Positions 1 through 64,000 of a DNA stretch of 64,000 nucleotides are shown piece by piece. Position numbers and translations under genes: made by a program. The notes beneath the pieces are model-generated. The model was not told the DNA's origin, ran no database searches, and worked only from the letters and a program-made list of their open reading frames with translations. Every line of letters starts with the position of its first letter. Position 1 is the first letter of the stretch. Origin of the DNA: Methylosinus trichosporium OB3b (GTDB lineage Bacteria; Pseudomonadota; Alphaproteobacteria; Rhizobiales; Beijerinckiaceae); contig NZ_CP023738.1 of assembly GCF_002752655.1 (NCBI RefSeq), positions 221,281-285,280 on the forward strand, given 5' to 3'.

Positions 1-141
1 GTCGAAGATTTTTACGCTGAAATTTATGGCGTTAAAATGCCATCCCTAAGAGAATTATCGACTTATCAGCTAAGGGTTATGCATGACTTTTTGCTGCGGA
101 CCATGCGAGCGCCGAGCCTTTCGGCAGCGGGACGGGGATGA
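1..141 (+). CDS. 3' end of a truncated, unidentified gene
   Basis: The frame is open from the first base to a TGA at 139-141 and gives a 46-residue tail that begins VEDFYAEIYGVKMPSLRELS and ends in SAAGRG. The upstream part lies outside the window. The first 100 bases are clearly AT-richer than the rest of the window, which may mean foreign origin. I do not recognise a family; the spacing of charged and hydrophobic residues looks helical. It could also be a chance open frame, because only 46 codons are visible. Confidence 0.4.
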   Translation, partial: VEDFYAEIYGVKMPSLRELSTYQLRVMHDFLLRTMRAPSLSAAGRG

Positions 142-332
142 CGGGAAACGATTCCCGCCGAGGCGCGCCGCCGCGGAGCGGACACAATGAGCGGCTTTTT
201 CTAGCTGTCCTTCAAACCGGTTTGTCGCCGGCCGAAACGATCGGCGATTGGCGCGCGCAGAGGCGCAACGCGTGCTGCATCGGCCATGTCGACCTCCTCG
301 CCCGGCCGTCGAGCGGCGCCCTATAAATACAC

Positions 333-360
333 TTGTTAGATCGGATAAACGAATTATACC
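333..360 (+). promoter_or_regulatory. Candidate promoter of ribA
   Basis: TTGTTA at 333-338 and TATACC at 355-360 are separated by 16 bases and sit just before ribA. Transcription would start near 366, which fits either a leaderless message from the ATG at 367 or a short leader to the GTG at 394. The rest of 142-332 shows no gene and no FMN-riboswitch-like conserved core that I can recognise. Confidence 0.35.
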
Positions 361-366
361 TCGGGC

Positions 367-1530
367 ATGTTGTTCGCACGGTCGGGAGGCTGCGTGTCGG
401 CTCCATCTGTTTCACGAGGCGCGCCCGGGGCGGCGCGCATCGACGTCGAGCGCGCGATTGCCGAGATTCGCGCGGGTCGGCCGGTCATCCTCCGCGACGC
501 GGCGACGCGCGCTCTCGTCATCGCCGTCGATGCGCTGGACGCCGCCCTCGCCGCGCTGCTTCCGCCCGGGTCGACGCGGCTCGCGCTGACGGCGCCGAGG
601 CTGCGGCGCCTCGGCGTCGCGACGCGGGAGGCCGGCGCCCTCGCATTCGCCGAATTCGATCTCGATCGGCTGGCGACGCTCGCCGTCGATCCAAACGCCC
701 GCCTCGCCGAACCCGTGCGCGCCGCGACCTCCTCGGAGCGAGGCGCTCTGGAACTGATGCGGCTCGCGCAAGCGCTTCCCGCGGCGGTCGTCTCAGAGGC
801 GCCGGCGACGGACGGCGCCTTTCCCGGACTGCTCGGCGTCGAGCTGAAGGATGTGACCGCCTATCGCAGCGACTGCGCGGCGGCGTTGCGCATCGTCTCG
901 CGGGCGAGCGTGCCGCTCGACGGCGCGGCCGACGCCGAATTCATCGTGTTCCGCGGCGGCGAAGGTCTGCGCGACCAGACGGCGATCATCATCGGCAAGC
1001 CGGATTTCGCCGAGCCTGTCTCCGTCCGGCTGCATTCGGCCTGCCTCACCGGCGATCTCTTCGGCAGCCTCAAATGCGATTGTGGCGATCAATTGCGCCA
1101 TGCAGCGCGCCATTTCGCCGAGAACGGCGGCGGCGTGCTGCTCTATCTCGATCAGGAAGGCCGCGGCAATGGACTCGGCAACAAGATCCTCGCCTATGAC
1201 CTCCAGGCCCATGGCTTCGACACTTATGACGCCGACGAGGCGCTCGGCTTCGAGCAGGACGACCGCCGCTTCGAATTCGCCGCCGCCATGCTGAAGGCCC
1301 TGGGCGTGCAACGAGTGCGGCTGCTGACGAATAATCCCGAGAAGATCGCCGCGCTCGGCGTCGCCGGTCTCGAGGTCGTCGCCGATCAACGCATCATGGG
1401 ACGGCGCAATGATCATAACGAGCGCTATCTCGCCGCCAAGCGCGACAAAGCCGGCCATCTTATCGATCTCGACCGCGCTCCACGCGCGAACGGCCGCGCC
1501 CGCACCCTCGCCGACCCTTCGCCGTTGTGA
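367..1530 (+). CDS. ribA: GTP cyclohydrolase II with degenerate N-terminal domain
   Basis: This enzyme opens GTP to the diaminopyrimidine precursor, with loss of formate and pyrophosphate, the first step of riboflavin synthesis. The catalytic half (about residues 205-370) has the zinc-binding HSACLTGD...KCDCG cysteines, the DQEGRGNGLGNKI loop and the LLTNNPEK signature. The first ~190 residues begin with AIAEIRAGRPVILRD, which resembles the start of RibB (DHBP synthase), but the acidic DDEDREN catalytic loop of RibB is absent. Its own partner activity is therefore probably lost (inference). At 387 residues it is almost twice the length of E. coli RibA (~196). The ATG at 367 is used here; a GTG at 394, preceded by GGGAGG, is a strong alternative start. 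The gene stands alone; other flavin genes are not adjacent, although a RibD-like reductase lies at 20.5 kb. Confidence 0.93.
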   Translation: MLFARSGGCVSAPSVSRGAPGAARIDVERAIAEIRAGRPVILRDAATRALVIAVDALDAALAALLPPGSTRLALTAPRLRRLGVATREAGALAFAEFDLDRLATLAVDPNARLAEPVRAATSSERGALELMRLAQALPAAVVSEAPATDGAFPGLLGVELKDVTAYRSDCAAALRIVSRASVPLDGAADAEFIVFRGGEGLRDQTAIIIGKPDFAEPVSVRLHSACLTGDLFGSLKCDCGDQLRHAARHFAENGGGVLLYLDQEGRGNGLGNKILAYDLQAHGFDTYDADEALGFEQDDRRFEFAAAMLKALGVQRVRLLTNNPEKIAALGVAGLEVVADQRIMGRRNDHNERYLAAKRDKAGHLIDLDRAPRANGRARTLADPSPL

Positions 1531-1555
1531 CAAGTCGGCGGCGAGAATGCTGGAA

Positions 1556-1584
1556 ATGACATTGATTATTCCTATCGATATTAT
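1556..1584 (+). promoter_or_regulatory. Sigma70-type promoter of the PepSY-RND operon
   Basis: ATGACA (1556-1561) and TATTAT (1579-1584) are separated by 17 bases in an AT-rich island between ribA and the PepSY gene. The string AATGACATTG also occurs, on the other strand, in the promoter of the desaturase gene near 13.2 kb. Confidence 0.5.
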
Positions 1585-1699
1585 ATAGTTTTGTCGGGTG
1601 CGGCCGGCGGAGATGCGCCGCGACGACACCCGGACATTTCAGCTGCCGCGCGACGCTCGGAGCCTCGCCGACCCGCGCTACGAAGAAAGCATCGGACCG

Positions 1700-3205
1700 A
1701 TGAATAGTCTCATCTTTCTGCACCGCTGGATCGGCGTCGTGCTGGCGCTGTTCATGCTCGTCTGGTTCTCCACCGGACTCGTCATCGCCTTCCTCGCGGC
1801 GCCGCCGATCACCCGCGCGCAGCAGCTCGCCCATGCCGAGAGCCTCGCGCCGGAGACGGGCTGGCTCTCGCTCGGCGATGCGCTCGAGGCGCGCGCCCGC
1901 AGCGGGCGCCATGGCGAGGAGGACGGAGTCGTCGCCGAAGGACGGCTCGTTCGCGTCGCCGGCGCGCCGGTTTGGCTGATCGAGAACCAATTCGGACGGC
2001 GTTCCGCCATTTCGGCGCTGGACGGCGTGCCCATCGTCTTCTCCCCCGAGCAGGCGCGGCGCATCGCCGATCTCTGGGCCGAGGGCGCCGATCTCGTCTA
2101 CAGCGGCTCGGAAGAGGCGCCGGTCGGCGTTCGCAACGCTGAAACGCTGCGGCCCTTCCATCGTTTCTCGGCCCGGGACGGCCGCGAGATCGTCGTCTCC
2201 GCGCGCACCGGCGAGGTCGTGCAATCGGCGACGCGCAGCGAGCGCGCTCTGATCTACGCCGGCAATTGGCTTCATCTCTTCCGCTGGCTCGACCTCGTCG
2301 GCGCCGGCGACTATCGCCGCGCGGCGCTGTCTTGGGCCGGCTTCTTCGCGGCCGCCGCCGCGCTCACCGGCGTCATTCTCGGCTTCGCGAAATGGAGGCC
2401 CGGCTTCTTCGGCCGCCCGACCTATTCGCGCGGCCGCACGCAGCCCTATCGCGAGTTCTTTTTCGCCTATCATTTCTGGGCCGGACTGATCGGCGGCGTC
2501 TTCGCCCTCTTATGGGCGGCGAGCGGTTTCTTCTCCACCAATCCCGGGCAAATCTTCTCGCAGCCGACGCCGAGCCCGGAGGAGGTCGCGCGCTATCGCA
2601 GCGTCGGGGGCGTTGGGGCCATGGCGAGCGCCACCTCCGCCAACGTCGCGACGCTGGCGCCGGAAACGGTGGCTCTGTCCTGGAGCCGCATCGGCGACGA
2701 CGCCGTTCTTCTCGCCGTCTCGCGTGACGGAGAGAGGCGCGCGCTCGAGACGGGACGAACCAAAGCGGCGTTCGGCGAAGACGCCCTCGCCGCGGCCGTC
2801 GCGCGCCTCGCCGGAGCGACGCCGATCGCCGGCCGCGAGCTGCTGATCGATTACGACAGTTATTACTACCCCAATCATCACCAGTCGCGGATCGACAAGC
2901 CGCTTCCGGTCCTGCGCGTGGACCTTGCAGACGCCGGCGGCACGTCGCTCTACATCGATCCGGTCGACGGCCGCCTGCTGGCCAAGTTCGATGCGAGCCG
3001 GCGCGTCTATCGCTGGCTCTATTCCGCGGTCCATCATTGGGATTTCGGCCCGTTCCAAAATCAATGGCTGTGGAACGGTTGGATGGCGCTGTGGGTGTTC
3101 TTCGGCCTCGCTCTGTCGACCACCGCGGTCGTGCTCGCCTGGCGGCGCCTGCGCCGTAGCATCCCGCAAAGGGAACGGCGCGCGCTCGCAGCGCAGAAAG
3201 CCTGA
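1700..3205 (+). CDS. PepSY-associated transmembrane protein (iron-uptake reductase family)
   Basis: A membrane protein of 501 residues of the PepSY/PiuB type. Such proteins lie beside siderophore systems and are thought to move electrons across the inner membrane to reduce ferric chelates (FpvG, FoxB). Visible features are an N-terminal helix after LHRW, a periplasmic section, a central helix pair around residues 205-300 with conserved histidines (NWLHLF, YHFWAGL), a second PepSY-like section and a last helix after HHWDFG. Translation from ATG 1700, preceded by GAAGAAAG, starts directly at the first membrane helix; an upstream ATG at 1598 would add 34 arginine-rich residues and is less likely. 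The next gene starts 46 bases downstream, so it is probably cotranscribed with the RND pump. This suggests reduction or export of a metal chelate, which is an inference only. Confidence 0.82.
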   Translation: MNSLIFLHRWIGVVLALFMLVWFSTGLVIAFLAAPPITRAQQLAHAESLAPETGWLSLGDALEARARSGRHGEEDGVVAEGRLVRVAGAPVWLIENQFGRRSAISALDGVPIVFSPEQARRIADLWAEGADLVYSGSEEAPVGVRNAETLRPFHRFSARDGREIVVSARTGEVVQSATRSERALIYAGNWLHLFRWLDLVGAGDYRRAALSWAGFFAAAAALTGVILGFAKWRPGFFGRPTYSRGRTQPYREFFFAYHFWAGLIGGVFALLWAASGFFSTNPGQIFSQPTPSPEEVARYRSVGGVGAMASATSANVATLAPETVALSWSRIGDDAVLLAVSRDGERRALETGRTKAAFGEDALAAAVARLAGATPIAGRELLIDYDSYYYPNHHQSRIDKPLPVLRVDLADAGGTSLYIDPVDGRLLAKFDASRRVYRWLYSAVHHWDFGPFQNQWLWNGWMALWVFFGLALSTTAVVLAWRRLRRSIPQRERRALAAQKA

Positions 3206-3251
3206 TCGACCGGCCTGCGACGTCAGCCCCATACTCGCGCGGAGTTGCAAA

Positions 3252-4547
3252 ATGAGTTCCGATGTCGGCGACGCCGCCCCGGCGCCACACGCTTTCGAAT
3301 TCGCCCTGCGGCGCATGGTGAAACGAAAGATCGCATCGCGCATCGCGCTCGTCGCGCTGCTCGCCGGCGCAGTCTTCGCGGCATGGCGCTATTATTCGAG
3401 CGAAGCCGCTCGAACGCCGTCGGCCGGCGCGCGCGGACCAGCGACGACCGTCGCGACGGCGGAGGTGGTGCGCGGCGACTTTCCCGTCGTCGTCTCGGCG
3501 CTCGGCACGGTGACGGCCACCGCGACGGCCGTCGTCAAGCCGCAGGTCTCCGGGCCCCTGCTGAAGGTGCGGTATACGGAAGGGCAGGAGGTCGCAGCGG
3601 GAGACATATTGGCCGAGATCGATCCGCGCCCTTTCGAGCTCGCATTGGCGCAGGCGGAGGGCCAGCTGCAAAAAGACGAGGCGCTGCTCAGAAACGCCGA
3701 GCGCGATCTCACCCGTTACGAATCTCTACGCAACAAGATAAAGGATGGCGTTTCCGGACAGCAGCTCGACACGCAGAAAGCGCTGATCGGGCAATATCGC
3801 GCGGCGGTCGACATCGACCGCGCGCTGGTCGGCCGGGCGCGGCTCGATCTCGACTATACGCATATCGCCGCGCCGATCGGCGGCCGTATCGGTCTGCGCC
3901 AGGTCGATCCCGGCAACATCGTGCAGACCAGCGATCCCAATGGCGTCGCCGTGGTGACCCGCCTCTCGCCGATCACAGTGATCTTCAGCCTGCCGGAGGC
4001 GAAGTTGCAGAGCGTGCTGAAGCGATTTCGCTTCGGCGAGAGCCTCGCCGTCATCGCTTACGACCACGATCGCGCCGCGCAAATCGCGCGCGGCGTGCTC
4101 TATGCGATCGACAATCAGATCGACGCCTCCTCCGGAACCGTGCGGCTACGCGCGGAATTCGCCAATGAGGACGAGGCTCTCTACCCCAATCAATTCGTCA
4201 ACGCCGAATTGACCGTCGAGACATTGAAGGAAGTCGTCCTCGCTCCCGCCGCCGCGCTGCAGCGCGGAGCAAAGGGACCTTTCGTCTATGCGCTCGACGG
4301 CGACGAAAAGGTCGCCGTGCGTTCGGTGCGCCTCGGCCCGAGCGACGGCGAGCGGGCGGTGATCGAAAGCGGCTTGGAGCCCGGCCAGCGAGTCGTGGTG
4401 GAAGGCGTCGATCGCCTGCGCGACGGCGCCAAGGTCATCGTGACACGTCCGTCGAAGGGCGAGCCTTCCAAGGCCGGCGATCCGGCGGCGGGCAAGCGCA
4501 AGGAGCCGCCAGCAGAGCGCCGCGCGGAGAAGGCCGAGGCGCGATGA
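3252..4547 (+). CDS. RND efflux periplasmic adaptor (MdtA-like)
   Basis: Membrane fusion protein of 431 residues that would bridge the inner-membrane RND permeases and an outer-membrane channel. A single N-terminal membrane helix (about residues 28-45) anchors it. It is followed by the lipoyl half-motif VKPQVSGPLLKVRYTEGQEV, an alpha-hairpin (about 130-200), a second lipoyl half (DYTHIAAPIGGRIG), a beta-barrel and a C-terminal tail rich in Lys, Glu and Pro. The DPGNIVQTSDPNGVAVVTRL stretch is typical of MdtA. ATG 3252 follows GGAG at 3241-3244; ATG 3315 is an alternative start. It overlaps the following permease gene by four bases (ATGA), so coupled translation is likely. No outer-membrane factor is encoded in this operon; it may use a shared TolC or the OMF at 27.1 kb. 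Confidence 0.92.
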   Translation: MSSDVGDAAPAPHAFEFALRRMVKRKIASRIALVALLAGAVFAAWRYYSSEAARTPSAGARGPATTVATAEVVRGDFPVVVSALGTVTATATAVVKPQVSGPLLKVRYTEGQEVAAGDILAEIDPRPFELALAQAEGQLQKDEALLRNAERDLTRYESLRNKIKDGVSGQQLDTQKALIGQYRAAVDIDRALVGRARLDLDYTHIAAPIGGRIGLRQVDPGNIVQTSDPNGVAVVTRLSPITVIFSLPEAKLQSVLKRFRFGESLAVIAYDHDRAAQIARGVLYAIDNQIDASSGTVRLRAEFANEDEALYPNQFVNAELTVETLKEVVLAPAAALQRGAKGPFVYALDGDEKVAVRSVRLGPSDGERAVIESGLEPGQRVVVEGVDRLRDGAKVIVTRPSKGEPSKAGDPAAGKRKEPPAERRAEKAEAR

Positions 4548-7500
4548 GCGCCTTCGATATCTCGCGGCCCTTCATAGAGCGACCGGTCGCGACCACTTTG
4601 ACGATGGCGGCAATCTTTCTCGCCGGGCTCATCGGCTATCGCCTTCTTCCCGTTTCGGCGCTCCCGCAGATCGATTATCCGACGATCGAGGTTCGCACCT
4701 TCCATCCCGGCGCCAGTCCCGAAGTCGTCGCAGCGACGATCACGGCGCCGCTGGAGCGCCAGCTCGGACAGACGCCCGGCCTCACAGAAATCGCCTCGAC
4801 GAGCTCGGGCGGCGCTTCGATCATCACCCTGCAATTCAGCTTGAAACTATCGCTCGACGCCGCCGAGCAGCAGGTGCAGGCGGCAATCAACGCAGCTGCG
4901 AGCTTTCTGCCGACCGATCTGCCGGCGCCGCCAGTCTACGCCAAGATCAATCCGGCCGATGCGCCGGTTCTGACCCTGGCGCTGCGCTCGACGACCATGC
5001 CGTTGACGCAAGTGCAGGATCTCGCCGATAGCCGCGTCGCGCAAAAAATCTCGCAGCTCTCGGGCGTCGGACTGGTGAGCGTCTCGGGCGGCCATCGCCC
5101 GGCCGTCGTGGTGCGCGCCGATACGGCGAAGCTCGCTGCGCATAATCTCTCGCTCGAGGATCTGCGCGCGACGATCTCCAACGCCAATGTCGATCTGCCG
5201 AAGGGAACCATCGACGGGCGCAGCCGCCAGTTCGCCATCGACGCCAATGATCAGCTGCAGAGCGCGCGCGACTATGAAGGACTCGTCGTCGCCTATCGCG
5301 CCGGCGGCCCGGTGCGGCTGCAGGATGTGGCGGAGGTGGCGGACGGCTCGGAGAACCGCGAGCTCGGCGCCTTCACCGATCTCGAGCCCGCGATCATAGT
5401 CGATGTGAAGCGGCAGCCCGGCGCCAATGTCGTCGCCGTCGTCGATCAGATAAAGACCCTGCTGCCGGCGCTCGCCGCTTCTCTTCCAGCCACGGTGGAT
5501 CTCGTCGTCCTCACAGACCGAACAACGGCTATTCGCGCCTCGATTCACGACGTCGAAATGGAGCTTCTGTTCTCCATCGCCCTCGTCGTCGCCGTGATCT
5601 TCCTGTTTCTGCGCAGTCCGCGCGCCACGATCATTCCGAGCGTCTCCGTGCCCTTGTCGCTGATCGGCGCCTTCGCCGTGATGTATCTGCTCGGCTACAG
5701 CCTCAATAATCTCACGCTGATGGCGCTGACGATCGCCACCGGCTTCGTCGTCGACGACGCGATCGTCATGATCGAGAACATCTCCCGTTATATCGAGCGC
5801 GGCGAGACGCCGCTCGCCGCCGCTCTCATCGGCGCGCGCGAGATCGGCTTCACCATCGTCTCGCTCACCATCTCGCTCATCGCCGTCCTGATCCCGCTCT
5901 TGTTCATGAGCGATGTCGTCGGGCGTCTGTTTCGCGAATTCGCGGTCACGCTCGCAGTCACCATCGTGATCTCGGCGATCGTGTCGTTGACGCTGGCGCC
6001 GATGCTCTGCGCCAAGCTGCTGACGGCTCACGACGCCCATGCGCATGATGCGAAGGGCGCGCACGACTGGTTCGATCGCCTGAGCGACGCCTATGCCGTC
6101 GCCCTGCGCTTCGTGCTCGCGCACTCCCGCACGACGCTCGCCGTGTTCGTGGCGACGCTGGCGCTGACCGGCGTCCTCTATCTGACGATCCCGAAGGGGT
6201 TTTTCCCGACGCAGGACACCGGCCTCGTGCAAGGCTTCTTCGAGGGCGGACAGTCGCTCAACTACGAGGCGATGACGCACAAGCAGCTCGACCTCGTCGC
6301 GCTGCTGCTCGAGGATCCGGCCGTCGAAAATGTCTCGTCCTTTCTCGGCGTGGACGGCGTCAATCGCACGCTCGACAGCACGCGCTTGCTGATCGAGCTG
6401 AAGCCGAAAGCGGAGCGCTCCGGCGCGATCGCAGACATCACACGGAGACTGCAGGATTCGGCGCGAATGCGCGCCGTCGGCGCGCTCTATCTGCAACCCG
6501 CGCAAGATCTGTCGATCGATTCCAGCGTGAGCCGCGGCGAATTCCATTTCGCTCTGCAGGACGCCAACCCCGCCGAGCTCGCCGATTACGCGCGCCGCCT
6601 CGTCGACGATTTGTCCCATGCTCCGGCGCTGCGTGACGTCGCCAGCAGCGCGCGCGACGGCGGCAGTGCGCTGTTCATCGAGATCGACCGTGAAAAGGCC
6701 GCGCGATACGGGGTCGGGGTCGCGACGATCGACAACATCCTGTACGACGCCTTCGGTCAACGCATCGTCTCGACGCTCTTCACGCAGACCAGTCAATATC
6801 GTGTGATTCTCGAGGCGGCGACGCGCGCGCGGTCGGGGCGCGAGACCCTCGCGGAATTGCGCGTGCCGACCAATGGCGGCCGGCAGACGCCGCTCGACAC
6901 CTTCGTCTCCGTCCGTGAGATCGCGGAGCCCCTCTCCATCGATCATCTCGCGCAATTTCCGGCGACGACGATCTCCTTCAATCTCGCTCCTGGCTATTCG
7001 CTCGGCGCCGCCATGGAGGCGCTGCGAACCGCCCAGGCTTCCATCGGAACGCCAGCCAGCGTCATCACCGTGTTTCAGGGCGCAACGCACGCCTTCAACG
7101 CTTCCTCGGTCAGCACGCTGCTGCTCATTCTCGCGGCAATCGTCACCGTCTATATCGTGCTCGGCGTGCTCTATGAGAGCTACATCCATCCTCTGACCAT
7201 TCTCTCGACACTGCCATCGGCCGGCATCGGCGCCTTGCTCGCGTTGATGCTGGCCGGCGACGATCTCGGCGTGATCGGCATCATCGGCGTCATCCTGCTC
7301 ATCGGCATCGTCAAGAAAAACGCCATCATGATGATCGACTTTGCGTTGCAAGCGCAGAGGGACGAAGGCCTCGCGCCGCGCGAGGCGATCTACAAAGCCT
7401 GCATTCTCCGCTTCCGGCCGATTTTGATGACGACGCTCGCGGCGCTTCTCGGCGCGCTGCCGCTGCTGCTCGGCTCCGGCGAAGGCGCGGAGCTGCGCCA

Positions 7501-7648
7501 GCCGCTCGGCGCATCGATCGTCGGCGGGCTGATCTTCAGCCAGATCCTCACGCTATTCACGACGCCGGTGATCTATCTCGCATTCGACGGATGGACGAAA
7601 CCGGCCTCTCTCCGCGTCGGGCAGGCGAAGGAGCGCGAAGCGGCATGA
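4544..7648 (+). CDS. RND multidrug efflux permease, MdtB-like subunit
   Basis: Proton-driven inner-membrane pump subunit of 1,034 residues, the normal length for the HAE1 family. N-terminal FIERPVATTLTMAAIFLAG is the usual first helix. The proton-relay aspartates in helix 4 are present in TGFVVDDAIVMIEN, and the helix-10 lysine is present in IGIVKKNAIMMID. Two large periplasmic loops follow helices 1 and 7. It overlaps both neighbours by four bases. MdtB and MdtC form a mixed trimer in E. coli; the tandem pair here, with an MdtA-like adaptor, suggests the same. Substrates cannot be read from the sequence. The PepSY gene upstream hints at a metal-binding compound rather than a general drug pump. 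Confidence 0.93.
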   Translation: MSAFDISRPFIERPVATTLTMAAIFLAGLIGYRLLPVSALPQIDYPTIEVRTFHPGASPEVVAATITAPLERQLGQTPGLTEIASTSSGGASIITLQFSLKLSLDAAEQQVQAAINAAASFLPTDLPAPPVYAKINPADAPVLTLALRSTTMPLTQVQDLADSRVAQKISQLSGVGLVSVSGGHRPAVVVRADTAKLAAHNLSLEDLRATISNANVDLPKGTIDGRSRQFAIDANDQLQSARDYEGLVVAYRAGGPVRLQDVAEVADGSENRELGAFTDLEPAIIVDVKRQPGANVVAVVDQIKTLLPALAASLPATVDLVVLTDRTTAIRASIHDVEMELLFSIALVVAVIFLFLRSPRATIIPSVSVPLSLIGAFAVMYLLGYSLNNLTLMALTIATGFVVDDAIVMIENISRYIERGETPLAAALIGAREIGFTIVSLTISLIAVLIPLLFMSDVVGRLFREFAVTLAVTIVISAIVSLTLAPMLCAKLLTAHDAHAHDAKGAHDWFDRLSDAYAVALRFVLAHSRTTLAVFVATLALTGVLYLTIPKGFFPTQDTGLVQGFFEGGQSLNYEAMTHKQLDLVALLLEDPAVENVSSFLGVDGVNRTLDSTRLLIELKPKAERSGAIADITRRLQDSARMRAVGALYLQPAQDLSIDSSVSRGEFHFALQDANPAELADYARRLVDDLSHAPALRDVASSARDGGSALFIEIDREKAARYGVGVATIDNILYDAFGQRIVSTLFTQTSQYRVILEAATRARSGRETLAELRVPTNGGRQTPLDTFVSVREIAEPLSIDHLAQFPATTISFNLAPGYSLGAAMEALRTAQASIGTPASVITVFQGATHAFNASSVSTLLLILAAIVTVYIVLGVLYESYIHPLTILSTLPSAGIGALLALMLAGDDLGVIGIIGVILLIGIVKKNAIMMIDFALQAQRDEGLAPREAIYKACILRFRPILMTTLAALLGALPLLLGSGEGAELRQPLGASIVGGLIFSQILTLFTTPVIYLAFDGWTKPASLRVGQAKEREAA

Positions 7649-10600
7649 GCATCACCGCGGCGGCCATCGCCCGTCCCGTGGCCACGAGCCTTCTCATGTT
7701 GGGAGTCGTGCTCGCCGGCCTCTCCGCCTCGCTCCTTCTGCCGAGAGCGCCGATTCCCAATATCGACTTTCCGGTGATCGGAATTACCGCGTCGATGCCG
7801 GGCGCGAGCCCGGAGACCATGGCGGCCTCGGTGGCGACGCCTCTGGAACGCCGTCTCGGACAGATCGCCGGAGTAACGGAAATGACGTCGTCGAGTTCGC
7901 TCGGCTCGACGCGCATCTCGCTCCAATTCGATCTCGACCGTAATATCGACGGCGCACAACGTGACATTCAGGCAGCGATCGCGGCGGCGCGCGCCGATCT
8001 TCCGCAGGCGCTGCGCAACAACCCGACCTTTCGCACCTCGAATCCGGCCGAAGTCCCGATCGTGATCTTGGCCCTGTTCTCGGATCGGCTGACCTCGGGG
8101 CAGTTGTTCGAGGTCGCCGCCAATGTTCTGCAGCAGAAATATGCGCAGATCGAGGGTGTGGGCGAGGTCTCGGTCGGCGGCGCGGCTCTGCCGGCGGTGC
8201 GGGTCGAGCTCGACGCCCCGGCGCTATATGCGCATGGCGTCTCGCTCGAGGATGTGCGCGCCGCGCTGCAAGCCGCCAATTTCAACGGACCGAAGGGCTT
8301 CATCGACGAGCGCGATCGGCGCCTGACGCTCTACGCTAATGATCAATCGCGCAAAGCGGCCGACTATGAGGGTCTCGTCGTCGCCTATCGCAGCGGCGCG
8401 GCCGTGAAGTTGAAGGACATCGCCGATGTCGTCGATTCGGTCGAGGACGTTCGCAACCATGGACTCAGCAATGGCCGGACCGCCGTGCAGATTCGCATCT
8501 TTCGGCAGCCGGGCGCCAATTTCATCGATGTCGTCGATCGCATCAGGGCTTTGACGGCGCCGCTGGCGGCCGCTCTGCCGGCGGATGTGGAGATGCGCAT
8601 CGTGCAGGACCGGACCCTGACCATTCGCGCATCTCTCCACGAGATCGAATCGACGCTGCTGATCACGGTTCTGCTCGTCGTGCTCGTCGTTTTCCTTTCG
8701 CTGCGGGACGCCCGCGCGACCTTTCCGGCGAGCGTCTGCGTTCCCGTCTCGCTGATCGGCGCCTTGGGCGTGATGTATCTCCTCGACTACAGCCTCGATA
8801 ATCTGTCGCTGATGGCGCTGACCATCGCCACGGGCTTCATCGTCGACGACGCCATCGTCGTCGTCGAAAATATCGCGCGTCGGATCGAAGCGGGCGAGCC
8901 GCCCCGCGCCGCGGCGCTGACGGGCGCCCGCGAGGTCGCGCCGACGGTGTTGTCGATGAGCCTCTCGCTGGTCGCGGTGTTTCTGCCGATCCTGTTCATG
9001 GGCGGCATCATCGGCCGGATGATGCGCGAATTCGCCATGACCTTGTCGGTTGCGATCCTCGTGTCACTGGTCCTTTCGGTCAGCGTGACGCCGATGCTGT
9101 GCTCACGCATCTTGCACGGCCATGCCGGACCTCCGCAATTTTTCCTGCTGCGGTGGAGCGAGCGCGCTTTTTCGGCGCTGCATCGATCTTATGTGCGAAC
9201 GCTCGATGTCGCGCTGGCGCGGCCGGGCGTCACATTCGCGACGCTCCTCGCGACGATCCTGCTCAATTTCCATTTGCTCCAGATCATTCCCAAAGGCTTT
9301 TTCCCAATTCAGGATTCAGGACGAATGCGCGGCGCGATCGTCGCCGATCAGAGCATCTCTTTCGCGGGGATGAAGGAGAAGCTCGTGCAATTCGTTGCGA
9401 TCCTCGAGGCCGATCCGGGAGTCGAGTCGGCGTCCGCCGTGATCGGCGGCAGCTTCGGGCCCGGCGGTCCGGTCAATATCGCCGACATGCTCGTGACATT
9501 GAAGCCGCTCGACGAGCGCAAGGCCTCCGCCGACGAGATCATGGCGCGTCTGCGTCCAAAGTTCGCGCGCGTGGGCGGCGCGAGCCTGTTTCTGCAATCG
9601 GTGCAGGACATCCGCATGGGCGGGCGAACCGGCAATGCGATGTTTCAATATACGCTGCTCTCCGACGATCTCGAGCAATTGCGCACATTCGCTCCGCTCA
9701 TCGTAGAGGCGCTGCGACGCGACAAGACTCTTGTCGACGTAAGCTCGGATCAACAGGACAGGGGTCTTCGCCGCAGCATTGTGATGGATCGCTCCAAGGC
9801 CGCGCGCTTCGGCCTGCCAGCGAGCGCGATCGACAACACGCTCTACGACGCTTACGGGCAACGCCAAGTCTCGACGATCTACGAGCCGCTCAACCAATAT
9901 CATGTGGTGATGGAGGTCGCTCCGAATCTTCAAGGAACCGGGGAATCGCTCGACAATCTCTACATCGGGGCAGACGCCGCCGCGGCGCGGCGTGTGTTCT
10001 CCCCGCGCGCTTCGATGAGCGCGAGAAGCGTCGTCAACAGCGCGCCGGCGCCGATGATTCCGCTGTCGTCGCTCGCGCGCTTCGATGACGGCGTGACGCC
10101 GCTGCAAGTCAATCATCAAGGCCATTTCGCCGCGATCACGATCTCTTTCAATCTGGCCGAGGGTAAGTCGCTGGGCGACGCCGCGAGCGCGATCGCCGCA
10201 GAGATCGCCAAATCCGGCGCGCCCGGCTCGATCCAAGGCGTCTTCTCCGGCAACGCCGCCGGCTACCAAGATGCGCTCGCCAATCAACCCTTGATGATCG
10301 CGGCCGCTCTGACCGTGGTCTATATCGTGCTCGGGATCCTCTATGAGAGCTTCCTGCATCCGCTGACCATTCTGTCGACACTTCCGTCGGCGGGCGTCGG
10401 CGCTTTTCTCGCGCTGCTCGGCTGCGGAACGGAGCTCAGCATCGTCGCCATGATCGGCGTGCTCCTGCTCATCGGCATCGTGAAGAAAAACGCCATCATT
10501 CTAGTCGATTTCGCGCTCGACGCGGAACGGCGGCGCGGGCTCTCGCCCGAGGCGGCGATACGTGAAGCCTGCCGAACGCGCTTTCGTCCGATTCTCATCA

Positions 10601-10800
10601 CGACTCTGGTCGCATTGTTCGGCGCCCTGCCCCTCGCTATCGGTTCGGGTGAGGGGGCAGAAATGCGCCGTCCTCTCGGGATCGCCATCGTCGGAGGGCT
10701 GCTCGTCAGCCAGATATTGACGCTCTACACCACGCCTGTGGCGTTCTTATATGTCGACCGGCTGAGAAAGATATTCGGACGCCGACCCGCGCGGCTCTAA
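7645..10800 (+). CDS. RND multidrug efflux permease, MdtC-like subunit
   Basis: Second RND permease of the operon, 1,051 residues. It starts at ATG 7645, overlapping the stop of the previous gene (ATGA). The first helix contains ARPVATSLLMLGVVLAGL. Helix 4 has TGFIVDDAIVVVEN with both relay aspartates, and helix 10 has IGIVKKNAIILVD with the lysine. It resembles its neighbour over its whole length and probably arose by duplication, as MdtB/MdtC did. It is the last gene of the operon. The 288 bases that follow, up to the convergent gene, contain no gene or clear terminator hairpin that I can see. Confidence 0.93.
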   Translation: MSITAAAIARPVATSLLMLGVVLAGLSASLLLPRAPIPNIDFPVIGITASMPGASPETMAASVATPLERRLGQIAGVTEMTSSSSLGSTRISLQFDLDRNIDGAQRDIQAAIAAARADLPQALRNNPTFRTSNPAEVPIVILALFSDRLTSGQLFEVAANVLQQKYAQIEGVGEVSVGGAALPAVRVELDAPALYAHGVSLEDVRAALQAANFNGPKGFIDERDRRLTLYANDQSRKAADYEGLVVAYRSGAAVKLKDIADVVDSVEDVRNHGLSNGRTAVQIRIFRQPGANFIDVVDRIRALTAPLAAALPADVEMRIVQDRTLTIRASLHEIESTLLITVLLVVLVVFLSLRDARATFPASVCVPVSLIGALGVMYLLDYSLDNLSLMALTIATGFIVDDAIVVVENIARRIEAGEPPRAAALTGAREVAPTVLSMSLSLVAVFLPILFMGGIIGRMMREFAMTLSVAILVSLVLSVSVTPMLCSRILHGHAGPPQFFLLRWSERAFSALHRSYVRTLDVALARPGVTFATLLATILLNFHLLQIIPKGFFPIQDSGRMRGAIVADQSISFAGMKEKLVQFVAILEADPGVESASAVIGGSFGPGGPVNIADMLVTLKPLDERKASADEIMARLRPKFARVGGASLFLQSVQDIRMGGRTGNAMFQYTLLSDDLEQLRTFAPLIVEALRRDKTLVDVSSDQQDRGLRRSIVMDRSKAARFGLPASAIDNTLYDAYGQRQVSTIYEPLNQYHVVMEVAPNLQGTGESLDNLYIGADAAAARRVFSPRASMSARSVVNSAPAPMIPLSSLARFDDGVTPLQVNHQGHFAAITISFNLAEGKSLGDAASAIAAEIAKSGAPGSIQGVFSGNAAGYQDALANQPLMIAAALTVVYIVLGILYESFLHPLTILSTLPSAGVGAFLALLGCGTELSIVAMIGVLLLIGIVKKNAIILVDFALDAERRRGLSPEAAIREACRTRFRPILITTLVALFGALPLAIGSGEGAEMRRPLGIAIVGGLLVSQILTLYTTPVAFLYVDRLRKIFGRRPARL

Positions 10801-11088
10801 ATGACGGACAGGTAGAACGGGCGTCGGCGAGGAGGAGCGCTGCGCGCGGTCCACGCCGGGAACCGAGTGAAGCTCTTTGCGGATCGCGCCTGTTTGTCAT
10901 GGAACGCGATGGACGATCTTGCGCCTTTCTCTCGAGAGTTGCCGCTACTGAATTCGCCCATGGCGTGAACGAGGCGTTCAGAACACGGAGACCAAAGCGG
11001 GAGCGCTCGGCCGGATCCCTTGATCCGTAGACCCATGACGCGCCGAATCGCTCGAGCGCGCATCATCGCGCATCACCGCTTGTCGCGC

Positions 11089-11922
11089 CTATTTCAGCTC
11101 GGGATAGCCCAGACCGACGGCTTCGCGCTCGAATTCCGCGAGACATTCGTAGGCGTCGACCTGGGGCGTGGAAAAGCCGGCGAGCTCCAACGCATCGCGA
11201 ATGCCGGTCATTCGTGGATCGACCATCATCTCATGCAGTGTCTCGGCAATAGCCGCCGCATCGGATGCGCTCGTGCTCACCGCGGTCACAAATGGCAATG
11301 ACGGGCTGGATTCCGTCTCGTCGAGAATCCGGTACCGGTCGGACTTGAAGGGACGAAACTTCTCGAACAGTCCCCAGGTCACATTGTCGATCGAGCACAT
11401 ATCGATGCTTCTCTCGTCGAGACGGTCGAGACTCGCGACATGTCCGCCGGTGATGACAACGGAGGAAAAGAAAGCTCTTCCTCCAGCAATCCGCGCAAGC
11501 GACAGTCGCGGCAAGTTCATGCCGGAGTTCGACAGCAGGCTGTTGCACCCGAATATCCGCCCGCGCATGTCTTCCAGACAATCGGCGGGATCATCGCTCC
11601 TGACCATGAAGAAGGCGCGATGAGTGGATCCCACGCATCCAGGAGCCGAATAATGTGGCGTTCCGAGAACGCGTCCTTTATCGCGGTAATGCTTGAACAG
11701 CGGATAGCCGCAGGTCTGGGTGAAGAATACCCCCGGCTCGAGGCCCTCCGGAGCTGCGCATCCTTCGGTCTGGAACTCGATGTCGGCGGTTTCGAGGCCC
11801 TTGGCGCAAAGACCGAGTTGCAAGGCCGCCCAGAAGGCGGCGTTGGCGGCGGCCATCTCGGGAAGACAGTACATCGGCAGGCTGGCCGTCCGACGCGATG
11901 GACGCGCTGCATCACGTCGCAT
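11089..11922 (-). CDS. PhnD-like (phosphate/phosphonate) binding-domain protein
   Basis: A protein of 277 residues with the type-2 periplasmic binding fold of the PhnD/SsuA/transferrin-like family. It opens with RTASLPMYCLPEM, includes GRIFGCNSLLSNSGMNLPR and FFSSVVITGGHVASLDRL, and ends in a helix pair. No signal peptide precedes the domain, so it may be cytoplasmic or exported in another way. ATG 11922 gives an 11-base overlap with the end of the desaturase gene upstream, indicating coexpression. No ABC permease or ATPase is adjacent, so a transport role is not supported by context. In-frame sequence upstream of 11922 is arginine-rich and is not taken as coding. Ligand unknown. Confidence 0.75.
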   Translation of the reverse strand: MRRDAARPSRRTASLPMYCLPEMAAANAAFWAALQLGLCAKGLETADIEFQTEGCAAPEGLEPGVFFTQTCGYPLFKHYRDKGRVLGTPHYSAPGCVGSTHRAFFMVRSDDPADCLEDMRGRIFGCNSLLSNSGMNLPRLSLARIAGGRAFFSSVVITGGHVASLDRLDERSIDMCSIDNVTWGLFEKFRPFKSDRYRILDETESSPSLPFVTAVSTSASDAAAIAETLHEMMVDPRMTGIRDALELAGFSTPQVDAYECLAEFEREAVGLGYPELK

Positions 11923-13015
11923 GCGTAGGCGCCGTGATGCGCGTCTGCGTCGCAGGGCTGCGCTCGAGCGCAGCCGACTCAGGCAATGACTTCTCGCCGG
12001 CGCGGCCGGGCGGGTGGATCGGGATGAAGTTCGGCGTGGTGAGCCATCGCCGCGCGATCTCGCCGTAACCTCGAAACACGAAGCCGCCGTTGTGCGCTTC
12101 GATGCGCTCACGATGCCGGCGCCAGACATGGGGCAATTTCCACCATGACACCATCGGGAAGAGATGGTGAACGGCATGGAGGTTGTTCCACAAGAACAAA
12201 AGCCCGAACACCCAATTGGATTCGACCACGGCGGTGCGTTCGCTCGCCCGCTCGCTCCATCGGTGCTCGGTGAAGCTGCGCATCATGCCAAAGACAAAGC
12301 TGCTATAGCTGAACTCGACGAGATACGTCCAAACCGACATTTCGAATAGCTGCGTCACGAGCAGCAGCACCAAGGCTGAGCCGATGCAATGGCGAAACCA
12401 AATGCCGGCGTTTGCCATGTCGCCGACGATCATCTTGCCGGCTTCGTCGATCAAGAGGCGCGGCATTTGCAACAAAGGACCGATGAAGAGCCTTCCAGTG
12501 AAGGTCTGGTTGACCGTGAGCAGCCGCCTCCACAAATCGCCCTGCTCTTTCCAGCTCTCTTCCTCGACATAGTAAGATTCCGGATCCTTTCCTGGATAGG
12601 TGACATAGCGGTTGCGATGGTGCTGTGAATGCAGCCTCCTATAAATTTCGAAAGGACACCACACGCCGATCGGCGCCCAGACGAGCGCGCGACGCAGCCC
12701 CTTCGGGATCCCTCGCATGCCGTGAATCGCCTCGTGCTGCAAAGAGGAATGCCACTGCACGACGTAGCCCGCCAACGGAGCCGTGATCCACCAAGGAAGG
12801 CGTTCATGAGAAGCGAGCAGCAATAGCCAGCTGGCATAGATCGCCGCCGCAACCAGGAGCGTCGGCCCTTCATGCTGCTCGAACCATGAGTTCGCAGCCA
12901 TATCTCCGGAAATGGCGAGCTTCAGGTCTTGCGACGCTCCCTCCGAGCCGACTAGGAATTTGTCGCCGCCAATTTCGCCCTCATGATCCGCCGGAATGAA
13001 GCGCGAATTTGTCAA
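11912..13015 (-). CDS. Membrane fatty-acid desaturase
   Basis: Di-iron membrane desaturase of 367 residues. The three histidine boxes are HEAIHG (residues 94-99), HSQHH (129-133) and NNLHAVHH (about 290-297). Hydrophobic segments at about 52-70, 72-88, 185-200 and 205-235 frame the boxes. The enzyme would insert a double bond into a fatty acyl chain or a related hydrophobic substrate, with O2 and an electron donor. It is the first gene of a two-gene unit with the PhnD-like protein. A promoter fits at 13,173-13,202. The C-terminal ~40 residues are low complexity and go beyond the usual domain. The substrate and the reason for the link to a binding protein are unknown. Confidence 0.85.
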   Translation of the reverse strand: MTNSRFIPADHEGEIGGDKFLVGSEGASQDLKLAISGDMAANSWFEQHEGPTLLVAAAIYASWLLLLASHERLPWWITAPLAGYVVQWHSSLQHEAIHGMRGIPKGLRRALVWAPIGVWCPFEIYRRLHSQHHRNRYVTYPGKDPESYYVEEESWKEQGDLWRRLLTVNQTFTGRLFIGPLLQMPRLLIDEAGKMIVGDMANAGIWFRHCIGSALVLLLVTQLFEMSVWTYLVEFSYSSFVFGMMRSFTEHRWSERASERTAVVESNWVFGLLFLWNNLHAVHHLFPMVSWWKLPHVWRRHRERIEAHNGGFVFRGYGEIARRWLTTPNFIPIHPPGRAGEKSLPESAALERSPATQTRITAPTHAT

Positions 13016-13172
13016 GCACAGGTCTCCTTTGTCATGGCGATGCGCTCACCATCAGCGCAGGCCATTCACCGTAGCGACGACCCGGCGCTGAGATGATGCG
13101 GAAGCCTGCTTCCCGGGCGCCTGCGCGGCGCTGTCGTCCGGTGTGAAAGGCGCCGCTTTCGATGCGACTCTA

Positions 13173-13202
13173 AATATATAGTAACTTGGTGGACAATGTC
13201 AT
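13173..13202 (-). promoter_or_regulatory. Promoter of the desaturase operon
   Basis: On the minus strand ATGACA (13,202-13,197) and TATATT (13,178-13,173) are 18 bases apart, in an AT-rich island. They would start a leader of about 150 bases before the desaturase. The rest of 13,016-13,328 shows no gene. Confidence 0.5.
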
Positions 13203-13328
13203 TTTTTTGGCCTCCGCCGGGTCATGGGCGGCAGATCGGCGATCGCGGTCAGATTTCGGTCGGCGTCAGCTCGGGCGTCGCGGAGCGCCCATGCCCGCCT
13301 TGAGCGCCGACTCGTCTTCGTGAGCAGG

Positions 13329-13856
13329 TCAGTCGCCCGGAGCAAAAGGCGCGAAGCCGTTTCGATTGGGCATCTCGATCTTCGGCAGAGTCGCGGCGTC
13401 TACCGTCGCGTCCTCGCCGATCACGCCATTGAGATGAAGAAGATAGGCCGTTACCGCATAGACGTCTTCGTCGCGCAACGACTTCGGCGCGTCGAAGGGC
13501 ATCGCTCTGCGCACATAATCGAAAACCGTCGTCGCATAGGGCCAATAGCTGCCGACGGTCTTTGTCGCCGGCTTTTGCCCTGCGAGCGCGCCGACGCCGC
13601 CGACCAGCCGATCATTCGGCTTGCCTTCGCCTTTTTCGCCATGGCAAGCGACGCATCTCGCCTCATAGACCATGCGTCCCTCGCGCGCCGTTCCCGAGCC
13701 CGGCGGCAGGCCCACGCCGTCCGGGCCGACGCTGATGTCGAAGCGCGCGATTTCGCTCGGCGCAGCTGATCGACCGAGCCCGGGTCCTTCGGCTCGCGCG
13801 GCCGCACAGGCCAAAGCGAGCAGCAGCGCCAGAGCGGCGGGCTCACGCATAGACAT
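13329..13856 (-). CDS. Monohaem cytochrome c, partner of the sulfite dehydrogenase
   Basis: Periplasmic cytochrome c of 175 residues with a signal peptide (residues 1-22, ending ARAEG) and one haem site, CVACH at 68-72. A methionine in RRAMPFDAP is a plausible sixth ligand. It overlaps the end of the SoxC-like gene by 14 bases and would accept the electrons released by it. SoxD proteins are often longer and dihaem; this one is closer in size to the single-haem subunit of SorAB-type sulfite dehydrogenases. The downstream acceptor would be a terminal oxidase cytochrome. Confidence 0.85.
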   Translation of the reverse strand: MSMREPAALALLLALACAAARAEGPGLGRSAAPSEIARFDISVGPDGVGLPPGSGTAREGRMVYEARCVACHGEKGEGKPNDRLVGGVGALAGQKPATKTVGSYWPYATTVFDYVRRAMPFDAPKSLRDEDVYAVTAYLLHLNGVIGEDATVDAATLPKIEMPNRNGFAPFAPGD

Positions 13857-15114
13857 GCGTCACCCTTCCGCTCGCAGCGACACCCCAGCTCGCGATCCCG
13901 TTGAAGTGATAGAGCGCTCGCGCGCCGCGACGCGCGAGCAGCGCTTCGCGCGTCGGCTGCACATTGCCCTCCTCGTCGGTCGCGCGACTCTGCAGCACGG
14001 CGGGTCCTCCGTCCCAGCGCCAGCCGAGCCGAAAGCGCGTCAGCGCCTTCGAAAGGATCGGTTGCTGCAAATGCGCTTCGGCCCAGCTGCGGCCGCCGTC
14101 GGCGGACACTTCCACCTTGACGATGCGGCCGGCGCCCGACCAAGCGAGTCCGGAGATCTCATAGAGCCCCGGCTCCTTCAACGACAATTCCGGCGAGGGC
14201 TGCGTGATGACCGATTTGACCTCCATGGCGAAGACGAACTGCAGCGCCGAGCCGTCGGGCCGCAGCAGCGTGTATTTCGCCGTCTCGTCCCGCGTCATCG
14301 CCGGCGTCTCGACGAGCTTCAGACGGCGCAGCCACTTGACCTGCATGTTGCCTTCGTAGCCCGGCAGCAGCAGACGCATCGGATAGCCGTTGGACGGGCG
14401 GATGCGCTCGCCATTTTGATAGAGCGCGACCAGCGCATCGCCCATCGCCTTGGCGATCGGCACGCTGCGGCTCATTCCGGCCGCGTCGCCGCCCTCGGCG
14501 AGGACCCAGAGAGCGGTGGGATCGACGCCCGCTTCGTCGAGCAGCGTGGACAGCCTCACGCCCGTCCATTCGGCGCAGGAGACGAGGCCGTGCAGCCGCT
14601 GCGCATCGGCGTCCAGCGCTTCGGTCTGATAGAGCTGCGCGCTATTGCCGCCGCATTCGATGAATGCGATTTGCGACTCCATTGGATAGCGCGACAGGGT
14701 CTCGAGCGAGAAGACCAAGGGGCGCGCGACGAGCCCGTGGATGAGCAGACGGTGCTTGTCGGGATCGATGTCCGGAACGCCGCTGTGGCTGCGCTCGAAA
14801 TGCAAGCCATTGGGCGTGACCATCCCTTGCAGCCGATGCAGCGGCGTGCGTGCGGCGCCAGAGCCCGGCGCGTTCGGCGGGTTGGCGAACACGCGGGCGA
14901 CGCCGGCCTCGAAGCGCGAGGGCTGGCCATAGCCGGTGAAGGGCGAGCCCGGAGCGGTCATCCACGGCTCGACCGCGAGCCCCTCGGCGCGCGCCGGCTC
15001 CGCCGCGACGGCCCCGGCGATTGCGGCGCCGGCGATGAAGGCCCGGCGGTGCATGAGGCCTGCGCCCGCAGCCTGCTCGAGGTCGGGCGTCGGCGTCCTT
15101 CGTCTTCGTTTCAT
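13843..15114 (-). CDS. SoxC-like molybdenum sulfite/sulfane dehydrogenase
   Basis: Periplasmic oxidoreductase of 423 residues from the sulfite oxidase family. An RR-containing leader (MHRRAFIAG, residues 21-29, then a hydrophobic stretch and ARAEG) indicates Tat export after cofactor insertion. The molybdopterin domain holds FIECGGNSAQ (C154) and HGLVSCAEWTG, where C180 is the probable molybdenum ligand. A C-terminal Mo-co dimerisation domain spans about 300-420. ATG 15114 places the twin arginine near the N-terminus. No soxXYZAB genes are visible, so free sulfite oxidation is more likely than a SoxYZ-bound substrate. The binding protein of a sulfonate-type transporter lies directly upstream, which would provide sulfite. 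Confidence 0.85.
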   Translation of the reverse strand: MKRRRRTPTPDLEQAAGAGLMHRRAFIAGAAIAGAVAAEPARAEGLAVEPWMTAPGSPFTGYGQPSRFEAGVARVFANPPNAPGSGAARTPLHRLQGMVTPNGLHFERSHSGVPDIDPDKHRLLIHGLVARPLVFSLETLSRYPMESQIAFIECGGNSAQLYQTEALDADAQRLHGLVSCAEWTGVRLSTLLDEAGVDPTALWVLAEGGDAAGMSRSVPIAKAMGDALVALYQNGERIRPSNGYPMRLLLPGYEGNMQVKWLRRLKLVETPAMTRDETAKYTLLRPDGSALQFVFAMEVKSVITQPSPELSLKEPGLYEISGLAWSGAGRIVKVEVSADGGRSWAEAHLQQPILSKALTRFRLGWRWDGGPAVLQSRATDEEGNVQPTREALLARRGARALYHFNGIASWGVAASGRVTHVYA

Positions 15115-15285
15115 TTTCGTCGTCTCGAAAAATTCGCCGCACCGGCCGTGGGACGGCGCGAGCCGCCGGCGGAAAAACCTAGCTATTCTTTGGATATCGC
15201 GAAGGAGACGGCGCCGACGAGCGGGAAACGAAATCGATGATTCCCTCGTCGCCATCGTCCTCGTCGCGACGCTGTGCGCGGCGGC

Positions 15286-16325
15286 TCACTTCTTCGAGGA
15301 TTTCTCGCTCCTCGTCTTGTCGAAGAAGCTCGAATCGAAGAGGCCATCGACGCTCGGCGCCTTGTCGGCCACGCCGAGCGTGACCTGATAAGCGAGCAGG
15401 GCCTTGGTCGATTCGGTGATCGCGTTCGGATCGACGACGAAACGGACGGCGGGCGACGACAGCGATTTTCGAATGGTCGCGCCGTCGACGATGCCCTTGG
15501 ACAGCGCCGCTTCGATATGTGGCGCCGCCCGGTCGGGGTTTTTCTGCAGTTCCTCCACGGCGCGGACGAGGCCTCCGACCAACGCTTGAACCTGCTGCGG
15601 GTGCTGCTCGAGAAAATCCTTCGAGACCGCCGCCACAGTGCCCGGCTGACCCGGAAAAAGCTCCGCCCCCCCCCCGCGATCAGCGCGATCTCGGGATTCG
15701 CCTTCTGCACGATCGTCAGAGTCGGCTCGCGCACGGTCGCGGCTTCCACGGCGCCCGCGAGCAGAGCCTGCTGCGTCGCGTCTATGCCGATAGAGACGAT
15801 CTCGATGTCGGACGGGTCGGTATGCGTCGCCTCGCGCAGCCAATATTGCAGATTGGCGGCCGGCACCGAGCCGGGCGGCTGGGTTGCGATTCGGGCGGGC
15901 CGACCATTGGCGGCCCGGAAGGCCTTGAAAGCCGCCGCCGGCGCGACCCCTTTCTTGAAGAAGGCTTTGAGCTTGGCGCCGCCGACGAGCACATTCTCGT
16001 CCACGGCGAGGGCCGCCACGACGCGCAGGTCGATGCCTTTCGCCCGTCCGGCCGCGGCCGGCGCGACTCCCCCGATGTAGATGTCGATGCCGCCGCTCGC
16101 CGCCGCCTGCACGATATTGGGGCCGCTCTCGAAGAGCTTGGTCTGCAGCTCGAGGCCGCCCGCCCGGAGCCAGCCTTCCTTCTCCGCTATGAACAGAGGC
16201 GCCGCGCCGATGACCGGGATGACTCCAACGCGCGCGGTCACCGTCTCGGCAGCCGAGCCGGTCGCATGGAAGGCGATGGCCATGGCCATCGCGACGAGCT
16301 TCTTCGACACCGATCTTCCCTCCAT
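15286..16325 (-). pseudogene. NitT/TauT-type substrate-binding protein, frameshifted in a G10 tract
   Basis: Periplasmic binding protein of the SsuA/TauA/NrtA type. The signal peptide is residues 1-26 (MEGRSVSKKLVAMAMAIAFH, then ATGSAAE). The first ~220 residues read in one frame up to IALIAGGG. The rest (AELFPGQPGTVAAVSKDFLE to SEKSSKK) continues in another frame. The break lies exactly at a run of ten G on the coding strand (C at 15,666-15,675). Eleven G, or eight, would join the frames into one protein of about 346 residues. This is either a homopolymer miscall or a real on/off switch. It is divergent from the ABC permease and ATPase genes, separated by 79 bases, and just upstream of the SoxC-like gene. 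It is probably a sulfonate or similar anion receptor; nitrate or taurine cannot be excluded. Confidence 0.8.
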
Positions 16326-16368
16326 CTCGGATCGCGATGCGCGCGAGTTTGCGTCGATATGACGATTT

Positions 16369-16389
16369 AGTCTATAGTTTAAATGGACT
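16369..16389. promoter_or_regulatory. Palindromic operator candidate in the divergent ABC promoter region
   Basis: AGTCTAT and ATGGACT face each other across seven bases (an AGTCYAT / ATRGACT dyad, 21 bases). The site lies between the divergent binding-protein and DUF3604 genes, where a regulator could control both. No regulator gene is adjacent. The AAGGAG at 16,391-16,396 is the ribosome site of the plus-strand gene. Confidence 0.4.
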
Positions 16390-16404
16390 GAAGGAGCGCT
16401 CGAA

Positions 16405-18822
16405 TTGTCGGATGAGAAGGATCGGCCGCAGACCCGGCCATTGGGCTCGCGATCCGCAGGGCCCGTCGCGCCGGAGGGGCTCTATGAGAAAATGAAAGAA
16501 GGCCCCTTCGCCGGCCGGCTCGCTTGCAGCCTCGAGGAAGCGGAGGCCGGATCCTGGCGGGAGATCGTGCTCGACTATGAGGTGGGCGCGAGCGGCGTCG
16601 CCGATGGCGCGACCTTGAAGGTCACGTTCAAATTCTATTCCGACTGGGCGCTGTTTCAGACCGCCGATCCGAAAGGCGCCGATTATCTCAGCGTCGACTA
16701 TCAGGCGGGCCCGCTGGCCCCAGGCCAATCGCCGGCGAGCGTGCAGCATCTCGCGGTCCGCTTCGACCAAAAAGGACATGAGCGGCCTTATCAGAAGGCC
16801 GTGATCGTCGATGTGATCGACGGCTATCTCAATATGGGCGACCACATCGTCATCCGATTGGGCGATCGCCGCGCCGGCGGACCGGGCACGCGCGTCCAGA
16901 CCTTCGTCGACGATGATTTTCGCTTTCGCGCCTATGTCGATCCGCTCGGAACGTCGCGTTATGTCGCCGTGCCGGGCGATGTCTCGCTGCGCGTCGTCGC
17001 CGGCGCGCCGGCGCGGCTGTCGCTCGTCGGCCCGCGCTTCGCGCGGCCCGGGGCGCACGCGCCATTCCGCCTCTCGGCGCTCGATCGCTGGGGGAATATC
17101 GTCGACGATTTTCCCGGCCGCATTCGTCTCTCGATCCTCGCGGGCGCCGAGACGATCGCGTCCCGCGACCTCGCCTTTCCCGACAAAGGCTGGGCGAGCG
17201 TCGCGATCGAGGATGTTCCGACCGATCGCGGCGATGTGACGCTGATCGCCGCGCTCGACGCGCGCGACATTCCCGCGGCTTCGGCCTTTCTCTCAGTCTT
17301 CGCCGATGCGCCGGCGCCGCGCGGCTTCTACGCCGATCTGCATGTCCATGCGCATGACACGGTCGGAACGAACAGCCCTTCCTACAACGCCGCCTTCGCG
17401 CGCGATGTCGGCGGCGTCGACGTGTTCGGCTATACGGCCAATGATTTTCAGATCACCGACGCCAATTGGCGCGACGGAGTCGCGGCGGTGAACGCTCTCG
17501 ACGCGCCCGGACGCTTCGTGACCTATCCGGTGCAGGAGTGGTGCGGAAGCTCGACGGCGGGCGGCGACCACAAGGTGATCTTCCTAGGCGAGGAGGAGCC
17601 CGACTTTCCGTATGACGCGCAAGGGCGGCACAATCGCACCTTGTCCTGGAACGAGGACATGAAGTCGCCGAAGGTCGAGCTCGGCCGCTGGCCGGTGAAC
17701 GAGCTGTGGGACGCTTATGGCCATTCGCCGGAAACCCATCTCGTTGTGCCGCATGTCGGCGGGCGACGCTATATCGCCGATTGGCACCACCCCGAGCTCG
17801 AGCGGCTCGTCGAGATCGCCTCGGCCTGGGGCCATTTCCCCTGGCTCTATCGCGATGTGATCGCCCGCGGCTATCGGCTCGGCGTCTCCGCGAACAGCGA
17901 CGAGCATCGCGGACGGCCGGGCGGCGGCGCGCCTGGCGTGCAAGTGTTCGGCGTGCGCGGCGGGCTGACCGGCGTTTTCGCCGAAAGCCTGGACCGCGCC
18001 GCGATCGGCCGCGCATTGCGCGCGCGCCATAGTTTCGCGACGACCGGCGAGCGGCTCGCGCTCATCGTCCGATGCGGCGATCGCCTCCAGGGCGACGCCT
18101 TCGAACATGAGGGGCCGGCCGAGATCGACTATCGCTTCCTCGGCGACGCCGGTTTCGACGAGATCGCCGCCTTCGACCATGAGGGGCTGCTCTGGCGTCG
18201 AAATCTCCATGCCGAGCTCGGCTACTCACACACGCGCGCGCGGCTGCGCTGGGGCGGCGCGCGAATAAAGGACCGCTATCGCTGGGCGAGCTGGAATGGT
18301 CGCCTGCGCGTGCAGGGAGCCGTGGTGCGCAGCTTCGCCAGCGTCGGCTTCGAGCATGACGAAGAGAACGCCTGGCGCGCCGGGGCGACCGACATCGCCT
18401 TTCGCTCGGAGACCTATGGCGACGCCGACGCGCTGGAGCTCGAGATCGACGATCTTTCCGCCGCGCGCTTTCTGGTCGAGGGAACGATCGGCGGCTTCGT
18501 CAAGGTCGGCGATCCCCGCTTTCCCGCGCCGTTCGTCCATGCGCCGGAGTTTCGCTTCGAGGCGACCGGCCGCGAGCTGATCGAGAAAGGCGAGCTGCGG
18601 CTCGACCTCGGCGGCGTCGAGCTGTTCCTCGCTCTCGAGCGTCTCGCGGACACGCCGCCGCCACGCGACATCGCGGGGCGCTTCACGGTCGAGCCGCGCA
18701 ACGGGCCGTTCGGATTTCGTCCGGTCTATCTGTTCGGCCGTCAGCGCGACGACGCGAAAATATGGTCGTCCGCGCAATTCATCACCTTTGTCGACGGGCC
18801 GAACGAGAGCGAAGCGAAATGA
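16405..18822 (+). CDS. DUF3604 family protein with PHP-like metal site
   Basis: A large protein of 805 residues that starts at TTG 16405 behind AAGGAG. Residues ~20-190 form a beta-rich domain, ~195-300 an Ig-like domain (FRLSALDRWGNIVDDFPGRI), and ~305-560 a PHP-like domain with DLHVHAHDTVGTN, VVPHVGGR and SANSDEH. These histidines and acids resemble a metal-dependent hydrolase site, but no reaction is known for the family. No signal peptide is seen. It overlaps the ABC permease gene by four bases, so it is made with the transporter. A role in processing the imported compound is an inference. DUF3604 proteins are poorly characterised, and this context is one of the few clues. Confidence 0.8.
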   Translation: MSDEKDRPQTRPLGSRSAGPVAPEGLYEKMKEGPFAGRLACSLEEAEAGSWREIVLDYEVGASGVADGATLKVTFKFYSDWALFQTADPKGADYLSVDYQAGPLAPGQSPASVQHLAVRFDQKGHERPYQKAVIVDVIDGYLNMGDHIVIRLGDRRAGGPGTRVQTFVDDDFRFRAYVDPLGTSRYVAVPGDVSLRVVAGAPARLSLVGPRFARPGAHAPFRLSALDRWGNIVDDFPGRIRLSILAGAETIASRDLAFPDKGWASVAIEDVPTDRGDVTLIAALDARDIPAASAFLSVFADAPAPRGFYADLHVHAHDTVGTNSPSYNAAFARDVGGVDVFGYTANDFQITDANWRDGVAAVNALDAPGRFVTYPVQEWCGSSTAGGDHKVIFLGEEEPDFPYDAQGRHNRTLSWNEDMKSPKVELGRWPVNELWDAYGHSPETHLVVPHVGGRRYIADWHHPELERLVEIASAWGHFPWLYRDVIARGYRLGVSANSDEHRGRPGGGAPGVQVFGVRGGLTGVFAESLDRAAIGRALRARHSFATTGERLALIVRCGDRLQGDAFEHEGPAEIDYRFLGDAGFDEIAAFDHEGLLWRRNLHAELGYSHTRARLRWGGARIKDRYRWASWNGRLRVQGAVVRSFASVGFEHDEENAWRAGATDIAFRSETYGDADALELEIDDLSAARFLVEGTIGGFVKVGDPRFPAPFVHAPEFRFEATGRELIEKGELRLDLGGVELFLALERLADTPPPRDIAGRFTVEPRNGPFGFRPVYLFGRQRDDAKIWSSAQFITFVDGPNESEAK

Positions 18823-19562
18823 AGCAACGTCTCGCAGCCCTGCTGGGCCTCGTGCTGTTCCTCGGCGCATGGGAGCTCGCTCCCCTGCTCACTCCGGGAG
18901 CGCATGCGCTTCTCCCCGTCCCCAGCCAATTGCCCGGAGCCTTCTGGCGCGAGTTCCAGAACGGCGTCTGGCTCGCCTGTGTCGGCGCGAGCCTGTCGCA
19001 TTATCTCATCGGCCTCGGCGTCGGCGTGGCGTTCGGCGTCGCGGCGGGCGTCGCGACCGGCGCGCTTCCGCCGCTCGAATGGGCGACGGCCTGGATCACG
19101 CGCATTCTCCGCCCTATCCCCGGCCTCGCCTGGATTCCCTTCGCCATCCTCTGGTTCGGCGTCGAGGAGAAGGCGGCGGTGTTCATCATCGCCATCGGCG
19201 TGTTCTGGATCGTCTATTTCTCCGCCCATGGCGCCATTCGCAATGTGGATCGCGATCTCGTCGAGGTGGCCGCCGCTTTCGGCTTCAGAACCAGCTGGGA
19301 GAAGCTGGTGAAGGTGCAGTTTCCGGCGAGCCTGCCCGGCATTCTCGTCGGCGTGCGCACCTCGCTCGGCCAGGCCTGGATGGCCGTGGTCGCCGCCGAA
19401 CTGTTCGGCGTCGCCGGACTCGGGCAGCGGATGAACCAAGCCTCCAGCCTGCTCGCCACCGATATCGTCGTCGTCTACATGCTGACCATGGCGGCGCTCT
19501 ACGGCTTGATCGACATGGCATTCATCTTCGCGCAATCGAGGCTTCTCACATGGAAGGCGTGA
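18819..19562 (+). CDS. ABC transporter permease, NitT/TauT (SsuC-like) type
   Basis: Inner-membrane permease of 247 residues with about six helices. The EAA loop that docks the ATPase is EVAAAFGFRTSWEKLVKV followed by FPASLPGILVG. It starts at ATG 18819, overlapping the stop of the DUF3604 gene, and its TGA overlaps the A of the ATPase ATG at 19562. With the ATPase and the divergent binding protein it makes a complete importer of the sulfonate/nitrate/taurine class. The sequence does not distinguish these ligands; the neighbouring sulfite dehydrogenase favours a sulfonate. Confidence 0.88.
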   Translation: MKQRLAALLGLVLFLGAWELAPLLTPGAHALLPVPSQLPGAFWREFQNGVWLACVGASLSHYLIGLGVGVAFGVAAGVATGALPPLEWATAWITRILRPIPGLAWIPFAILWFGVEEKAAVFIIAIGVFWIVYFSAHGAIRNVDRDLVEVAAAFGFRTSWEKLVKVQFPASLPGILVGVRTSLGQAWMAVVAAELFGVAGLGQRMNQASSLLATDIVVVYMLTMAALYGLIDMAFIFAQSRLLTWKA

Positions 19563-20299
19563 TGGCGCCGCTCATCGAGATCGAGGGGCTGGCGCTCGGC
19601 TATGAGCACGACGGCGCCCATGTCGCCGTGCTGGAGCGGCTCGATCTGACGATCACGCGCGGGGAATTCATCGCGATCCTCGGCGCCTCCGGCGTCGGCA
19701 AATCGACCTTGCTGCGCGTGCTGATCGGCCTCGCCGCGCCTTCGGCCGGCGCATTGCGATTCGACGCGCGATCCGATTGCGCCATGGCGCTGGTGTTTCA
19801 GGATGCGCGATTGCTTCCCTGGCGGCGCGTCGAGGCCAATGTGGCGCTCGGCCTCGAAAAGATGAAGCTTTCGAAAGCGGAGCGCCACATTCGCGCGCTG
19901 GACGCATTGCGCGGCGTCGGGCTCGAGAACTATGCGGAGCGCTTTCCGCATCAGCTCTCCGGCGGACAGAGGCAGCGCGTCGCCCTCGCCCGCGCGCTCG
20001 CGGTGCAGCCGGACCTGCTGCTGATGGACGAACCTTTCTCCGCACTGGACGCGCCGACGCGACAACGCCTGCAGGACGATCTGCTCGAGCTCTGGCGCGA
20101 GACCGGCAAGACAATCCTCTTCGTGACGCATGACATCGACGAAGCGGTCTATCTCGCCGACCGCGTGATCGCGCTCGGCGGCAAGCCGGGCGAGGTCCGC
20201 GCCTCCGTCACGATCGACGTCGCGCGCCCGCGTCGACGCGCCGACCCGTGTCTGCGCGACATCGCCGCGCTCGTCGAGACCAAGCTGCGCATCGAATGA
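19550..20299 (+). CDS. ABC transporter ATP-binding protein, NitT/TauT (SsuB-like) type
   Basis: ATPase of 249 residues that powers the importer. Walker A is GASGVGKST, the Q-loop VFQDARLLPW, the signature LSGGQRQRVALARAL, Walker B LLLMDEPFSALD, and the switch histidine is in FVTHDIDEA. The Q-loop with RLLPW is characteristic of the SsuB/TauB/NrtD group. Two starts are possible: ATG 19550, used here, and ATG 19562, which overlaps the permease stop as TGATG and follows GGAAGG closely. It is the last gene of the operon. Confidence 0.9.
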   Translation: MEGVMAPLIEIEGLALGYEHDGAHVAVLERLDLTITRGEFIAILGASGVGKSTLLRVLIGLAAPSAGALRFDARSDCAMALVFQDARLLPWRRVEANVALGLEKMKLSKAERHIRALDALRGVGLENYAERFPHQLSGGQRQRVALARALAVQPDLLLMDEPFSALDAPTRQRLQDDLLELWRETGKTILFVTHDIDEAVYLADRVIALGGKPGEVRASVTIDVARPRRRADPCLRDIAALVETKLRIE

Positions 20300-20404
20300 C
20301 CGGGTTCACGGGCGGCGAGACATAGTGCGTAGCCGATGTCTGGAGAGCGAGACTTCAAGCTCGATCTTCGAATCGGCTGACCCGAAGGCCTCCGGCCGCA
20401 GTTG

Positions 20405-20430
20405 TTGACATTTGTCTACAGAAAATATCT
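20405..20430 (+). promoter_or_regulatory. Candidate promoter of the RibD-like gene
   Basis: A perfect TTGACA lies at 20,405-20,410 and TATCTG at 20,425-20,430, with a spacer of 14 bases, shorter than ideal. It is 40 bases before the GTG start at 20,471, which has its own GGGAGG ribosome site. This supports the later start rather than the TTG that overlaps the -35 box. Confidence 0.3.
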
Positions 20431-20470
20431 GCGCGCGTCTGGCGCGTTCATCGAAGCGGGAGGGCGCAGC

Positions 20471-21229
20471 GTGCGAGTCGAAGGCGCGAGCATCGGCGGC
20501 GAGACGCCGCCCATCGCCGCGGATATATTCGCTCCCTTCTCCGAGACGCCGTCTGAGCGCCCTTTCGTGGTGGGTCAGGTCGGTCAGTCGCTCGATGGCC
20601 GCATCGCCACGCTCTGTGGCGAATCGCGCGACATCAGCGGACAGGCGGCCCTGGATCATCTGCATCGCATCCGGGCCCATGTCGACGCCGTGATCGTCGG
20701 CGCTCGCACCATCGTTCTGGACGATCCGCAGCTCTCTGTTCGACGTGTCCCAGGAACGAATCCGGCGCGCGTCGTGATCGATCCATCCGGCCGTCTCGAC
20801 TCCCGCGGTCGATGGCTGGCCGATGACGGCGCGCGGCGCATTCTCGTCACAGGCGAGCGCTCGTCCGTCTCTTGCGGCGCGGAGACGATTCGTCTCGAAT
20901 CGCACGCCGGAATCATTCCGCCCGCGGCGATCGTCGAGGCGCTTTTCTCTCGCGGGTTGAAGCGCATCCTCGTCGAGGGCGGCGCTCGGACGCTCTCGAC
21001 CTTTCTCGAGACGGGACATCTCGATCGGCTGCATGTGCTCGTCGCGCCGATGATCATCGGATCCGGCCAAGCAGGCCTCGACCTGCCGCCGATCGCGAAG
21101 CTGGAGAGTGCGCTGCGGCCGCGCGTCCGGGCGCATCTCCTGGAGGGCGGCGACGTGCTTTTCGACTGCGATCTATCCGCATGTCGCTGGAATTTCCGAG
21201 CAGGCGCGCGCGGGAGAGAGAGGCCGTGA
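20471..21229 (+). CDS. RibD C-terminal-domain reductase (dihydrofolate-reductase fold)
   Basis: A stand-alone pyrimidine/pteridine reductase domain of 252 residues, like the C-terminal half of RibD, which uses NADPH to reduce the ribosyl group of a diaminopyrimidine. Visible motifs are GQVGQSLDGRIA, the DAVIVGARTIVLDDPQL stretch, ARVVIDPSGRLD and the ILVEGGARTLSTFLE signature, with GSGQAGL near the end. The deaminase half of RibD is missing, so it is not a complete riboflavin enzyme. GTG 20471 is chosen because GGGAGG precedes it. It is convergent with an operon holding a PTPS-like protein, a methyltransferase and a glycosyltransferase, which suggests a special pteridine or flavin-like product rather than housekeeping riboflavin. 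Confidence 0.82.
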   Translation: MRVEGASIGGETPPIAADIFAPFSETPSERPFVVGQVGQSLDGRIATLCGESRDISGQAALDHLHRIRAHVDAVIVGARTIVLDDPQLSVRRVPGTNPARVVIDPSGRLDSRGRWLADDGARRILVTGERSSVSCGAETIRLESHAGIIPPAAIVEALFSRGLKRILVEGGARTLSTFLETGHLDRLHVLVAPMIIGSGQAGLDLPPIAKLESALRPRVRAHLLEGGDVLFDCDLSACRWNFRAGARGRERP

Positions 21230-21356
21230 CGCGGAATGCGGCATTCGATCCTCTATTGCGGCGATTTGGATATCCCGGCTCCGCAGCGATGGATCACCGA
21301 TGGACCAATGGATCGGGCTTCGTCGAACCGGCGAAAGCCGTGCTCGGGACGCGCAT

Positions 21357-22208
21357 CTAGGAACCTGCGGCGCCCGGCGGCCGTGCGAAAATATCGATAT
21401 GGTCGATCTCGCAAGACGTGGAGCCGCGCCGAAACGCGCGCCATTCCTCGACTACCGCCTCCGGAACGAGCGCCGTCTCGATCACCGCCTGAGCCGAGCC
21501 TTCGACGAGAGCGCCGATCAATTCGGCGTCGGATCGGCCGAGGCGCCAGGGGCTCGCTCCGCGCTCGACGACATATCCTCTCCTCTCGAGATCGCACTGG
21601 AGCAGAAACACCGCGCTCGGGCCGGCGGCGGGACCAAAGCCTTTGTCCCGCATCTGATGTTGGAGAAAGGCTTGGAGCATCGCCTCATCGGCGGGATGCG
21701 CGGGCCGCCAACGCTCGCGTCCCTCATAGGACAGCGTCGCGTAGAGCGGCAGGCGTCGCCGCTCCAGCTCGTCACAGAATTGCCCGATCCATGTCGCGGA
21801 GACGAGGTCGAGGAACGCCGCCGTCGTGACGAGATCGGGCGCGTCGTCGAGGGCGTCGCGGTCGAAGACGGCGAGGTCGATCGGCTCCAGGTGGATCTCG
21901 AGCCGTCGATCCGCCTTGCGCAACACGAGCGGCGCGTCGCAGTCCACGCGATCCGCCCAAGCTACCAGCGCGGCTCGCGCCGCCGCGAGGAGCGCCTCGT
22001 CATGATCGACGAGGCGCCAGCGCTGCCGGCGCGGCAAGCGCGACGCCTGCGCCCGGACATTGGAGCCGGCGCCACAAGCGAGATCGAGGATCGACATCTC
22101 GTCGCGTCCGGCGAACGCCGCCTCCACGAGAGCCTGCACACGGGGATCGCGCGCGGCGTGATCGGCGGGCTCACGCAAGGCGAGCCAATCGGCGGAAAAG
22201 GCGCTCAC
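21357..22208 (-). CDS. Class I SAM-dependent methyltransferase
   Basis: A methyltransferase of 283 residues with the SAM-binding motif ILDLACGAGSN (about residues 42-52), followed by LVDHDEALLAAA, the acidic end of strand 2. It starts at GTG 22208, overlapping the stop of the glycosyltransferase gene (GTGA). It is the last gene of a four-gene operon. The substrate is unknown; the neighbours suggest it methylates a pteridine, a sugar or their conjugate. The final segment ends with CEIDHIDIFARPP, which is not diagnostic. Confidence 0.8.
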   Translation of the reverse strand: MSAFSADWLALREPADHAARDPRVQALVEAAFAGRDEMSILDLACGAGSNVRAQASRLPRRQRWRLVDHDEALLAAARAALVAWADRVDCDAPLVLRKADRRLEIHLEPIDLAVFDRDALDDAPDLVTTAAFLDLVSATWIGQFCDELERRRLPLYATLSYEGRERWRPAHPADEAMLQAFLQHQMRDKGFGPAAGPSAVFLLQCDLERRGYVVERGASPWRLGRSDAELIGALVEGSAQAVIETALVPEAVVEEWRAFRRGSTSCEIDHIDIFARPPGAAGS

Positions 22209-23263
22209 GCGCCGCTCGCTCCCACTTCGGCCGTAACGCGCGCGACGACGCGCGCCGTCTCGTCCCAGCGCGGAAGGCCCTGACCGGCGCGCCAAGACGC
22301 CTCGGCCAATCCGAGCCGCAGAGCGGGCTCGCCGATCGCCTCGCGAAGCGCGTCCCGCAAGGCGACGACGTCGCCGGGGCGACACTTCAAAGCGGCGCCC
22401 TCCGGGACGGTCTCCGCGGCTGCGCCGCCAGTCGATGCGATGATGGGGAGCCCATGCGCCATCGCCTCGGCGAGCGCCATCCCATAGCCTTCATAGCGAG
22501 AGGCGGAGACGAAGAGATCGGCCTGGTCATAGACCTCCGCGAGCTTCTCGCTCGCAATCTCCCCCGACAGCTCGATGCGCGGCTCGAGACCTTTCGCCGC
22601 GATCTGCGTTTCGAGCGCCCTCGCGGCGTCGGGCGCGTGGGAGAGGCTCCCGACGATGCGCAGACGCCAATCGAGATCGACAAGCCCGCCGAGGGCTTCG
22701 ACGAGAACGTCGTGCGCCTTGCGTGGAATGACCGCGCCGACGACGAGCAGCGACGTCGGCGCGCCTGACCCCCGCGCGCGCGGCGCCGGATCGACCCCGG
22801 GAGGCGCGACGCTGATCGTCTCGGGCGCGAGCCCGAAGTCTCGGACGAGGAGAGCGCGCGTATGCGCGCTGGTGACGATCACATGCGCGGCGAGCGACAA
22901 GGCCCGCCGCTCGCTCTCGAGCAGCGCCGCAGCGCGCTCCGGGACGAGGCCGCTCTCGAGCGAGAGCGGATGATGACAGAGCGCGACGATCCGGGGACCG
23001 AGCGCGCGAACGGCGGCTTCCGGCAGAGCGCCATAGGCGAGCCCGTCGATCAGGAGCACGTCTCCTGCGCGGCGATGCCGCGCGATCGCCTCGATGACCC
23101 GTGCGACATCGTCGGCGGAGGGGGCGGGAAAGGTCGGTGGAAGGGCGCAGCGCGCCGCCTCGACGCCGCGCTCGGCCAGTCCCGCGAGCACGCGCCGGTC
23201 GTATTCATAGCCGCCCGAGCGTGTGGAGATGTCACCCGGGATCGCGAACACGATCCCGGTCAT
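22205..23263 (-). CDS. Glycosyltransferase family 4
   Basis: A GT-B glycosyltransferase of 352 residues. The C-terminal nucleotide-sugar domain is clear: [20 protein letters not shown], then [20 protein letters not shown] with the E-x7-E type motif, and [14 protein letters not shown]. The N-terminal half begins [20 protein letters not shown], which places the acceptor loop at the start of strand 1. It overlaps the upstream PTPS-like gene and the downstream methyltransferase gene by four bases each, so the three products should be made in fixed ratio. Soluble; no membrane helix. Donor and acceptor unknown. Confidence 0.88.
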
Positions 23264-23664
23264 CCGGCGACCGGTCCCTCGAACCAGGCGCGCGCTACAT
23301 GCGACTCGTGCAGCGTCACGCGGATGCGAGAGACGCCCTCGCCGCCGGGACCGAGCGCCCCGGCGCGCGCAGCCTGCGCCAGAGCGTCGAAAATATGCCG
23401 AGACAGGAACTCCGTGGTGGTCTGCACGCCCTCGAAGGTCTCGACCTCGTCGAGATTGCGATAGGCGAGCGGCGCGAGAATCGCCTTCAGCGCGTCATGG
23501 GCGCGGCCGATGTCGACGACAACATTGTCCTCGGTGAGCTGCTCCCGAAAGAAGGCCACGTCGACGACGAAGGTCGCGCCGTGCAGCCTCTGCGCCGGCC
23601 CGAACAGCTCCCCGCGAAAGCTGTGGGCGATCATGATGTGGTCGCGAACTTCGACGGCGTACAA
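23260..23664 (-). CDS. Divergent 6-pyruvoyl-tetrahydropterin synthase / QueD-like protein
   Basis: A T-fold protein of 134 residues, the length of QueD and PTPS. It starts at TTG 23664, with AAGGAG six bases upstream. [21 protein letters not shown] aligns with the metal-site strand of QueD, and [14 protein letters not shown] carries the glutamate (E120) that anchors the pterin ring in the family. Two normally essential positions have changed: the second His of the HGH zinc pair is Ala30, and the catalytic Cys two residues before RLHG is Ala24. H14 and H28 remain. It therefore probably binds a pterin-like ring but should not perform the usual PTPS or QueD reaction. It overlaps the GT4 gene by four bases and follows the dehydrogenase by ten. 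Confidence 0.72.
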
Positions 23665-23674
23665 ATGCGTCTCC

Positions 23675-24697
23675 TTATCGAGAGGATGGATAGCGAATGA
23701 CGGTCGCGAGGCCCGGCGCGTCCGCCGCGAGGAGCCGCGGCAGCTCCTGCGCTGCATCGGAGAAGGCGACTTCCTCGCCGATGAGCGCGTCGAGGCGCTC
23801 GTCGCCGAGAAGCTCCAGCGCCTTGTCGAGCCGACGCGCATAGGTCCAACGTGCGCGGCGGGACGCCGCGACGTGTCCGACCTGCGACGAGATCAGCTGC
23901 AGGCGCTTGGCGTGAAAGGCGCCGCCGAGCGGAACCGGCGTGTCGCCCGCGCCGTGCCAGCTCGTCTCGACGATCTTCGCCTCGAGGCCGCCGCAGGCGA
24001 TGGCGAGCGCGAGCCCCGCGGCCGTGGCGCTCGCATGAAAAACGATGTCGGCCTCCGATGTCCCGAGCGAGAGATCGCGCGCAGACCGGAACATTACACC
24101 GAGATCGGAGCACACGGGACCGCGCGCCTCGTCCTTGTCGACGACCACGACCTCGGCGCCCGGAAGCCGCGCCGCGAGAAAAGCGATCAGCAGCCCGAGA
24201 ACCCCGGCGCCGACGACGACGATACGGTCGCCGGGCCCGGCGCCCGCGTCCCAGAGCGCGTTGAGCGCCGTCTCCATATTCGCGCCGAGCGTTGCGCGGC
24301 GCAGCGGCGTGGCGGGAGGGATGGCGCGAAGCGCAGAAAGTGGCGCGACGAAGCGATCCTGGTGCGGATGGAGGCAGAAGACGGTTCGGCCGATCCAGTC
24401 GGCCGGGCCCGCCTCGACGACGCCCGCAGCGCAATAGCCATATTTCACCGGAAACGGGAAATCGCCCTCCTGAAAGGGCGCGCGCATCCGCGCATGCTCG
24501 GTAGCCGGGACGCGTCCTTCGAGCACCAGACGCTCGGTGCCTCGGCTGATCGCGCTCCAGCTCGTCGCGACAAGCGCCTCGTCCGGCCCCGGAGCCGGAA
24601 GGAGCTGCACGCGTAGACGCGCCAGCCGCGGCGCTTCGAACCACAGAGCGCGCGCCTCATTTTGAGGCTTTTGATAGGAGTTTACGCTCGCAGACAC
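23675..24697 (-). CDS. Zinc-type alcohol-dehydrogenase-like oxidoreductase (MDR family)
   Basis: A medium-chain dehydrogenase/reductase of 340 residues. The cofactor-binding fold is [20 protein letters not shown], followed by [10 protein letters not shown], where the aspartates suggest NAD(H). The N-terminal section [20 protein letters not shown] resembles BchC-like members. The classical catalytic Cys and four-Cys structural zinc cluster are not evident, so zinc may be absent. GTG 24697, behind AGGGG, is the best start; an upstream ATG would extend into the divergent promoter. It is the first gene of the operon leading into the PTPS-like, GT4 and methyltransferase genes. It could oxidise a side-chain alcohol of the pteridine product (inference). 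Confidence 0.75.
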
Positions 24698-24783
24698 TTT
24701 GCAGACCCCTGCTTTTGCTAATAAGTGTAATCGAAGGCGCGATCCGGCGCCAGCGATATCCCATATCGGCAATAGGAAACACG

Positions 24784-26586
24784 ATGCACGGTCGCATCTC
24801 GCCGCGGACACCCACCGGGCTGCAGAGCCTCGCGGAGCTCGAACGCCGGCGTCTCGTCGTCCTCGCCGTGAACGGCCTCATCTATCTCGTCATGCTGGGC
24901 TGGCTCGCGGCGAGCCTCGGCGCGGGCGGCTGGAGCATCCTGCGCGTCGCTATTCTCCTCGCTTTCGCGATCGCCGCGCCATGGAGCGTGCTCGGCTTCT
25001 GCAACGCCGCCATCGGCTTTTGGCTTCTGCATTTTCACCGCGACGGCCTCGCCGCTGTCGCGCCCTTCGCGCGTTCCGCCGAAACGGACGCGCCGCTACG
25101 CAGCCGGACGGCGATGCTGCTCACCCTGCGGAACGAGGACCCGGCGCGCGCCCTCGCGAGGATGCGCGCGATGATGGCGAGCGTGGCGACGACGGGCTTC
25201 GCCGATCGCTTCGACTGGTTCGTCCTCAGCGACACCAGTGATCCCCGGATCGCCGCGCGCGAGGAGACCTTGCTCGCGCGCTGGAAGATGGCGGCTCCCC
25301 ATGACGCGGCGCGGCTGCATTATCGCCGCCGCGCGGAAAACAGGGGCTATAAAGCCGGCAACATCCGCGATTTCTGCGAAGCCTCCGGCGCAGGGTTCGA
25401 GTTCATGATCCCGCTCGACGCCGACAGCCTGATGGACGGCGAGACGATTCTGCGGCTGGCGCGCATCGGCGAAGCGCATCCGATGATCGGCATTCTGCAG
25501 AGCCTCGTCGTCGGGACGCCCTCCGATTCGGCCTTCGCGCGCATCTTTCAGTTCGGTATGCGCCATGGGATGCGCACCTACACCATGGGCGCGACATGGT
25601 GGGCGGGCGATTGCGGACCGTTCTGGGGACATAATGCGCTCGTCCGCGTCGCGCCTTTCGCAGAGCGCTGCGCGCTGCCCATGCTGAAGGGCGGCCGGCA
25701 TATCCTCTCGCATGATCAGATCGAGGCGGCGCTGATGCGACGCGCCGGTTTCGAGGTGCGCGCGCTGCCGCAGGAGAGCGGAAGCTTCGAGGAGAACCCT
25801 CCGGATTTGCTGGCCTTCGTGCTGCGCGATCTTCGCTGGTGCCAGGGCAACATGCAATATATCGAATTGCTGCGCCTGCCGGGCCTTCTGCCCGTGAGCC
25901 GATTTCAGCTCGTATGGGCGATCAGCATGTTCATCGGCGCTCCCGCCTGGACTGCGATCATCTCGCTCGGCGCCGCGGCTCCGGCTCTCGAGGACGTCTC
26001 ATCTCTCGCCGCAGGTTCACTACGCGAAATCTATCTGACCTTTCTCGGTTTCTTTCTCGCGCCCAAACTCCTCGGCCTGCTGGATGTCCTGCTGACGCCC
26101 GGTGGCCTCGCGCGTTATGGCGGCGCGGCGCGGTTCTCGATCGGGGCCGCGATCGAGATCGCGAGCTCCTTCATCATCGGAGCCGTCGCCACGCTGAGCG
26201 AGACGATGTTTCTCGCCGGCCTCGCACTCGGCCGCACGGTCGGTTGGCCGGCGCAGAGGCGCGATGCGCGTGGGCTCGCGCTGCACGAGGCGGCCAAGGC
26301 CCTCTATCTGCATTTCCTCTTCGGCGTGGCGACGCTCGCGCTCGGCTTCGTTTTCGCGCCGCGGCTCGCCCTGTGGTCCCTTCCCGTGACCATCGGCTAT
26401 GTCATCGCCGCGCCCTTCGCGGTCTCGACAGCCCGGCCCGGGCTCGGAGACTGGTTTCGCCGCCACCTTCTCTGCGCGACGCCCGAGGAACTGGCCTCGG
26501 CTGAAATCCTGCGCAGGATCGAGTCGAGAATGCCGTCCCCAGAGCGCGCGCGTCCCTGCAAAGGCGAGGGAGCGCAGGCCGGATGA
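24784..26586 (+). CDS. OpgH/MdoH-like membrane glycosyltransferase (GT2)
   Basis: A processive-type family 2 glycosyltransferase of 600 residues. Two helices lie at the N-terminus (~25-75). The cytoplasmic GT domain has MIPLDADSLMDG (the DxD motif), PFWGHNALVR, GGRHILSHDQIEAALMRRAG and RDLRWCQGN, the last being typical of OpgH. Four to five helices follow (residues ~370-580). E. coli OpgH, which makes the beta-glucan backbone of periplasmic glucans, is longer (~850), mostly because of its N-terminal region. No opgG is adjacent. ATG 24784 follows AGGAAAC; an upstream TTG at 24715 is less likely. It is divergent from the pteridine operon across 86 bases, so the two may share control. Confidence 0.85.
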   Translation: MHGRISPRTPTGLQSLAELERRRLVVLAVNGLIYLVMLGWLAASLGAGGWSILRVAILLAFAIAAPWSVLGFCNAAIGFWLLHFHRDGLAAVAPFARSAETDAPLRSRTAMLLTLRNEDPARALARMRAMMASVATTGFADRFDWFVLSDTSDPRIAAREETLLARWKMAAPHDAARLHYRRRAENRGYKAGNIRDFCEASGAGFEFMIPLDADSLMDGETILRLARIGEAHPMIGILQSLVVGTPSDSAFARIFQFGMRHGMRTYTMGATWWAGDCGPFWGHNALVRVAPFAERCALPMLKGGRHILSHDQIEAALMRRAGFEVRALPQESGSFEENPPDLLAFVLRDLRWCQGNMQYIELLRLPGLLPVSRFQLVWAISMFIGAPAWTAIISLGAAAPALEDVSSLAAGSLREIYLTFLGFFLAPKLLGLLDVLLTPGGLARYGGAARFSIGAAIEIASSFIIGAVATLSETMFLAGLALGRTVGWPAQRRDARGLALHEAAKALYLHFLFGVATLALGFVFAPRLALWSLPVTIGYVIAAPFAVSTARPGLGDWFRRHLLCATPEELASAEILRRIESRMPSPERARPCKGEGAQAG

Positions 26587-26689
26587 CGACGTCGCCTCGA
26601 CGCGGCTCGCCCGTTCACGCCAGCGCATCCGCTCGGCCAACAGCGAGATCCAGAACGTCTTGTTCGAAGCGAGCTGGAGAATCAGTTTC

Positions 26690-27032
26690 GTGCTCGCAAG
26701 CGCGCGATCGGATCCAGCTGACGTCTCGATGAGACCTATGTGAAAGGCGAAGGCTGCTGGAAATATCTGTATCTGGCCGTCGACAACGCAGGCGCGACGG
26801 TGGACTTCCTGCTGACGGCGAAGCGGAACTGCAAAGCCGCGATGCGCTTTTTGCGCAAGGCGATCGGCCAGCATGGCGAACCGGAGAAGATCACGATCGA
26901 CAAAGGCGGCTCCAACACGTCAGCGATCGAACGCTACAATGCGGAGCATGAAGCGGACATCGAAATCCGACGCATCGAATATCTCAATGATATCGTCGAG
27001 CAGGACCATCGAGCGGTGAAGCGAGTGACGCG
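26690..27032 (+). pseudogene. IS6-family transposase fragment (middle part)
   Basis: The translation matches residues ~58-177 of the intact transposases at 55.6 and 57.0 kb (for example KAIGQHGEPEKITIDK). A TGA replaces the Trp codon of SSWRLDETYV, the 5' end is missing, and the match stops after VKRVTR. Only the central DDE region remains, so it cannot be active. It marks the left edge of the efflux block; a same-strand fragment holding the C-terminus lies at the right edge (34.3 kb). Confidence 0.85.
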
Positions 27033-27136
27033 GCGTCGAGAAATTCGTCGACGCCGGCTATGAACATCGAGCGACAGAATGGTCGGGGACGTCCAGGCGG
27101 CGCGATCCGTCACGACCCTTCGCGTCATGGCGCGCG

Positions 27137-28726
27137 TCAGGACTTCGTCGGGTGCGTCGCCATTTCGCACAGCGCGCAGGGCGACTCCGCGACGGGAGGC
27201 GGAGAGACCGGGCGACTCCAGCCGCCGCCGAGCGCCGTCATCAGCGACAACGCCGCCTGCAGGCGTCCCGTGCGCAATGCGATCGCCTGACGCTGCGCGG
27301 CGAAGGCGTCGGACTGCGCCGTCACCACCTCCACATAGGTCACGACGCCCTCCTCATAGAGCTTCAGCGAGATATCGAGCGTCTTATTGCCGGCGACGAC
27401 GGCGGCGGCAATATCCTTTTCCTGACGGTCGAAATAGCGAATGAGCGCGAGCGCGTCCTCGACCTCGCCATAGGCGCGCAGGACGACGCTTCGGTAATGC
27501 GCCACGGCCTCGAGATAGGCGGACTCGGCGTCGTGCAGATCGGCCGAATGCGCGCCGCCGTCGAAGATCGGCAGCGTTACGGCGGGCCCGAGCGACCAGA
27601 GGCTGTTGCGTGCGTTGAAGAGGCTGAGCCCCGTGTCTTGCGTTCCGCCGGAAAGATTGATCGTGAAGCGTGGGAAAAACGCGGCGCGCGCGACGCCGAT
27701 CGAAAGATTGGCGCCATAGACCCGCCGTTCGACGGCGGCGATGTCGGGGCGGCGCTCGAGCAGCTGCGACGGAGCGTCGAGCGGAATTGTCGGGGCAGCG
27801 ACGCGCGTCTGCGACGACGGCAGAGAAAAGCTCTCCGGCATGTGGCCGGCGAGAATAGCGACCGCATGTTCGAGCAGCGCGCGGCGCGCCTCTATTTCAG
27901 AGAGCTGCGCTTTCGCGAATCCGATCTGGGTCTGCGCGCGCGTCACGTCGGCAGGCGAGGTGATGCCGCCGCCGACGCGTTTCTGCACGAGAGCGAGCGA
28001 GCGGCCATAGGCCGAGACGATGCGCTTCTGCAGCGCGATCTCATTGTCGGCGCCTTGCAGGTTGATGTAGTCGCGCGCGAGCTCGGCGTGTAGGCTCAAG
28101 GCGATCGCGGCGAGATCGGCTTCGGACGCCTGCGCCTGTGCGACGCCTGCGGCAGCGAGATTGCGGATGCGCCCCCAAAGATCGATCTCGTAGCTCGACT
28201 GCATCGACAGCTGATTGTCGCCGTAATAAGTCGGCGCATTCGTGGGCAAGCCGTGGGACAGCGCCGATCGCGCGAAATCGGAGCTGCTCGGATAGGAATT
28301 GGCCAATCGAAGCGGGCGGTGCAAAGATTCCTTGTTCTCAGTCAGCTGGCCGCTCGCCGTCAGCGTCGGCGTGAGGCCGACGGCGGCTTTCGCGGCCAAG
28401 GCGCGCGCCCGGTCCATGACGGCCATGGCCTGGCCGAGGTCTGGATTGAATTGGTCGAGATCTCGCTCCAGCGCGTCGAGGCGCTTGTCTCGGAAGGCGC
28501 CCCACCATGATCCCCGCGGATGTAGATCCGACGGATCGGCGGAAGACCATTGCAAGCCGCTGTCACCCGAGTGGGCGCGCCTTTTTTCGGCTGAGGATCC
28601 GCCTCCATTCGCTTCCTTGAAGTTCGCCGGAGTCTCCACCGTCGGCGCGATATAGGCCGGCGCGAGGTCGCAGCCGCTCAAAGACACACATGCCGTCATC
28701 AAGAGGAAACGACGCAACAATCTCAT
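27137..28726 (-). CDS. Outer-membrane efflux factor, NodT/OprM family lipoprotein
   Basis: A TolC-type channel protein of 529 residues. A lipoprotein signal with LSGC (Cys19) is followed by an unstructured Ser/Gly/His segment (40-65). Two repeats of the outer-membrane efflux domain follow: SYEIDLWGRIRNLAAAG in the first, and LLERRPDIAAVERRVYGANL with FPRFTINLSGG in the second. Both are hallmarks of NodT/OprM proteins. Its ATG overlaps the stop of the adaptor gene by four bases. It completes the tripartite pump encoded downstream of the LysR gene. The C-terminal tail holds two cysteines (SPCALCEMA), which is unusual. Confidence 0.92.
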   Translation of the reverse strand: MRLLRRFLLMTACVSLSGCDLAPAYIAPTVETPANFKEANGGGSSAEKRRAHSGDSGLQWSSADPSDLHPRGSWWGAFRDKRLDALERDLDQFNPDLGQAMAVMDRARALAAKAAVGLTPTLTASGQLTENKESLHRPLRLANSYPSSSDFARSALSHGLPTNAPTYYGDNQLSMQSSYEIDLWGRIRNLAAAGVAQAQASEADLAAIALSLHAELARDYINLQGADNEIALQKRIVSAYGRSLALVQKRVGGGITSPADVTRAQTQIGFAKAQLSEIEARRALLEHAVAILAGHMPESFSLPSSQTRVAAPTIPLDAPSQLLERRPDIAAVERRVYGANLSIGVARAAFFPRFTINLSGGTQDTGLSLFNARNSLWSLGPAVTLPIFDGGAHSADLHDAESAYLEAVAHYRSVVLRAYGEVEDALALIRYFDRQEKDIAAAVVAGNKTLDISLKLYEEGVVTYVEVVTAQSDAFAAQRQAIALRTGRLQAALSLMTALGGGWSRPVSPPPVAESPCALCEMATHPTKS

Positions 28727-29922
28727 CTCGCCTGCGCTTCCTTCCGCTCGCCGTCCTTGATTCTCACCGCGATCCCGTCATGCACGGATTGCCATGGCGT
28801 GCGGATCACCCGATCGGTCTCGGAAAGCCCCGCCGATATCTCGAGCGATGGTCCGAGATCACGCGCGATCTTCACGGTCTTCATGCGCACGACGCCAAGC
28901 TCGTCGACGGTCGCTACTTGCGGCGACGCGTTGACGAAGACGAGCGCGCTCGCCGGCAAAAGCAGCGGAGCCCCTTCGGGAGGAAGCGAAATCCTGATTT
29001 GTCCGAACGCGCCCGGCAGCAGCGCGCGATCGGGATTGTCCGCCTCGAATTGCACGAGCAGAGTTCTCGAGCCCGCGGCGATCGCGCTGGCGGTCGTCAT
29101 GATCTTCGCCGAAAATTCCCGCGTCGGATATTGCGGCAACGTCAACCGCGCGGTCAGCCCCGGCGTGATCTTCGCCGCATAGGCCTGCGGCGCGCGGACA
29201 TAGACGCGCATCTTGTGAATGTCGGCCACGCGAAACAGCTCCCGCCGCCCCGCGCCAGCGTCGACCAAGGCGCCGACGTCGACATTGCGCGCTGTGACGA
29301 CGCCGTCGAAAGGCGATGTCAGATTGAGATAGGCTTCGAGAGCGACGAGCCGGTCGAGATTGGCCTGAGCCGCATTCTGCGAGGCGGCCGCCGCCTCCAG
29401 ATTTCCGGTCTTTTCGTCCGCGCTCTGGGGCGAGACAGCGGCCTCGTTGCGGAGCGTGGTCCAGCGCTTCGCCGTCGCGCGCGCGAGATTTTGCTCCGCC
29501 TTGCTGCGCGCGAGGAGACCCTTCGCCTGCTCCACCTGCTGGTTGAGGTCGGGCGCGTCGATGACGCCCAGCACGTCGCCGGCCTTGACCTGCGCGCCTA
29601 TGTCATAGGCCCAGCTCTTCAAATATCCGTTGACGCGCGCATAGATCGGCGCGTCGACGAAGGCCTCGACATTGGCCGGCAGCACGAGTTCCTGGATCGC
29701 TGTCGAGAGCGTCGGCTTACATAATTCCACAGTCGGAATCGCCGCCTCCTGCGTCACGCGCGCGAGCTCGGCGTCGCGCGCGTGACGAGAGCTCACGCCG
29801 AAGACGGCGAGCGCGAGAATGACGCCCATGGCGACGAGCGCTCTCGGACGCAGCCTGCGCAAGAGCTCCGCCTGCGCCAACGGGTCCGGCGGTTGGAGAC
29901 GAGGCGGCTCATGGTGCGACAT
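28723..29922 (-). CDS. RND efflux periplasmic adaptor
   Basis: Membrane fusion protein of 399 residues. One membrane helix (~30-45) anchors it in the inner membrane. The lipoyl halves are YARVNGYLKSWAYDIGAQVK and LTSPFDGVVTARNVDVG, with an alpha-hairpin between them and a beta-barrel after. ATG 29922 is chosen because GGAG lies seven bases before it; ATG 29928 is only one base from the same GGAG. It overlaps the permease gene by 14 bases and the OMF gene by four, forming a strict RND-MFP-OMF operon transcribed on the minus strand. Confidence 0.9.
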   Translation of the reverse strand: MSHHEPPRLQPPDPLAQAELLRRLRPRALVAMGVILALAVFGVSSRHARDAELARVTQEAAIPTVELCKPTLSTAIQELVLPANVEAFVDAPIYARVNGYLKSWAYDIGAQVKAGDVLGVIDAPDLNQQVEQAKGLLARSKAEQNLARATAKRWTTLRNEAAVSPQSADEKTGNLEAAAASQNAAQANLDRLVALEAYLNLTSPFDGVVTARNVDVGALVDAGAGRRELFRVADIHKMRVYVRAPQAYAAKITPGLTARLTLPQYPTREFSAKIMTTASAIAAGSRTLLVQFEADNPDRALLPGAFGQIRISLPPEGAPLLLPASALVFVNASPQVATVDELGVVRMKTVKIARDLGPSLEISAGLSETDRVIRTPWQSVHDGIAVRIKDGERKEAQAR

Positions 29923-32900
29923 TCGCATGCTCCAATTCCGTATTCTCCGGCGCGTCGTCTTGCGCGCGCGCTCTGCGGCGGGCGAGGAACCCATGCGCGA
30001 GACTGAACATGACCGGCAGCAACAGCAGCGTTCCCAGGGTCGCGAAGGTCAGGCCGCCGATGACGGCGCGACCGAGCGGCGCATTCTGCTCGGCCGAGAG
30101 CGCCATAGGCGCCATGCCGATGATCATCGCGAGAGCCGTCATGATGACGGGGCGAAAGCGCGTCACCCCCGCCGCGGCCGCCGCATGGAGCGGAGTGTCG
30201 CCGTGATCGAGCCGCTCGCGCGCGAAGGCGATGACGAGATTGCTGTTCGCCGTCGCGACGCCCATGCACATGATCGCTCCGGTCAGCGCCGGAACGGATA
30301 TGGTCGTCTCGCTCAAAAAGAGCACCCAGACAATGCCGGCCAACGCCGTCGGCAGGCCGGAGACGATCAAGAACGGGTCCAGCCAGGATTGGAAATTGAC
30401 GACGATGATGAGGTAGACGAACACGATCGACAGGACGAGGCCGAGCAGCAGATCCGCATAGGCGCTGCGCATCGTCGCGATCTGACCGCGCAGCGCCAGA
30501 TTGGAGGCGGCCGGCGCTTCCTTGCGGGTATCGTCCAATATTTTTTGAACGTCGTCCGCAATCGCGCCGAGGTCGCGGCCGTGAACGCCGGCATAAATGT
30601 CGAACGCCGACTGGCTGTTGAAATGCGTGACGACGCCCGAGCTCCAGCCGCGCCGAATCGAGGCGACGCCGCTGAGAATTTGCTGTCCCTCGCCCGCAGC
30701 CACCGGCTTGCTCGCCAGCGCGTCGAGGCTCGTGTTCCAAAACTGCGGCTCCATCGTCACGATCGGATAAGAGACGCCGCTCTTGACGTTGAGCCAGAAG
30801 GCAGGCGAGGTCTGGAACGAGCCGGCGAGCATGGTCTGCAAGGAGACCGTGACGTCACGCTCCGAGAGTCCGACCTCCTGCGCGAGCGTTCGATCGACGT
30901 CGACGTGGAGCGTAGGCAAATCGCCCGCCTGCTGCATGCGCGGGTCGGCGATCCCCGGCACGCGGGCGACTCGCTCCAAGGTCTTTTGCAGATAGGCGAG
31001 GTTTTCGTCGCGCTTGCTTCCCGAGATCTGGATGTCGAGCGGAGCCGGCAAGCCGAAATTGAGGATTTGCGTCACTATGTCGGCCGGCAAGAAAGAGAAG
31101 ACGACGCCGGGAAAGGCGCGGGGCAGACGCGCGCGCAATAGTTCCGCGAAGGGATTCGCATCGGCGACCTTCTCGGGATCGAAGCTCAGCGTCAGATCGG
31201 CGTCGTTCGTGCCGATGGTGCCGGAGTTATTGTAGCTCAGATTGATGCCCGAGATCGGCAGGCCGATGTTGTCGACGATGCTCGTCAGCGCGCCATGCGG
31301 CAGAGCGTCGCGTATCTCGGCTTCGATCCGGTCGCAGAGAACCCCGGCCTGCTCGAGACGAGTTCCCGTGGGGAGGCGGACATGCAGTCGCAAGGAGCTG
31401 CTTTCCGTCTCGGGGAAGAAATCGCGTCCGAGAAAGGGGATCAGCGTGAATGAGAGCACGACGACCGCGAAGAACATGGCGACGAAAACCTTCGGGCGCG
31501 CAAGCGCCAGTTGGAGCACGCGCGCATAAGCGTCGAGCAATGTTTCGAAGCCTCTTTCGAACGCGATTTGCGCGCGCGTGAACGTCGCGAGGACGACGCC
31601 GCGCCGGGCCGGGCCGTATTTCGCCTCGCGCAGCGCCTCATGTTGCTGCGCGCTGAGGAAATAGCGGGCCATCGTCTCGACCAGAGTGTAGGTCAGAAAG
31701 TAGGATGCGATCATCGCAAAGACGACGGCTTCGGCGAGCGGACGAAACAGGTAACCGGCGACGCCGCCGAGAAGCAGCAGCGGCGCGAACACAATGCAGA
31801 TGCAAAGCAGCGACACTGTGGCGGGCGTGATGATCTCCTTTGCCGCCTTGATGATCGCGTCGTCGATCGCCTCGCCCGCCTCCATGTGACGGTTGACATT
31901 CTCGATCGTGACGGTCGCGTCGTCGACGAGGAGTCCAACGGCGAGCGCGAGACCGCCGAGCGTCATCACATTGACGGTTTCGCCGAGCGCCGACAGCGCG
32001 AAGAGGGCGGCGAGAATGGAGAGCGGGATCGAGATCGTGATGATGATCGTCGAGCGCCAGCTGCCGAGAAAGAGCAGGATCATGAGGCCGGTGAGCGCGG
32101 CCGCGATCGCCGCCTCGCGCGCGACGCTGACGACCGCTCCGCTGATGAAGGCGGATTGGTCTCCGATCACCGTCATTTCGATCCCGTCCGGGAGCGCGAG
32201 CTTCAATCGCGGCAGCATCGCCTTGACGCCGTTGATCACGTCGAGCGACGACGCCGATCCGGAGGTCAACACGGGCAGCAGCACCGCTGGCGCGCCGTCG
32301 ACGCGCACGAGATTGGTTTGCGGCGCGTTGCCATTGTGGACATGGGCGACGTCGCGCAGATAGACAATCGCGCCATCGGCGCGCTTTATCGGAAAATCAT
32401 TCAGCGCGGAGATGTCGGCAGGCGCGTCGTTGATCAGGACGGCGTATTCATAATCGCCGATCTTCTGCGTGCCAGCGGGAATGATGAGATTTTGCCGTTC
32501 GACGGCGGTCACCACGTCTTGCGCCGTGAGGCCGAGCCCGAGCAGCTTCTCCTGGTCGAGGTCTATGCGCACCTGCCGCGATTTGCCGCCGTAAGGAAAT
32601 GGGACGGCGGCGCCGGTCACAGTCGTCAGTGGCGGCCGAATGAGCGTGTAGACGGCGTCGGCGACCTCCGCCTCGGTGCGTGTGGCGCTCGAGAAGGCGA
32701 TTTGGATGACCGGCACGGTCGACGCGTTGAAAGATATGACCTGCGGCGGCTGCACGCCCGGGGGGAGCAGGCGCAAGACAGTCTGGCCCGCCGCGCCGAC
32801 CTGCGCTAGCGCGAGATCTATTTTCACCTTCGGCTGAAAATAGATCTTGTTGACGCCGATGCCGTTGTAGCTCTGCGATTCGACGTGGTCGATATCGTTG

Positions 32901-33127
32901 ACGAGCGCCGTCAACGCGAGCTCGTAGGGATAGAGGATGCGGGTGGACATATCGTCTGGAGAAAGGCCGACATAGGTCCAGATCACAGAGACGACGGGAA
33001 TGCCGACCGCCGGAAATATGTCGACCGGCGTCCTGAAAATCGCCAAACCGCCGAGTATGACGATGAGAATCGCCGCCACAACGAAAGTGTACGGTCGCCG
33101 GAGAGCGATTAGCACGAGCTGGAGCAT
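29909..33127 (-). CDS. RND efflux permease
   Basis: Inner-membrane proton/substrate antiporter of 1,072 residues. The helix-4 relay aspartates are in AVGLLVDDATVTIEN. In helix 10 the usual lysine region reads MGVATANSNLVIAFARE, so the Lys of AcrB is replaced. This is a feature of the subclass in which the permease travels with a NodT-type channel. It is the first gene of the minus-strand efflux operon and is divergent from a LysR regulator, which probably controls it. Substrate unknown. Confidence 0.92.
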   Translation of the reverse strand: MLQLVLIALRRPYTFVVAAILIVILGGLAIFRTPVDIFPAVGIPVVSVIWTYVGLSPDDMSTRILYPYELALTALVNDIDHVESQSYNGIGVNKIYFQPKVKIDLALAQVGAAGQTVLRLLPPGVQPPQVISFNASTVPVIQIAFSSATRTEAEVADAVYTLIRPPLTTVTGAAVPFPYGGKSRQVRIDLDQEKLLGLGLTAQDVVTAVERQNLIIPAGTQKIGDYEYAVLINDAPADISALNDFPIKRADGAIVYLRDVAHVHNGNAPQTNLVRVDGAPAVLLPVLTSGSASSLDVINGVKAMLPRLKLALPDGIEMTVIGDQSAFISGAVVSVAREAAIAAALTGLMILLFLGSWRSTIIITISIPLSILAALFALSALGETVNVMTLGGLALAVGLLVDDATVTIENVNRHMEAGEAIDDAIIKAAKEIITPATVSLLCICIVFAPLLLLGGVAGYLFRPLAEAVVFAMIASYFLTYTLVETMARYFLSAQQHEALREAKYGPARRGVVLATFTRAQIAFERGFETLLDAYARVLQLALARPKVFVAMFFAVVVLSFTLIPFLGRDFFPETESSSLRLHVRLPTGTRLEQAGVLCDRIEAEIRDALPHGALTSIVDNIGLPISGINLSYNNSGTIGTNDADLTLSFDPEKVADANPFAELLRARLPRAFPGVVFSFLPADIVTQILNFGLPAPLDIQISGSKRDENLAYLQKTLERVARVPGIADPRMQQAGDLPTLHVDVDRTLAQEVGLSERDVTVSLQTMLAGSFQTSPAFWLNVKSGVSYPIVTMEPQFWNTSLDALASKPVAAGEGQQILSGVASIRRGWSSGVVTHFNSQSAFDIYAGVHGRDLGAIADDVQKILDDTRKEAPAASNLALRGQIATMRSAYADLLLGLVLSIVFVYLIIVVNFQSWLDPFLIVSGLPTALAGIVWVLFLSETTISVPALTGAIMCMGVATANSNLVIAFARERLDHGDTPLHAAAAAGVTRFRPVIMTALAMIIGMAPMALSAEQNAPLGRAVIGGLTFATLGTLLLLPVMFSLAHGFLARRRARAQDDAPENTELEHANVAP

Positions 33128-33349
33128 TTCGAAGTCCTAGCCGGACAGACGGCCGCCTGCGCTGGGTGGCCGACAGATTCGACGCTTTCGGCGATCGGCG
33201 GCGACGTCTCCGCCCGCCGAGCGGACAACATCCGGCCGGCGGATAGAGGAGCCGTTGACGAAGCATCGACGCCACACCTTGACCGCGAGCAAGCTAGCAC
33301 CGACAAATTTGCCTTGCCAGAAGTGATTTTGCAGGAGGAGTCTGCAAAA

Positions 33350-34264
33350 ATGCAGAATCTGAATTGGGACGATCTACGCTATATCATTGTCGTGTCACGG
33401 ACTGGTCGCTTGGCACAGGCGGCGCGGCAGTTGCACGTCGACGAAACGACGATCGCGCGGCGCGTGGCCCGCGTCGAGCGAGCTTTGGGCTCGCGGCTGT
33501 TCGAGCGCGCCAATGGGCAGTTGCTGCTCACGGAGATGGGTCAGGAGGTTCTCCGGCACGCCGAGCAGATCGAGATGAGCGTCTGCGGCATCAAAAGCGT
33601 CGCGACAGGCCTCGATGACAGGGCGGCAGGCAAGGTCCGTTTGACTTCGGTGGCTCTGATCATGAATCGGATCTTGATGCCGGCGCTCCCACAATTTGTG
33701 CGAGCCCACCCTCAATTACAGTTGCACTTGGTCTCCGAGCCTAGAAATTTGGATCTCGGCAATAGGGAGATCGACATCGCCGTGCGCTTCGCTCGACCCG
33801 AGCAGGACTATCGCCTCGTCGCGCGCCGCATTTGTGAACTGCCGTACGGGGTCTTCGGAGCGGCCGGACCGGCGACGGGCAAGCTGCCATGGGTCACTTA
33901 CGAGGAGAGCCTTTCCGCTCTGCCGCTCGCGCGCTGGCTCGCCGAGGCCGTGAAGCAGGAGCCGGACCTCGGCCCGGGCTTGATCGTCAACGACTCCGAT
34001 CTCGCGATGAATGCCGTGCGCGCCGGCTTGGGTCGCTCGCTCATGCCGCTCTGCGTCGGCGACCATGACGACGGGCTCGTTCGGCTCAGTGGAGCCGAAC
34101 CCGTCCTCACGCGAGAGCTCTGGCTATTGGTTCGATCCGATTTGAAGCATCTCGCGCGCATCAAGCTCGTGATCGAGTGGATCGAGCGACTCTTCGCGGA
34201 AATGGAGGCTCGGTGCGGCGAACGGGCGAACCGCGCCGGGACTGCCGGAGGCCCCAACTCTTGA
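33350..34264 (+). CDS. LysR-family transcriptional regulator
   Basis: A regulator of 304 residues. The N-terminal winged helix-turn-helix is in WDDLRYIIVVSRTGRLAQAA followed by LHVDETTIARRVARVERALG, and the effector domain covers ~90-290. ATG 33350 follows a strong AGGAGGAG (33,333-33,340). It is divergent from the RND operon across 222 bases, the classical arrangement for a LysR activator of an efflux pump. The recognition helix reads DETTIARRV rather than the common SQPALSRQI, as in a subgroup of alphaproteobacterial members. Confidence 0.9.
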   Translation: MQNLNWDDLRYIIVVSRTGRLAQAARQLHVDETTIARRVARVERALGSRLFERANGQLLLTEMGQEVLRHAEQIEMSVCGIKSVATGLDDRAAGKVRLTSVALIMNRILMPALPQFVRAHPQLQLHLVSEPRNLDLGNREIDIAVRFARPEQDYRLVARRICELPYGVFGAAGPATGKLPWVTYEESLSALPLARWLAEAVKQEPDLGPGLIVNDSDLAMNAVRAGLGRSLMPLCVGDHDDGLVRLSGAEPVLTRELWLLVRSDLKHLARIKLVIEWIERLFAEMEARCGERANRAGTAGGPNS

Positions 34265-34279
34265 TTAGGGCCTGTCATC

Positions 34280-34577
34280 AATCGAGCCAGATGATCCGAA
34301 AGGACCAGTTGCGCACCAGGGGCGAATTGCGTCCAGCCCAGCAGTTCTACGCCCTCGCGGCGTGAGCCATGTCAGCGTCGAATGATCGACTTCGACGCCT
34401 CCCTCTTCCATCATTTCCTCGAGCTGACGATAGCTCACCGGTAGGCCACATATCGCTGGACGCCCCGCAGGATCACGTCGCGTTCAAAATGGCCGCCTTT
34501 GAAATCGGTCATCGCGCTATTCCGCCTGCGATCACAGCCCATACCGGCCCGCGAGAAAAAAATTCGCGACAAAACCG
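34280..34577. mobile_element. Two IS6-family fragments joined tail to tail
   Basis: On the plus strand 34,293-34,365 encodes RKDQLRTRGELRPAQQFYAL then AA and a stop, the C-terminus of the IS6 transposase. On the minus strand 34,372-34,518 encodes its N-terminus (MTDFKGGHFERDVILRGVQ), with a one-base deletion near codon 25. An outer end related to the intact IS ends (GCGAGAAAAAAATTCGCGAC) lies at 34,553-34,573. The element is dead. It separates the LysR gene from the end of the exoprotein gene. Confidence 0.8.
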
Positions 34578-34592
34578 CCGAAATCGAACAGG

Positions 34593-37500
34593 TCATCGCG
34601 TCAGCCTGCTTTGTTCCGACTCGGAAAATTTTCGCTTCTGCTTTTCCGAAAGCGCGCCGACGCCAACGATCTGAAAGGCGCTGGCCGCATTGTAGGTCGG
34701 CTGCTGCTCGCTTCGGCGCTCTCGCTTCTCGTCCCGCGGAGCGGTCGGCGCGTCGCCCTCGCCCCCACCATAGCCGATTACCTCGACTGTGACGATCGAC
34801 GGCGCATCCGATGGTCCGGCGCCGGCCCGCGGCCCGTCGATCGCCTTGGTCAAGGCGGAGGCGGCGTTGGAGGCCGTGATCAATGTGCCGGCGCTCGGAC
34901 CGGAAGGAGCCGCCGTCAAGCCGGAGGCGTTTCCCTGCACCTGAATGTTGAAGGCGTTGACCACTCGCGCCGCGACGATGTTGAGATTGCCGGCGACGCG
35001 AACGCCGGCCGCGCCCGCATCCACCGTTCCATGCGGCGCGGTCAGCACCACATTGCTCTTCGTCGGATCCTGGCTCGCCACAGTGAGCAGCGCGCCGATG
35101 CCGGCGCCGGTGACGAGTCCTGCCGGACTAACGGGGCAATAGCCGTCGACGTCGCAGATCAGCTTCAGAGGCGGGTAGGCCGCCGAACTCTTCGGCCCCT
35201 TGCCGGCGTTGAGGTCGCCGTTGGCCGAAAACATCTCCACGTTGCCGCCCTGCTCGGTGAAGATGCGGCTCTGATAGATCAGCGCGCTGTCATCGGTATA
35301 AGTGCGGATCGAGCCGCCCTGCAAAGTGAGGATGCCCTGCTGGGCCGGCGTCAAATTATCGGCGCTGTTGGACCCGACATAGGCGTTGCCGCCGGGGCCC
35401 AGGATCTCGATGTCGCCGCCGGTCTGTGTTTCGACCAGCGTGCGCGCCATGCGCAGATCGCCGGTGTGCGCGAGTTCCGGGACCACGCCGGTGCCGCCGC
35501 CGGAGTTGTCGGTATAGCCGAGGGAGGCCGGGAACAGCGTGGCGATCGCCTCATAGGCGCGGGCGTAATGGCGGTAATAGGGGCTCGACGCATTGTTGTA
35601 ATCGATGCTGACTTGGGTCAGCAGCGCGAGGAAGCCGCGGTCGATGGCGAGCTTCATCGCCTCCTGTTGCTGCAGCAGGGCGACGAATTGCGACGGCAGC
35701 AGGTTGAAGGATAGGCCAGAGAGGCCGGCCTTCTCCGCCAGCGCCGTCAGCTTGCCGTTGATGGCGAGCGTCGGCAGCGCGGCGAACAGATCCGCAGCCT
35801 CGGCCGGGGTCAGCGTCACGTTCACCACCGGATTGGCGACGCCCGCGGCTTTGGCCTGCTCGATGATGAGATCAGTGAGCAGCTTCTCCACCTGCGGGAC
35901 AATGCTGGAGGCGATGTCGATGCCGCTTGCGGCCGCGGCGGCCGCATCGCCATATTTGGCAATGGCGGCGGCATAGTCGACACCGCCGGCGACGCCGTAG
36001 CGCAGCGTGATGTCGGCGCCTTCCCGCGGCAAGTAGTCCTTGACGAGGCTGGTTTGGCTGCTGGTGCTCTTGTTGGATCCGTTGCCGATGGCAAAGATGC
36101 CGCCACCGTAGACCTCCGGATAGTCCGCGATGGAGGCAGCGTCATAGGTGCTGAACGGGCCGAGGTTGCGGCCGGCTTCGATGACGAAATCGCCCGGGCC
36201 ATATAGCGTGAAGATGCTGCGCCCCGACCGACGCGTCTTGTCCAGGACGTCGGGCTGCAGCGTGGCGAGAATATCGCGACCGGCGATGATGCTGGTGATG
36301 TCGTCGTCCGACGTGTTCATGCCGGTGAAGACGACATTGAGGATGTCGCGCCCCGCCCACATGCGCGCCTTCTTCAAAAGCGTGTAGCTGCCGCCGTTGA
36401 TGTCCTTGCCGGCGTAGATGATCACCGGCTCGTCGTCGCCGGCGTGCAGCGGCGCCGTAAGCGCGGCGGCGGGGCTGCCGAGCGCGGAGTTGCCGTCGCT
36501 CATCGTCACGCCGCCACCGTCATTGACCGTGATCGAGCCGTTAGCGACGAGGCTCAGCTCGCTGGTCGCAGATTGATAAAGGGAGATGCCGGACGTGATG
36601 CCGATATCGCCGGTCAAGGCCGTAGCGGAGAGGCTCGCCGAGGCGCCTCCCGATGCTGCCGATTCGGCGCCAAAATACGTCGTCGGGGAATGCATGAACA
36701 ATGTATTCAATGCATTCTCACCGACGCTGATCGAGCCGACGCTGCTCAGCAGGGACACGCCGCTGTTCGCGCCGTAGCTGTTGAAAACGGCGCCGATATG
36801 CGCGGTCAGGGTTTGGGCCGCCCCATCTTGAGTAGCGGTGTCACGCACGACGTTCTTGCTCACTTCGACGGGAAGCGCCGTCGGCTCGAATATGCCGCCG
36901 AGCGTGATATCACCCGCCGCCTGCACACCGATCTGGCTGTCCTGCGCCGCGAGCAACAGGGGCACCGAGATCTCCGGCGTCGAGACCACCACCGCGGTCG
37001 CCCCTCCCTGATCGTCATAAACCCACTGAGTATAACGGACCGCCGGTTGCCCATAATTGGAAACGAGGTCGGAGTAATAGATCGTTTCATGCAGCGTCGC
37101 GTCCGCGGCCACGTCGCCGCCGGCGTGGATGCGGCCCGTGCCGCGGCCGACATAATAGAGGCCCGAGAGCACGTCGTTGCCGGCTTCGACAAGCAAGTTT
37201 CCGCCACCGTAATAGTGTGCGGTCGCGGCCGCCCCACCGGCCGTTTGCCCGCCGGACACTTGGATGGTCTCGGGCAGAGAGGCGGAGACATCCTGCACGT
37301 TGCGCCCGGCATTCAATGTGATGTTGCCGCCGCCGAGAGCGCCGAAGCCCTGGAAGAAGGTTCCGTAGTTGATCCAGCTCGAATACTGCTCGCCGCCGGC
37401 CGAGGGATCGAAGGGGGCCGTCGAGCTGCCGGTCGACTTGCCGTTGACGTAGTACCAGGCGCTCCAGAACTGACCAGTGGAGACGCCGATCGAACCCGTA

Positions 37501-40500
37501 TCGAACGCACTGAACTGGCTACCAGTCGGATCGACCGGTGTCTCGATGCCGATGATGTCGCGCCCGGCGGTCACGATGATGTCGCCGCCGTCCGTCGCCC
37601 AGACCGGCGTCGTCAGAAGCCCGCTGCTGATAGTCGTTGCGCCCAGCGTCGGCGCTGTGAAGCCGTCGGCGTTGTCGGCGACGTGGCCGGCCGTATAGAC
37701 CGCGCCGGGCGAGACCTCGTCCAGCAGCGCGAAATCGCCAGCCGCTGCGATGGTGATCGAGCCGGTCCCGGTGCGCAGCAGGCTGGGAACAACGACGGTC
37801 AAGTTGTTCAAGGGATTGATGTAGGACGTGTGCCCGTCGATGGTGACGTCGCCGGTGACCGTCGGGGAAAGCGACGAGAGTTGCGCCACGGCATTCGGAT
37901 TGACCGACGACGCCCCATCGGCGTTGAACAGTGCGCCGCCGACGAAATCATAGGAGAAGCTGCCTTTGCCGCTCACCGCCGCCGTCATCAGATTGGCGGA
38001 GGAGGTGGTGTTGTAGACGGCGACATCGCCCACGCTGTAGATCGCCGGATTATTGGCGATGAGATCGGCGGGAACGGCCGGATTGGTGGTGAGAGACGAT
38101 ACGTAGCCAGCCTGAATGCTCGTATAGGCGGGCGGCGCGTGAGGCGGCGTCGCAGCGATGAGAATAGAGCCGCTCCTCGTATCCGCGCCGGGAGCCGACG
38201 AAAGCGTCGGCAGTTCCGTGAATTTCCCGCCAACAAAAATCAAGTTCGTGTTCAAGACGTTGAAGAAATACGCGGCCCATTGCGATGCGTAATCGGCGCC
38301 GGACGCGGTCGTGAAACCGGTCTGCGACTCCAGGCTGAGCTGCAATCCGGAGCCGATGCTGTAGTAGCTGCTGCTCGTGGTCGGCGCGGTGGGAACTGTG
38401 ATCGCAGCTTGATCTACAGTGCGACCGAGCGCCGTCAGCAGCTGAATATAGAAGGGCATGGACAGGTATGCGCCGCCCTCCACTCCATAGTTGGCGACTG
38501 CGCTCGTGTTCCCGATTACGGTCTCGGCCGCATACGAGTTGAACATGCTCACATATTCGGCGTAGTATTGGTTATATTGGTCGATGACTTCAGTGGAGCA
38601 CGCCCCACCGGCGCAACTCAATATGGATGGCTTCTGCAGTTTGAACTGCAACGCATTGTACGTATTGCTTGATATGCCATAAAACTCGGCGCTCGCAGCA
38701 GAGGTCGAGGGTGGGGGGGAGATATTCACTCCGAACCATTGGGCCCAAGTCTGTCCATAGATAGAGATGAGGTTGCTGATGCCGCTCGAGTCATATTGCA
38801 ACGCGTTGTTCGTGAACAGGGCGAGGTAGGCCAGGTAAGTATTTGAATTAACCTCGGCTTCGTACTGTAATGCAGCATCATCTACCGCATTACTAGCAAC
38901 ATAATCCGTGAAGAATCCATCCGTAATAGTGGCATTGATGGCGACGTTGTTGACGGCGCGCAGGGTGAGCGTGCCGGGCTCACCGCCGTTGGTGGTGCGG
39001 TAGAGCAGATTGACGTTGCCGGAATCGTCGATGCTGCCGGCGCCGAAGTTCCAGTTGGAGGCGACGGTGATATTGCCGGAGTTGATCGCGGTCGACGGAT
39101 TGACGAGGTCGATCTCGGGGCGCAGGTGCAGCTCGGCCGTCGGCAGCGCGGTCGCGACGTTGGATCCGACTTGCAGTGTCGCGCCGGCGAAGCTCGCGGC
39201 CACCGCATTGGCGTCGAACGGCGCGTTGACGAAATTCAGCAGCGTCGTCTGATAGAAGGCGACATGCGGCGCGTAGGCGCCGCTCGCTGGCGCGTCGGCG
39301 GTCGAGGTCGGATAGAGGCCGTTGTCGGCGAAGACGATCTGCGCGCCGGACGCATCGAAGAAGCCGGCCGGATCGATGATGCCGTCGAAGTGCTTGTCGA
39401 GGTCGGTAGAGCTGTCGGTGGTGCTCCACACCGCGAAGGCGTTGGCGACGAGGCCGTCGCCGCTCGCCGTGCCGTCGCCCTTGGCGTTGGTGACGACGGC
39501 GCCGTTGAAGGCGACGTTGATCGCGCCATTGGTCAAGATCGGTGCGCGGATGACGACGCTGCCGCCGGTGTTGTCGATGTCGACGCCGCCAGCGCCGCCC
39601 GAAACGTCGAAGATTGCCCCCGACGCCACCGTGACGGCGCCCGATCCCGGCACGTTCTGATAACCATAGGTGGCGTTCACCGTGCCGTTCGGCGTTCCTG
39701 TCGTGCCGAGCGTGATCGTCCCGCCGCGCTGCACATTGGTCGATGTCCCGTCGCCATAGCCGGGGCTGTTCGGATCGGGCGCCTGATAGCGCGCGTAGAG
39801 CTTGGCGTCGGCGCCGATGGTGACGCCCGAGGCGGCCGCCGTGCCCGCCGCCGCGGTCGAGGCGCCGGCGCCATAGAGACCAATGCTGCCGCCGGAGGCC
39901 GAGCTGGCGTCGATGGCGCCGTCGACTGTGACGCCGCCGGTATTGGCGACCAAGAGCACGGTCTCGGATTTGAGCGTCTCGCCGGCGGCGATAACGATAT
40001 CTCCGTGCCCCAAGCTAACCTCGAAGCTGCGCGTGAAGCCGGCCTCGAGCGGCAGGCCGCCGTCGAGCCGGTCGGCGATGAGGGCCAGCTCGCCGCCGAG
40101 GTCGCTGTAGCGCGCCCCGCCCTTTAGCGCGCCGTGAAGCCCGGCCGCGCCGCCGGCATAGATCGCCAGCGAGCCGGCATAGCCCGAGCCGGCGCCGGAG
40201 ACATCGACCGTGACGCCGGACCCGACCGTCATGTCGCCGAAGTCGGCGTAGAGATAGATCGATCCCGCCGGCGTGTCCTGGATGAGGTCGCCGATCGTGA
40301 TGCGCGTGCCGGCGGCCGACAGCAGCGCATTGCCGGAGAGCGTGAGATCGCCCCTTGTCGCCTCCAGAGAGAGCTTGCCGCCCTGGGCGATGAGCGTGCC
40401 GCTGACGTCGATGGAGCCGCCGGTGAGGCTCAGCGCGCCGCCGATCGTCGGGTCGATGGTCGCAGCGGCGCCGGCCCCCTGCGCCAGCGTCAGGGCGCCC

Positions 40501-43500
40501 GTGGTGGTGAGCGACTGGGAGGCGGAGGCGCCGACGAGGACGAGCGGGGCCGTCAATGAGACAGCCGCTCCCGCGGCGTCGAGGCTGCCGGCGCCGGTGA
40601 ACAGGATCTCGGACGCCGCCGTGGCGGCGATGCCGGCAAAGCCAGACAGCTTCTTGTCGCCAGCGCCCAAGGTGATCGTCCCGCTGGCGTCGAGGACCAG
40701 GCTGCCACCCGATCCGCCAGTGTCGGCCCCGGCGAGGTTGGCGACGCTCTGGTTGTCGACGATGACGATGTTGCTCGCCGTGATGGTGGTGGCGCCGCCA
40801 TCGCTGTAGAGGCCGGCGCCGTCCAGCGTCAGCGTGTCGATTGCGTCGGCGGCATTGCCGAAGCTGTTCGAGCCGTAGAGGTTGAACACCGAGTCCGAGC
40901 GCAGGCGCACGGTCTCGGCGCCCGCGAACTTGCCGATGAGGCCGCTCGTCAACACGAGGCCGCTCGAGCCGCCGCCGAGGTTGATGACGCTTCCCGAGAG
41001 GTCGTAGTTCTTGGCGATGAGCCTGGCGCTGGCGGAGAGCGTGGTGTCGCCGCTCGAATCGACCGTCAACGAGTTGCCGGAGAGCGTGACATTGTTGCCG
41101 ATCGCAAGATTGCCGCGCGCGACGGAAGACATGGGCGGCGTCGGCGCCGGCGTCGTCGCGGGCGCTTGGTAGATGCCGGGCACGAAGTGGCGGATGACAT
41201 CGACCATGCCGCCGTTGGACACGCGCAGCAATGCCCCGTCGCCGCTCACGCCGGCGTTCCAGCTATTGAGGCTGCCGTCCCAATAATTGTAGATGGCGAC
41301 CGGATCGACGCCGATAACGAGCGCGCCGGCGTTCGTGCCGCTGACAGTCCCGCTCGCCATGATGACGCTGCCATCGTCGACGATGAGGCCGCGCACGCTC
41401 GAATCGGCGCTCGTGGGCGCCAGCGAGGTGAGCAGCACCTCGGGTCCTGTCAGCGGATGCCCGGCATCGGTGGCGATCTCGAGGTTGAGCGCCGTGGCGG
41501 TGATCAGCGTGCCTTCGCTGGTGTTGCTGCGATATCCGCCGATGAGGGTGCTTTCGATGCCGAGGCCGCTCAGCATGTCGGCGTCGAGCACGAGGTAGCC
41601 GCTATAGTCGCCGCTGGCCAGCAGCCCCCCGCGCAGGTCGCTCGCCGCCACGACGAGGTTGACGCCGGTGATGTCGAGCTCACCTCCAAGACCGCCCTTC
41701 GCCGGACCAAACAGGTTGGCGCCGTTGAGCGCCAGCGAGGTGGCGGCCGACACCACGAAACGGGCCGCATCCTCGGCAAGCCGCGGCGTCGCCGTGTCCT
41801 TGCTCGCCGCCAGCGCGGTGAAGTAGCTCGAGCCCTTGGCAATGTCGATTTGAGAGTACCGGGTCCACACGCTGTTCGACTGGATCTGCAACAGCGCCGT
41901 CTGCGCCGACGACGAGCCATTGATGGCGTTGCCGAGCACGCCAGTCATGTACACCGAGCCGTCGGCGGTGGTCGTCGTCTTCGTATAGGGACTGGCGTTG
42001 GTCGAGACGACCACCACGCGATAGGCGCCGGGCAGCGTCGCATATTCCGCAGGCAGCAGCGTGTAGGCGCCGGCCGGGATGCCGTTGCCGCCCGGCAGCG
42101 TGACGGTCATACCCGCGGCGACCTCGGTGGTGAAGCTCGGATCGTACGGGGCCAGCGCCGATGAGTATCCTGGCGCCAGAGCGTAGACGGTCTGTGTCGA
42201 AGTCGTCAGCACGTTGCGCGAGCCGCCGGTGCCGGGCACGAACTCGGTGGCGTAGATGTCGCCGCCACCGCGGCCATCGATGATGGCGCCCGCCTGCGTG
42301 TCGACCCTGGAGCCGCCGAGCGCGATGAGCTTCTCCGGCGGGCCGTTGAGGACCGTGCCGTTGTCGGTCCAGTTTGCCCCGTCTGTCGTGGAGCCGTAGG
42401 GGATCGAGAGGCCATTGGCCGACACCGAGGTGACGCTGCCCGGAGCCAGCGTGACGCTTTCGGTCGCAACCGTGGCGATCGTCGAGCCATAGAGACCAAC
42501 ATAGTAGGTCCCCACCTCGACCGGGTTGTAGGAATTGTTCGTCGGCCCGTCGATGAAGATGGAAGGCAGTGTCTGCCCGGCGCCGAAGCCGAGCTGAATG
42601 GCGCCGAGCGGGGCGTAGAGCGCGCCGCCCTGCACGATCGTGCGGGCGTCGACGATGATCGCACCCCCAGCTGAGAGCGGCGCCACCGGGGCCGCGCCGT
42701 TGGAGGCGATCGCGATAGTGTTGTGAACTCCGGCGGCGTCCGCCGGCGCCAGGCTCAGTGACATCAGCAGGTAGGCCGTGTCGGTCGTCGGATAGATCGT
42801 GCGCGCCGTGAGGTTGAGATTGTCGGCCACCAAGAGGCCGCCGGCATACGGCATGCCGCCATAGCCGTCGCTGACGGCTATGGCTGATGCGCCGTCTGTA
42901 GCGGCAAACCGGCTGAAGTCGTTCGTGCCGATGAGGCGGATATCGCCGCTGGACACGAGATTGACGGTGCTCACGTAGTCGACCGCAAGCACGCCGACAA
43001 GATCGATCTGCTGCGCGGCATTGAGCGTCAGCGTGCCGTCGGCGAGCTTCGGCGGGTTCGGCGGGTATACGCCGCCGGCGATAGACGCGTTGCTGTCGGC
43101 GAGTCGGATATAGCCCGCCTCCAGCGTCACGTTGGTGGCGCCAATGGAGGGGATGCAACTGTCGGAAGACGCGCATGATGCCGCGTAGGAGGTGTCGACG
43201 ACCCCCGTCGGCAGCAGCGTGGTCGTGCCGTTGGAGGAATTGTCGATCAGGATCGAGCCGGCGAGTTTCAGATGGACATCGCCGCTGAAGTAGAGTTGGC
43301 CGGTGAACGACGCCGTGTCGAGGCCGCTGTGGGCGGTGTTGATCGTGTCGGCTGTGATGTTGGCGCCGCTGGCGGCCACGAGTGATGCGATATTGACCCC
43401 CGTTCTCGGATCGACACCCGCGAACGCTGCAGCGACGTTGCCGCTTTGGGCCACGACCACAGTATCGATGGAAGAGCCGATGAGCAGCGTGCCGCCGGCC

Positions 43501-46500
43501 GCCTGCGGTGCCCCGCCTGCCGCATCGATCGTGCCGGCAAAATAACCCGTCCCTGTGAGCGTCAGGCTGCCGCCGTTGCTCCACACTTGCTCGGCGCCGT
43601 AGCGCTCTCCGCCGAGGCCGTTCGCAGTGGGCGCCTCGATCGTTGCGCTGGCGCCGGAAATGTCGAAGACCGAGCCCTGTTCGGCGACAAAGACGCCCGA
43701 GGCCGCGCTTCCATTCGGGCCAAATGTGATGGAGCCGCCGGAAAGCACCGTGCCGGTGGCGTAGGAAGTTATGAGCGGATTGGGCGCGAAGGCGCCGGAG
43801 ACGTCGAGCACCGCGTGATCGCCGATCCATATATATTGCGGCAACCCATCATGAGCGAGCGGAGTTGACGGGGCGAAACCCTGGTTGACGCTGATGCTGC
43901 CGCCGTGCGCGATGATGCTGCCGAGCACAATCGCCGGCCCGCCGGCGGTCAGGGTAATGTTCGCTCCAGGATCGGCGATGATGCTGGCCCCGTCGTCGAT
44001 CAGCAGCTGTGCCGTCGCGCTGCGGTCGCCCGCAACGCCCCAGTTGTAGGCGCTTTCCGTCAGCGCCAAATCGACGGCGTGGCGCAGTCCGTCGGCGGCG
44101 TAGCCGACAGCCGCGACATCGCGCAGGAGCGCCCCCGTCGCCGGCAGGCTGCTGAGCGATGCGGCAAGGTAAGTCTGCTGCTTCAAGTCGAGCGTGGCGC
44201 CCGCGGCGACGGTCGTGCCGCCATAGGTGCTGGTGAGCTTGAAGCTCCCGAACCCGCTGTCGGTGAAGAAGGAGGTCGGCAGCACCACCGTGCCGGCCTG
44301 ATCGCCCGAGGTGATCGATGCGACCTGCGTCGCGTTGCCGTCGATGATGATCTCCGGCGCCTGCAGAGTGAAGGTCCCCCCTGCGACAGACCAGTCGCAT
44401 AGATCGTCCCGTCCATTATGACGTTGGCGTTGGTCGCTGTCTGCGGCGCCCAGTAGCCGCCGCTGAAAGCATAATAAGTGTCTTGAGCAACGCCTGTGCT
44501 GCCGTACCACTCGCCGTTATATGTCAGGAGCGTCAGATTGCCGCCCTTGCCCTTGGGCAGGCCGTCGGAGCCCGTTGCAATCTTGCCGTTGGCGCCGACA
44601 TAGCCGCCGCTGGAGACGTCGATCACGCTGCCGCGCTGCAGCACGATCGACGGGCTGTAATCCGTCGCCGTGACGACCATGGTGTTGGGGTCGTAAGAGA
44701 CCCCATTGCTCAGATTCGTGGTGCTCAGGCTGACGCTGCCGCCATTGATGTAGAGGGCGCCTGTGAAATCGCTGTAATTGCCGGCGTCGTTGATCCACTG
44801 CCCGCTGACGTCGAGCAGGGCATTGCCGCCGATGGTCAACGCACCGACCACGCCCGTCGCAGGAAGCGTGCCCGGCGAACGCGCAACGGCGCTGGAGATG
44901 GTCGCGCCGCTGATGCTGATGCTGCCGCCATGGGCGGTGAGCGCGCCGTCGATCGCTGTGACATTCGCCAGCTTGATGCTGCCGCCAGCCAGTACCGACA
45001 GGCTCGCCTGTTCCGTCATGGCGAGCGTGTCGGCGCCGTTGATGGTGATCGAGCCGAGGCCGAAGGCCGAGAGCCGGTCTGTCGCGTAGGTCAACACGGA
45101 CACCCCGTCCGCATTGGTCGGCAGCGACAATGACGAAGCGAGCGTGATGTCCGATCCCAGCACATTGGATGCCGAGGCGTCGAGGATCACCGCATCATGC
45201 AAGCCGTAGCTGCTCGCTGCCATCGTGATGGCGAGCGAGGCTCCATTCGGCAGTTGGGTGGGCGTGGCCTGCGCGCCGCCTGTCCCCGTCCCGACTTGCG
45301 CGAGCTGGCGCTGTTGCGCGCCGATGACGATGTCGCCGACGAGATCGCCTTCGATAATCGGGTTCACCGCTGTGACGGAGATGCTGCCGGCGCTGACGCC
45401 ATCGACGTAGCCGGCCTTGTTATAGCCGCCGCTGATCAGACGATTGGTGTAAGTCTCGGTGACGCCCCACCTCGAATGGTCGACGATGAATTGCCCGGCG
45501 ACGCCCACATAGGAGATGAACGGATCGGCGCTGCCGATGTCGTAGCGTCGCCCGTCCGAGCCGACCAGCTGCGTGGTCGTGACGTGGGCGCCGGTATATT
45601 GGATCAGGCCGCCGGAGACGTTGATCGTCGATCCCTGGGCCTGCGCGACATCCACGAAGCCCGCCGACGCTGCGCCGTTGCCGACGCTGTAGCCGCCGCC
45701 GATGGTCAGCGAGCCGCCCTTGGTCAGGAGCTGGTCTATACCCTGCGGGACGTTGCCCAGATAGCCCGCGCCCGAGGAGGCAAACAGCGGCGAGCCGACC
45801 CAAGTCTCGCCATCGGCCCTGGTGCCGGTGAGGCTCAGGTCGATTGTCACCGTCTGGCCTATCAGACTCTGCGCCAGCGGCGTGTCGGCGACGTCGTTCG
45901 CCGTCACCTTGAATGTGTAGAGGTAGTCGGAAACCGAGCGGTCGGCCGCCAGCCCGGACAGGTCGATGGTGCTGCCCGCCTCCATCAGCACCCGGCCCAC
46001 CGGCAGCGCCGCCGAGCCGTCGGGTTGATTGCCGAGGCCCGCGCCCGTCAGCGTCATCGTCGCCGACGGCGCATAGACGAACGAGCCCGACTGGAAATCG
46101 ACATAGGGTGCGGAGATATCGATGCGCGGCCCCACGAAGCCGGCGAGCGAGGCGGAATCCGACAGGATGGTCTCGCCGTTCTCCTCTGGCAGGATCGTCG
46201 TAAGGCTCTCTGTGCCGAACAGCACCTGGTTGGACGTCTCCGCCCCGTTCGCCGCGATGGTGATCGATCCCGCCCGCGTGATGCTGGTGGTCGCCTCCGC
46301 CAGCCCGAGCTGCTCGACCGCGTCGCCGCTCAATGTGACATTGCCGCGCTGGGAAATCAGCATCCCGCCCACGTCGTTGAGCACGAGCGAACCGTCGCTC
46401 ACCGACGGCGGCGTATAGAGCAGCTCTCCGCTGATGCCGGCGCCGGCCCGTACCGAGTAGAACGTCTGGGTCGAGTTCGACGCCGGCTCGGCGATCTGCA

Positions 46501-47635
46501 CGCTCGCGCCCGCCGCCAGGATGATCTCGCCCGCCGACGTGGTGATCGAGCCGGCGTTGGTCACCCGCGGACCCAGCAGCGCGACGAAGCCGCCGTTGTC
46601 GCTGCCGCTGATATCGGTCACGATGCGCGCGCCCGCCTCGACCTCGACACCGATATTGCTCTGCCCGGGAATGAGCGCGGCCGAGAACAGCGCCGAGGCG
46701 CCGGTGGACGCCAAGCTGCCGTCGACGACGGTCTGAAAGGCGCTATTGACGAACAGACCGTTGTTCAAGAACGTCGTGTTGGCATTGGCCTCGTCCGACG
46801 GCGCCAGGATCAGCGCGCCATTCTCCGTCGTCTGCACGAGCCCATCCACCGTCAGCGGCACATACGCGTCCCCGCTCGACTTGAAGGCGCCGTTGGCCGT
46901 GCCGGTAAAGCTGTTGAGGTCCATCGCCGCGGCGATCAGCGTATGCACGTCGATCTGGCTGGAGCCGGTGAAGATGATGCCGTTCGGGTTGATGATCAGC
47001 ACCGTGCCCTCGGCCTTGATCTGGCCGAAGATCTGGCTCGGCCTGCCGGTGGCGTCGATGCGGTTGAGCACCACCCAGCTGTTTCCATTGGCGGAATTGC
47101 CGGCGCTCTGGTCGAAATGGACCGTCGTGTCCTTTCCGACATTGAACGACTCCCAGGTGGCGATCGCCCGCTGCGCGCTCTGCGTGAGGGTCACTGTGTC
47201 GTGACCGGCCGGGTCGACGGTCTCGACCGGCGCGCTGATATTGGACCAGAGGCCCGACGTCGTGCTGACTCCGTTCGTGAAGTGGACGCGCGGATCGACG
47301 ACGAGCCCGCCCGGTTGCAGGCCGTTCGGCACGACGGCCGTGGCGGCTTGCGCGGCGGCGCGGGCGGCGGCCTGCGCGGCCTGCATGGCCTGAATCGCCT
47401 GCGCCGCCCGCGTCAGCGACGACTGTGCCTGTTTGGCGATCTTAGTCGCCTGCGCCGCCCCCGCCAGCGCGTCGGCCACCGCCGTCGTGGGCGCCGAGAC
47501 CACACCCGCGCGTCCGAGCGGCCGCGCCTCCGCGTCATGCGGAGAGGTCAGCAGCGACAGAGCGCTGACGCCGGCGAGAAGCGCGCGATCAAGCGAGGGC
47601 CGGGAGCGGAACGAACGGGCGGCGGGGTGAAGCAT
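34593..47635 (-). CDS. Giant filamentous-haemagglutinin-like exoprotein (TpsA), one frameshift
   Basis: A two-partner-secretion exoprotein of about 4,350 residues. A signal peptide (1-38) and an Ala/Gln-rich coiled segment (50-95) precede the TPS domain (about 105-330) with WESFNVGKDTTVHFDQ and LIINPNGIIF, the hallmark TpsA motifs. A very long Gly/Ala/Thr/Ser-rich beta-helix follows. The C-terminal ~600 residues match the DUF3739-type end of such proteins (TLVETQTGGDIEILGPGGNA). The frame breaks at residue ~1085 in a run of six C (44,376-44,381): GTIYATGLSQGG jumps to GGTFTLQAPEIIIDGN. One extra base restores it. The protein is probably an adhesin or surface filament. No TpsB transporter is in the window. 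It lies downstream of a sigma/anti-sigma pair. Confidence 0.88.
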
Positions 47636-47652
47636 GAGCGTCTACTCCAGGT

Positions 47653-47669
47653 CGACCGAAAATCGGTCG
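47653..47669 (-). promoter_or_regulatory. Hairpin in the 5' leader of the exoprotein gene
   Basis: CGACCGA and TCGGTCG pair perfectly across three bases, 18 bases before the ATG and just ahead of the GGAG ribosome site. In the message the stem would stand beside the start and could affect translation or mRNA stability. No long U run follows, so it is not a terminator of the usual kind. Confidence 0.45.
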
Positions 47670-47806
47670 AACGAACCTCTCGCGCCTGAGCGGGGGGTTC
47701 TCTGCCTGCACGACGAACGTCGACCCGCGATGAAGAAGTGAAAAATTATCGACGGAGCAAAAAATAGTTCTTGACCTCATCGAGAGTGCCCGCGCTGATC
47801 GCCCGG

Positions 47807-48832
47807 TCACGTCAGAACGACGACGCCTCCCGGCAACGACCTGACGACGGCGCCGAACTCCCGCTGCGCCAGAAGCAGAATATCGTCAACGCCGTCGATG
47901 CCGAATCGGGCGTTGACCGTGCGGCGGCCAAGCGGCGCGTTCAACAAGACGATTCGGCCACGCCGATAGCGATTGATCTCCGCTATGACCTGCGACAGCG
48001 GCGCTTGATGAAAGATCAGCAGCCCCTGCCGCCATGCGGTCGCGACATTCGCGTCGGCCGGTCGCGTCGGACTGAGGCCGCCGTCGCTATAGGCCACGAG
48101 CCTGTCGTACTGAAGCTCCGCCACAGCGCCACGCCGCGCCACACGGACAGAGCCGCGCAGACAAGTGATCGCGCAGGCGGCGTGGCCGTCGAAACGAACA
48201 TTGACGCTGGCGTCCTGAAAATCGATCCGCCCGTCGCCGACGCGAAGGACATGGACGCGACGCGACTCGCTCGTGGCGCTGATGACCGCTTCGCCCGTGA
48301 CGAGCTCGACGCGATCTTGTTCGTCGCCCGCGGGATGCATCGCAATGCTGGTCCGCGTATTCAAGGCGGCCGTGAGCCCGTCGCCCAGCGCGACTTGCCG
48401 CTGTTCGCCGGTTTCGGTTCGGTAGTCGGCCCGCAGCTCGGAAATAGAAGGCCATAAATCGAAAGGTGGGCGGATCGCCGCATATCCGGCGATCACGGCG
48501 CCGGCCGCCGCCGCTCCGCCGAGCAAAGCCCGCCGACTCGCACGATACTGCGCCGATCGCTGACGTTCGGAGGCGAAAAGCTCCCTGTCTCGCTCCAGAA
48601 TGTCTCGCCCAACCGGACCGAGGCCGCTCCACAGGCGACGCGCCAGCGACATCGCCTCGGCGCGCGCCGGGCTCGACCTCTCCCAGAGCTCGGCGGCCTC
48701 GAGCGTTTCCAGAGTCGCGGAGTCCGACATCAGGCGTCGGACGTGATCCAGCGCCTCGCTTTCGAGCGCGCTCAGAACATCGGCATTGTTCGCGTCGATC
48801 GCCATCTCGCTGTCGTTCCACTGTGGCGTCAT
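47807..48832 (-). CDS. FecR-family anti-sigma/sigma regulator
   Basis: Inner-membrane anti-sigma factor of 341 residues. The N-terminal cytoplasmic segment (1-105) has the DUF4880-like LESEALDHVRRLMSD and WERSSPARAEAM. A helix at about 104-122 (ALLGGAAAAGAVIAGYA) crosses the membrane. The FecR domain begins with DYRTETGEQRQVALGDG, and the end has the secretin/TonB-related fold (APLSQVIAEINRYRRGRIVL). It follows the sigma gene by 47 bases. In the Fec paradigm, FecR holds the sigma factor until a receptor's periplasmic signalling domain contacts it. Here the obvious downstream target is the giant exoprotein. Confidence 0.9.
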   Translation of the reverse strand: MTPQWNDSEMAIDANNADVLSALESEALDHVRRLMSDSATLETLEAAELWERSSPARAEAMSLARRLWSGLGPVGRDILERDRELFASERQRSAQYRASRRALLGGAAAAGAVIAGYAAIRPPFDLWPSISELRADYRTETGEQRQVALGDGLTAALNTRTSIAMHPAGDEQDRVELVTGEAVISATSESRRVHVLRVGDGRIDFQDASVNVRFDGHAACAITCLRGSVRVARRGAVAELQYDRLVAYSDGGLSPTRPADANVATAWRQGLLIFHQAPLSQVIAEINRYRRGRIVLLNAPLGRRTVNARFGIDGVDDILLLAQREFGAVVRSLPGGVVVLT

Positions 48833-48879
48833 CGCATTTTCATCTTTTTAGTCGTTGTCGGAGTTCGCATAGCGAATGA

Positions 48880-49392
48880 TCATTTTCCAGCTCTGCGAAG
48901 ACGCATAGCGCAATGTCTCAGCGCGCGCCTCAGCTCCATGTCGACCATGCGTCGCGACAGGCCCAGATCGTCGGCGATTTGCCTCAGCGGCGTTCCCTCG
49001 ACGCGCGAGGCCAGCAAGATCAGCCGTCGTCGCGGCGTAAGCTCCTCCAGCGCCTGGCGCAACAGCTCCATATCCTGTTGCGCTTCGACGATCCGCGCCG
49101 GCCCGGGCGAATCGTCGGCGGCGTCGAGAAAAGCGTCGACCTCGATCCATCGGGCCGAACGTGCGGCTCTGCGCCGCTCGTCGATCGCGATGTTGAAGGC
49201 CGTGCGCAGCAGATAGCCGGCCGGATTATGAATGCCTTCGCTTCCCTGCTTTTGACGCAGATGAAGCCAAGTGTCATGCAGCGCCTCGCGCGCGAGCTCT
49301 TCGGAGTTCAATCGGCGCGCGAGCTGAGCGCACAGCTCGCCATAGCGATGGACGAACATCTGGCGCAAGGCGGACCAGGCGGTCTCGGTCAT
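48880..49392 (-). CDS. ECF sigma factor, FecI-like
   Basis: A sigma factor of 170 residues. Region 2 covers about 10-75 (RRLNSEELAREALHDTWLHL, then NPAGYLLRTAFNIAIDERRR). Region 4 covers 105-165 (LEELTPRRRLILLASRVEG, LRQIADDLGLSRRMVDMELR). ATG 49392 is used; the longer frame adds 25 arginine-rich residues of little sense. It sits between the STN-TonB gene and the FecR gene in the same orientation, the standard arrangement of a cell-surface signalling cassette. Its promoter targets are not known; the exoprotein gene is the natural candidate. Confidence 0.9.
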   Translation of the reverse strand: MTETAWSALRQMFVHRYGELCAQLARRLNSEELAREALHDTWLHLRQKQGSEGIHNPAGYLLRTAFNIAIDERRRAARSARWIEVDAFLDAADDSPGPARIVEAQQDMELLRQALEELTPRRRLILLASRVEGTPLRQIADDLGLSRRMVDMELRRALRHCAMRLRRAGK

Positions 49393-49438
49393 GGCGCGTC
49401 GCGCCCACGGATGCTCGAGACGACCGTCATGATTTCGC

Positions 49439-50122
49439 CTATCGATGGTCCGAGAAACCGCAATCACCCGATTGTGCGAGCGGTCGCGGCGAAATGATCA
49501 TGCTGAGAGGCTGCGCCATGCTTGGCGGAGGGTTCAGCGGAACGCGCAGGCGGCCGAGCGCTTCCACGATCATGAGATCGCGTTGCCGATCGCCCGTCGA
49601 GCTCAGCAAGTCCGGCGACATTATTTCGCCCGCCGCGCCGATGCGGAACTGCAGGGCGGCCCTATATTGGCCCGGCTTGGTTTTTTCCCTTTCGCAAAAA
49701 ACCCGCTGAATCGTGCGCTGCACGAGCGCGAGATAGGGCATATCCGCGGCCTTGAAGTCGCCGGTCCCGCTTTGCGGGTCGGACGGCTCAACCTCGATCC
49801 CGAAGGCTCTCCCGGCGCTGAAGACGGCAAGGCCGGTTCCCTCGAGCAGAACGCGGATGGCGACGTCGGGCGCCAGCTCGCCGCTGACCGCCGTCGACCG
49901 CCGCTCCTCGGCCAGACGGCTGTCATAGAGAACCATCAGCCCTGTCGCCGCCGAATAGGCGTCGAGCGCATGGGCCAGCGGCTGCGCTGGAATGTCGAAG
50001 CTGATAGGGGCGCCATCTCGGCCGACCGGCCGCGCGTCCGTCTGGCCCACAGCGCTCTCGGCCGATCCGAGCGCCGCAACGAGCGACAATGTCGCCAGCC
50101 AGCCGACGCGCAAACATTTCAC
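49439..50122 (-). CDS. Secreted STN-domain protein fused to a TonB C-terminal-like domain
   Basis: A periplasmic protein of 227 residues with a signal peptide (1-26). Residues ~40-112 are an STN (secretin/TonB N-terminal) domain: FDIPAQPLAHALDAYSAATG, then VLYDSRLAEERRSTAVSGEL. In Fec-type receptors this domain carries the signal to FecR. Residues ~128-215 look like the TonB C-terminal fold (QRTIQRVFCEREKTKPGQYR, LQFRIGAAGEIMSPDLLSST). There is no membrane helix or proline-rich arm, so it is not an ordinary TonB. It lies directly upstream of the sigma gene. It may deliver the signal to FecR as a free protein rather than as part of a receptor. Confidence 0.78.
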   Translation of the reverse strand: MKCLRVGWLATLSLVAALGSAESAVGQTDARPVGRDGAPISFDIPAQPLAHALDAYSAATGLMVLYDSRLAEERRSTAVSGELAPDVAIRVLLEGTGLAVFSAGRAFGIEVEPSDPQSGTGDFKAADMPYLALVQRTIQRVFCEREKTKPGQYRAALQFRIGAAGEIMSPDLLSSTGDRQRDLMIVEALGRLRVPLNPPPSMAQPLSMIISPRPLAQSGDCGFSDHR

Positions 50123-50203
50123 AAGCTTCGTCCTCGTGAGGCCGCATGCTCGTCACCGCCGATCGAAGCCGGCCGGGAACGCCACGCAGCGCCCTACTCC
50201 TCA

Positions 50204-50222
50204 GAACAATCGCAAGTTGTTC
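50204..50222. promoter_or_regulatory. Perfect inverted repeat upstream of the STN-TonB gene
   Basis: GAACAA and TTGTTC face each other across seven bases, 82-100 bases before the STN-TonB start. It could be an operator or an mRNA stem. Apart from this and the fragment at 50,416-50,541, the region 50,123-50,530 shows no gene. Confidence 0.4.
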
Positions 50223-50415
50223 CGAGCATGGGTAAAGCGGCAATGTCACAGTTTCGCGACGACGTCGGGGGGACGGTTAAATTAACTGGGTTGCGCTGAC
50301 CATTGACTATTTCCCATGCGGGAAAGTCCCTTTCCAACGGCGATGCATTGGAAGATCACGATCGAAGGCATGGATGAATTCGACGGGCGCGTCGGCAGAT
50401 CGAGAGCCTCGGCGG

Positions 50416-50541
50416 CCGCCCAATCCGTTCAATCTCCAGCCGCGGCTCACCGGCTATGACAACTAGATCTTCGTGCAGGCGGCGGGCGCCGACAAAATCC
50501 AGCCGGCGAATCTCGGCTTCGACTTCGAGCTCAGAATTTGA
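50416..50541 (+). pseudogene. Possible decayed gene tail
   Basis: One plus-strand frame reads PPNPFNLQPRLTGYDN, an internal TAG at 50,464-50,466, then IFVQAAGADKIQPANLGFDF and a stop at 50,539-50,541. The residue composition looks protein-like and the end overlaps the end of the TonB receptor gene. It may be the remains of a gene lost by deletion. I do not recognise the family, and chance is possible. Confidence 0.25.
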
Positions 50542-52879
50542 ACCCCAGCTTCGCGACCACCGTGCGCGGAGCGCCGGGGTAATAGATGCCGCTGGTGGAG
50601 GTCTGTTGATAATAGCTGTTGCTGACCTGGCCGATGTAGGCGGCGTCGAACATGTTCATGCAGGAGAGGCTCGCCGTCATCGTCCCCCAATCGAGCTTGT
50701 GCTCATATTGCGTCGTCAGATCGAGGGTCGCGTAACCGGCGAGAGGCTGGAGGCCGGAGGTGTCGCCGGCGCGACTGCCGACGATATGCACGATCGGCGT
50801 GATGGTGACCTGCTCGACCCGCAGATTGGCGCCCAGCGTCGAGATCAGATAGGGCACGTTCGGCAATTGCCGGCCCTTCACCCGCGTCGACCGATAGGTC
50901 GCCTCCGAAGCGCCTGGGACGATCGGCAAGTCCTCGACGAACTCGGCGCGCTGATAGCCGAACGAGGCGAACATATCGAGATTGTCGATCGGCGAATAAT
51001 GGGCGAGCGCCTGCGCGCCATAGCTCTGGCTCTCTCCGACATTCTGGCCATACTGCGTGCCGATGCCCGGATCGTAGCTGACGAGCTTGTTGTGGTTGCG
51101 CGAATAATAGACGGTCGGCTCGATATAGCCCGAGCCCAGGGCGCCCGAGTAGGACCAGCGTAGGCCGAGGTCGAACAGCGTCGATGTTTCGGGCCGGATC
51201 GAACGCCACAATTGGTCGGCGGTGATTCCCTTGGCGAGGAAGGCTGCTGAATTCTGCTGGAAGACTGGCCAAGCGTCGTAGCCCGGCCCGCCATAGCCGC
51301 CGCCGCCGCTGAATTTGATCTGCAGATCCTCGGTCAACTCATAGGTGAGCCCGCCATAGGGCACGAATGTGCCGATGGTGAAGGCGGAAACGCTGCGATT
51401 TGCTATTTTGCCGGACGACAGAGCGAGCGCCGCATCATAAGAGACGTCGCCTATGCCGACGGAATTATATTCGTCGATTCCGGCCATGCGCTCCCAGATG
51501 TAGCGCCCGCCCGCCTCGACATGGAGAGGCCCGAAGTCACGGCTCGCAAGGCCATAGGCCACGTCGAACATATGCGGCGACGTTTGTCGGGCGAGGATCG
51601 GCCAAGCGGCGTTGGTGAGGCCGCCGAGCGCATTGGGGGTGAACATTTGCCAGGCGGTCGGCGGGCCGGGCGCGTTCTGTACGCCGTGCCAATAGCCGAA
51701 CGTCGCCTCTGTTCCGAGAACGCGCGTCTGCAATTCGCTCGTCACGCCCCAGGTGTCGTGATCGAGGAGCCATTTACGGACTTTTCCGTTGGCCATGCCG
51801 TCGAGATAATAGCCGTCCTCGCGGAAATAATATGGCTTGACGACGAGCCGCGTCGCTTCGTCGAAACGCAGCGTCATCTCGGAAAGAGCGAGCCAGGAAT
51901 TGAAATGTTGGAGGTTGTAGCCGTAGTAATTGACCATCGTACTCGGAACTGCGCCTGGAGTGGCGGCGAAATCGAAGCGCCGGTAGAGCCCGAGATTGCT
52001 CGCCTGCGCATAAGTGAGTCCATCGTAAGTGTTGGCGTCCAGGCTGGTCTTGGCGACGAAGACTTTCGCTTCGAAATTGTCGGCCGGCTTGGTGTCGATC
52101 CCGATCGCGAAGCCGGATTTGCCTTGCGGGGCCTTGCCGACGCCGCGCCACTTGTCGGCGTCGGTCCAGGAGCCGGAGACGAAGGCCTTGGTCGTGCCGT
52201 TCAATATCTCGCCGGTGTCGACGCGAGCGAATGTGCGCAGAAAGGAGAAGGAGCCGACGCTCTGGGAGATTTCGCCGCCCATTTTTTCCGCCGGCCAGCG
52301 CAGGCGGCTGTCGAAGGTTCCGCCGACTGTGAAATATGAGTTCACATTGGAGGGTATCGGGCCTTGCCGCAGGACGAGCCTGTCCAGATTCTCGTTGTCG
52401 ACGAGCCAAGTCGCGCCAGGACCGGGATCGATTCCCGAGACCGGAAGGCCTTCGATCAATCCGATGCTGTTGCCGTGTTGGCTGAGCTCGCCGCGAATGC
52501 GCACGCCCTTGTTGCCGCCGGAGAGGTTGGCGAGGCCGTAAGGATCGATCGCTGGCGCATCGACGGAGGGCAGGAAGGAGATGCCACGAATGGGATTGGT
52601 TCCGCCCCAGCCGCTGGCGAGATCGAGGCCCTGACGGTCGACGGCATAGGAGGTCGAGGGGGCGTTGGAGGCGGGACCGACAATGGCGTTTTTCGGCTTC
52701 GGCTTCAGCTTCTGCGCCGGCTTCTCGGATCCGACCGATATTTCCGGCAGCGTCATATATTGCTGCCCTATCGCGTTATCGCCGGCGGCAAAGCACAGGA
52801 GAATCGAGCCGCTGGCGAGGAGCCTTCTCCGAAAGCGTGAATAGTTGCGGTTTGCTGCGCTCGACGTGAGAAATGCCAT
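50531..52879 (-). CDS. TonB-dependent outer-membrane receptor
   Basis: A receptor of 782 residues. A signal peptide (~15-40) is followed by MTLPEISVGSEKPAQKLKPK, which has a short TonB-box-like region. The plug domain covers ~60-200 (GISFLPSVDAPAIDPYGLAN, GVRIRGELSQHGNSIGLIEG), and the 22-strand barrel ends in ...VVAKLGFKF with the terminal aromatic needed for barrel insertion. No N-terminal STN domain is present, so it is not itself a Fec-type transducer; the STN unit is encoded separately downstream. ATG 52879 gives a proper signal peptide. An AT-rich promoter region lies at 52,920-52,960. Ligand unknown. Confidence 0.9.
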   Translation of the reverse strand: MAFLTSSAANRNYSRFRRRLLASGSILLCFAAGDNAIGQQYMTLPEISVGSEKPAQKLKPKPKNAIVGPASNAPSTSYAVDRQGLDLASGWGGTNPIRGISFLPSVDAPAIDPYGLANLSGGNKGVRIRGELSQHGNSIGLIEGLPVSGIDPGPGATWLVDNENLDRLVLRQGPIPSNVNSYFTVGGTFDSRLRWPAEKMGGEISQSVGSFSFLRTFARVDTGEILNGTTKAFVSGSWTDADKWRGVGKAPQGKSGFAIGIDTKPADNFEAKVFVAKTSLDANTYDGLTYAQASNLGLYRRFDFAATPGAVPSTMVNYYGYNLQHFNSWLALSEMTLRFDEATRLVVKPYYFREDGYYLDGMANGKVRKWLLDHDTWGVTSELQTRVLGTEATFGYWHGVQNAPGPPTAWQMFTPNALGGLTNAAWPILARQTSPHMFDVAYGLASRDFGPLHVEAGGRYIWERMAGIDEYNSVGIGDVSYDAALALSSGKIANRSVSAFTIGTFVPYGGLTYELTEDLQIKFSGGGGYGGPGYDAWPVFQQNSAAFLAKGITADQLWRSIRPETSTLFDLGLRWSYSGALGSGYIEPTVYYSRNHNKLVSYDPGIGTQYGQNVGESQSYGAQALAHYSPIDNLDMFASFGYQRAEFVEDLPIVPGASEATYRSTRVKGRQLPNVPYLISTLGANLRVEQVTITPIVHIVGSRAGDTSGLQPLAGYATLDLTTQYEHKLDWGTMTASLSCMNMFDAAYIGQVSNSYYQQTSTSGIYYPGAPRTVVAKLGFKF

Positions 52880-53083
52880 AATGACGTCGCCCCCTCCTCG
52901 GCCGGATCGCGATCGCTCGGCTCGATATATAAAACTATTACATAAATTGTCCGACCTCGGCCGACAAGCCGAATATCTCGGCAATGTGCCCCACGAACGC
53001 GATTTCTGAAGCTTGTTTAGGCGGCTGCGCCTCGCCGCAACTATAGATCGAATATCGAGCCTTGCTCGCGCGCGTCGTTCGAT

Positions 53084-53293
53084 TCACTGAAAACTCTTCG
53101 CCTTCTTGATCCCTACGACCCATATGCCTTTTTCGACGGGCCGGAGCGGCAGGACGGCCGCGCCGGCGGCGAGCTGCGGGCGAAGCCGGCCTTGGGTGTC
53201 GATCCCGTCGCCCGGAGCCGGAACCTCGGGGTCGGTTTCGTCTCTTGGATCGAACTTGACGAGAAGCTCGCCTCTGGCGCTGGCGATTCCCAT
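53084..53293 (-). CDS. Small unidentified ORF, perhaps the 3' end of a lost gene
   Basis: The frame is open upstream to about 53,370 and ends with AAGAAVLPLRPVEKGIWVVG followed by IKKAKSFQ. The segment PRIRVRVGMGIASARGELLV before and after the ATG at 53,293 reads like real protein, so this may be the C-terminal part of a longer protein whose start was lost to the transposase debris beside it. Family not recognised. Confidence 0.35.
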   Translation of the reverse strand: MGIASARGELLVKFDPRDETDPEVPAPGDGIDTQGRLRPQLAAGAAVLPLRPVEKGIWVVGIKKAKSFQ

Positions 53294-53321
53294 CCCAACG
53301 CGAACTCGAATTCGAGGAAGG

Positions 53322-53460
53322 TCATCGCCGCGAAATGCGCAGGTTCGTTGCTTTGGCGTGCTGTTGGATCAGGGAAGGTCGAGCCAGGATGAGATGCGCT
53401 CGACCCATCGTCGTGCCGATCAGGCGCTCGATGTGTCCGCCATAGTGAGGCGCGCGCGTG
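53322..53460 (-). pseudogene. Relic of an integrase-core (Mu/TniA-like) transposase
   Basis: The minus-strand translation HYGGHIERLIGTTMGRAHLI (about 53,380-53,445) matches the conserved glutamate region of rve-type transposases, in which GGHIERLIGT...G is typical. About 45 residues remain, without the preceding aspartates. It lies between the small ORF and the sensor-kinase gene. Confidence 0.5.
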
Positions 53461-53470
53461 CAGGCCGTTT

Positions 53471-54808
53471 TCAGGCGGCTTCGGATCCGTCCGCGAAGCG
53501 TAGCGCCGCTCTCAGCCCGGCGCGATCTTTCCTGTTGGTCAACATGAGCCGCCAACCGAGCCGAAGCGCCGCCAGCTCGACGATGGACAAGCCCAATCCC
53601 GCGCCTGTCGCGCTCTTGCGTCGACCACGGAAAAAGCGACGAACGGCCAAGGGCAGCTCGTCCTCTGGAATGCCGGGCCCCTCGTCCTCGATCACAATGC
53701 AACGCGGCTCGTTCTCGTAACCCCATGAGATCACGCCGGACGGCGACACGTATTGGAGCGCGTTCTCGTGCAGGTTCCGCAGAGCGACGGTCAGGATCTC
53801 GCGATTCGAGAACACGTTCGTCCTGTGCAGCTCCGGATCGATGCGGATGAAAACGCTGTCGTTCTTCGGTTGTGACGAGGCGACGATCTCATCGAGTATC
53901 TCGCCGAGATTGACATGCTCGGACGCCATGGCCTGATGGGCCTCCGCATCGAGCGTGGCCAGCGTGAGAAGCTGGCGGATCAAGCGCGTCGTGCGATCCG
54001 CCGACACCAGGATTTGCAGCAGCGCGCCTTCTCTGACAGCGGGATCGGCGGCGGCGAGCGCGATCTGAGCCTGCGTCTTGAGGCCCGCGAGCGGCGTGCG
54101 TAGCTCATGGGCGGCGAAAGCCGTCAATTCGCGGTCGTGCCGAAGCGCGGCGTCGAGATTGGCGAGGAGCCCGTTGAGCGCCTCCATCAGCGGGCGCACC
54201 TCCGAAGGCGCCAGCGCGGCGTCGACAGGCGTCATGTCGTCAGCGGCGCGATCGCGCAATTGCTCCGCCATGATCCTCAGCGGACGCAGCTCGAGCCGCA
54301 GGCTCAGCCAGAGCGCAGCGCTTAGCACCGGAATGACCAGCAATGCCGGCACGACAAGTCCGGCGACGAGATCATGGACGAGATGATCACGCATGCCGAC
54401 GCGGTCGCCGACCATGACTCGCACGCCCTTTGCCGTGTCTTCGGCGGTGTAGACGCGCCACGACTCGCCTTCGACGACATGTTCGGAAAACCCCGAATCG
54501 GCGAATGCCAGCCGTCCCTTCGGCGCGCCGCTCGAATGGGCGATGAGCCGTCCGTCGAGCGACCAGATCTGGCACGAGAGCACGCGCTCGTAGCCGGGGC
54601 TGGCCGCCGCGTCGATCACGTCGGCGGAGAGCAGCGCGCCGCCGGAGACCAGCGACGCGACCATCTTGGCGGATTCGCGAAGACGGTTGTCGAAGGCGCG
54701 CTCGAACTCGGCCTTGCTGCCGATATAGACCCAGAAGGTCGCGCACAGCCAGATCACGCAGGTCGCCGTGAGCAGAACGACGAACAGTCGAGCGCGCAAC
54801 GAGCTCAT
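53471..54808 (-). CDS. Two-component sensor histidine kinase, QseC/PmrB-like
   Basis: A membrane kinase of 445 residues. Helix 1 is ~7-27, the periplasmic sensor ~28-145 and helix 2 ~147-170. A short linker leads to the phospho-accepting AAHELRTPLAGLKTQ (H234). The ATP-binding part has NLHENALQYVSPSG (N box), EDEGPGIPEDELP (G1) and GAGLGLSIVELA (G2). The start ATG 54808 overlaps the stop of the response regulator gene by four bases. The regulator's upstream region carries a PmrA-type box, which places the pair in the PmrAB/QseBC group. In that group signals are metals or membrane-active agents; here the signal is unknown. Confidence 0.9.
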   Translation of the reverse strand: MSSLRARLFVVLLTATCVIWLCATFWVYIGSKAEFERAFDNRLRESAKMVASLVSGGALLSADVIDAAASPGYERVLSCQIWSLDGRLIAHSSGAPKGRLAFADSGFSEHVVEGESWRVYTAEDTAKGVRVMVGDRVGMRDHLVHDLVAGLVVPALLVIPVLSAALWLSLRLELRPLRIMAEQLRDRAADDMTPVDAALAPSEVRPLMEALNGLLANLDAALRHDRELTAFAAHELRTPLAGLKTQAQIALAAADPAVREGALLQILVSADRTTRLIRQLLTLATLDAEAHQAMASEHVNLGEILDEIVASSQPKNDSVFIRIDPELHRTNVFSNREILTVALRNLHENALQYVSPSGVISWGYENEPRCIVIEDEGPGIPEDELPLAVRRFFRGRRKSATGAGLGLSIVELAALRLGWRLMLTNRKDRAGLRAALRFADGSEAA

Positions 54809-55467
54809 TTCGGCCGCCGCATGCGATAGCCGAGGCCGCGGATCGTTTCTATGGCGTCGCGTCCGAGCTTGGCGCGCAGATTGTGGATATGGACCTCTAC
54901 CGCATTGCTCTCCACCTCTTCCCCCCAACCATAGATGCGATCCTCGATCTCGCTCTTCGAGCGAATGCGGGCAGGCTGCTCCATCAGCATCGCGAGCACC
55001 GAAAATTCGCGGCGGGACAGATTTACGGGCGCGCCGTCGAGCGAGAGCGACATGTCGGCTGGATCGAGCACGATGCCGCCGAGCGTGAGGCTGGGCGTCG
55101 CACGGCCGTCGCGCCGTCGCACGATGGCGCGGATGCGCGCGGCGAGCTCGTCGAGATCGAAAGGCTTGCCGAGATAATCGTCGGCGCCCGCGTCGAGCCC
55201 CTCGATGCGATCGACAACCTCGTCGAGCGCGGTCAACAGCAGCACAGGCAGATTGTCGCCGCAGCGGCGCAGTTCCGCGAGGATTTCGATCCCAGAACCG
55301 TCCGGCAGCATCAAATCGAGCACAACGGCGTCAAAGCCCGGCGACGCGAGAGCCGCGCGCGCGTCGGCGCAAGTCGAAACGCTGTCCACCGAATTGCCCG
55401 CGAGCTCGAGACCGACCTTCAGGCCGTTCGCGAGCACGTCGTCGTCTTCCACGATCAGAATCCGCAT
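54805..55467 (-). CDS. Two-component response regulator, OmpR family (PmrA/QseB-like)
   Basis: A regulator of 220 residues. The receiver domain (1-115) has the acidic pair in VEDDD, the phospho-accepting D51 in VVLDLMLPDG, T in LLLTALDE and K in YLGKPFDLDEL. The winged-helix domain (~125-218) has LSRREFSVLAMLMEQPARI and VEVHIHNLRAKLG, then the wing TIRGLGYRM. It is the first gene of the pair with the kinase. A CTTAAG direct repeat lies 36 bases before its ATG, so it is very likely autoregulated. Confidence 0.93.
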   Translation of the reverse strand: MRILIVEDDDVLANGLKVGLELAGNSVDSVSTCADARAALASPGFDAVVLDLMLPDGSGIEILAELRRCGDNLPVLLLTALDEVVDRIEGLDAGADDYLGKPFDLDELAARIRAIVRRRDGRATPSLTLGGIVLDPADMSLSLDGAPVNLSRREFSVLAMLMEQPARIRSKSEIEDRIYGWGEEVESNAVEVHIHNLRAKLGRDAIETIRGLGYRMRRPK

Positions 55468-55502
55468 CCGAGGCGCCTCCCGCTTCTGCCTGCGGCTCCC
55501 AG

Positions 55503-55519
55503 CTTAAGGTTGCCTTAAG
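55503..55519. promoter_or_regulatory. PmrA-type box upstream of the response regulator
   Basis: CTTAAG-GTTGC-CTTAAG, an exact match to the published PmrA/QseB box form (YTTAAG, five bases, YTTAAG). The 11-base period places both half-sites on one face of the helix, as expected for tandem OmpR-family binding. It ends 36 bases from the regulator ATG. Confidence 0.8.
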
Positions 55520-55567
55520 GTGAGCGTCCAACAAAAACGTGACCTATCGATGAGGGACGCCACGCGT

Positions 55568-56371
55568 GGTTGTGTCGCAAATTTTGTCTACGGACGCGAC
55601 ACCGGCGTCTGAGAGTGACGCGGCTCACGCCACGAGGGCATAGAACTGCTGCGCTGGACGCAATTCGCCTGTCGTTCGCAGCTGCCCCTTGCGGATCATA
55701 TGCATGAGCTCGATCCCGGAAAGTGTCGCGGCAGCCGATCGAAATGATTTGAAACCCAACATCGGCCGCGTCACTCGCTTCACCGCTCGATGGTCCTGTT
55801 CGACAATATTGTTGAGATATTTGATGCGGCGGATTTCGATGTCCGCTTCATGCTCCGCATTGTAGCGTTCGATCGCGGCCGTGTTGGCGCCGCTCTTGTC
55901 GATCGTGATCTTCTCCGGCTCGCCATGCTGGCCGATCGCCTTGCGCAAGAAGCGCAACGCGGCTTTGCAGTCCCTCTTGGCCGTCAGCAGGAAATCCACC
56001 GTCCCGCCTGCCTTGTCGACCGCCCGATACAGATATTTCCAGCAGCCTTTGACTTTCACGTAGGTCTCATCGAGACGCCAGCTGGATCCGATCGAGCGCT
56101 TGCGAGTGTGGAACTGTTTCTCCAGCAAAGGAGCATACTTGACGACCCAGCGGTTGAGCGTCGAATGGTCGACTTCGACACCTCGCTCTTCCATCATTTC
56201 CTCGAGTTGACGATAGCTCATCGGATACGCCACATACCAGCGGACGCCCCACAGAATCACGTCGCGTTCAAAATGGCTGCCCTTGAAATCAATCATCGCA
56301 CTCGTCCGCCAGCTCCACTACCGGCAATTATAGCCCCAAACCGACCTGCGACAAAAATTCGCGACAGAACC
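55568..56371 (-). mobile_element. IS6-family insertion sequence, copy A
   Basis: An 804-base element whose ends are imperfect inverted repeats: GGTTGTGTCGCAAATTTT on the left and the complement of GGTTCTGTCGCGAATTTT on the right. It encodes one transposase. The 8-base flanks (CCACGCGT and AAAAATAT) do not match, so no target duplication is visible for this copy. It differs from copy B by only two bases that I can see, near 55,999 and near the right end. Confidence 0.9.
55625..56296 (-). CDS. IS6-family DDE transposase (copy A)
   Basis: A full transposase of 223 residues. The N-terminal HTH region (20-60: SYRQLEEMMEERGVEVDHST) is followed by the DDE core: D in RLDETYVKVKG (D76), D in ITIDKSGANT (D133) and E in IVEQDHRAVKR (E167). 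The sequence is intact and identical to that of copy B, so both may be active. IS6 elements move by replicative transposition and tend to form cointegrates and same-orientation pairs, as seen here. Confidence 0.95.
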   Translation of the reverse strand: MIDFKGSHFERDVILWGVRWYVAYPMSYRQLEEMMEERGVEVDHSTLNRWVVKYAPLLEKQFHTRKRSIGSSWRLDETYVKVKGCWKYLYRAVDKAGGTVDFLLTAKRDCKAALRFLRKAIGQHGEPEKITIDKSGANTAAIERYNAEHEADIEIRRIKYLNNIVEQDHRAVKRVTRPMLGFKSFRSAAATLSGIELMHMIRKGQLRTTGELRPAQQFYALVA

Positions 56372-56472
56372 AAAAATATTCCACGCGCATCTTCATCTTA
56401 TCCCGCGACGGGTCGCCGACACTCCGCCGCCGCCGGCGCGCCCGGTCGCTTGAAACGAGTTGCGGCGTTCCC

Positions 56473-56912
56473 ATGGCTTCCACGATTATCGTCATTCGGC
56501 ACGGCCGCGTCGCGCTTGCATCCGACGGGCTCCTCTCACGCGAGGACTTCCTCCGCTACGTCGAAGATTACGATGCTGCGTCCCTCCGCTCGGATTCCCG
56601 TCCGCCGGAAGAATTGACCGAACGGCTCCGGCTTGCTCGCAGGTTGTTCGCGAGCGAACTGCCACGCGCGAGAGAATCGGCGCGCATCCTCTTTCTCGAT
56701 CGAGACATTCGATACGAAGCGATGTTCAATGAAGAGCCGCATCACGTCGTTCCACGACTCCCATTTCGAATGCCGCTCCTGGGCTGGTTCGCTTGGTCGC
56801 GCGTCAGCGAAGCAATGAGTCCATCCCTGCGTCGAGCGGTCGCCGCACGCGGATCGATCGCGGCGAAGCGGCTAATCGTCGAGGCGGATCACGAACCCAC
56901 GGCTCTGATCGG
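56473..56912 (+). pseudogene. Histidine phosphatase (phosphoglycerate mutase-like), cut by IS copy B
   Basis: The first ~147 residues of a histidine phosphatase. The phosphorylated histidine is in IVIRHGR (residues 4-10), and FASELPRARESARILF and FNEEPHHVVPRLP follow, the latter with a plausible acid/base glutamate. The gene runs into IS copy B at 56,913 before the second catalytic histidine, so the product should be inactive; the frame continues 25 codons into the IS. The start ATG 56473 is ~100 bases from the right end of IS copy A. Confidence 0.8.
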
Positions 56913-57716
56913 GGTTGTGTCGCAAATTTTGTCTACGGACGCGACACCGGCGTCTGAGAGTGACGCGGCTCACGCCACGAGGGCATAGAACTGCTGCGCT
57001 GGACGCAATTCGCCTGTCGTTCGCAGCTGCCCCTTGCGGATCATATGCATGAGCTCGATCCCGGAAAGTGTCGCGGCAGCCGATCGAAATGATTTGAAAC
57101 CCAACATCGGCCGCGTCACTCGCTTCACCGCTCGATGGTCCTGTTCGACAATATTGTTGAGATATTTGATGCGGCGGATTTCGATGTCCGCTTCATGCTC
57201 CGCATTGTAGCGTTCGATCGCGGCCGTGTTGGCGCCGCTCTTGTCGATCGTGATCTTCTCCGGCTCGCCATGCTGGCCGATCGCCTTGCGCAAGAAGCGC
57301 AACGCGGCTTTGCAGTCCCTCTTGGCCGTCAGCAGGAAATCCACCGTCCCGCCCGCCTTGTCGACCGCCCGATACAGATATTTCCAGCAGCCTTTGACTT
57401 TCACGTAGGTCTCATCGAGACGCCAGCTGGATCCGATCGAGCGCTTGCGAGTGTGGAACTGTTTCTCCAGCAAAGGAGCATACTTGACGACCCAGCGGTT
57501 GAGCGTCGAATGGTCGACTTCGACACCTCGCTCTTCCATCATTTCCTCGAGTTGACGATAGCTCATCGGATACGCCACATACCAGCGGACGCCCCACAGA
57601 ATCACGTCGCGTTCAAAATGGCTGCCCTTGAAATCAATCATCGCACTCGTCCGCCAGCTCCACTGCCGGCAATTATAGCCCCAAACCGACCTGCGACAAA
57701 AATTCGCGACAGAACC
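56913..57716 (-). mobile_element. IS6-family insertion sequence, copy B
   Basis: A second 804-base copy in the same orientation as copy A, 541 bases away. Flanks CTGATCGG and TCGATGGC do not match each other or those of copy A, so the pair is not a simple recent composite insertion. It interrupts a histidine phosphatase on its left and an unknown gene on its right, so a deletion between them is likely. Confidence 0.9.
56970..57641 (-). CDS. IS6-family DDE transposase (copy B)
   Basis: Same 223-residue protein as copy A, with all three catalytic acids. The only coding difference seen between the two genes is silent (GCA/GCG in the DKAGG segment). This near-identity points to a very recent duplication or to gene conversion. 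Confidence 0.95.
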   Translation of the reverse strand: MIDFKGSHFERDVILWGVRWYVAYPMSYRQLEEMMEERGVEVDHSTLNRWVVKYAPLLEKQFHTRKRSIGSSWRLDETYVKVKGCWKYLYRAVDKAGGTVDFLLTAKRDCKAALRFLRKAIGQHGEPEKITIDKSGANTAAIERYNAEHEADIEIRRIKYLNNIVEQDHRAVKRVTRPMLGFKSFRSAAATLSGIELMHMIRKGQLRTTGELRPAQQFYALVA

Positions 57717-58498
57717 TCGATGGCGGCTTCGACGACATCGCGATCAACGCTTTCTTCGCCGGCAAATGGCTCGACAGACAATATTCTGGCCTGACGGAGC
57801 TCAGCGCGCGAAAGCTTTTGACCCAGGCGGCCGATCGGTTTCGTGAACTGGCGCAGGCGCCGGAATTTACGCCGCCTACCTTGGAGGCGCTGTTCGCGGC
57901 CGAACGGCGGAAAATGCAAAAATGCGCGGCGCAGCATTGTTTTGATGCAGACGCGCTCATGTGGTTCGTCAAAGAAGTCGGCGCCGGGCTCGCGGGCGTC
58001 GTGATCGAGCGGCCGGAGGAATCGCAGCATTTTTCATTGTGCTGGCAAAGGGCTGATCGACGCGTCTATTTTGGCTTCGAAGGCGGAGACCATCACAGAA
58101 GCTGGAGCGCGATCGCCAATGAAGCGATCGTGCTCGCCGGTCGCGAAGGCGGCGCATTCTCTGCTCGCGCGCTGCGCACGTCCGACCTGCCGCATATTCC
58201 CCGTGAAACCTGGAGAGAGGCGAGAACGGCGCTGGAGTCCGCGAAAGCCAAGGGATTTGCCGTCGTCGAGCTGTCCGCGAACCGCTATAGCGAAATTCTA
58301 GCGGCGCGCGCGCTGCACTCCGACGCCTTACAAGGCGCCACCGCCTTTGACGGAGGTGAAACGCTCGAGTGGCTGCAGAAGCGGTTTGCGCCGTTCTTGA
58401 ATGAGTTGGCGGCCGCGCCGCAGGCGGTTCGTTCTGATGCCGGACAAAGTGAAATTGCAGCGGGGGCCCCCAGCAACGAAACGGCGATGTCAGGTTAG
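57717..58498 (+). pseudogene. Unknown protein, 5' end removed by IS copy B
   Basis: An open frame continues straight from the IS boundary (DGGFDDIAINAFFAGKWLDR) to a stop at 58,496-58,498, about 260 residues. A TTG at 57,818 could act as a secondary start but has no clear ribosome site. The content is soluble and mixed alpha/beta, with HFSLCWQRADRRVYFGFEGG in the middle and a polar tail. I do not recognise a family. It sits between mobile DNA and the RNA-repair regulator gene, so it may be an accessory gene left after IS-mediated deletion. Confidence 0.5.
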
Positions 58499-58531
58499 TG
58501 GGCAGCAGAATCTTGTGTTCTCATGTAGATG

Positions 58532-58738
58532 CTAGTGGCGTGATTCAGCCATTTTGGTTGGGAAGGTCGGGTAGAGGCGTTTGAGCTTGATGCGGGCGTC
58601 GGCGGTGGTGAACTGCCAGTCCGCCTTCGCCTGATGCATGTTGCGGTCGGCGACTTCGGCGCGCAGGCTTTCGATGTCGCCGATGCGGCGTGGCTGGAGC
58701 TGTCGCTCTCGCCAATCGCCAGTGGCGATCAGGCCCAC
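58532..58738 (-). pseudogene. IS630-family transposase C-terminal relic
   Basis: The minus-strand frame ends with ADWQFTTADARIKLKRLYP, the highly conserved C-terminus of IS630-type transposases. The catalytic part is absent. It adjoins the 3' end of rtcR. Confidence 0.7.
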
Positions 58739-58755
58739 CCGATACGTTCAAACAG

Positions 58756-60351
58756 CTATCTTGCCGAAATCACTTTCCAGTCGAGCTCGAAGCGGGCCAA
58801 ATATTTTCGCAATCGATCGGCGTCATTGACGCTCGAGCGTTGCGCGCGCGAGGCCGAGAAGAGCGCGCGACCGGCGGCGCTGAGAGAGGAATGCGCGCGG
58901 CAGACCTGGGCCACGGCGGCGAGCTGGACACGATCGAAAAGATCGATCTCGGCGAGCGCCTCCTCGCTGAAGAAGTCACGCAGCAAGGTGTCCGGCCCCT
59001 CCGCGCCTCCGCGCGACCATGATTTCTCGAGCCGCGCGATCTCCTCGACGACGATCTCCTCCGTGATGCGCCGCGCCGGCGCCAAGGTCGCCATTCGCGT
59101 CACCGAGGCGCCGAGGTCGCGAAAATTTGCGCGCCAGCTCGCGCGGTCGGACCGCGCGAAAGCGAGATAGCGCTCGCGCGCCTCGCGATTGAAGGTCGCC
59201 CGAACGCCTTCGCGCTCGGCGAAGCGCACGAGCTCGAAATCGAGATTGGGCTCGATGTCCTCGCGTCGGTCCTTCAGCGCCGGCAGCTCGAAGGTCCAAA
59301 GATCGAGACGCGCGAGCAAATCCTCGCGGAATTTCCCTTTGGCGACGTCGACTGAAAGATCGCGATTCGTGCCGGCGATCAATTGAAAGTCGCTCATCGT
59401 CTCCTTGTCCGAACCGAGCGGCAAAAAGCGCTTCTCCTCTATGGCGCGTAGGATCACCGCCTGCTCGTCGAGACCCAGCTCGCCGATCTCATCCAAAAAG
59501 AGCATGCCGCCGTCCGCCTTGCGGAGCAGGCCCGGCCTCTCCGCGAGTGCTCCGGTAAAGGCGCCCTTGGCGTGGCCGAAGAGCGCCGACATCGCGCCGT
59601 CCCCCCGCAAAGTCGCGCAATTCACCTCGACAAAGGGGCCCTTGAGGCGATGGCGCATCTTCTTCAATTCATAGATGCGGCTCGCGAGCTGTGATTTTCC
59701 GGCGCCCGTCGGACCCATGAGCAGCAGCGGAGCCTTCGATAGCGCCGCTACTTGCTCGATGCGCTCGATCATTCGGTTGAACGCCTCGTTGCGCGTGGCG
59801 ATGCCCGATTTGAGGAAAGACGTCGCCTGCGCCTTCTCGGCAGCGAAGCGCGTGGCGATCTTATCGTATCGCGCGAGATCGAGATCGATGACGCCATAGG
59901 TCCCTGCGCCGCCTTCGCGCCAGCGCTTGGGCGGCGTCAGCTGCAAAATCTTCGCTGGAACATAATGTGCCTCGACGAGCAGAAACCAGCAGATCTGCGC
60001 GACATGCGTTCCCGTCGTGATGTTGACGAGATAGTCCTCCTTCTCAGTGTCGAAGGAATAGGCGTCGGCGAAGTCGCGCATGGCGCCATAGACCTCCTGG
60101 AAATCCCAAGGGTCGGTCAAATTCAAAATTCGCCTTTCAACCTTCGTCTCTGGCGAGACCTGCGCGATGTCGCGGGTGACGCGCTCCGCGAGCGCGGCGG
60201 CGTGATTGTCGTGAATGAGCTCCAGCCGGTTGACCAGAAAATCTTCGTGCTGGCAGAGCGCCACGGTCGGGCGCCAGCGCTCCCAGCGATTGTCCTTGCC
60301 GGCGTCCATCGTCGTGCCGAGAAAGCCCATGACCACTCGAGGCCGCGTCAT
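58756..60351 (-). CDS. rtcR: Sigma54-dependent activator of RNA repair, RtcR
   Basis: An enhancer-binding protein of 531 residues. The N-terminal ~175 residues match the RtcR/CARF-like sensor domain (VVMGFLGTTMDAGK, NITTGTHVAQICWF), which is thought to respond to RNA or nucleotide damage signals. The AAA+ domain has Walker A GPTGAGKS (213-220), the sigma54-contacting GAFTGA (263-268) and Walker B GGMLFLDEIG (281-290). The C-terminal part would hold the DNA-binding helix-turn-helix. ATG 60351 is chosen over a TTG at 60363. It is divergent from rsr across 189 bases that contain a sigma54 promoter facing rsr. Removal of the sensor domain makes E. coli RtcR constitutive, so it acts as a lock. Confidence 0.94.
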   Translation of the reverse strand: MTRPRVVMGFLGTTMDAGKDNRWERWRPTVALCQHEDFLVNRLELIHDNHAAALAERVTRDIAQVSPETKVERRILNLTDPWDFQEVYGAMRDFADAYSFDTEKEDYLVNITTGTHVAQICWFLLVEAHYVPAKILQLTPPKRWREGGAGTYGVIDLDLARYDKIATRFAAEKAQATSFLKSGIATRNEAFNRMIERIEQVAALSKAPLLLMGPTGAGKSQLASRIYELKKMRHRLKGPFVEVNCATLRGDGAMSALFGHAKGAFTGALAERPGLLRKADGGMLFLDEIGELGLDEQAVILRAIEEKRFLPLGSDKETMSDFQLIAGTNRDLSVDVAKGKFREDLLARLDLWTFELPALKDRREDIEPNLDFELVRFAEREGVRATFNREARERYLAFARSDRASWRANFRDLGASVTRMATLAPARRITEEIVVEEIARLEKSWSRGGAEGPDTLLRDFFSEEALAEIDLFDRVQLAAVAQVCRAHSSLSAAGRALFSASRAQRSSVNDADRLRKYLARFELDWKVISAR

Positions 60352-60489
60352 CTGTCTATCCAAAAAGATAAGATACGATACTTATAGCTCCCATAGATGG
60401 AAGCCGCAACGGCGCAGATCATCGTCGGTAGATTCTATTATCATGTAATACCAATATGTTAACATAACGGACCGCTGGCGCGGCCCCTC

Positions 60490-60505
60490 TGGCACGCTGG
60501 TCGCA
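60490..60505 (+). promoter_or_regulatory. Sigma54 (-24/-12) promoter of the RNA-repair operon
   Basis: TGGCACGCTGGTCGCA has the required GG and GC exactly ten bases apart and matches the consensus TGGCAC-N5-TTGCA except at one position of the -12 element. It is 36 bases before the rsr ATG and divergent from rtcR. The AT-rich stretch at about 60,410-60,460 upstream could hold RtcR-binding sites and bend the DNA. Confidence 0.88.
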
Positions 60506-60540
60506 ATAAAGGCTCCGTCACAGTGAGAAGGAACGGAGCC

Positions 60541-62097
60541 ATGGCGAGCAAAACTCTGTTCGCGTCCATCGTCGGAAAGCTGCTTCCGCGAGCGAATGCC
60601 CGGAATGAAGCGGGCGGCCCCGCCTATGCGCGGACCCCGCGCCATAGACTCGCGCAGCTCGCCGCAACGGGAACGCTGAACCACACCTTCTACGCGGATG
60701 CGCAGAGTCAGCTCGACAATGCGCTGCTGACGGCGCTCGACGTCGATCCGGCCTTCGTCGCCAAGGCGGCCATTTATGCGCGTCAGAAAGGGCATATGAA
60801 GGACATGCCGGCCTTGCTCGTCGCGCTTTTGTCGACTCTGCAGACGGACGACTTTTCCAAGGCGTTCCGGCGCGTGATCGACAATGGCAAGATGCTGCGC
60901 AGCTTCGCGCAGATCATGCGTTCGGGCGCGGTGGGCCGCAAGTCGCTCGGCTCACGACCTAAGCGTCATATCGCCAATTGGCTCGAGGACGCGTCGGACA
61001 TCGAGATCATGCGCGCCGCGGTGGGTCAGGACCCATCTCTCGCGGATGTGATCAAAATGGTTCACCCGAAGCCGAGGTCGAAGGAGCGGGAGGCGCTCTA
61101 CGGCTATCTGATCGGACGGCCCTATAACGTCGCGGCGTTGCCGCAGGTCGTGCAGGAGCTCGAAGTGTTCAAGCGCGATCCGTCGCAGACGCCGCCGAAT
61201 GTGCCGTTCCAGATGCTGACCGCGCTTCCTCTCGACAAGGAGCATTGGGCGGCGATCGGCTCCAAGGCAGGCTGGCAGATGCTGCGCATGAACCTCAACA
61301 CTTTCGCTCGCCATGGCGCGTTCGATGTATCGTGGTTCCCGTGCAAGGCGGCCGAGCGGCTGCGTGACCGCAAAGAGATCGAGCGGGCGCGCGTGTTCCC
61401 TTATCAGCTGATGGCGGCTTACGCCGCCGCGGACGAAAAGGTTCCGCGCATAGTGCTGGACGCGTTGCAGGATGCGATGGAGATCGCGGTGTCGAATGTT
61501 CCGCGCGTGAAGGGGCGAGTGGTCGTCTGCCCGGATGTCTCCGGCTCGATGTCATCGCCCGTGACGGGCTATCGCAAGGGCGCGACGTCGAAGATTCGCT
61601 GCATCGACGTCGCCGGCCTGGTCGCGGCGGCGTTTCTGCGGAGCAATCGGCAGACGCGCGTGCTTCCATTCGACTTCGACGTGGTCGATGTGCGTCTGAA
61701 CGCGCGCGACAGCGTGATGACGAACGCGCAGAAGCTCGCTTCGATCGGCGGCGGCGGAACCAATTGCTCGGCGCCCCTGCGTAAGCTCGTCGCCGAGCGC
61801 GCCGAAGTCGACCTCGTGATCCTCGTCTCGGACAATGAGTCCTGGGTCGATGCGCGGCAGGGCGGGCGCGGAACGGCGACGATGGAGAGGTGGCAGGAGC
61901 TGAAGCGTCGAAACCCCGACGCCAAGCTCGTCTGCATCGACATTCAGCCCTACGCGACGACGCAGGCGGCGGAGCGCGACGACATTTTGAATGTCGGCGG
62001 CTTCTCCGACGCCGTGTTCGAGATGGTCGCGGCCTTCGCGAAGGGTGAGCTCGACGCGGAGCATTGGGTGGGCGAGATCGAGAAGATCGATCTTTAG
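60541..62097 (+). CDS. rsr: Ro60/TROVE ring protein (Rsr)
   Basis: The bacterial Ro autoantigen orthologue, 518 residues. The HEAT-repeat TROVE ring covers ~30-320, with YARTPRHRLAQLAATGTLNH at its start. The von Willebrand A domain (~325-510) contains the metal site DVSGSMSS (~334-341) and a later GGGGTNCSAPL. Ro rings bind Y RNAs on their outer face and misfolded or decaying RNA ends in the pore, often handing RNA to PNPase. ATG 60541 is preceded by AAGGA. Four Y-like RNA motifs begin ten bases after its stop, and rtcB follows, so this is an RNA-repair operon like that of Salmonella. Confidence 0.95.
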   Translation: MASKTLFASIVGKLLPRANARNEAGGPAYARTPRHRLAQLAATGTLNHTFYADAQSQLDNALLTALDVDPAFVAKAAIYARQKGHMKDMPALLVALLSTLQTDDFSKAFRRVIDNGKMLRSFAQIMRSGAVGRKSLGSRPKRHIANWLEDASDIEIMRAAVGQDPSLADVIKMVHPKPRSKEREALYGYLIGRPYNVAALPQVVQELEVFKRDPSQTPPNVPFQMLTALPLDKEHWAAIGSKAGWQMLRMNLNTFARHGAFDVSWFPCKAAERLRDRKEIERARVFPYQLMAAYAAADEKVPRIVLDALQDAMEIAVSNVPRVKGRVVVCPDVSGSMSSPVTGYRKGATSKIRCIDVAGLVAAAFLRSNRQTRVLPFDFDVVDVRLNARDSVMTNAQKLASIGGGGTNCSAPLRKLVAERAEVDLVILVSDNESWVDARQGGRGTATMERWQELKRRNPDAKLVCIDIQPYATTQAAERDDILNVGGFSDAVFEMVAAFAKGELDAEHWVGEIEKIDL

Positions 62098-62106
62098 GAG
62101 CAAACA

Positions 62107-62194
62107 GGGCCATGGCGAATGCGGTCGGGAGTACATTGCCTGTCACGCAAACCGCCTCCCGACGATCGGCGCGAGCCTCTCGTCGCCATGGCCC
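62107..62194 (+). ncRNA. Y-RNA-like hairpin 1
   Basis: GGGCCATGGCGA (62,107-62,118) pairs perfectly with TCGCCATGGCCC (62,183-62,194), enclosing the repeated core CGAATGC...GGGAGTACAT. That core occurs four times between rsr and rtcB. An inner stem of GTCGGGAG with CTCCCGAC (62,157-62,164) is possible. It has no tRNA-like part. Its position and the shared core suggest a Ro-binding RNA; a structured operon spacer is the alternative. Confidence 0.65.
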
Positions 62195-62208
62195 GCCTGA
62201 CGCGAACA

Positions 62209-62380
62209 GGTCGCGACGAATGCGGAACGAAACTACATCGCTTATGACGACCGGGTCGCGGGTTCGAATCCCGCCGGGCGCAAGCCCGTAGCTCAGTGGT
62301 AGAGCAGGGCTCGAGGAGCGCGGCGCGAGCTGCTTTCGCAAGAGCTATGTTTCGTTCAAATTTGTCGTCGCGGCCTTTTT
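62209..62380 (+). ncRNA. Y RNA with permuted tRNA-like module (YrlA-like)
   Basis: The base stem pairs GCGACGAA (62,213-62,220) with TTTGTCGTCGC (62,361-62,371), and GAACGAAAC (62,225-62,233) with GTTTCGTTC (62,349-62,357), and encloses the core motif. Inside is a tRNA mimic in permuted order: T arm GCGGG-TTCGAAT-CCCGC (62,258-62,274), a capped acceptor hairpin CGGGC-GCAA-GCCCG (62,275-62,288), then D arm GCTC-AGTGGTA-GAGC (62,291-62,305). Five T (62,376-62,380) follow the closing stem and may end or attenuate transcription. Bacterial YrlA RNAs are known to carry such tRNA mimics next to rsr; this is a clear member. Confidence 0.85.
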
Positions 62381-62407
62381 CCGACGAAAGAGAAGGAAAA
62401 CGCGAAA

Positions 62408-62523
62408 ACGTCATGGCGAATGCCGGCGGGAGTACATCCTCCATCCGGGCGCGGCGGCTGGAAACCGCCCCCGACTCACCGTTATCGGGAGCCCGCCTCT
62501 CGCCATTCTCGTCGCCATGGCGT
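62408..62523 (+). ncRNA. Y-RNA-like hairpin 3
   Basis: ACGTCATGGCGA (62,408-62,419) pairs with TCGCCATGGCGT (62,512-62,523) with one G.U pair, around the core CGAATGC...GGGAGTACAT. Both strands repeat hairpin 1 closely (CATGGCGAATGC on one side, CGCCTCTCG and TCGCCATGG on the other), so the two arose by duplication. It has no T or D arm. Confidence 0.65.
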
Positions 62524-62529
62524 CCAAAT

Positions 62530-62660
62530 GAAAATGCGGCGAATGCCTGTGGGACTACATTGGTAGAGCGCCCTTGACCGGGAGGTCGGCGGTTCGATCC
62601 CGCCCGCGCATCGTAAGGATGCGTCGAAGCTCATGTCCTGCGCCCTTTTGTCGCCGCGCC
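62530..62660 (+). ncRNA. Y RNA with a second, differently ordered tRNA-like module
   Basis: GCGGCGA (62,536-62,542) pairs with TCGCCGC (62,651-62,657) around the core CGAATGCC...GGGACTACAT. Inside, GGTAGAGC (a D-arm 3' half), a CCC-TTGACC-GGG hairpin, the T arm GGCGG-TTCGATC-CCGCC (62,588-62,604) and the capped stem CGCATC-GTAAG-GATGCG (62,607-62,623) follow in order. A later AAGCTC could pair with GAGC of the first element, closing a D stem. If so, the tRNA is opened at the D loop rather than at the anticodon side as in the 62,209 RNA. It ends 82 bases before rtcB. Confidence 0.7.
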
Positions 62661-62742
62661 CTTGGAACTTGTATCTCTCGCGCGGAAACGTCGATATGCG
62701 CGATGTTCTGCGTCGAGCGTTTTGAAAATGAGGAATAGATCG

Positions 62743-63990
62743 ATGGGGACGAAAGCGGATCGCTCTTATGACCTTCTCAGCGAGGCCTTCGACGCCGCCA
62801 AGGGGAGCAAGGCGGCGCCGGTAAAAATGTGGACGCGCGGCGTGCCGGTGGACGAGGCCTCCAAGCAGCAGCTGCTCAACACCGCTGGCATGCCGTTCAT
62901 CTACAAATGGCTCGCGGTGATGCCCGACGTTCATTATGGCAAGGGCTCGACCATCGGCTCGGTGATTCCGACCAAGGGCGCGATCATTCCGGCGGCAGTC
63001 GGTGTCGATCTCGGCTGCGGCATGATGGCGGTTCGCACCTCGCTCGCGGCGTCGGATCTCCCCGACACGCTCGCGCCTCTGCGGGCAGCGTTGGAAAAGG
63101 CCGTGCCGCATGGGCGCACTTCGGGCCGAGACAAGGGCTCCTGGAGCGATTTGCCGGCGGCGACGGCCGAGGATTGGTCTGCGTTGGAAGCTGGATTCAC
63201 GCGCATCGTCGACAAGCATCCCAAGCTCGCCAAGGCCAACACCGCGAACCATCTCGGCACGCTCGGCACGGGCAATCATTTCATCGAGCTCTGTCTCGAT
63301 GAGGAGGATCGCGTGTGGCTCATGCTGCATTCGGGCTCGCGCGGTGTCGGCAACGCCATCGGCTCCTATTTCATCGAACGCGCCAGGGAGGACATGCGCC
63401 GCTACTTCATCGATATTCCCGACAAGGATCTCGCTTATCTGCCGGAAGGAACCGAAGGATTCGACGATTATGTCGAGGCCGTGGAATGGGCGCAATCTTT
63501 CGCCATGGCCAATCGCGAAGTGATGATGCGCCATGCGGTCGACGCCGCGCGCGAGGTGATCGCAAAGCCCTTCGAGGCGCATCTCGAGGCGGTGAACTGT
63601 CATCACAATTATGTCGCGCGTGAACATCACTTCGGCGAGAATGTGCTGATCACCCGCAAGGGCGCAGTGCGCGCGGCCGAGGGCGTGATGGGAATCATCC
63701 CCGGCTCCATGGGGGCGAAATCGTTCATCGTGCGCGGCAAGGGCAATGTGGAGAGCTTCTGCTCCTGCTCGCATGGCGCCGGACGCGTGATGTCGCGCAC
63801 CGAAGCCAAGCGTCGCTTCACGATCGAGGATCATGCGGCCGCGACGGCGGGCGTCGAATGCCGCAAGGACGCCGATGTGATCGACGAGACGCCGAAGGCT
63901 TACAAGGATATCGACGCCGTGATGGCGGCGCAGGCCGATCTCGTCGACATTGTCCATACTCTGCGTCAGCTCGTTTGCGTGAAAGGGTGA
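62743..63990 (+). CDS. rtcB: RNA-splicing ligase RtcB
   Basis: A GTP-dependent ligase of 415 residues that joins 2',3'-cyclic phosphate (or 3'-phosphate) to 5'-OH RNA ends. Metal and nucleotide residues are visible in PDVHYGKGSTIG, GVDLGCGM, TGNHFIEL and NCHHNYVAREHHFG. His344 in CSCSHGAGR is the residue guanylylated in the family. ATG 62743 follows AGGA with good spacing; ATG 62728 is a weaker alternative. With Ro60, the Y-like RNAs and RtcR it forms a damage-induced RNA repair system. An rtcA gene may follow beyond the window. Confidence 0.96.
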   Translation: MGTKADRSYDLLSEAFDAAKGSKAAPVKMWTRGVPVDEASKQQLLNTAGMPFIYKWLAVMPDVHYGKGSTIGSVIPTKGAIIPAAVGVDLGCGMMAVRTSLAASDLPDTLAPLRAALEKAVPHGRTSGRDKGSWSDLPAATAEDWSALEAGFTRIVDKHPKLAKANTANHLGTLGTGNHFIELCLDEEDRVWLMLHSGSRGVGNAIGSYFIERAREDMRRYFIDIPDKDLAYLPEGTEGFDDYVEAVEWAQSFAMANREVMMRHAVDAAREVIAKPFEAHLEAVNCHHNYVAREHHFGENVLITRKGAVRAAEGVMGIIPGSMGAKSFIVRGKGNVESFCSCSHGAGRVMSRTEAKRRFTIEDHAAATAGVECRKDADVIDETPKAYKDIDAVMAAQADLVDIVHTLRQLVCVKG

Positions 63991-64000
63991 GCGTGCCGAA

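Follow-up and report, generated by a model that had tools for sequence, protein, structure and literature searches.

Among the closest described systems is the RtcR-rsr-yrlBA-rtcBA RNA-repair operon, which has the same gene order and regulator as the locus analysed here; our locus holds four Y units. YrlA of Salmonella Typhimurium (Rfam RF02553) likewise lies between rsr and rtcB, has the same core and closing stem, and follows the order T arm, closed acceptor, D arm that we find in our unit 2. It differs in that its Rfam consensus has no anticodon arm, in that none of our units reaches its cut-off of 69 bits, and in the opening point of our unit 4. Circularly permuted tRNA genes share a rearranged tRNA order, and their products are mended into working tRNAs; in the units described here, in contrast, a loop within the Y RNA closes off the acceptor and leaves no free 3' CCA end. 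That bacterial Y RNAs mimic tRNA is already established (review PMC8394870), and so is the circular permutation of one bacterial Y RNA structure, 6CU1, which superposes on tRNA (ARTEMIS, PMC11472068). The excerpted text of PMC7790460 further describes YrlB and the Deinococcus Y RNA as Ro60 ligands with the shared stem, and RtcR as responding to 5' tRNA fragments that end in a cyclic phosphate. The literature searched, whose scope left the main 2014 paper outside, yielded no mention of D-loop opening, of anticodon turnover or of Y RNAs with a whole anticodon arm and natural loops.

We analysed a window of 64,000 nucleotides from Methylosinus trichosporium OB3b (the whole stretch of DNA under study; all positions refer to it). 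The regulator gene rtcR (58756-60363, minus strand) encodes a sigma-54 activator with an RtcR sensor domain (Pfam PF06956, 268 bits; PF00158, 164.8 bits) and diverges from rsr, the Ro60 orthologue (60541-62097, plus strand; vWA_Ro60, 65 bits; TROVE, 29.5 bits), which is followed by the RNA ligase gene rtcB (62743-63990, plus strand; PF01139, 442 bits). A candidate sigma-54-promoter-like site read from the sequence, TGGCACG-N4-TCGCA (60490-60505, plus strand), stands 35 bases 5' of the rsr ATG, and its -12 element has one mismatch to the consensus. Four Y-RNA-like units lie between rsr and rtcB, at 62107-62194, 62209-62375, 62408-62523 and 62535-62658, all on the plus strand, the first base of unit 1 being 10 bases past the end of rsr. 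The window (position 64000) stops exactly at the end of contig C2 (285,280 bases), right after rtcB, and rtcA is outside the view. The same 223-aa protein, transposase-like by eye, is encoded in two reading frames (55625-56296 and 56970-57641).

The four units share a handle built on the core CGAATGC-N(7-9)-STACAT, which occurs exactly four times in the window (62116, 62217, 62417 and 62540, always on the plus strand), compared with a mean of 0.01 and never four occurrences in shuffled versions of it. Each core is enclosed by its own closing stem: 12 perfect base pairs in unit 1 (62107-62118 with 62183-62194), 11 pairs read from the sequence in unit 2 (62209-62219 with 62365-62375), 12 positions paired at 92% in unit 3 (62408-62419 with 62512-62523) and 8 pairs in unit 4 (62535-62542 with 62651-62658). 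Against 200 shuffles, folding energies gave z-scores of -4.1, -3.8, -2.8 and -0.9 for units 1 to 4. To count units in relatives, we applied a fixed rule (a core enclosed by 6 bp or more of closing stem, no further than 1.5 kb 3' of rsr) to 67 loci; this count uses the strict core, so that variant cores, such as those of Acinetobacter, score zero. In the locus collection as a whole, L051-L053 and L063 duplicate other entries. At least one unit was present in 59 of the 67 loci, at least four in 32, and seven within 1.5 kb in two. In all, 215 cores with a closing stem fell 3' of rsr, against 4 inside rsr and 0 on the antisense strand of those stretches. In one relative (L054, Rsr 83% identical) all four units are kept in the same order, with identities of 74/86, 148/174, 109/119 and 109/121. 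Covariation of the closing stem was counted for relatives of units 4 and 3, and closing-stem support for units 1 and 2 consists of their conservation in L054.

Much of the initial annotation of this region held up under this comparison: its four cores start within a few bases of where it had placed them, each has its own closing stem, and Pfam confirmed the setting between rsr and rtcB with a divergent rtcR. Its view that all four units are Y-RNA-like gains support from the 59 loci, and covariation of closing stems in related genomes, which it had named as a check, was seen for units 3 and 4. Its proposal that four copies represent a special expansion of Ro ligands was not supported: since 32 loci hold four or more, four units are the normal state.

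To identify tRNA-like modules, we took 20 real tRNAs of the same genome, rotated them in silico and built two covariance models, R1 representing an opening at the D loop and R2 an opening at the anticodon loop; with both we searched 60 sources (566 kb). ARAGORN called no tRNA in the window as it stands. Unit 2 matched R2 at 58.4 bits and R1 at 36.6 bits, and reads as an entire tRNA in circularly permuted order, the opening falling between positions 28 and 29 of the anticodon stem, with all cloverleaf stems and a 7-nt anticodon loop. The stretch between core and T arm, UCG-CUUAUGA-CGA-CC-GGGUC, corresponds to tRNA positions 29-48: positions 29-31 lie at 62238-62240, the loop CUUAUGA at 62241-62247, positions 39-43 at 62248-62252 and the variable loop at 62253-62257. 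The T arm (62258-62274), the closed acceptor hairpin and the D arm (to 62305) follow, an order found in unit 2 only among the four, and the GG after the D arm (62307-62308) supplies positions 27-28. In the alignment to the Rfam YrlA model, the same anticodon stretch is an insert. Un-permuted, unit 2 was called by ARAGORN as tRNA-Ile(UAU), with its acceptor paired at 5 of the 7 positions tried. Single-sequence folding fails to predict its anticodon hairpin.

To remove search freedom from the comparison with relatives, we fixed all positions from the T arm alone in 93 anticodon-open units. All pairs between 29-31 and 39-41 formed in 35 of them: 27 of the 48 with a long gap after UAC, 1 of the 19 with a short gap and 7 of the 26 others. 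Counting identical arms once reduced these to 28 distinct arms, including that of the window; L055 and L056 have one extra base in the arm, do not pass at the fixed positions and are outside the 28. Position 33 was U in 25 of the 28 arms, position 37 a purine in 26, and the outer pairs 27-28:42-43 formed in all 28 as GG/CC, CG/CG, CC/GG or CU/AG; R2, the source of these units, includes the anticodon stem and positions 36-38, and unit selection therefore partly favoured the purine at 37 and the outer pairs, but not U33 or pairs 29-31. Eleven of the 28 loops were exact copies of anticodon loops among the 43 of the window's genome, as against 0.17 with shuffled letters; when triplets were re-dealt among units, 4.3 exact loops were expected and none of 5000 deals reached 11. 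Once un-permuted, with a script that placed the D arm by a score favouring common D stems, all 28 arms yielded ARAGORN tRNAs, and shuffled controls yielded none (0/560). We had at first placed the opening of these units inside the anticodon loop, an idea replaced by the 28/29 opening after the arm analysis.

Loci gathered later gave 18 further anticodon-open hits (two of them the same sequence), of which nine have the full arm and three carry exact loops; this set includes L110-L112 and L145 (the same genome as L107), which had been seen previously and are not blind. The 13 hits from loci new to the analysis contained six with the arm and three exact loops. Outer pairs 27-28:42-43 formed in 16 of the 18, also where the arm is absent, and re-dealing triplets within the nine later arms alone was not significant (396 of 5000 deals).

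These arms bear on the proposal, made for Salmonella YrlA and the Deinococcus Y RNA, that PNPase, or another RNA-decay or tRNA-modifying protein, grips these RNAs by their tRNA parts. The elbow formed by D and T loops would then be what matters, and the anticodon loop, an idle leftover without a job, would be free to drift. Both permutation classes retain the T-arm and D-arm motifs, the anticodon arm is absent in 18 of the 19 short-gap units, and the excerpted review describes YrlA as modified by DusA and TruB and tied to PNPase (PMC8394870), all of which agrees with such a grip. A leftover should lose its frame, yet U33 persists in nearly all distinct arms and whole natural loops in 11 of them, and hairpins presenting an anticodon loop alone also occur. 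We regard the grip as a possible but rather unlikely full account of the tRNA parts.

The frame and the triplet behave differently between close relatives. In 22 pairs of arms at least 90% alike elsewhere, drawn from 11 loci of few genera and therefore not independent, positions 34, 35 and 36 differ in 41%, 36% and 18% of pairs and position 38 in 18%, whereas positions 29-33, 37 and 39-41 differ in none; elsewhere in the RNA the difference is about 7%. Examples are CUGUUAA versus CUUUUAA in Undibacterium, and UUACGGA, UUAAGGA and UUUUGGA in Nannocystis. In the sequences compared, the anticodon is thus the fastest-changing part of the arm between near-identical relatives. Such fast change fits changing targets; it is also expected for an unused triplet in a fixed loop frame. 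The loops might instead be substrates or traps for a reader of U33-G34-U35, for example tRNA-guanine transglycosylase or nucleases sharing its specificity. Consistent with this, G34U35 occurs in 8 of the 28 discovery arms and 4 of the 9 later ones, against 4 among the window genome's 43 loops. The relatives behind these counts are not independent, however, and most loops carry other anticodons, for example Lys UUU, Arg ACG and the Gln UUG or Leu AAG types of Nannocystis, and we consider a reader of this kind improbable.

Unit 1 displays an anticodon-like hairpin without the rest of a tRNA. Its core (62116-62136) leads into an inner hairpin UUGC-CUGUCAC-GCAA (62136-62150) whose loop (62140-62146) is identical to the anticodon loop of this genome's tRNA-Asp(GUC); the counterpart in L054 reads UUGUGAU, within a unit otherwise conserved there. 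The simpler display end of YrlB and of the Deinococcus Y RNA resembles unit 1, which differs from the YrlB-like unit of L147 in that our scan found no 7-nt hairpin 3' of the core in the latter. Among 75 script-listed short units without a T arm, we found further exact copies of the 43 genome loops: Lys CUUUUAA (L032, L040), Glu CUUUCAC (L032), Gly CUUCCAA (L039, L046, L049, L112) and Ser CUUGAAA (L014); many of the 75 have no exact loop. In ten further loci in which all units were scanned, three exact loops occurred in 26 units (10 with a 7-nt hairpin) as against 0.03 in shuffles, one of the three (L145) having already been met as L107. A broader scan for any 7-nt hairpin 3' of the core gave 146 units against 92 in shuffles and 71-113 for other loop sizes, and was kept as a lead only, its input including false cores.

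Unit 4 is a tRNA opened at a different point. It matched R1 at 41.5 bits and R2 at 25.4 bits, and its tRNA part (62562-62636) comprises, after ...GGGACUACAUU, GGUAGAGC (3' half of the D arm; D stem half at 62566-62569), a short anticodon arm CCC-UUGACC-GGG (62571-62582), the variable loop AGGUC (62583-62587), the T arm (62588-62604), the closed acceptor hairpin (62606-62624) and finally GCUCA (5' half of the D arm; D stem half at 62629-62632). R1 also scores 31-41 bits on five ordinary linear tRNA genes; because linear tRNAs match too, an R1 score alone is no proof of the opening point. The D-loop opening of unit 4 follows from the better fit to the D-open model where no linear tRNA is called, together with the covariation of D-stem halves in its relatives. 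ARAGORN did not call unit 4 as a tRNA once un-permuted (0 of 75 rotations), and single-sequence folding misses its CCC/GGG arm, at an energy no better than shuffles.

We kept 19 D-open units from 18 of the 60 sources, which belong to Alpha-, Beta- and Gammaproteobacteria. They were hand-picked from the R1 and R2 tables, weak ones (e.g. L016) being left out, and R1-preferring linear tRNA genes (L014, L019, L023, L027, L035) were excluded. R1 was preferred by about 5 to 35 bits, the three best relatives scoring 59-64 bits with R1 and 27-29 with R2, and three Labrys units had no R2 hit. A MAFFT alignment of the 19 units (A3, from which three tRNA-Leu-like units of L014, L023 and L031 were excluded), folded without a given structure, recovered both handle stems and the D, anticodon and T stems, with the D-stem halves flanking the rest and two-sided changes in 26 of 30 pairs. 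Unit choice favoured tRNA stems; the handle stems (closing and second) are absent from the sorting tRNA model, and in them 93.5% of cells pair against 72.9% in shuffles, with 127 against 39.8 cells showing two-sided changes, and slid versions reaching 37-56% paired. Between the D-stem halves 98.7% of cells are paired, and two of the four pairs show two-sided changes. ARAGORN called 10 of the 19 as tRNAs once un-permuted and none as they stand; of 2358 shuffled rotations it called none. A loop of 3-4 nt, for example GCAA, UUCG or CUUG, caps the anticodon arm in 14 of 20 D-open units, and because the arms mostly end in this way the class offers no anticodon to cut. Later loci added six D-open units from 4 of 13 sources (two in L138, one each in L139 and L140, two in L145, which is the L107 genome met earlier).

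We also built a model from D-open Y RNAs (R3) and ran it over 385 genomes of the class; the tally of 283 was discarded as meaningless, because many of its 30-40-bit matches look like ordinary tRNAs. Besides the window and G026, the only clear new member was G240 (96.3 bits), whose locus we inspected. By eye, D-loop-opened mimics at L014:5870, L023:6228, L031:5770 and in L141 (3567, reverse strand) resemble class II tRNA-Leu. In a record labelled Salmonella phage whose DNA is probably bacterial (L147), a third Y-like unit (900-1040) follows a YrlB-like and a YrlA-like one and resembles a worn D-loop-opened tRNA. Ordinary linear tRNA genes stand among Y units at L014:5780-5854 (Lys) and L023:6045-6120 (Asn), a possible source of permuted copies.

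An alternative is that all these units are decayed tRNA genes without function, trapped between rsr and rtcB. Some versions do look degenerate (L016, L039:5667, L055:3562) and true tRNA genes lie inside two arrays, as decay would leave them; two-sided changes in both handle and tRNA stems, the preserved order of the four units, and the same permutations across several bacterial classes speak against it, and we consider this already disfavoured reading very improbable.

Unit 3 is a three-way junction shared by ten units (that of the window and nine relatives), with two-sided changes at 12 of 27 pairs. Its conserved hairpin loop motif GACTCACCGTTATC (62473-62486), of the form GACUCAYCGUUAUC, occurs at one place in the window's genome. 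The initial annotation had described two plain hairpins and two tRNA mimics, which does not describe units 1 and 3: the former carries a tRNA-Asp anticodon loop and the latter is this conserved junction. It had also overlooked that units 2 and 4, as read from their sequences, each rearrange a tRNA by a circular permutation of their own, unit 2 keeping its anticodon arm intact; its suggestion that different display ends serve different jobs fits what we found.

With the Rfam YrlA model, a check that annotation had also named, none of the four units reached the cut-off of 69 bits (unit 2, 49.9; unit 4, 27.5; unit 3, 21.1; unit 1 not listed). In the 18 loci bearing D-open units, Rfam called 11 YrlA units at the cut-off, all of them anticodon-open and none D-open, so that D-open units are probably missed in annotation. 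None of the units qualifies as a translating tRNA with a free 3' end and linear order, and in units 2 and 4 a loop closes the acceptor. Outside the two permutation classes, a further display class in which the T arm is followed by a CUUGCAGGCGCUCUCUGGCA-like sequence occurs at L058:3314, L059 (3472, reverse strand), L060:3479 and L061:3279. The Myxococcus phage Mx1 (L146, 54415-61061) encodes an Rsr 49% identical to that of the window; nearby are an annotated tRNA-Gly and a gene for peptidyl-tRNA hydrolase.

At the level of sequence, the comparison shows the common handle, both permutations, anticodon loops of 7 nt and the rapid change of these loops in close relatives, and we are very confident of the anatomy of units, handle and displays. 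The four units are, in all likelihood, Rsr ligands of the bacterial Y RNA kind, putatively made from the RtcR-controlled RNA-repair operon. They share the handle (a closing stem, an AUGC bulge and a second stem ending in UAC) and differ in the display module, which is a whole tRNA opened at 28/29 in unit 2, a D-loop-opened tRNA in unit 4, an anticodon-like stem-loop alone in unit 1 and the other conserved junction in unit 3. The explanation we prefer overall, with a probability of roughly 0.5, is that an RNA-repair operon here encodes tRNA baits or decoys held by Ro60. Rsr would hold the units out to proteins that grip tRNA, most likely ribonucleases that cut anticodons, so that real tRNAs are spared or the cut ends are sensed and resealed by RtcB from the same operon. 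The case for this explanation is carried by U33, the exact loops and the D-stem covariation; assigned by itself, a function as bait, decoy or sentinel is tentative. The authors of PMC7790460, in the excerpted text, suggest YrlA as a possible competitive inhibitor of an anticodon nuclease and also report that Salmonella YrlA is not itself cut by its anticodon nuclease, which counts against a bait.

The units could also act as sentinels and not as decoys, the cut bait yielding an RtcR-bound end that tunes the operon and RtcB resealing the bait. Their place in the same operon and the reported binding by RtcR of 5' tRNA fragments with a cyclic phosphate (PMC7790460, excerpt) suit this role. In permuted RNAs, however, the piece 5' of a cut would be Y-RNA sequence and no tRNA 5' half, and we hold sentinel action to be improbable.

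Returning to the preferred reading of Ro60-held baits or decoys, Y RNA arrays might form a changeable panel of whole-tRNA and anticodon baits, with Ro60 RNPs serving tRNA protection or sensing, an extension that we put forward as doubtful but possible. The Ro60 handle would stay fixed in such a panel, tRNAs would be re-inserted by different permutations and anticodons would be exchanged quickly, as toxins that cut tRNA and nucleases of phages drive an arms race. Finding tRNA permuted in two separate ways within one array would be an unusual example of RNA fold evolution. At stake is what bacterial Ro60 and its Y RNAs do, and the reason that they sit with an RNA ligase; if Y RNAs display intact, fast-changing anticodon arms, their link to tRNA damage would be directly testable.
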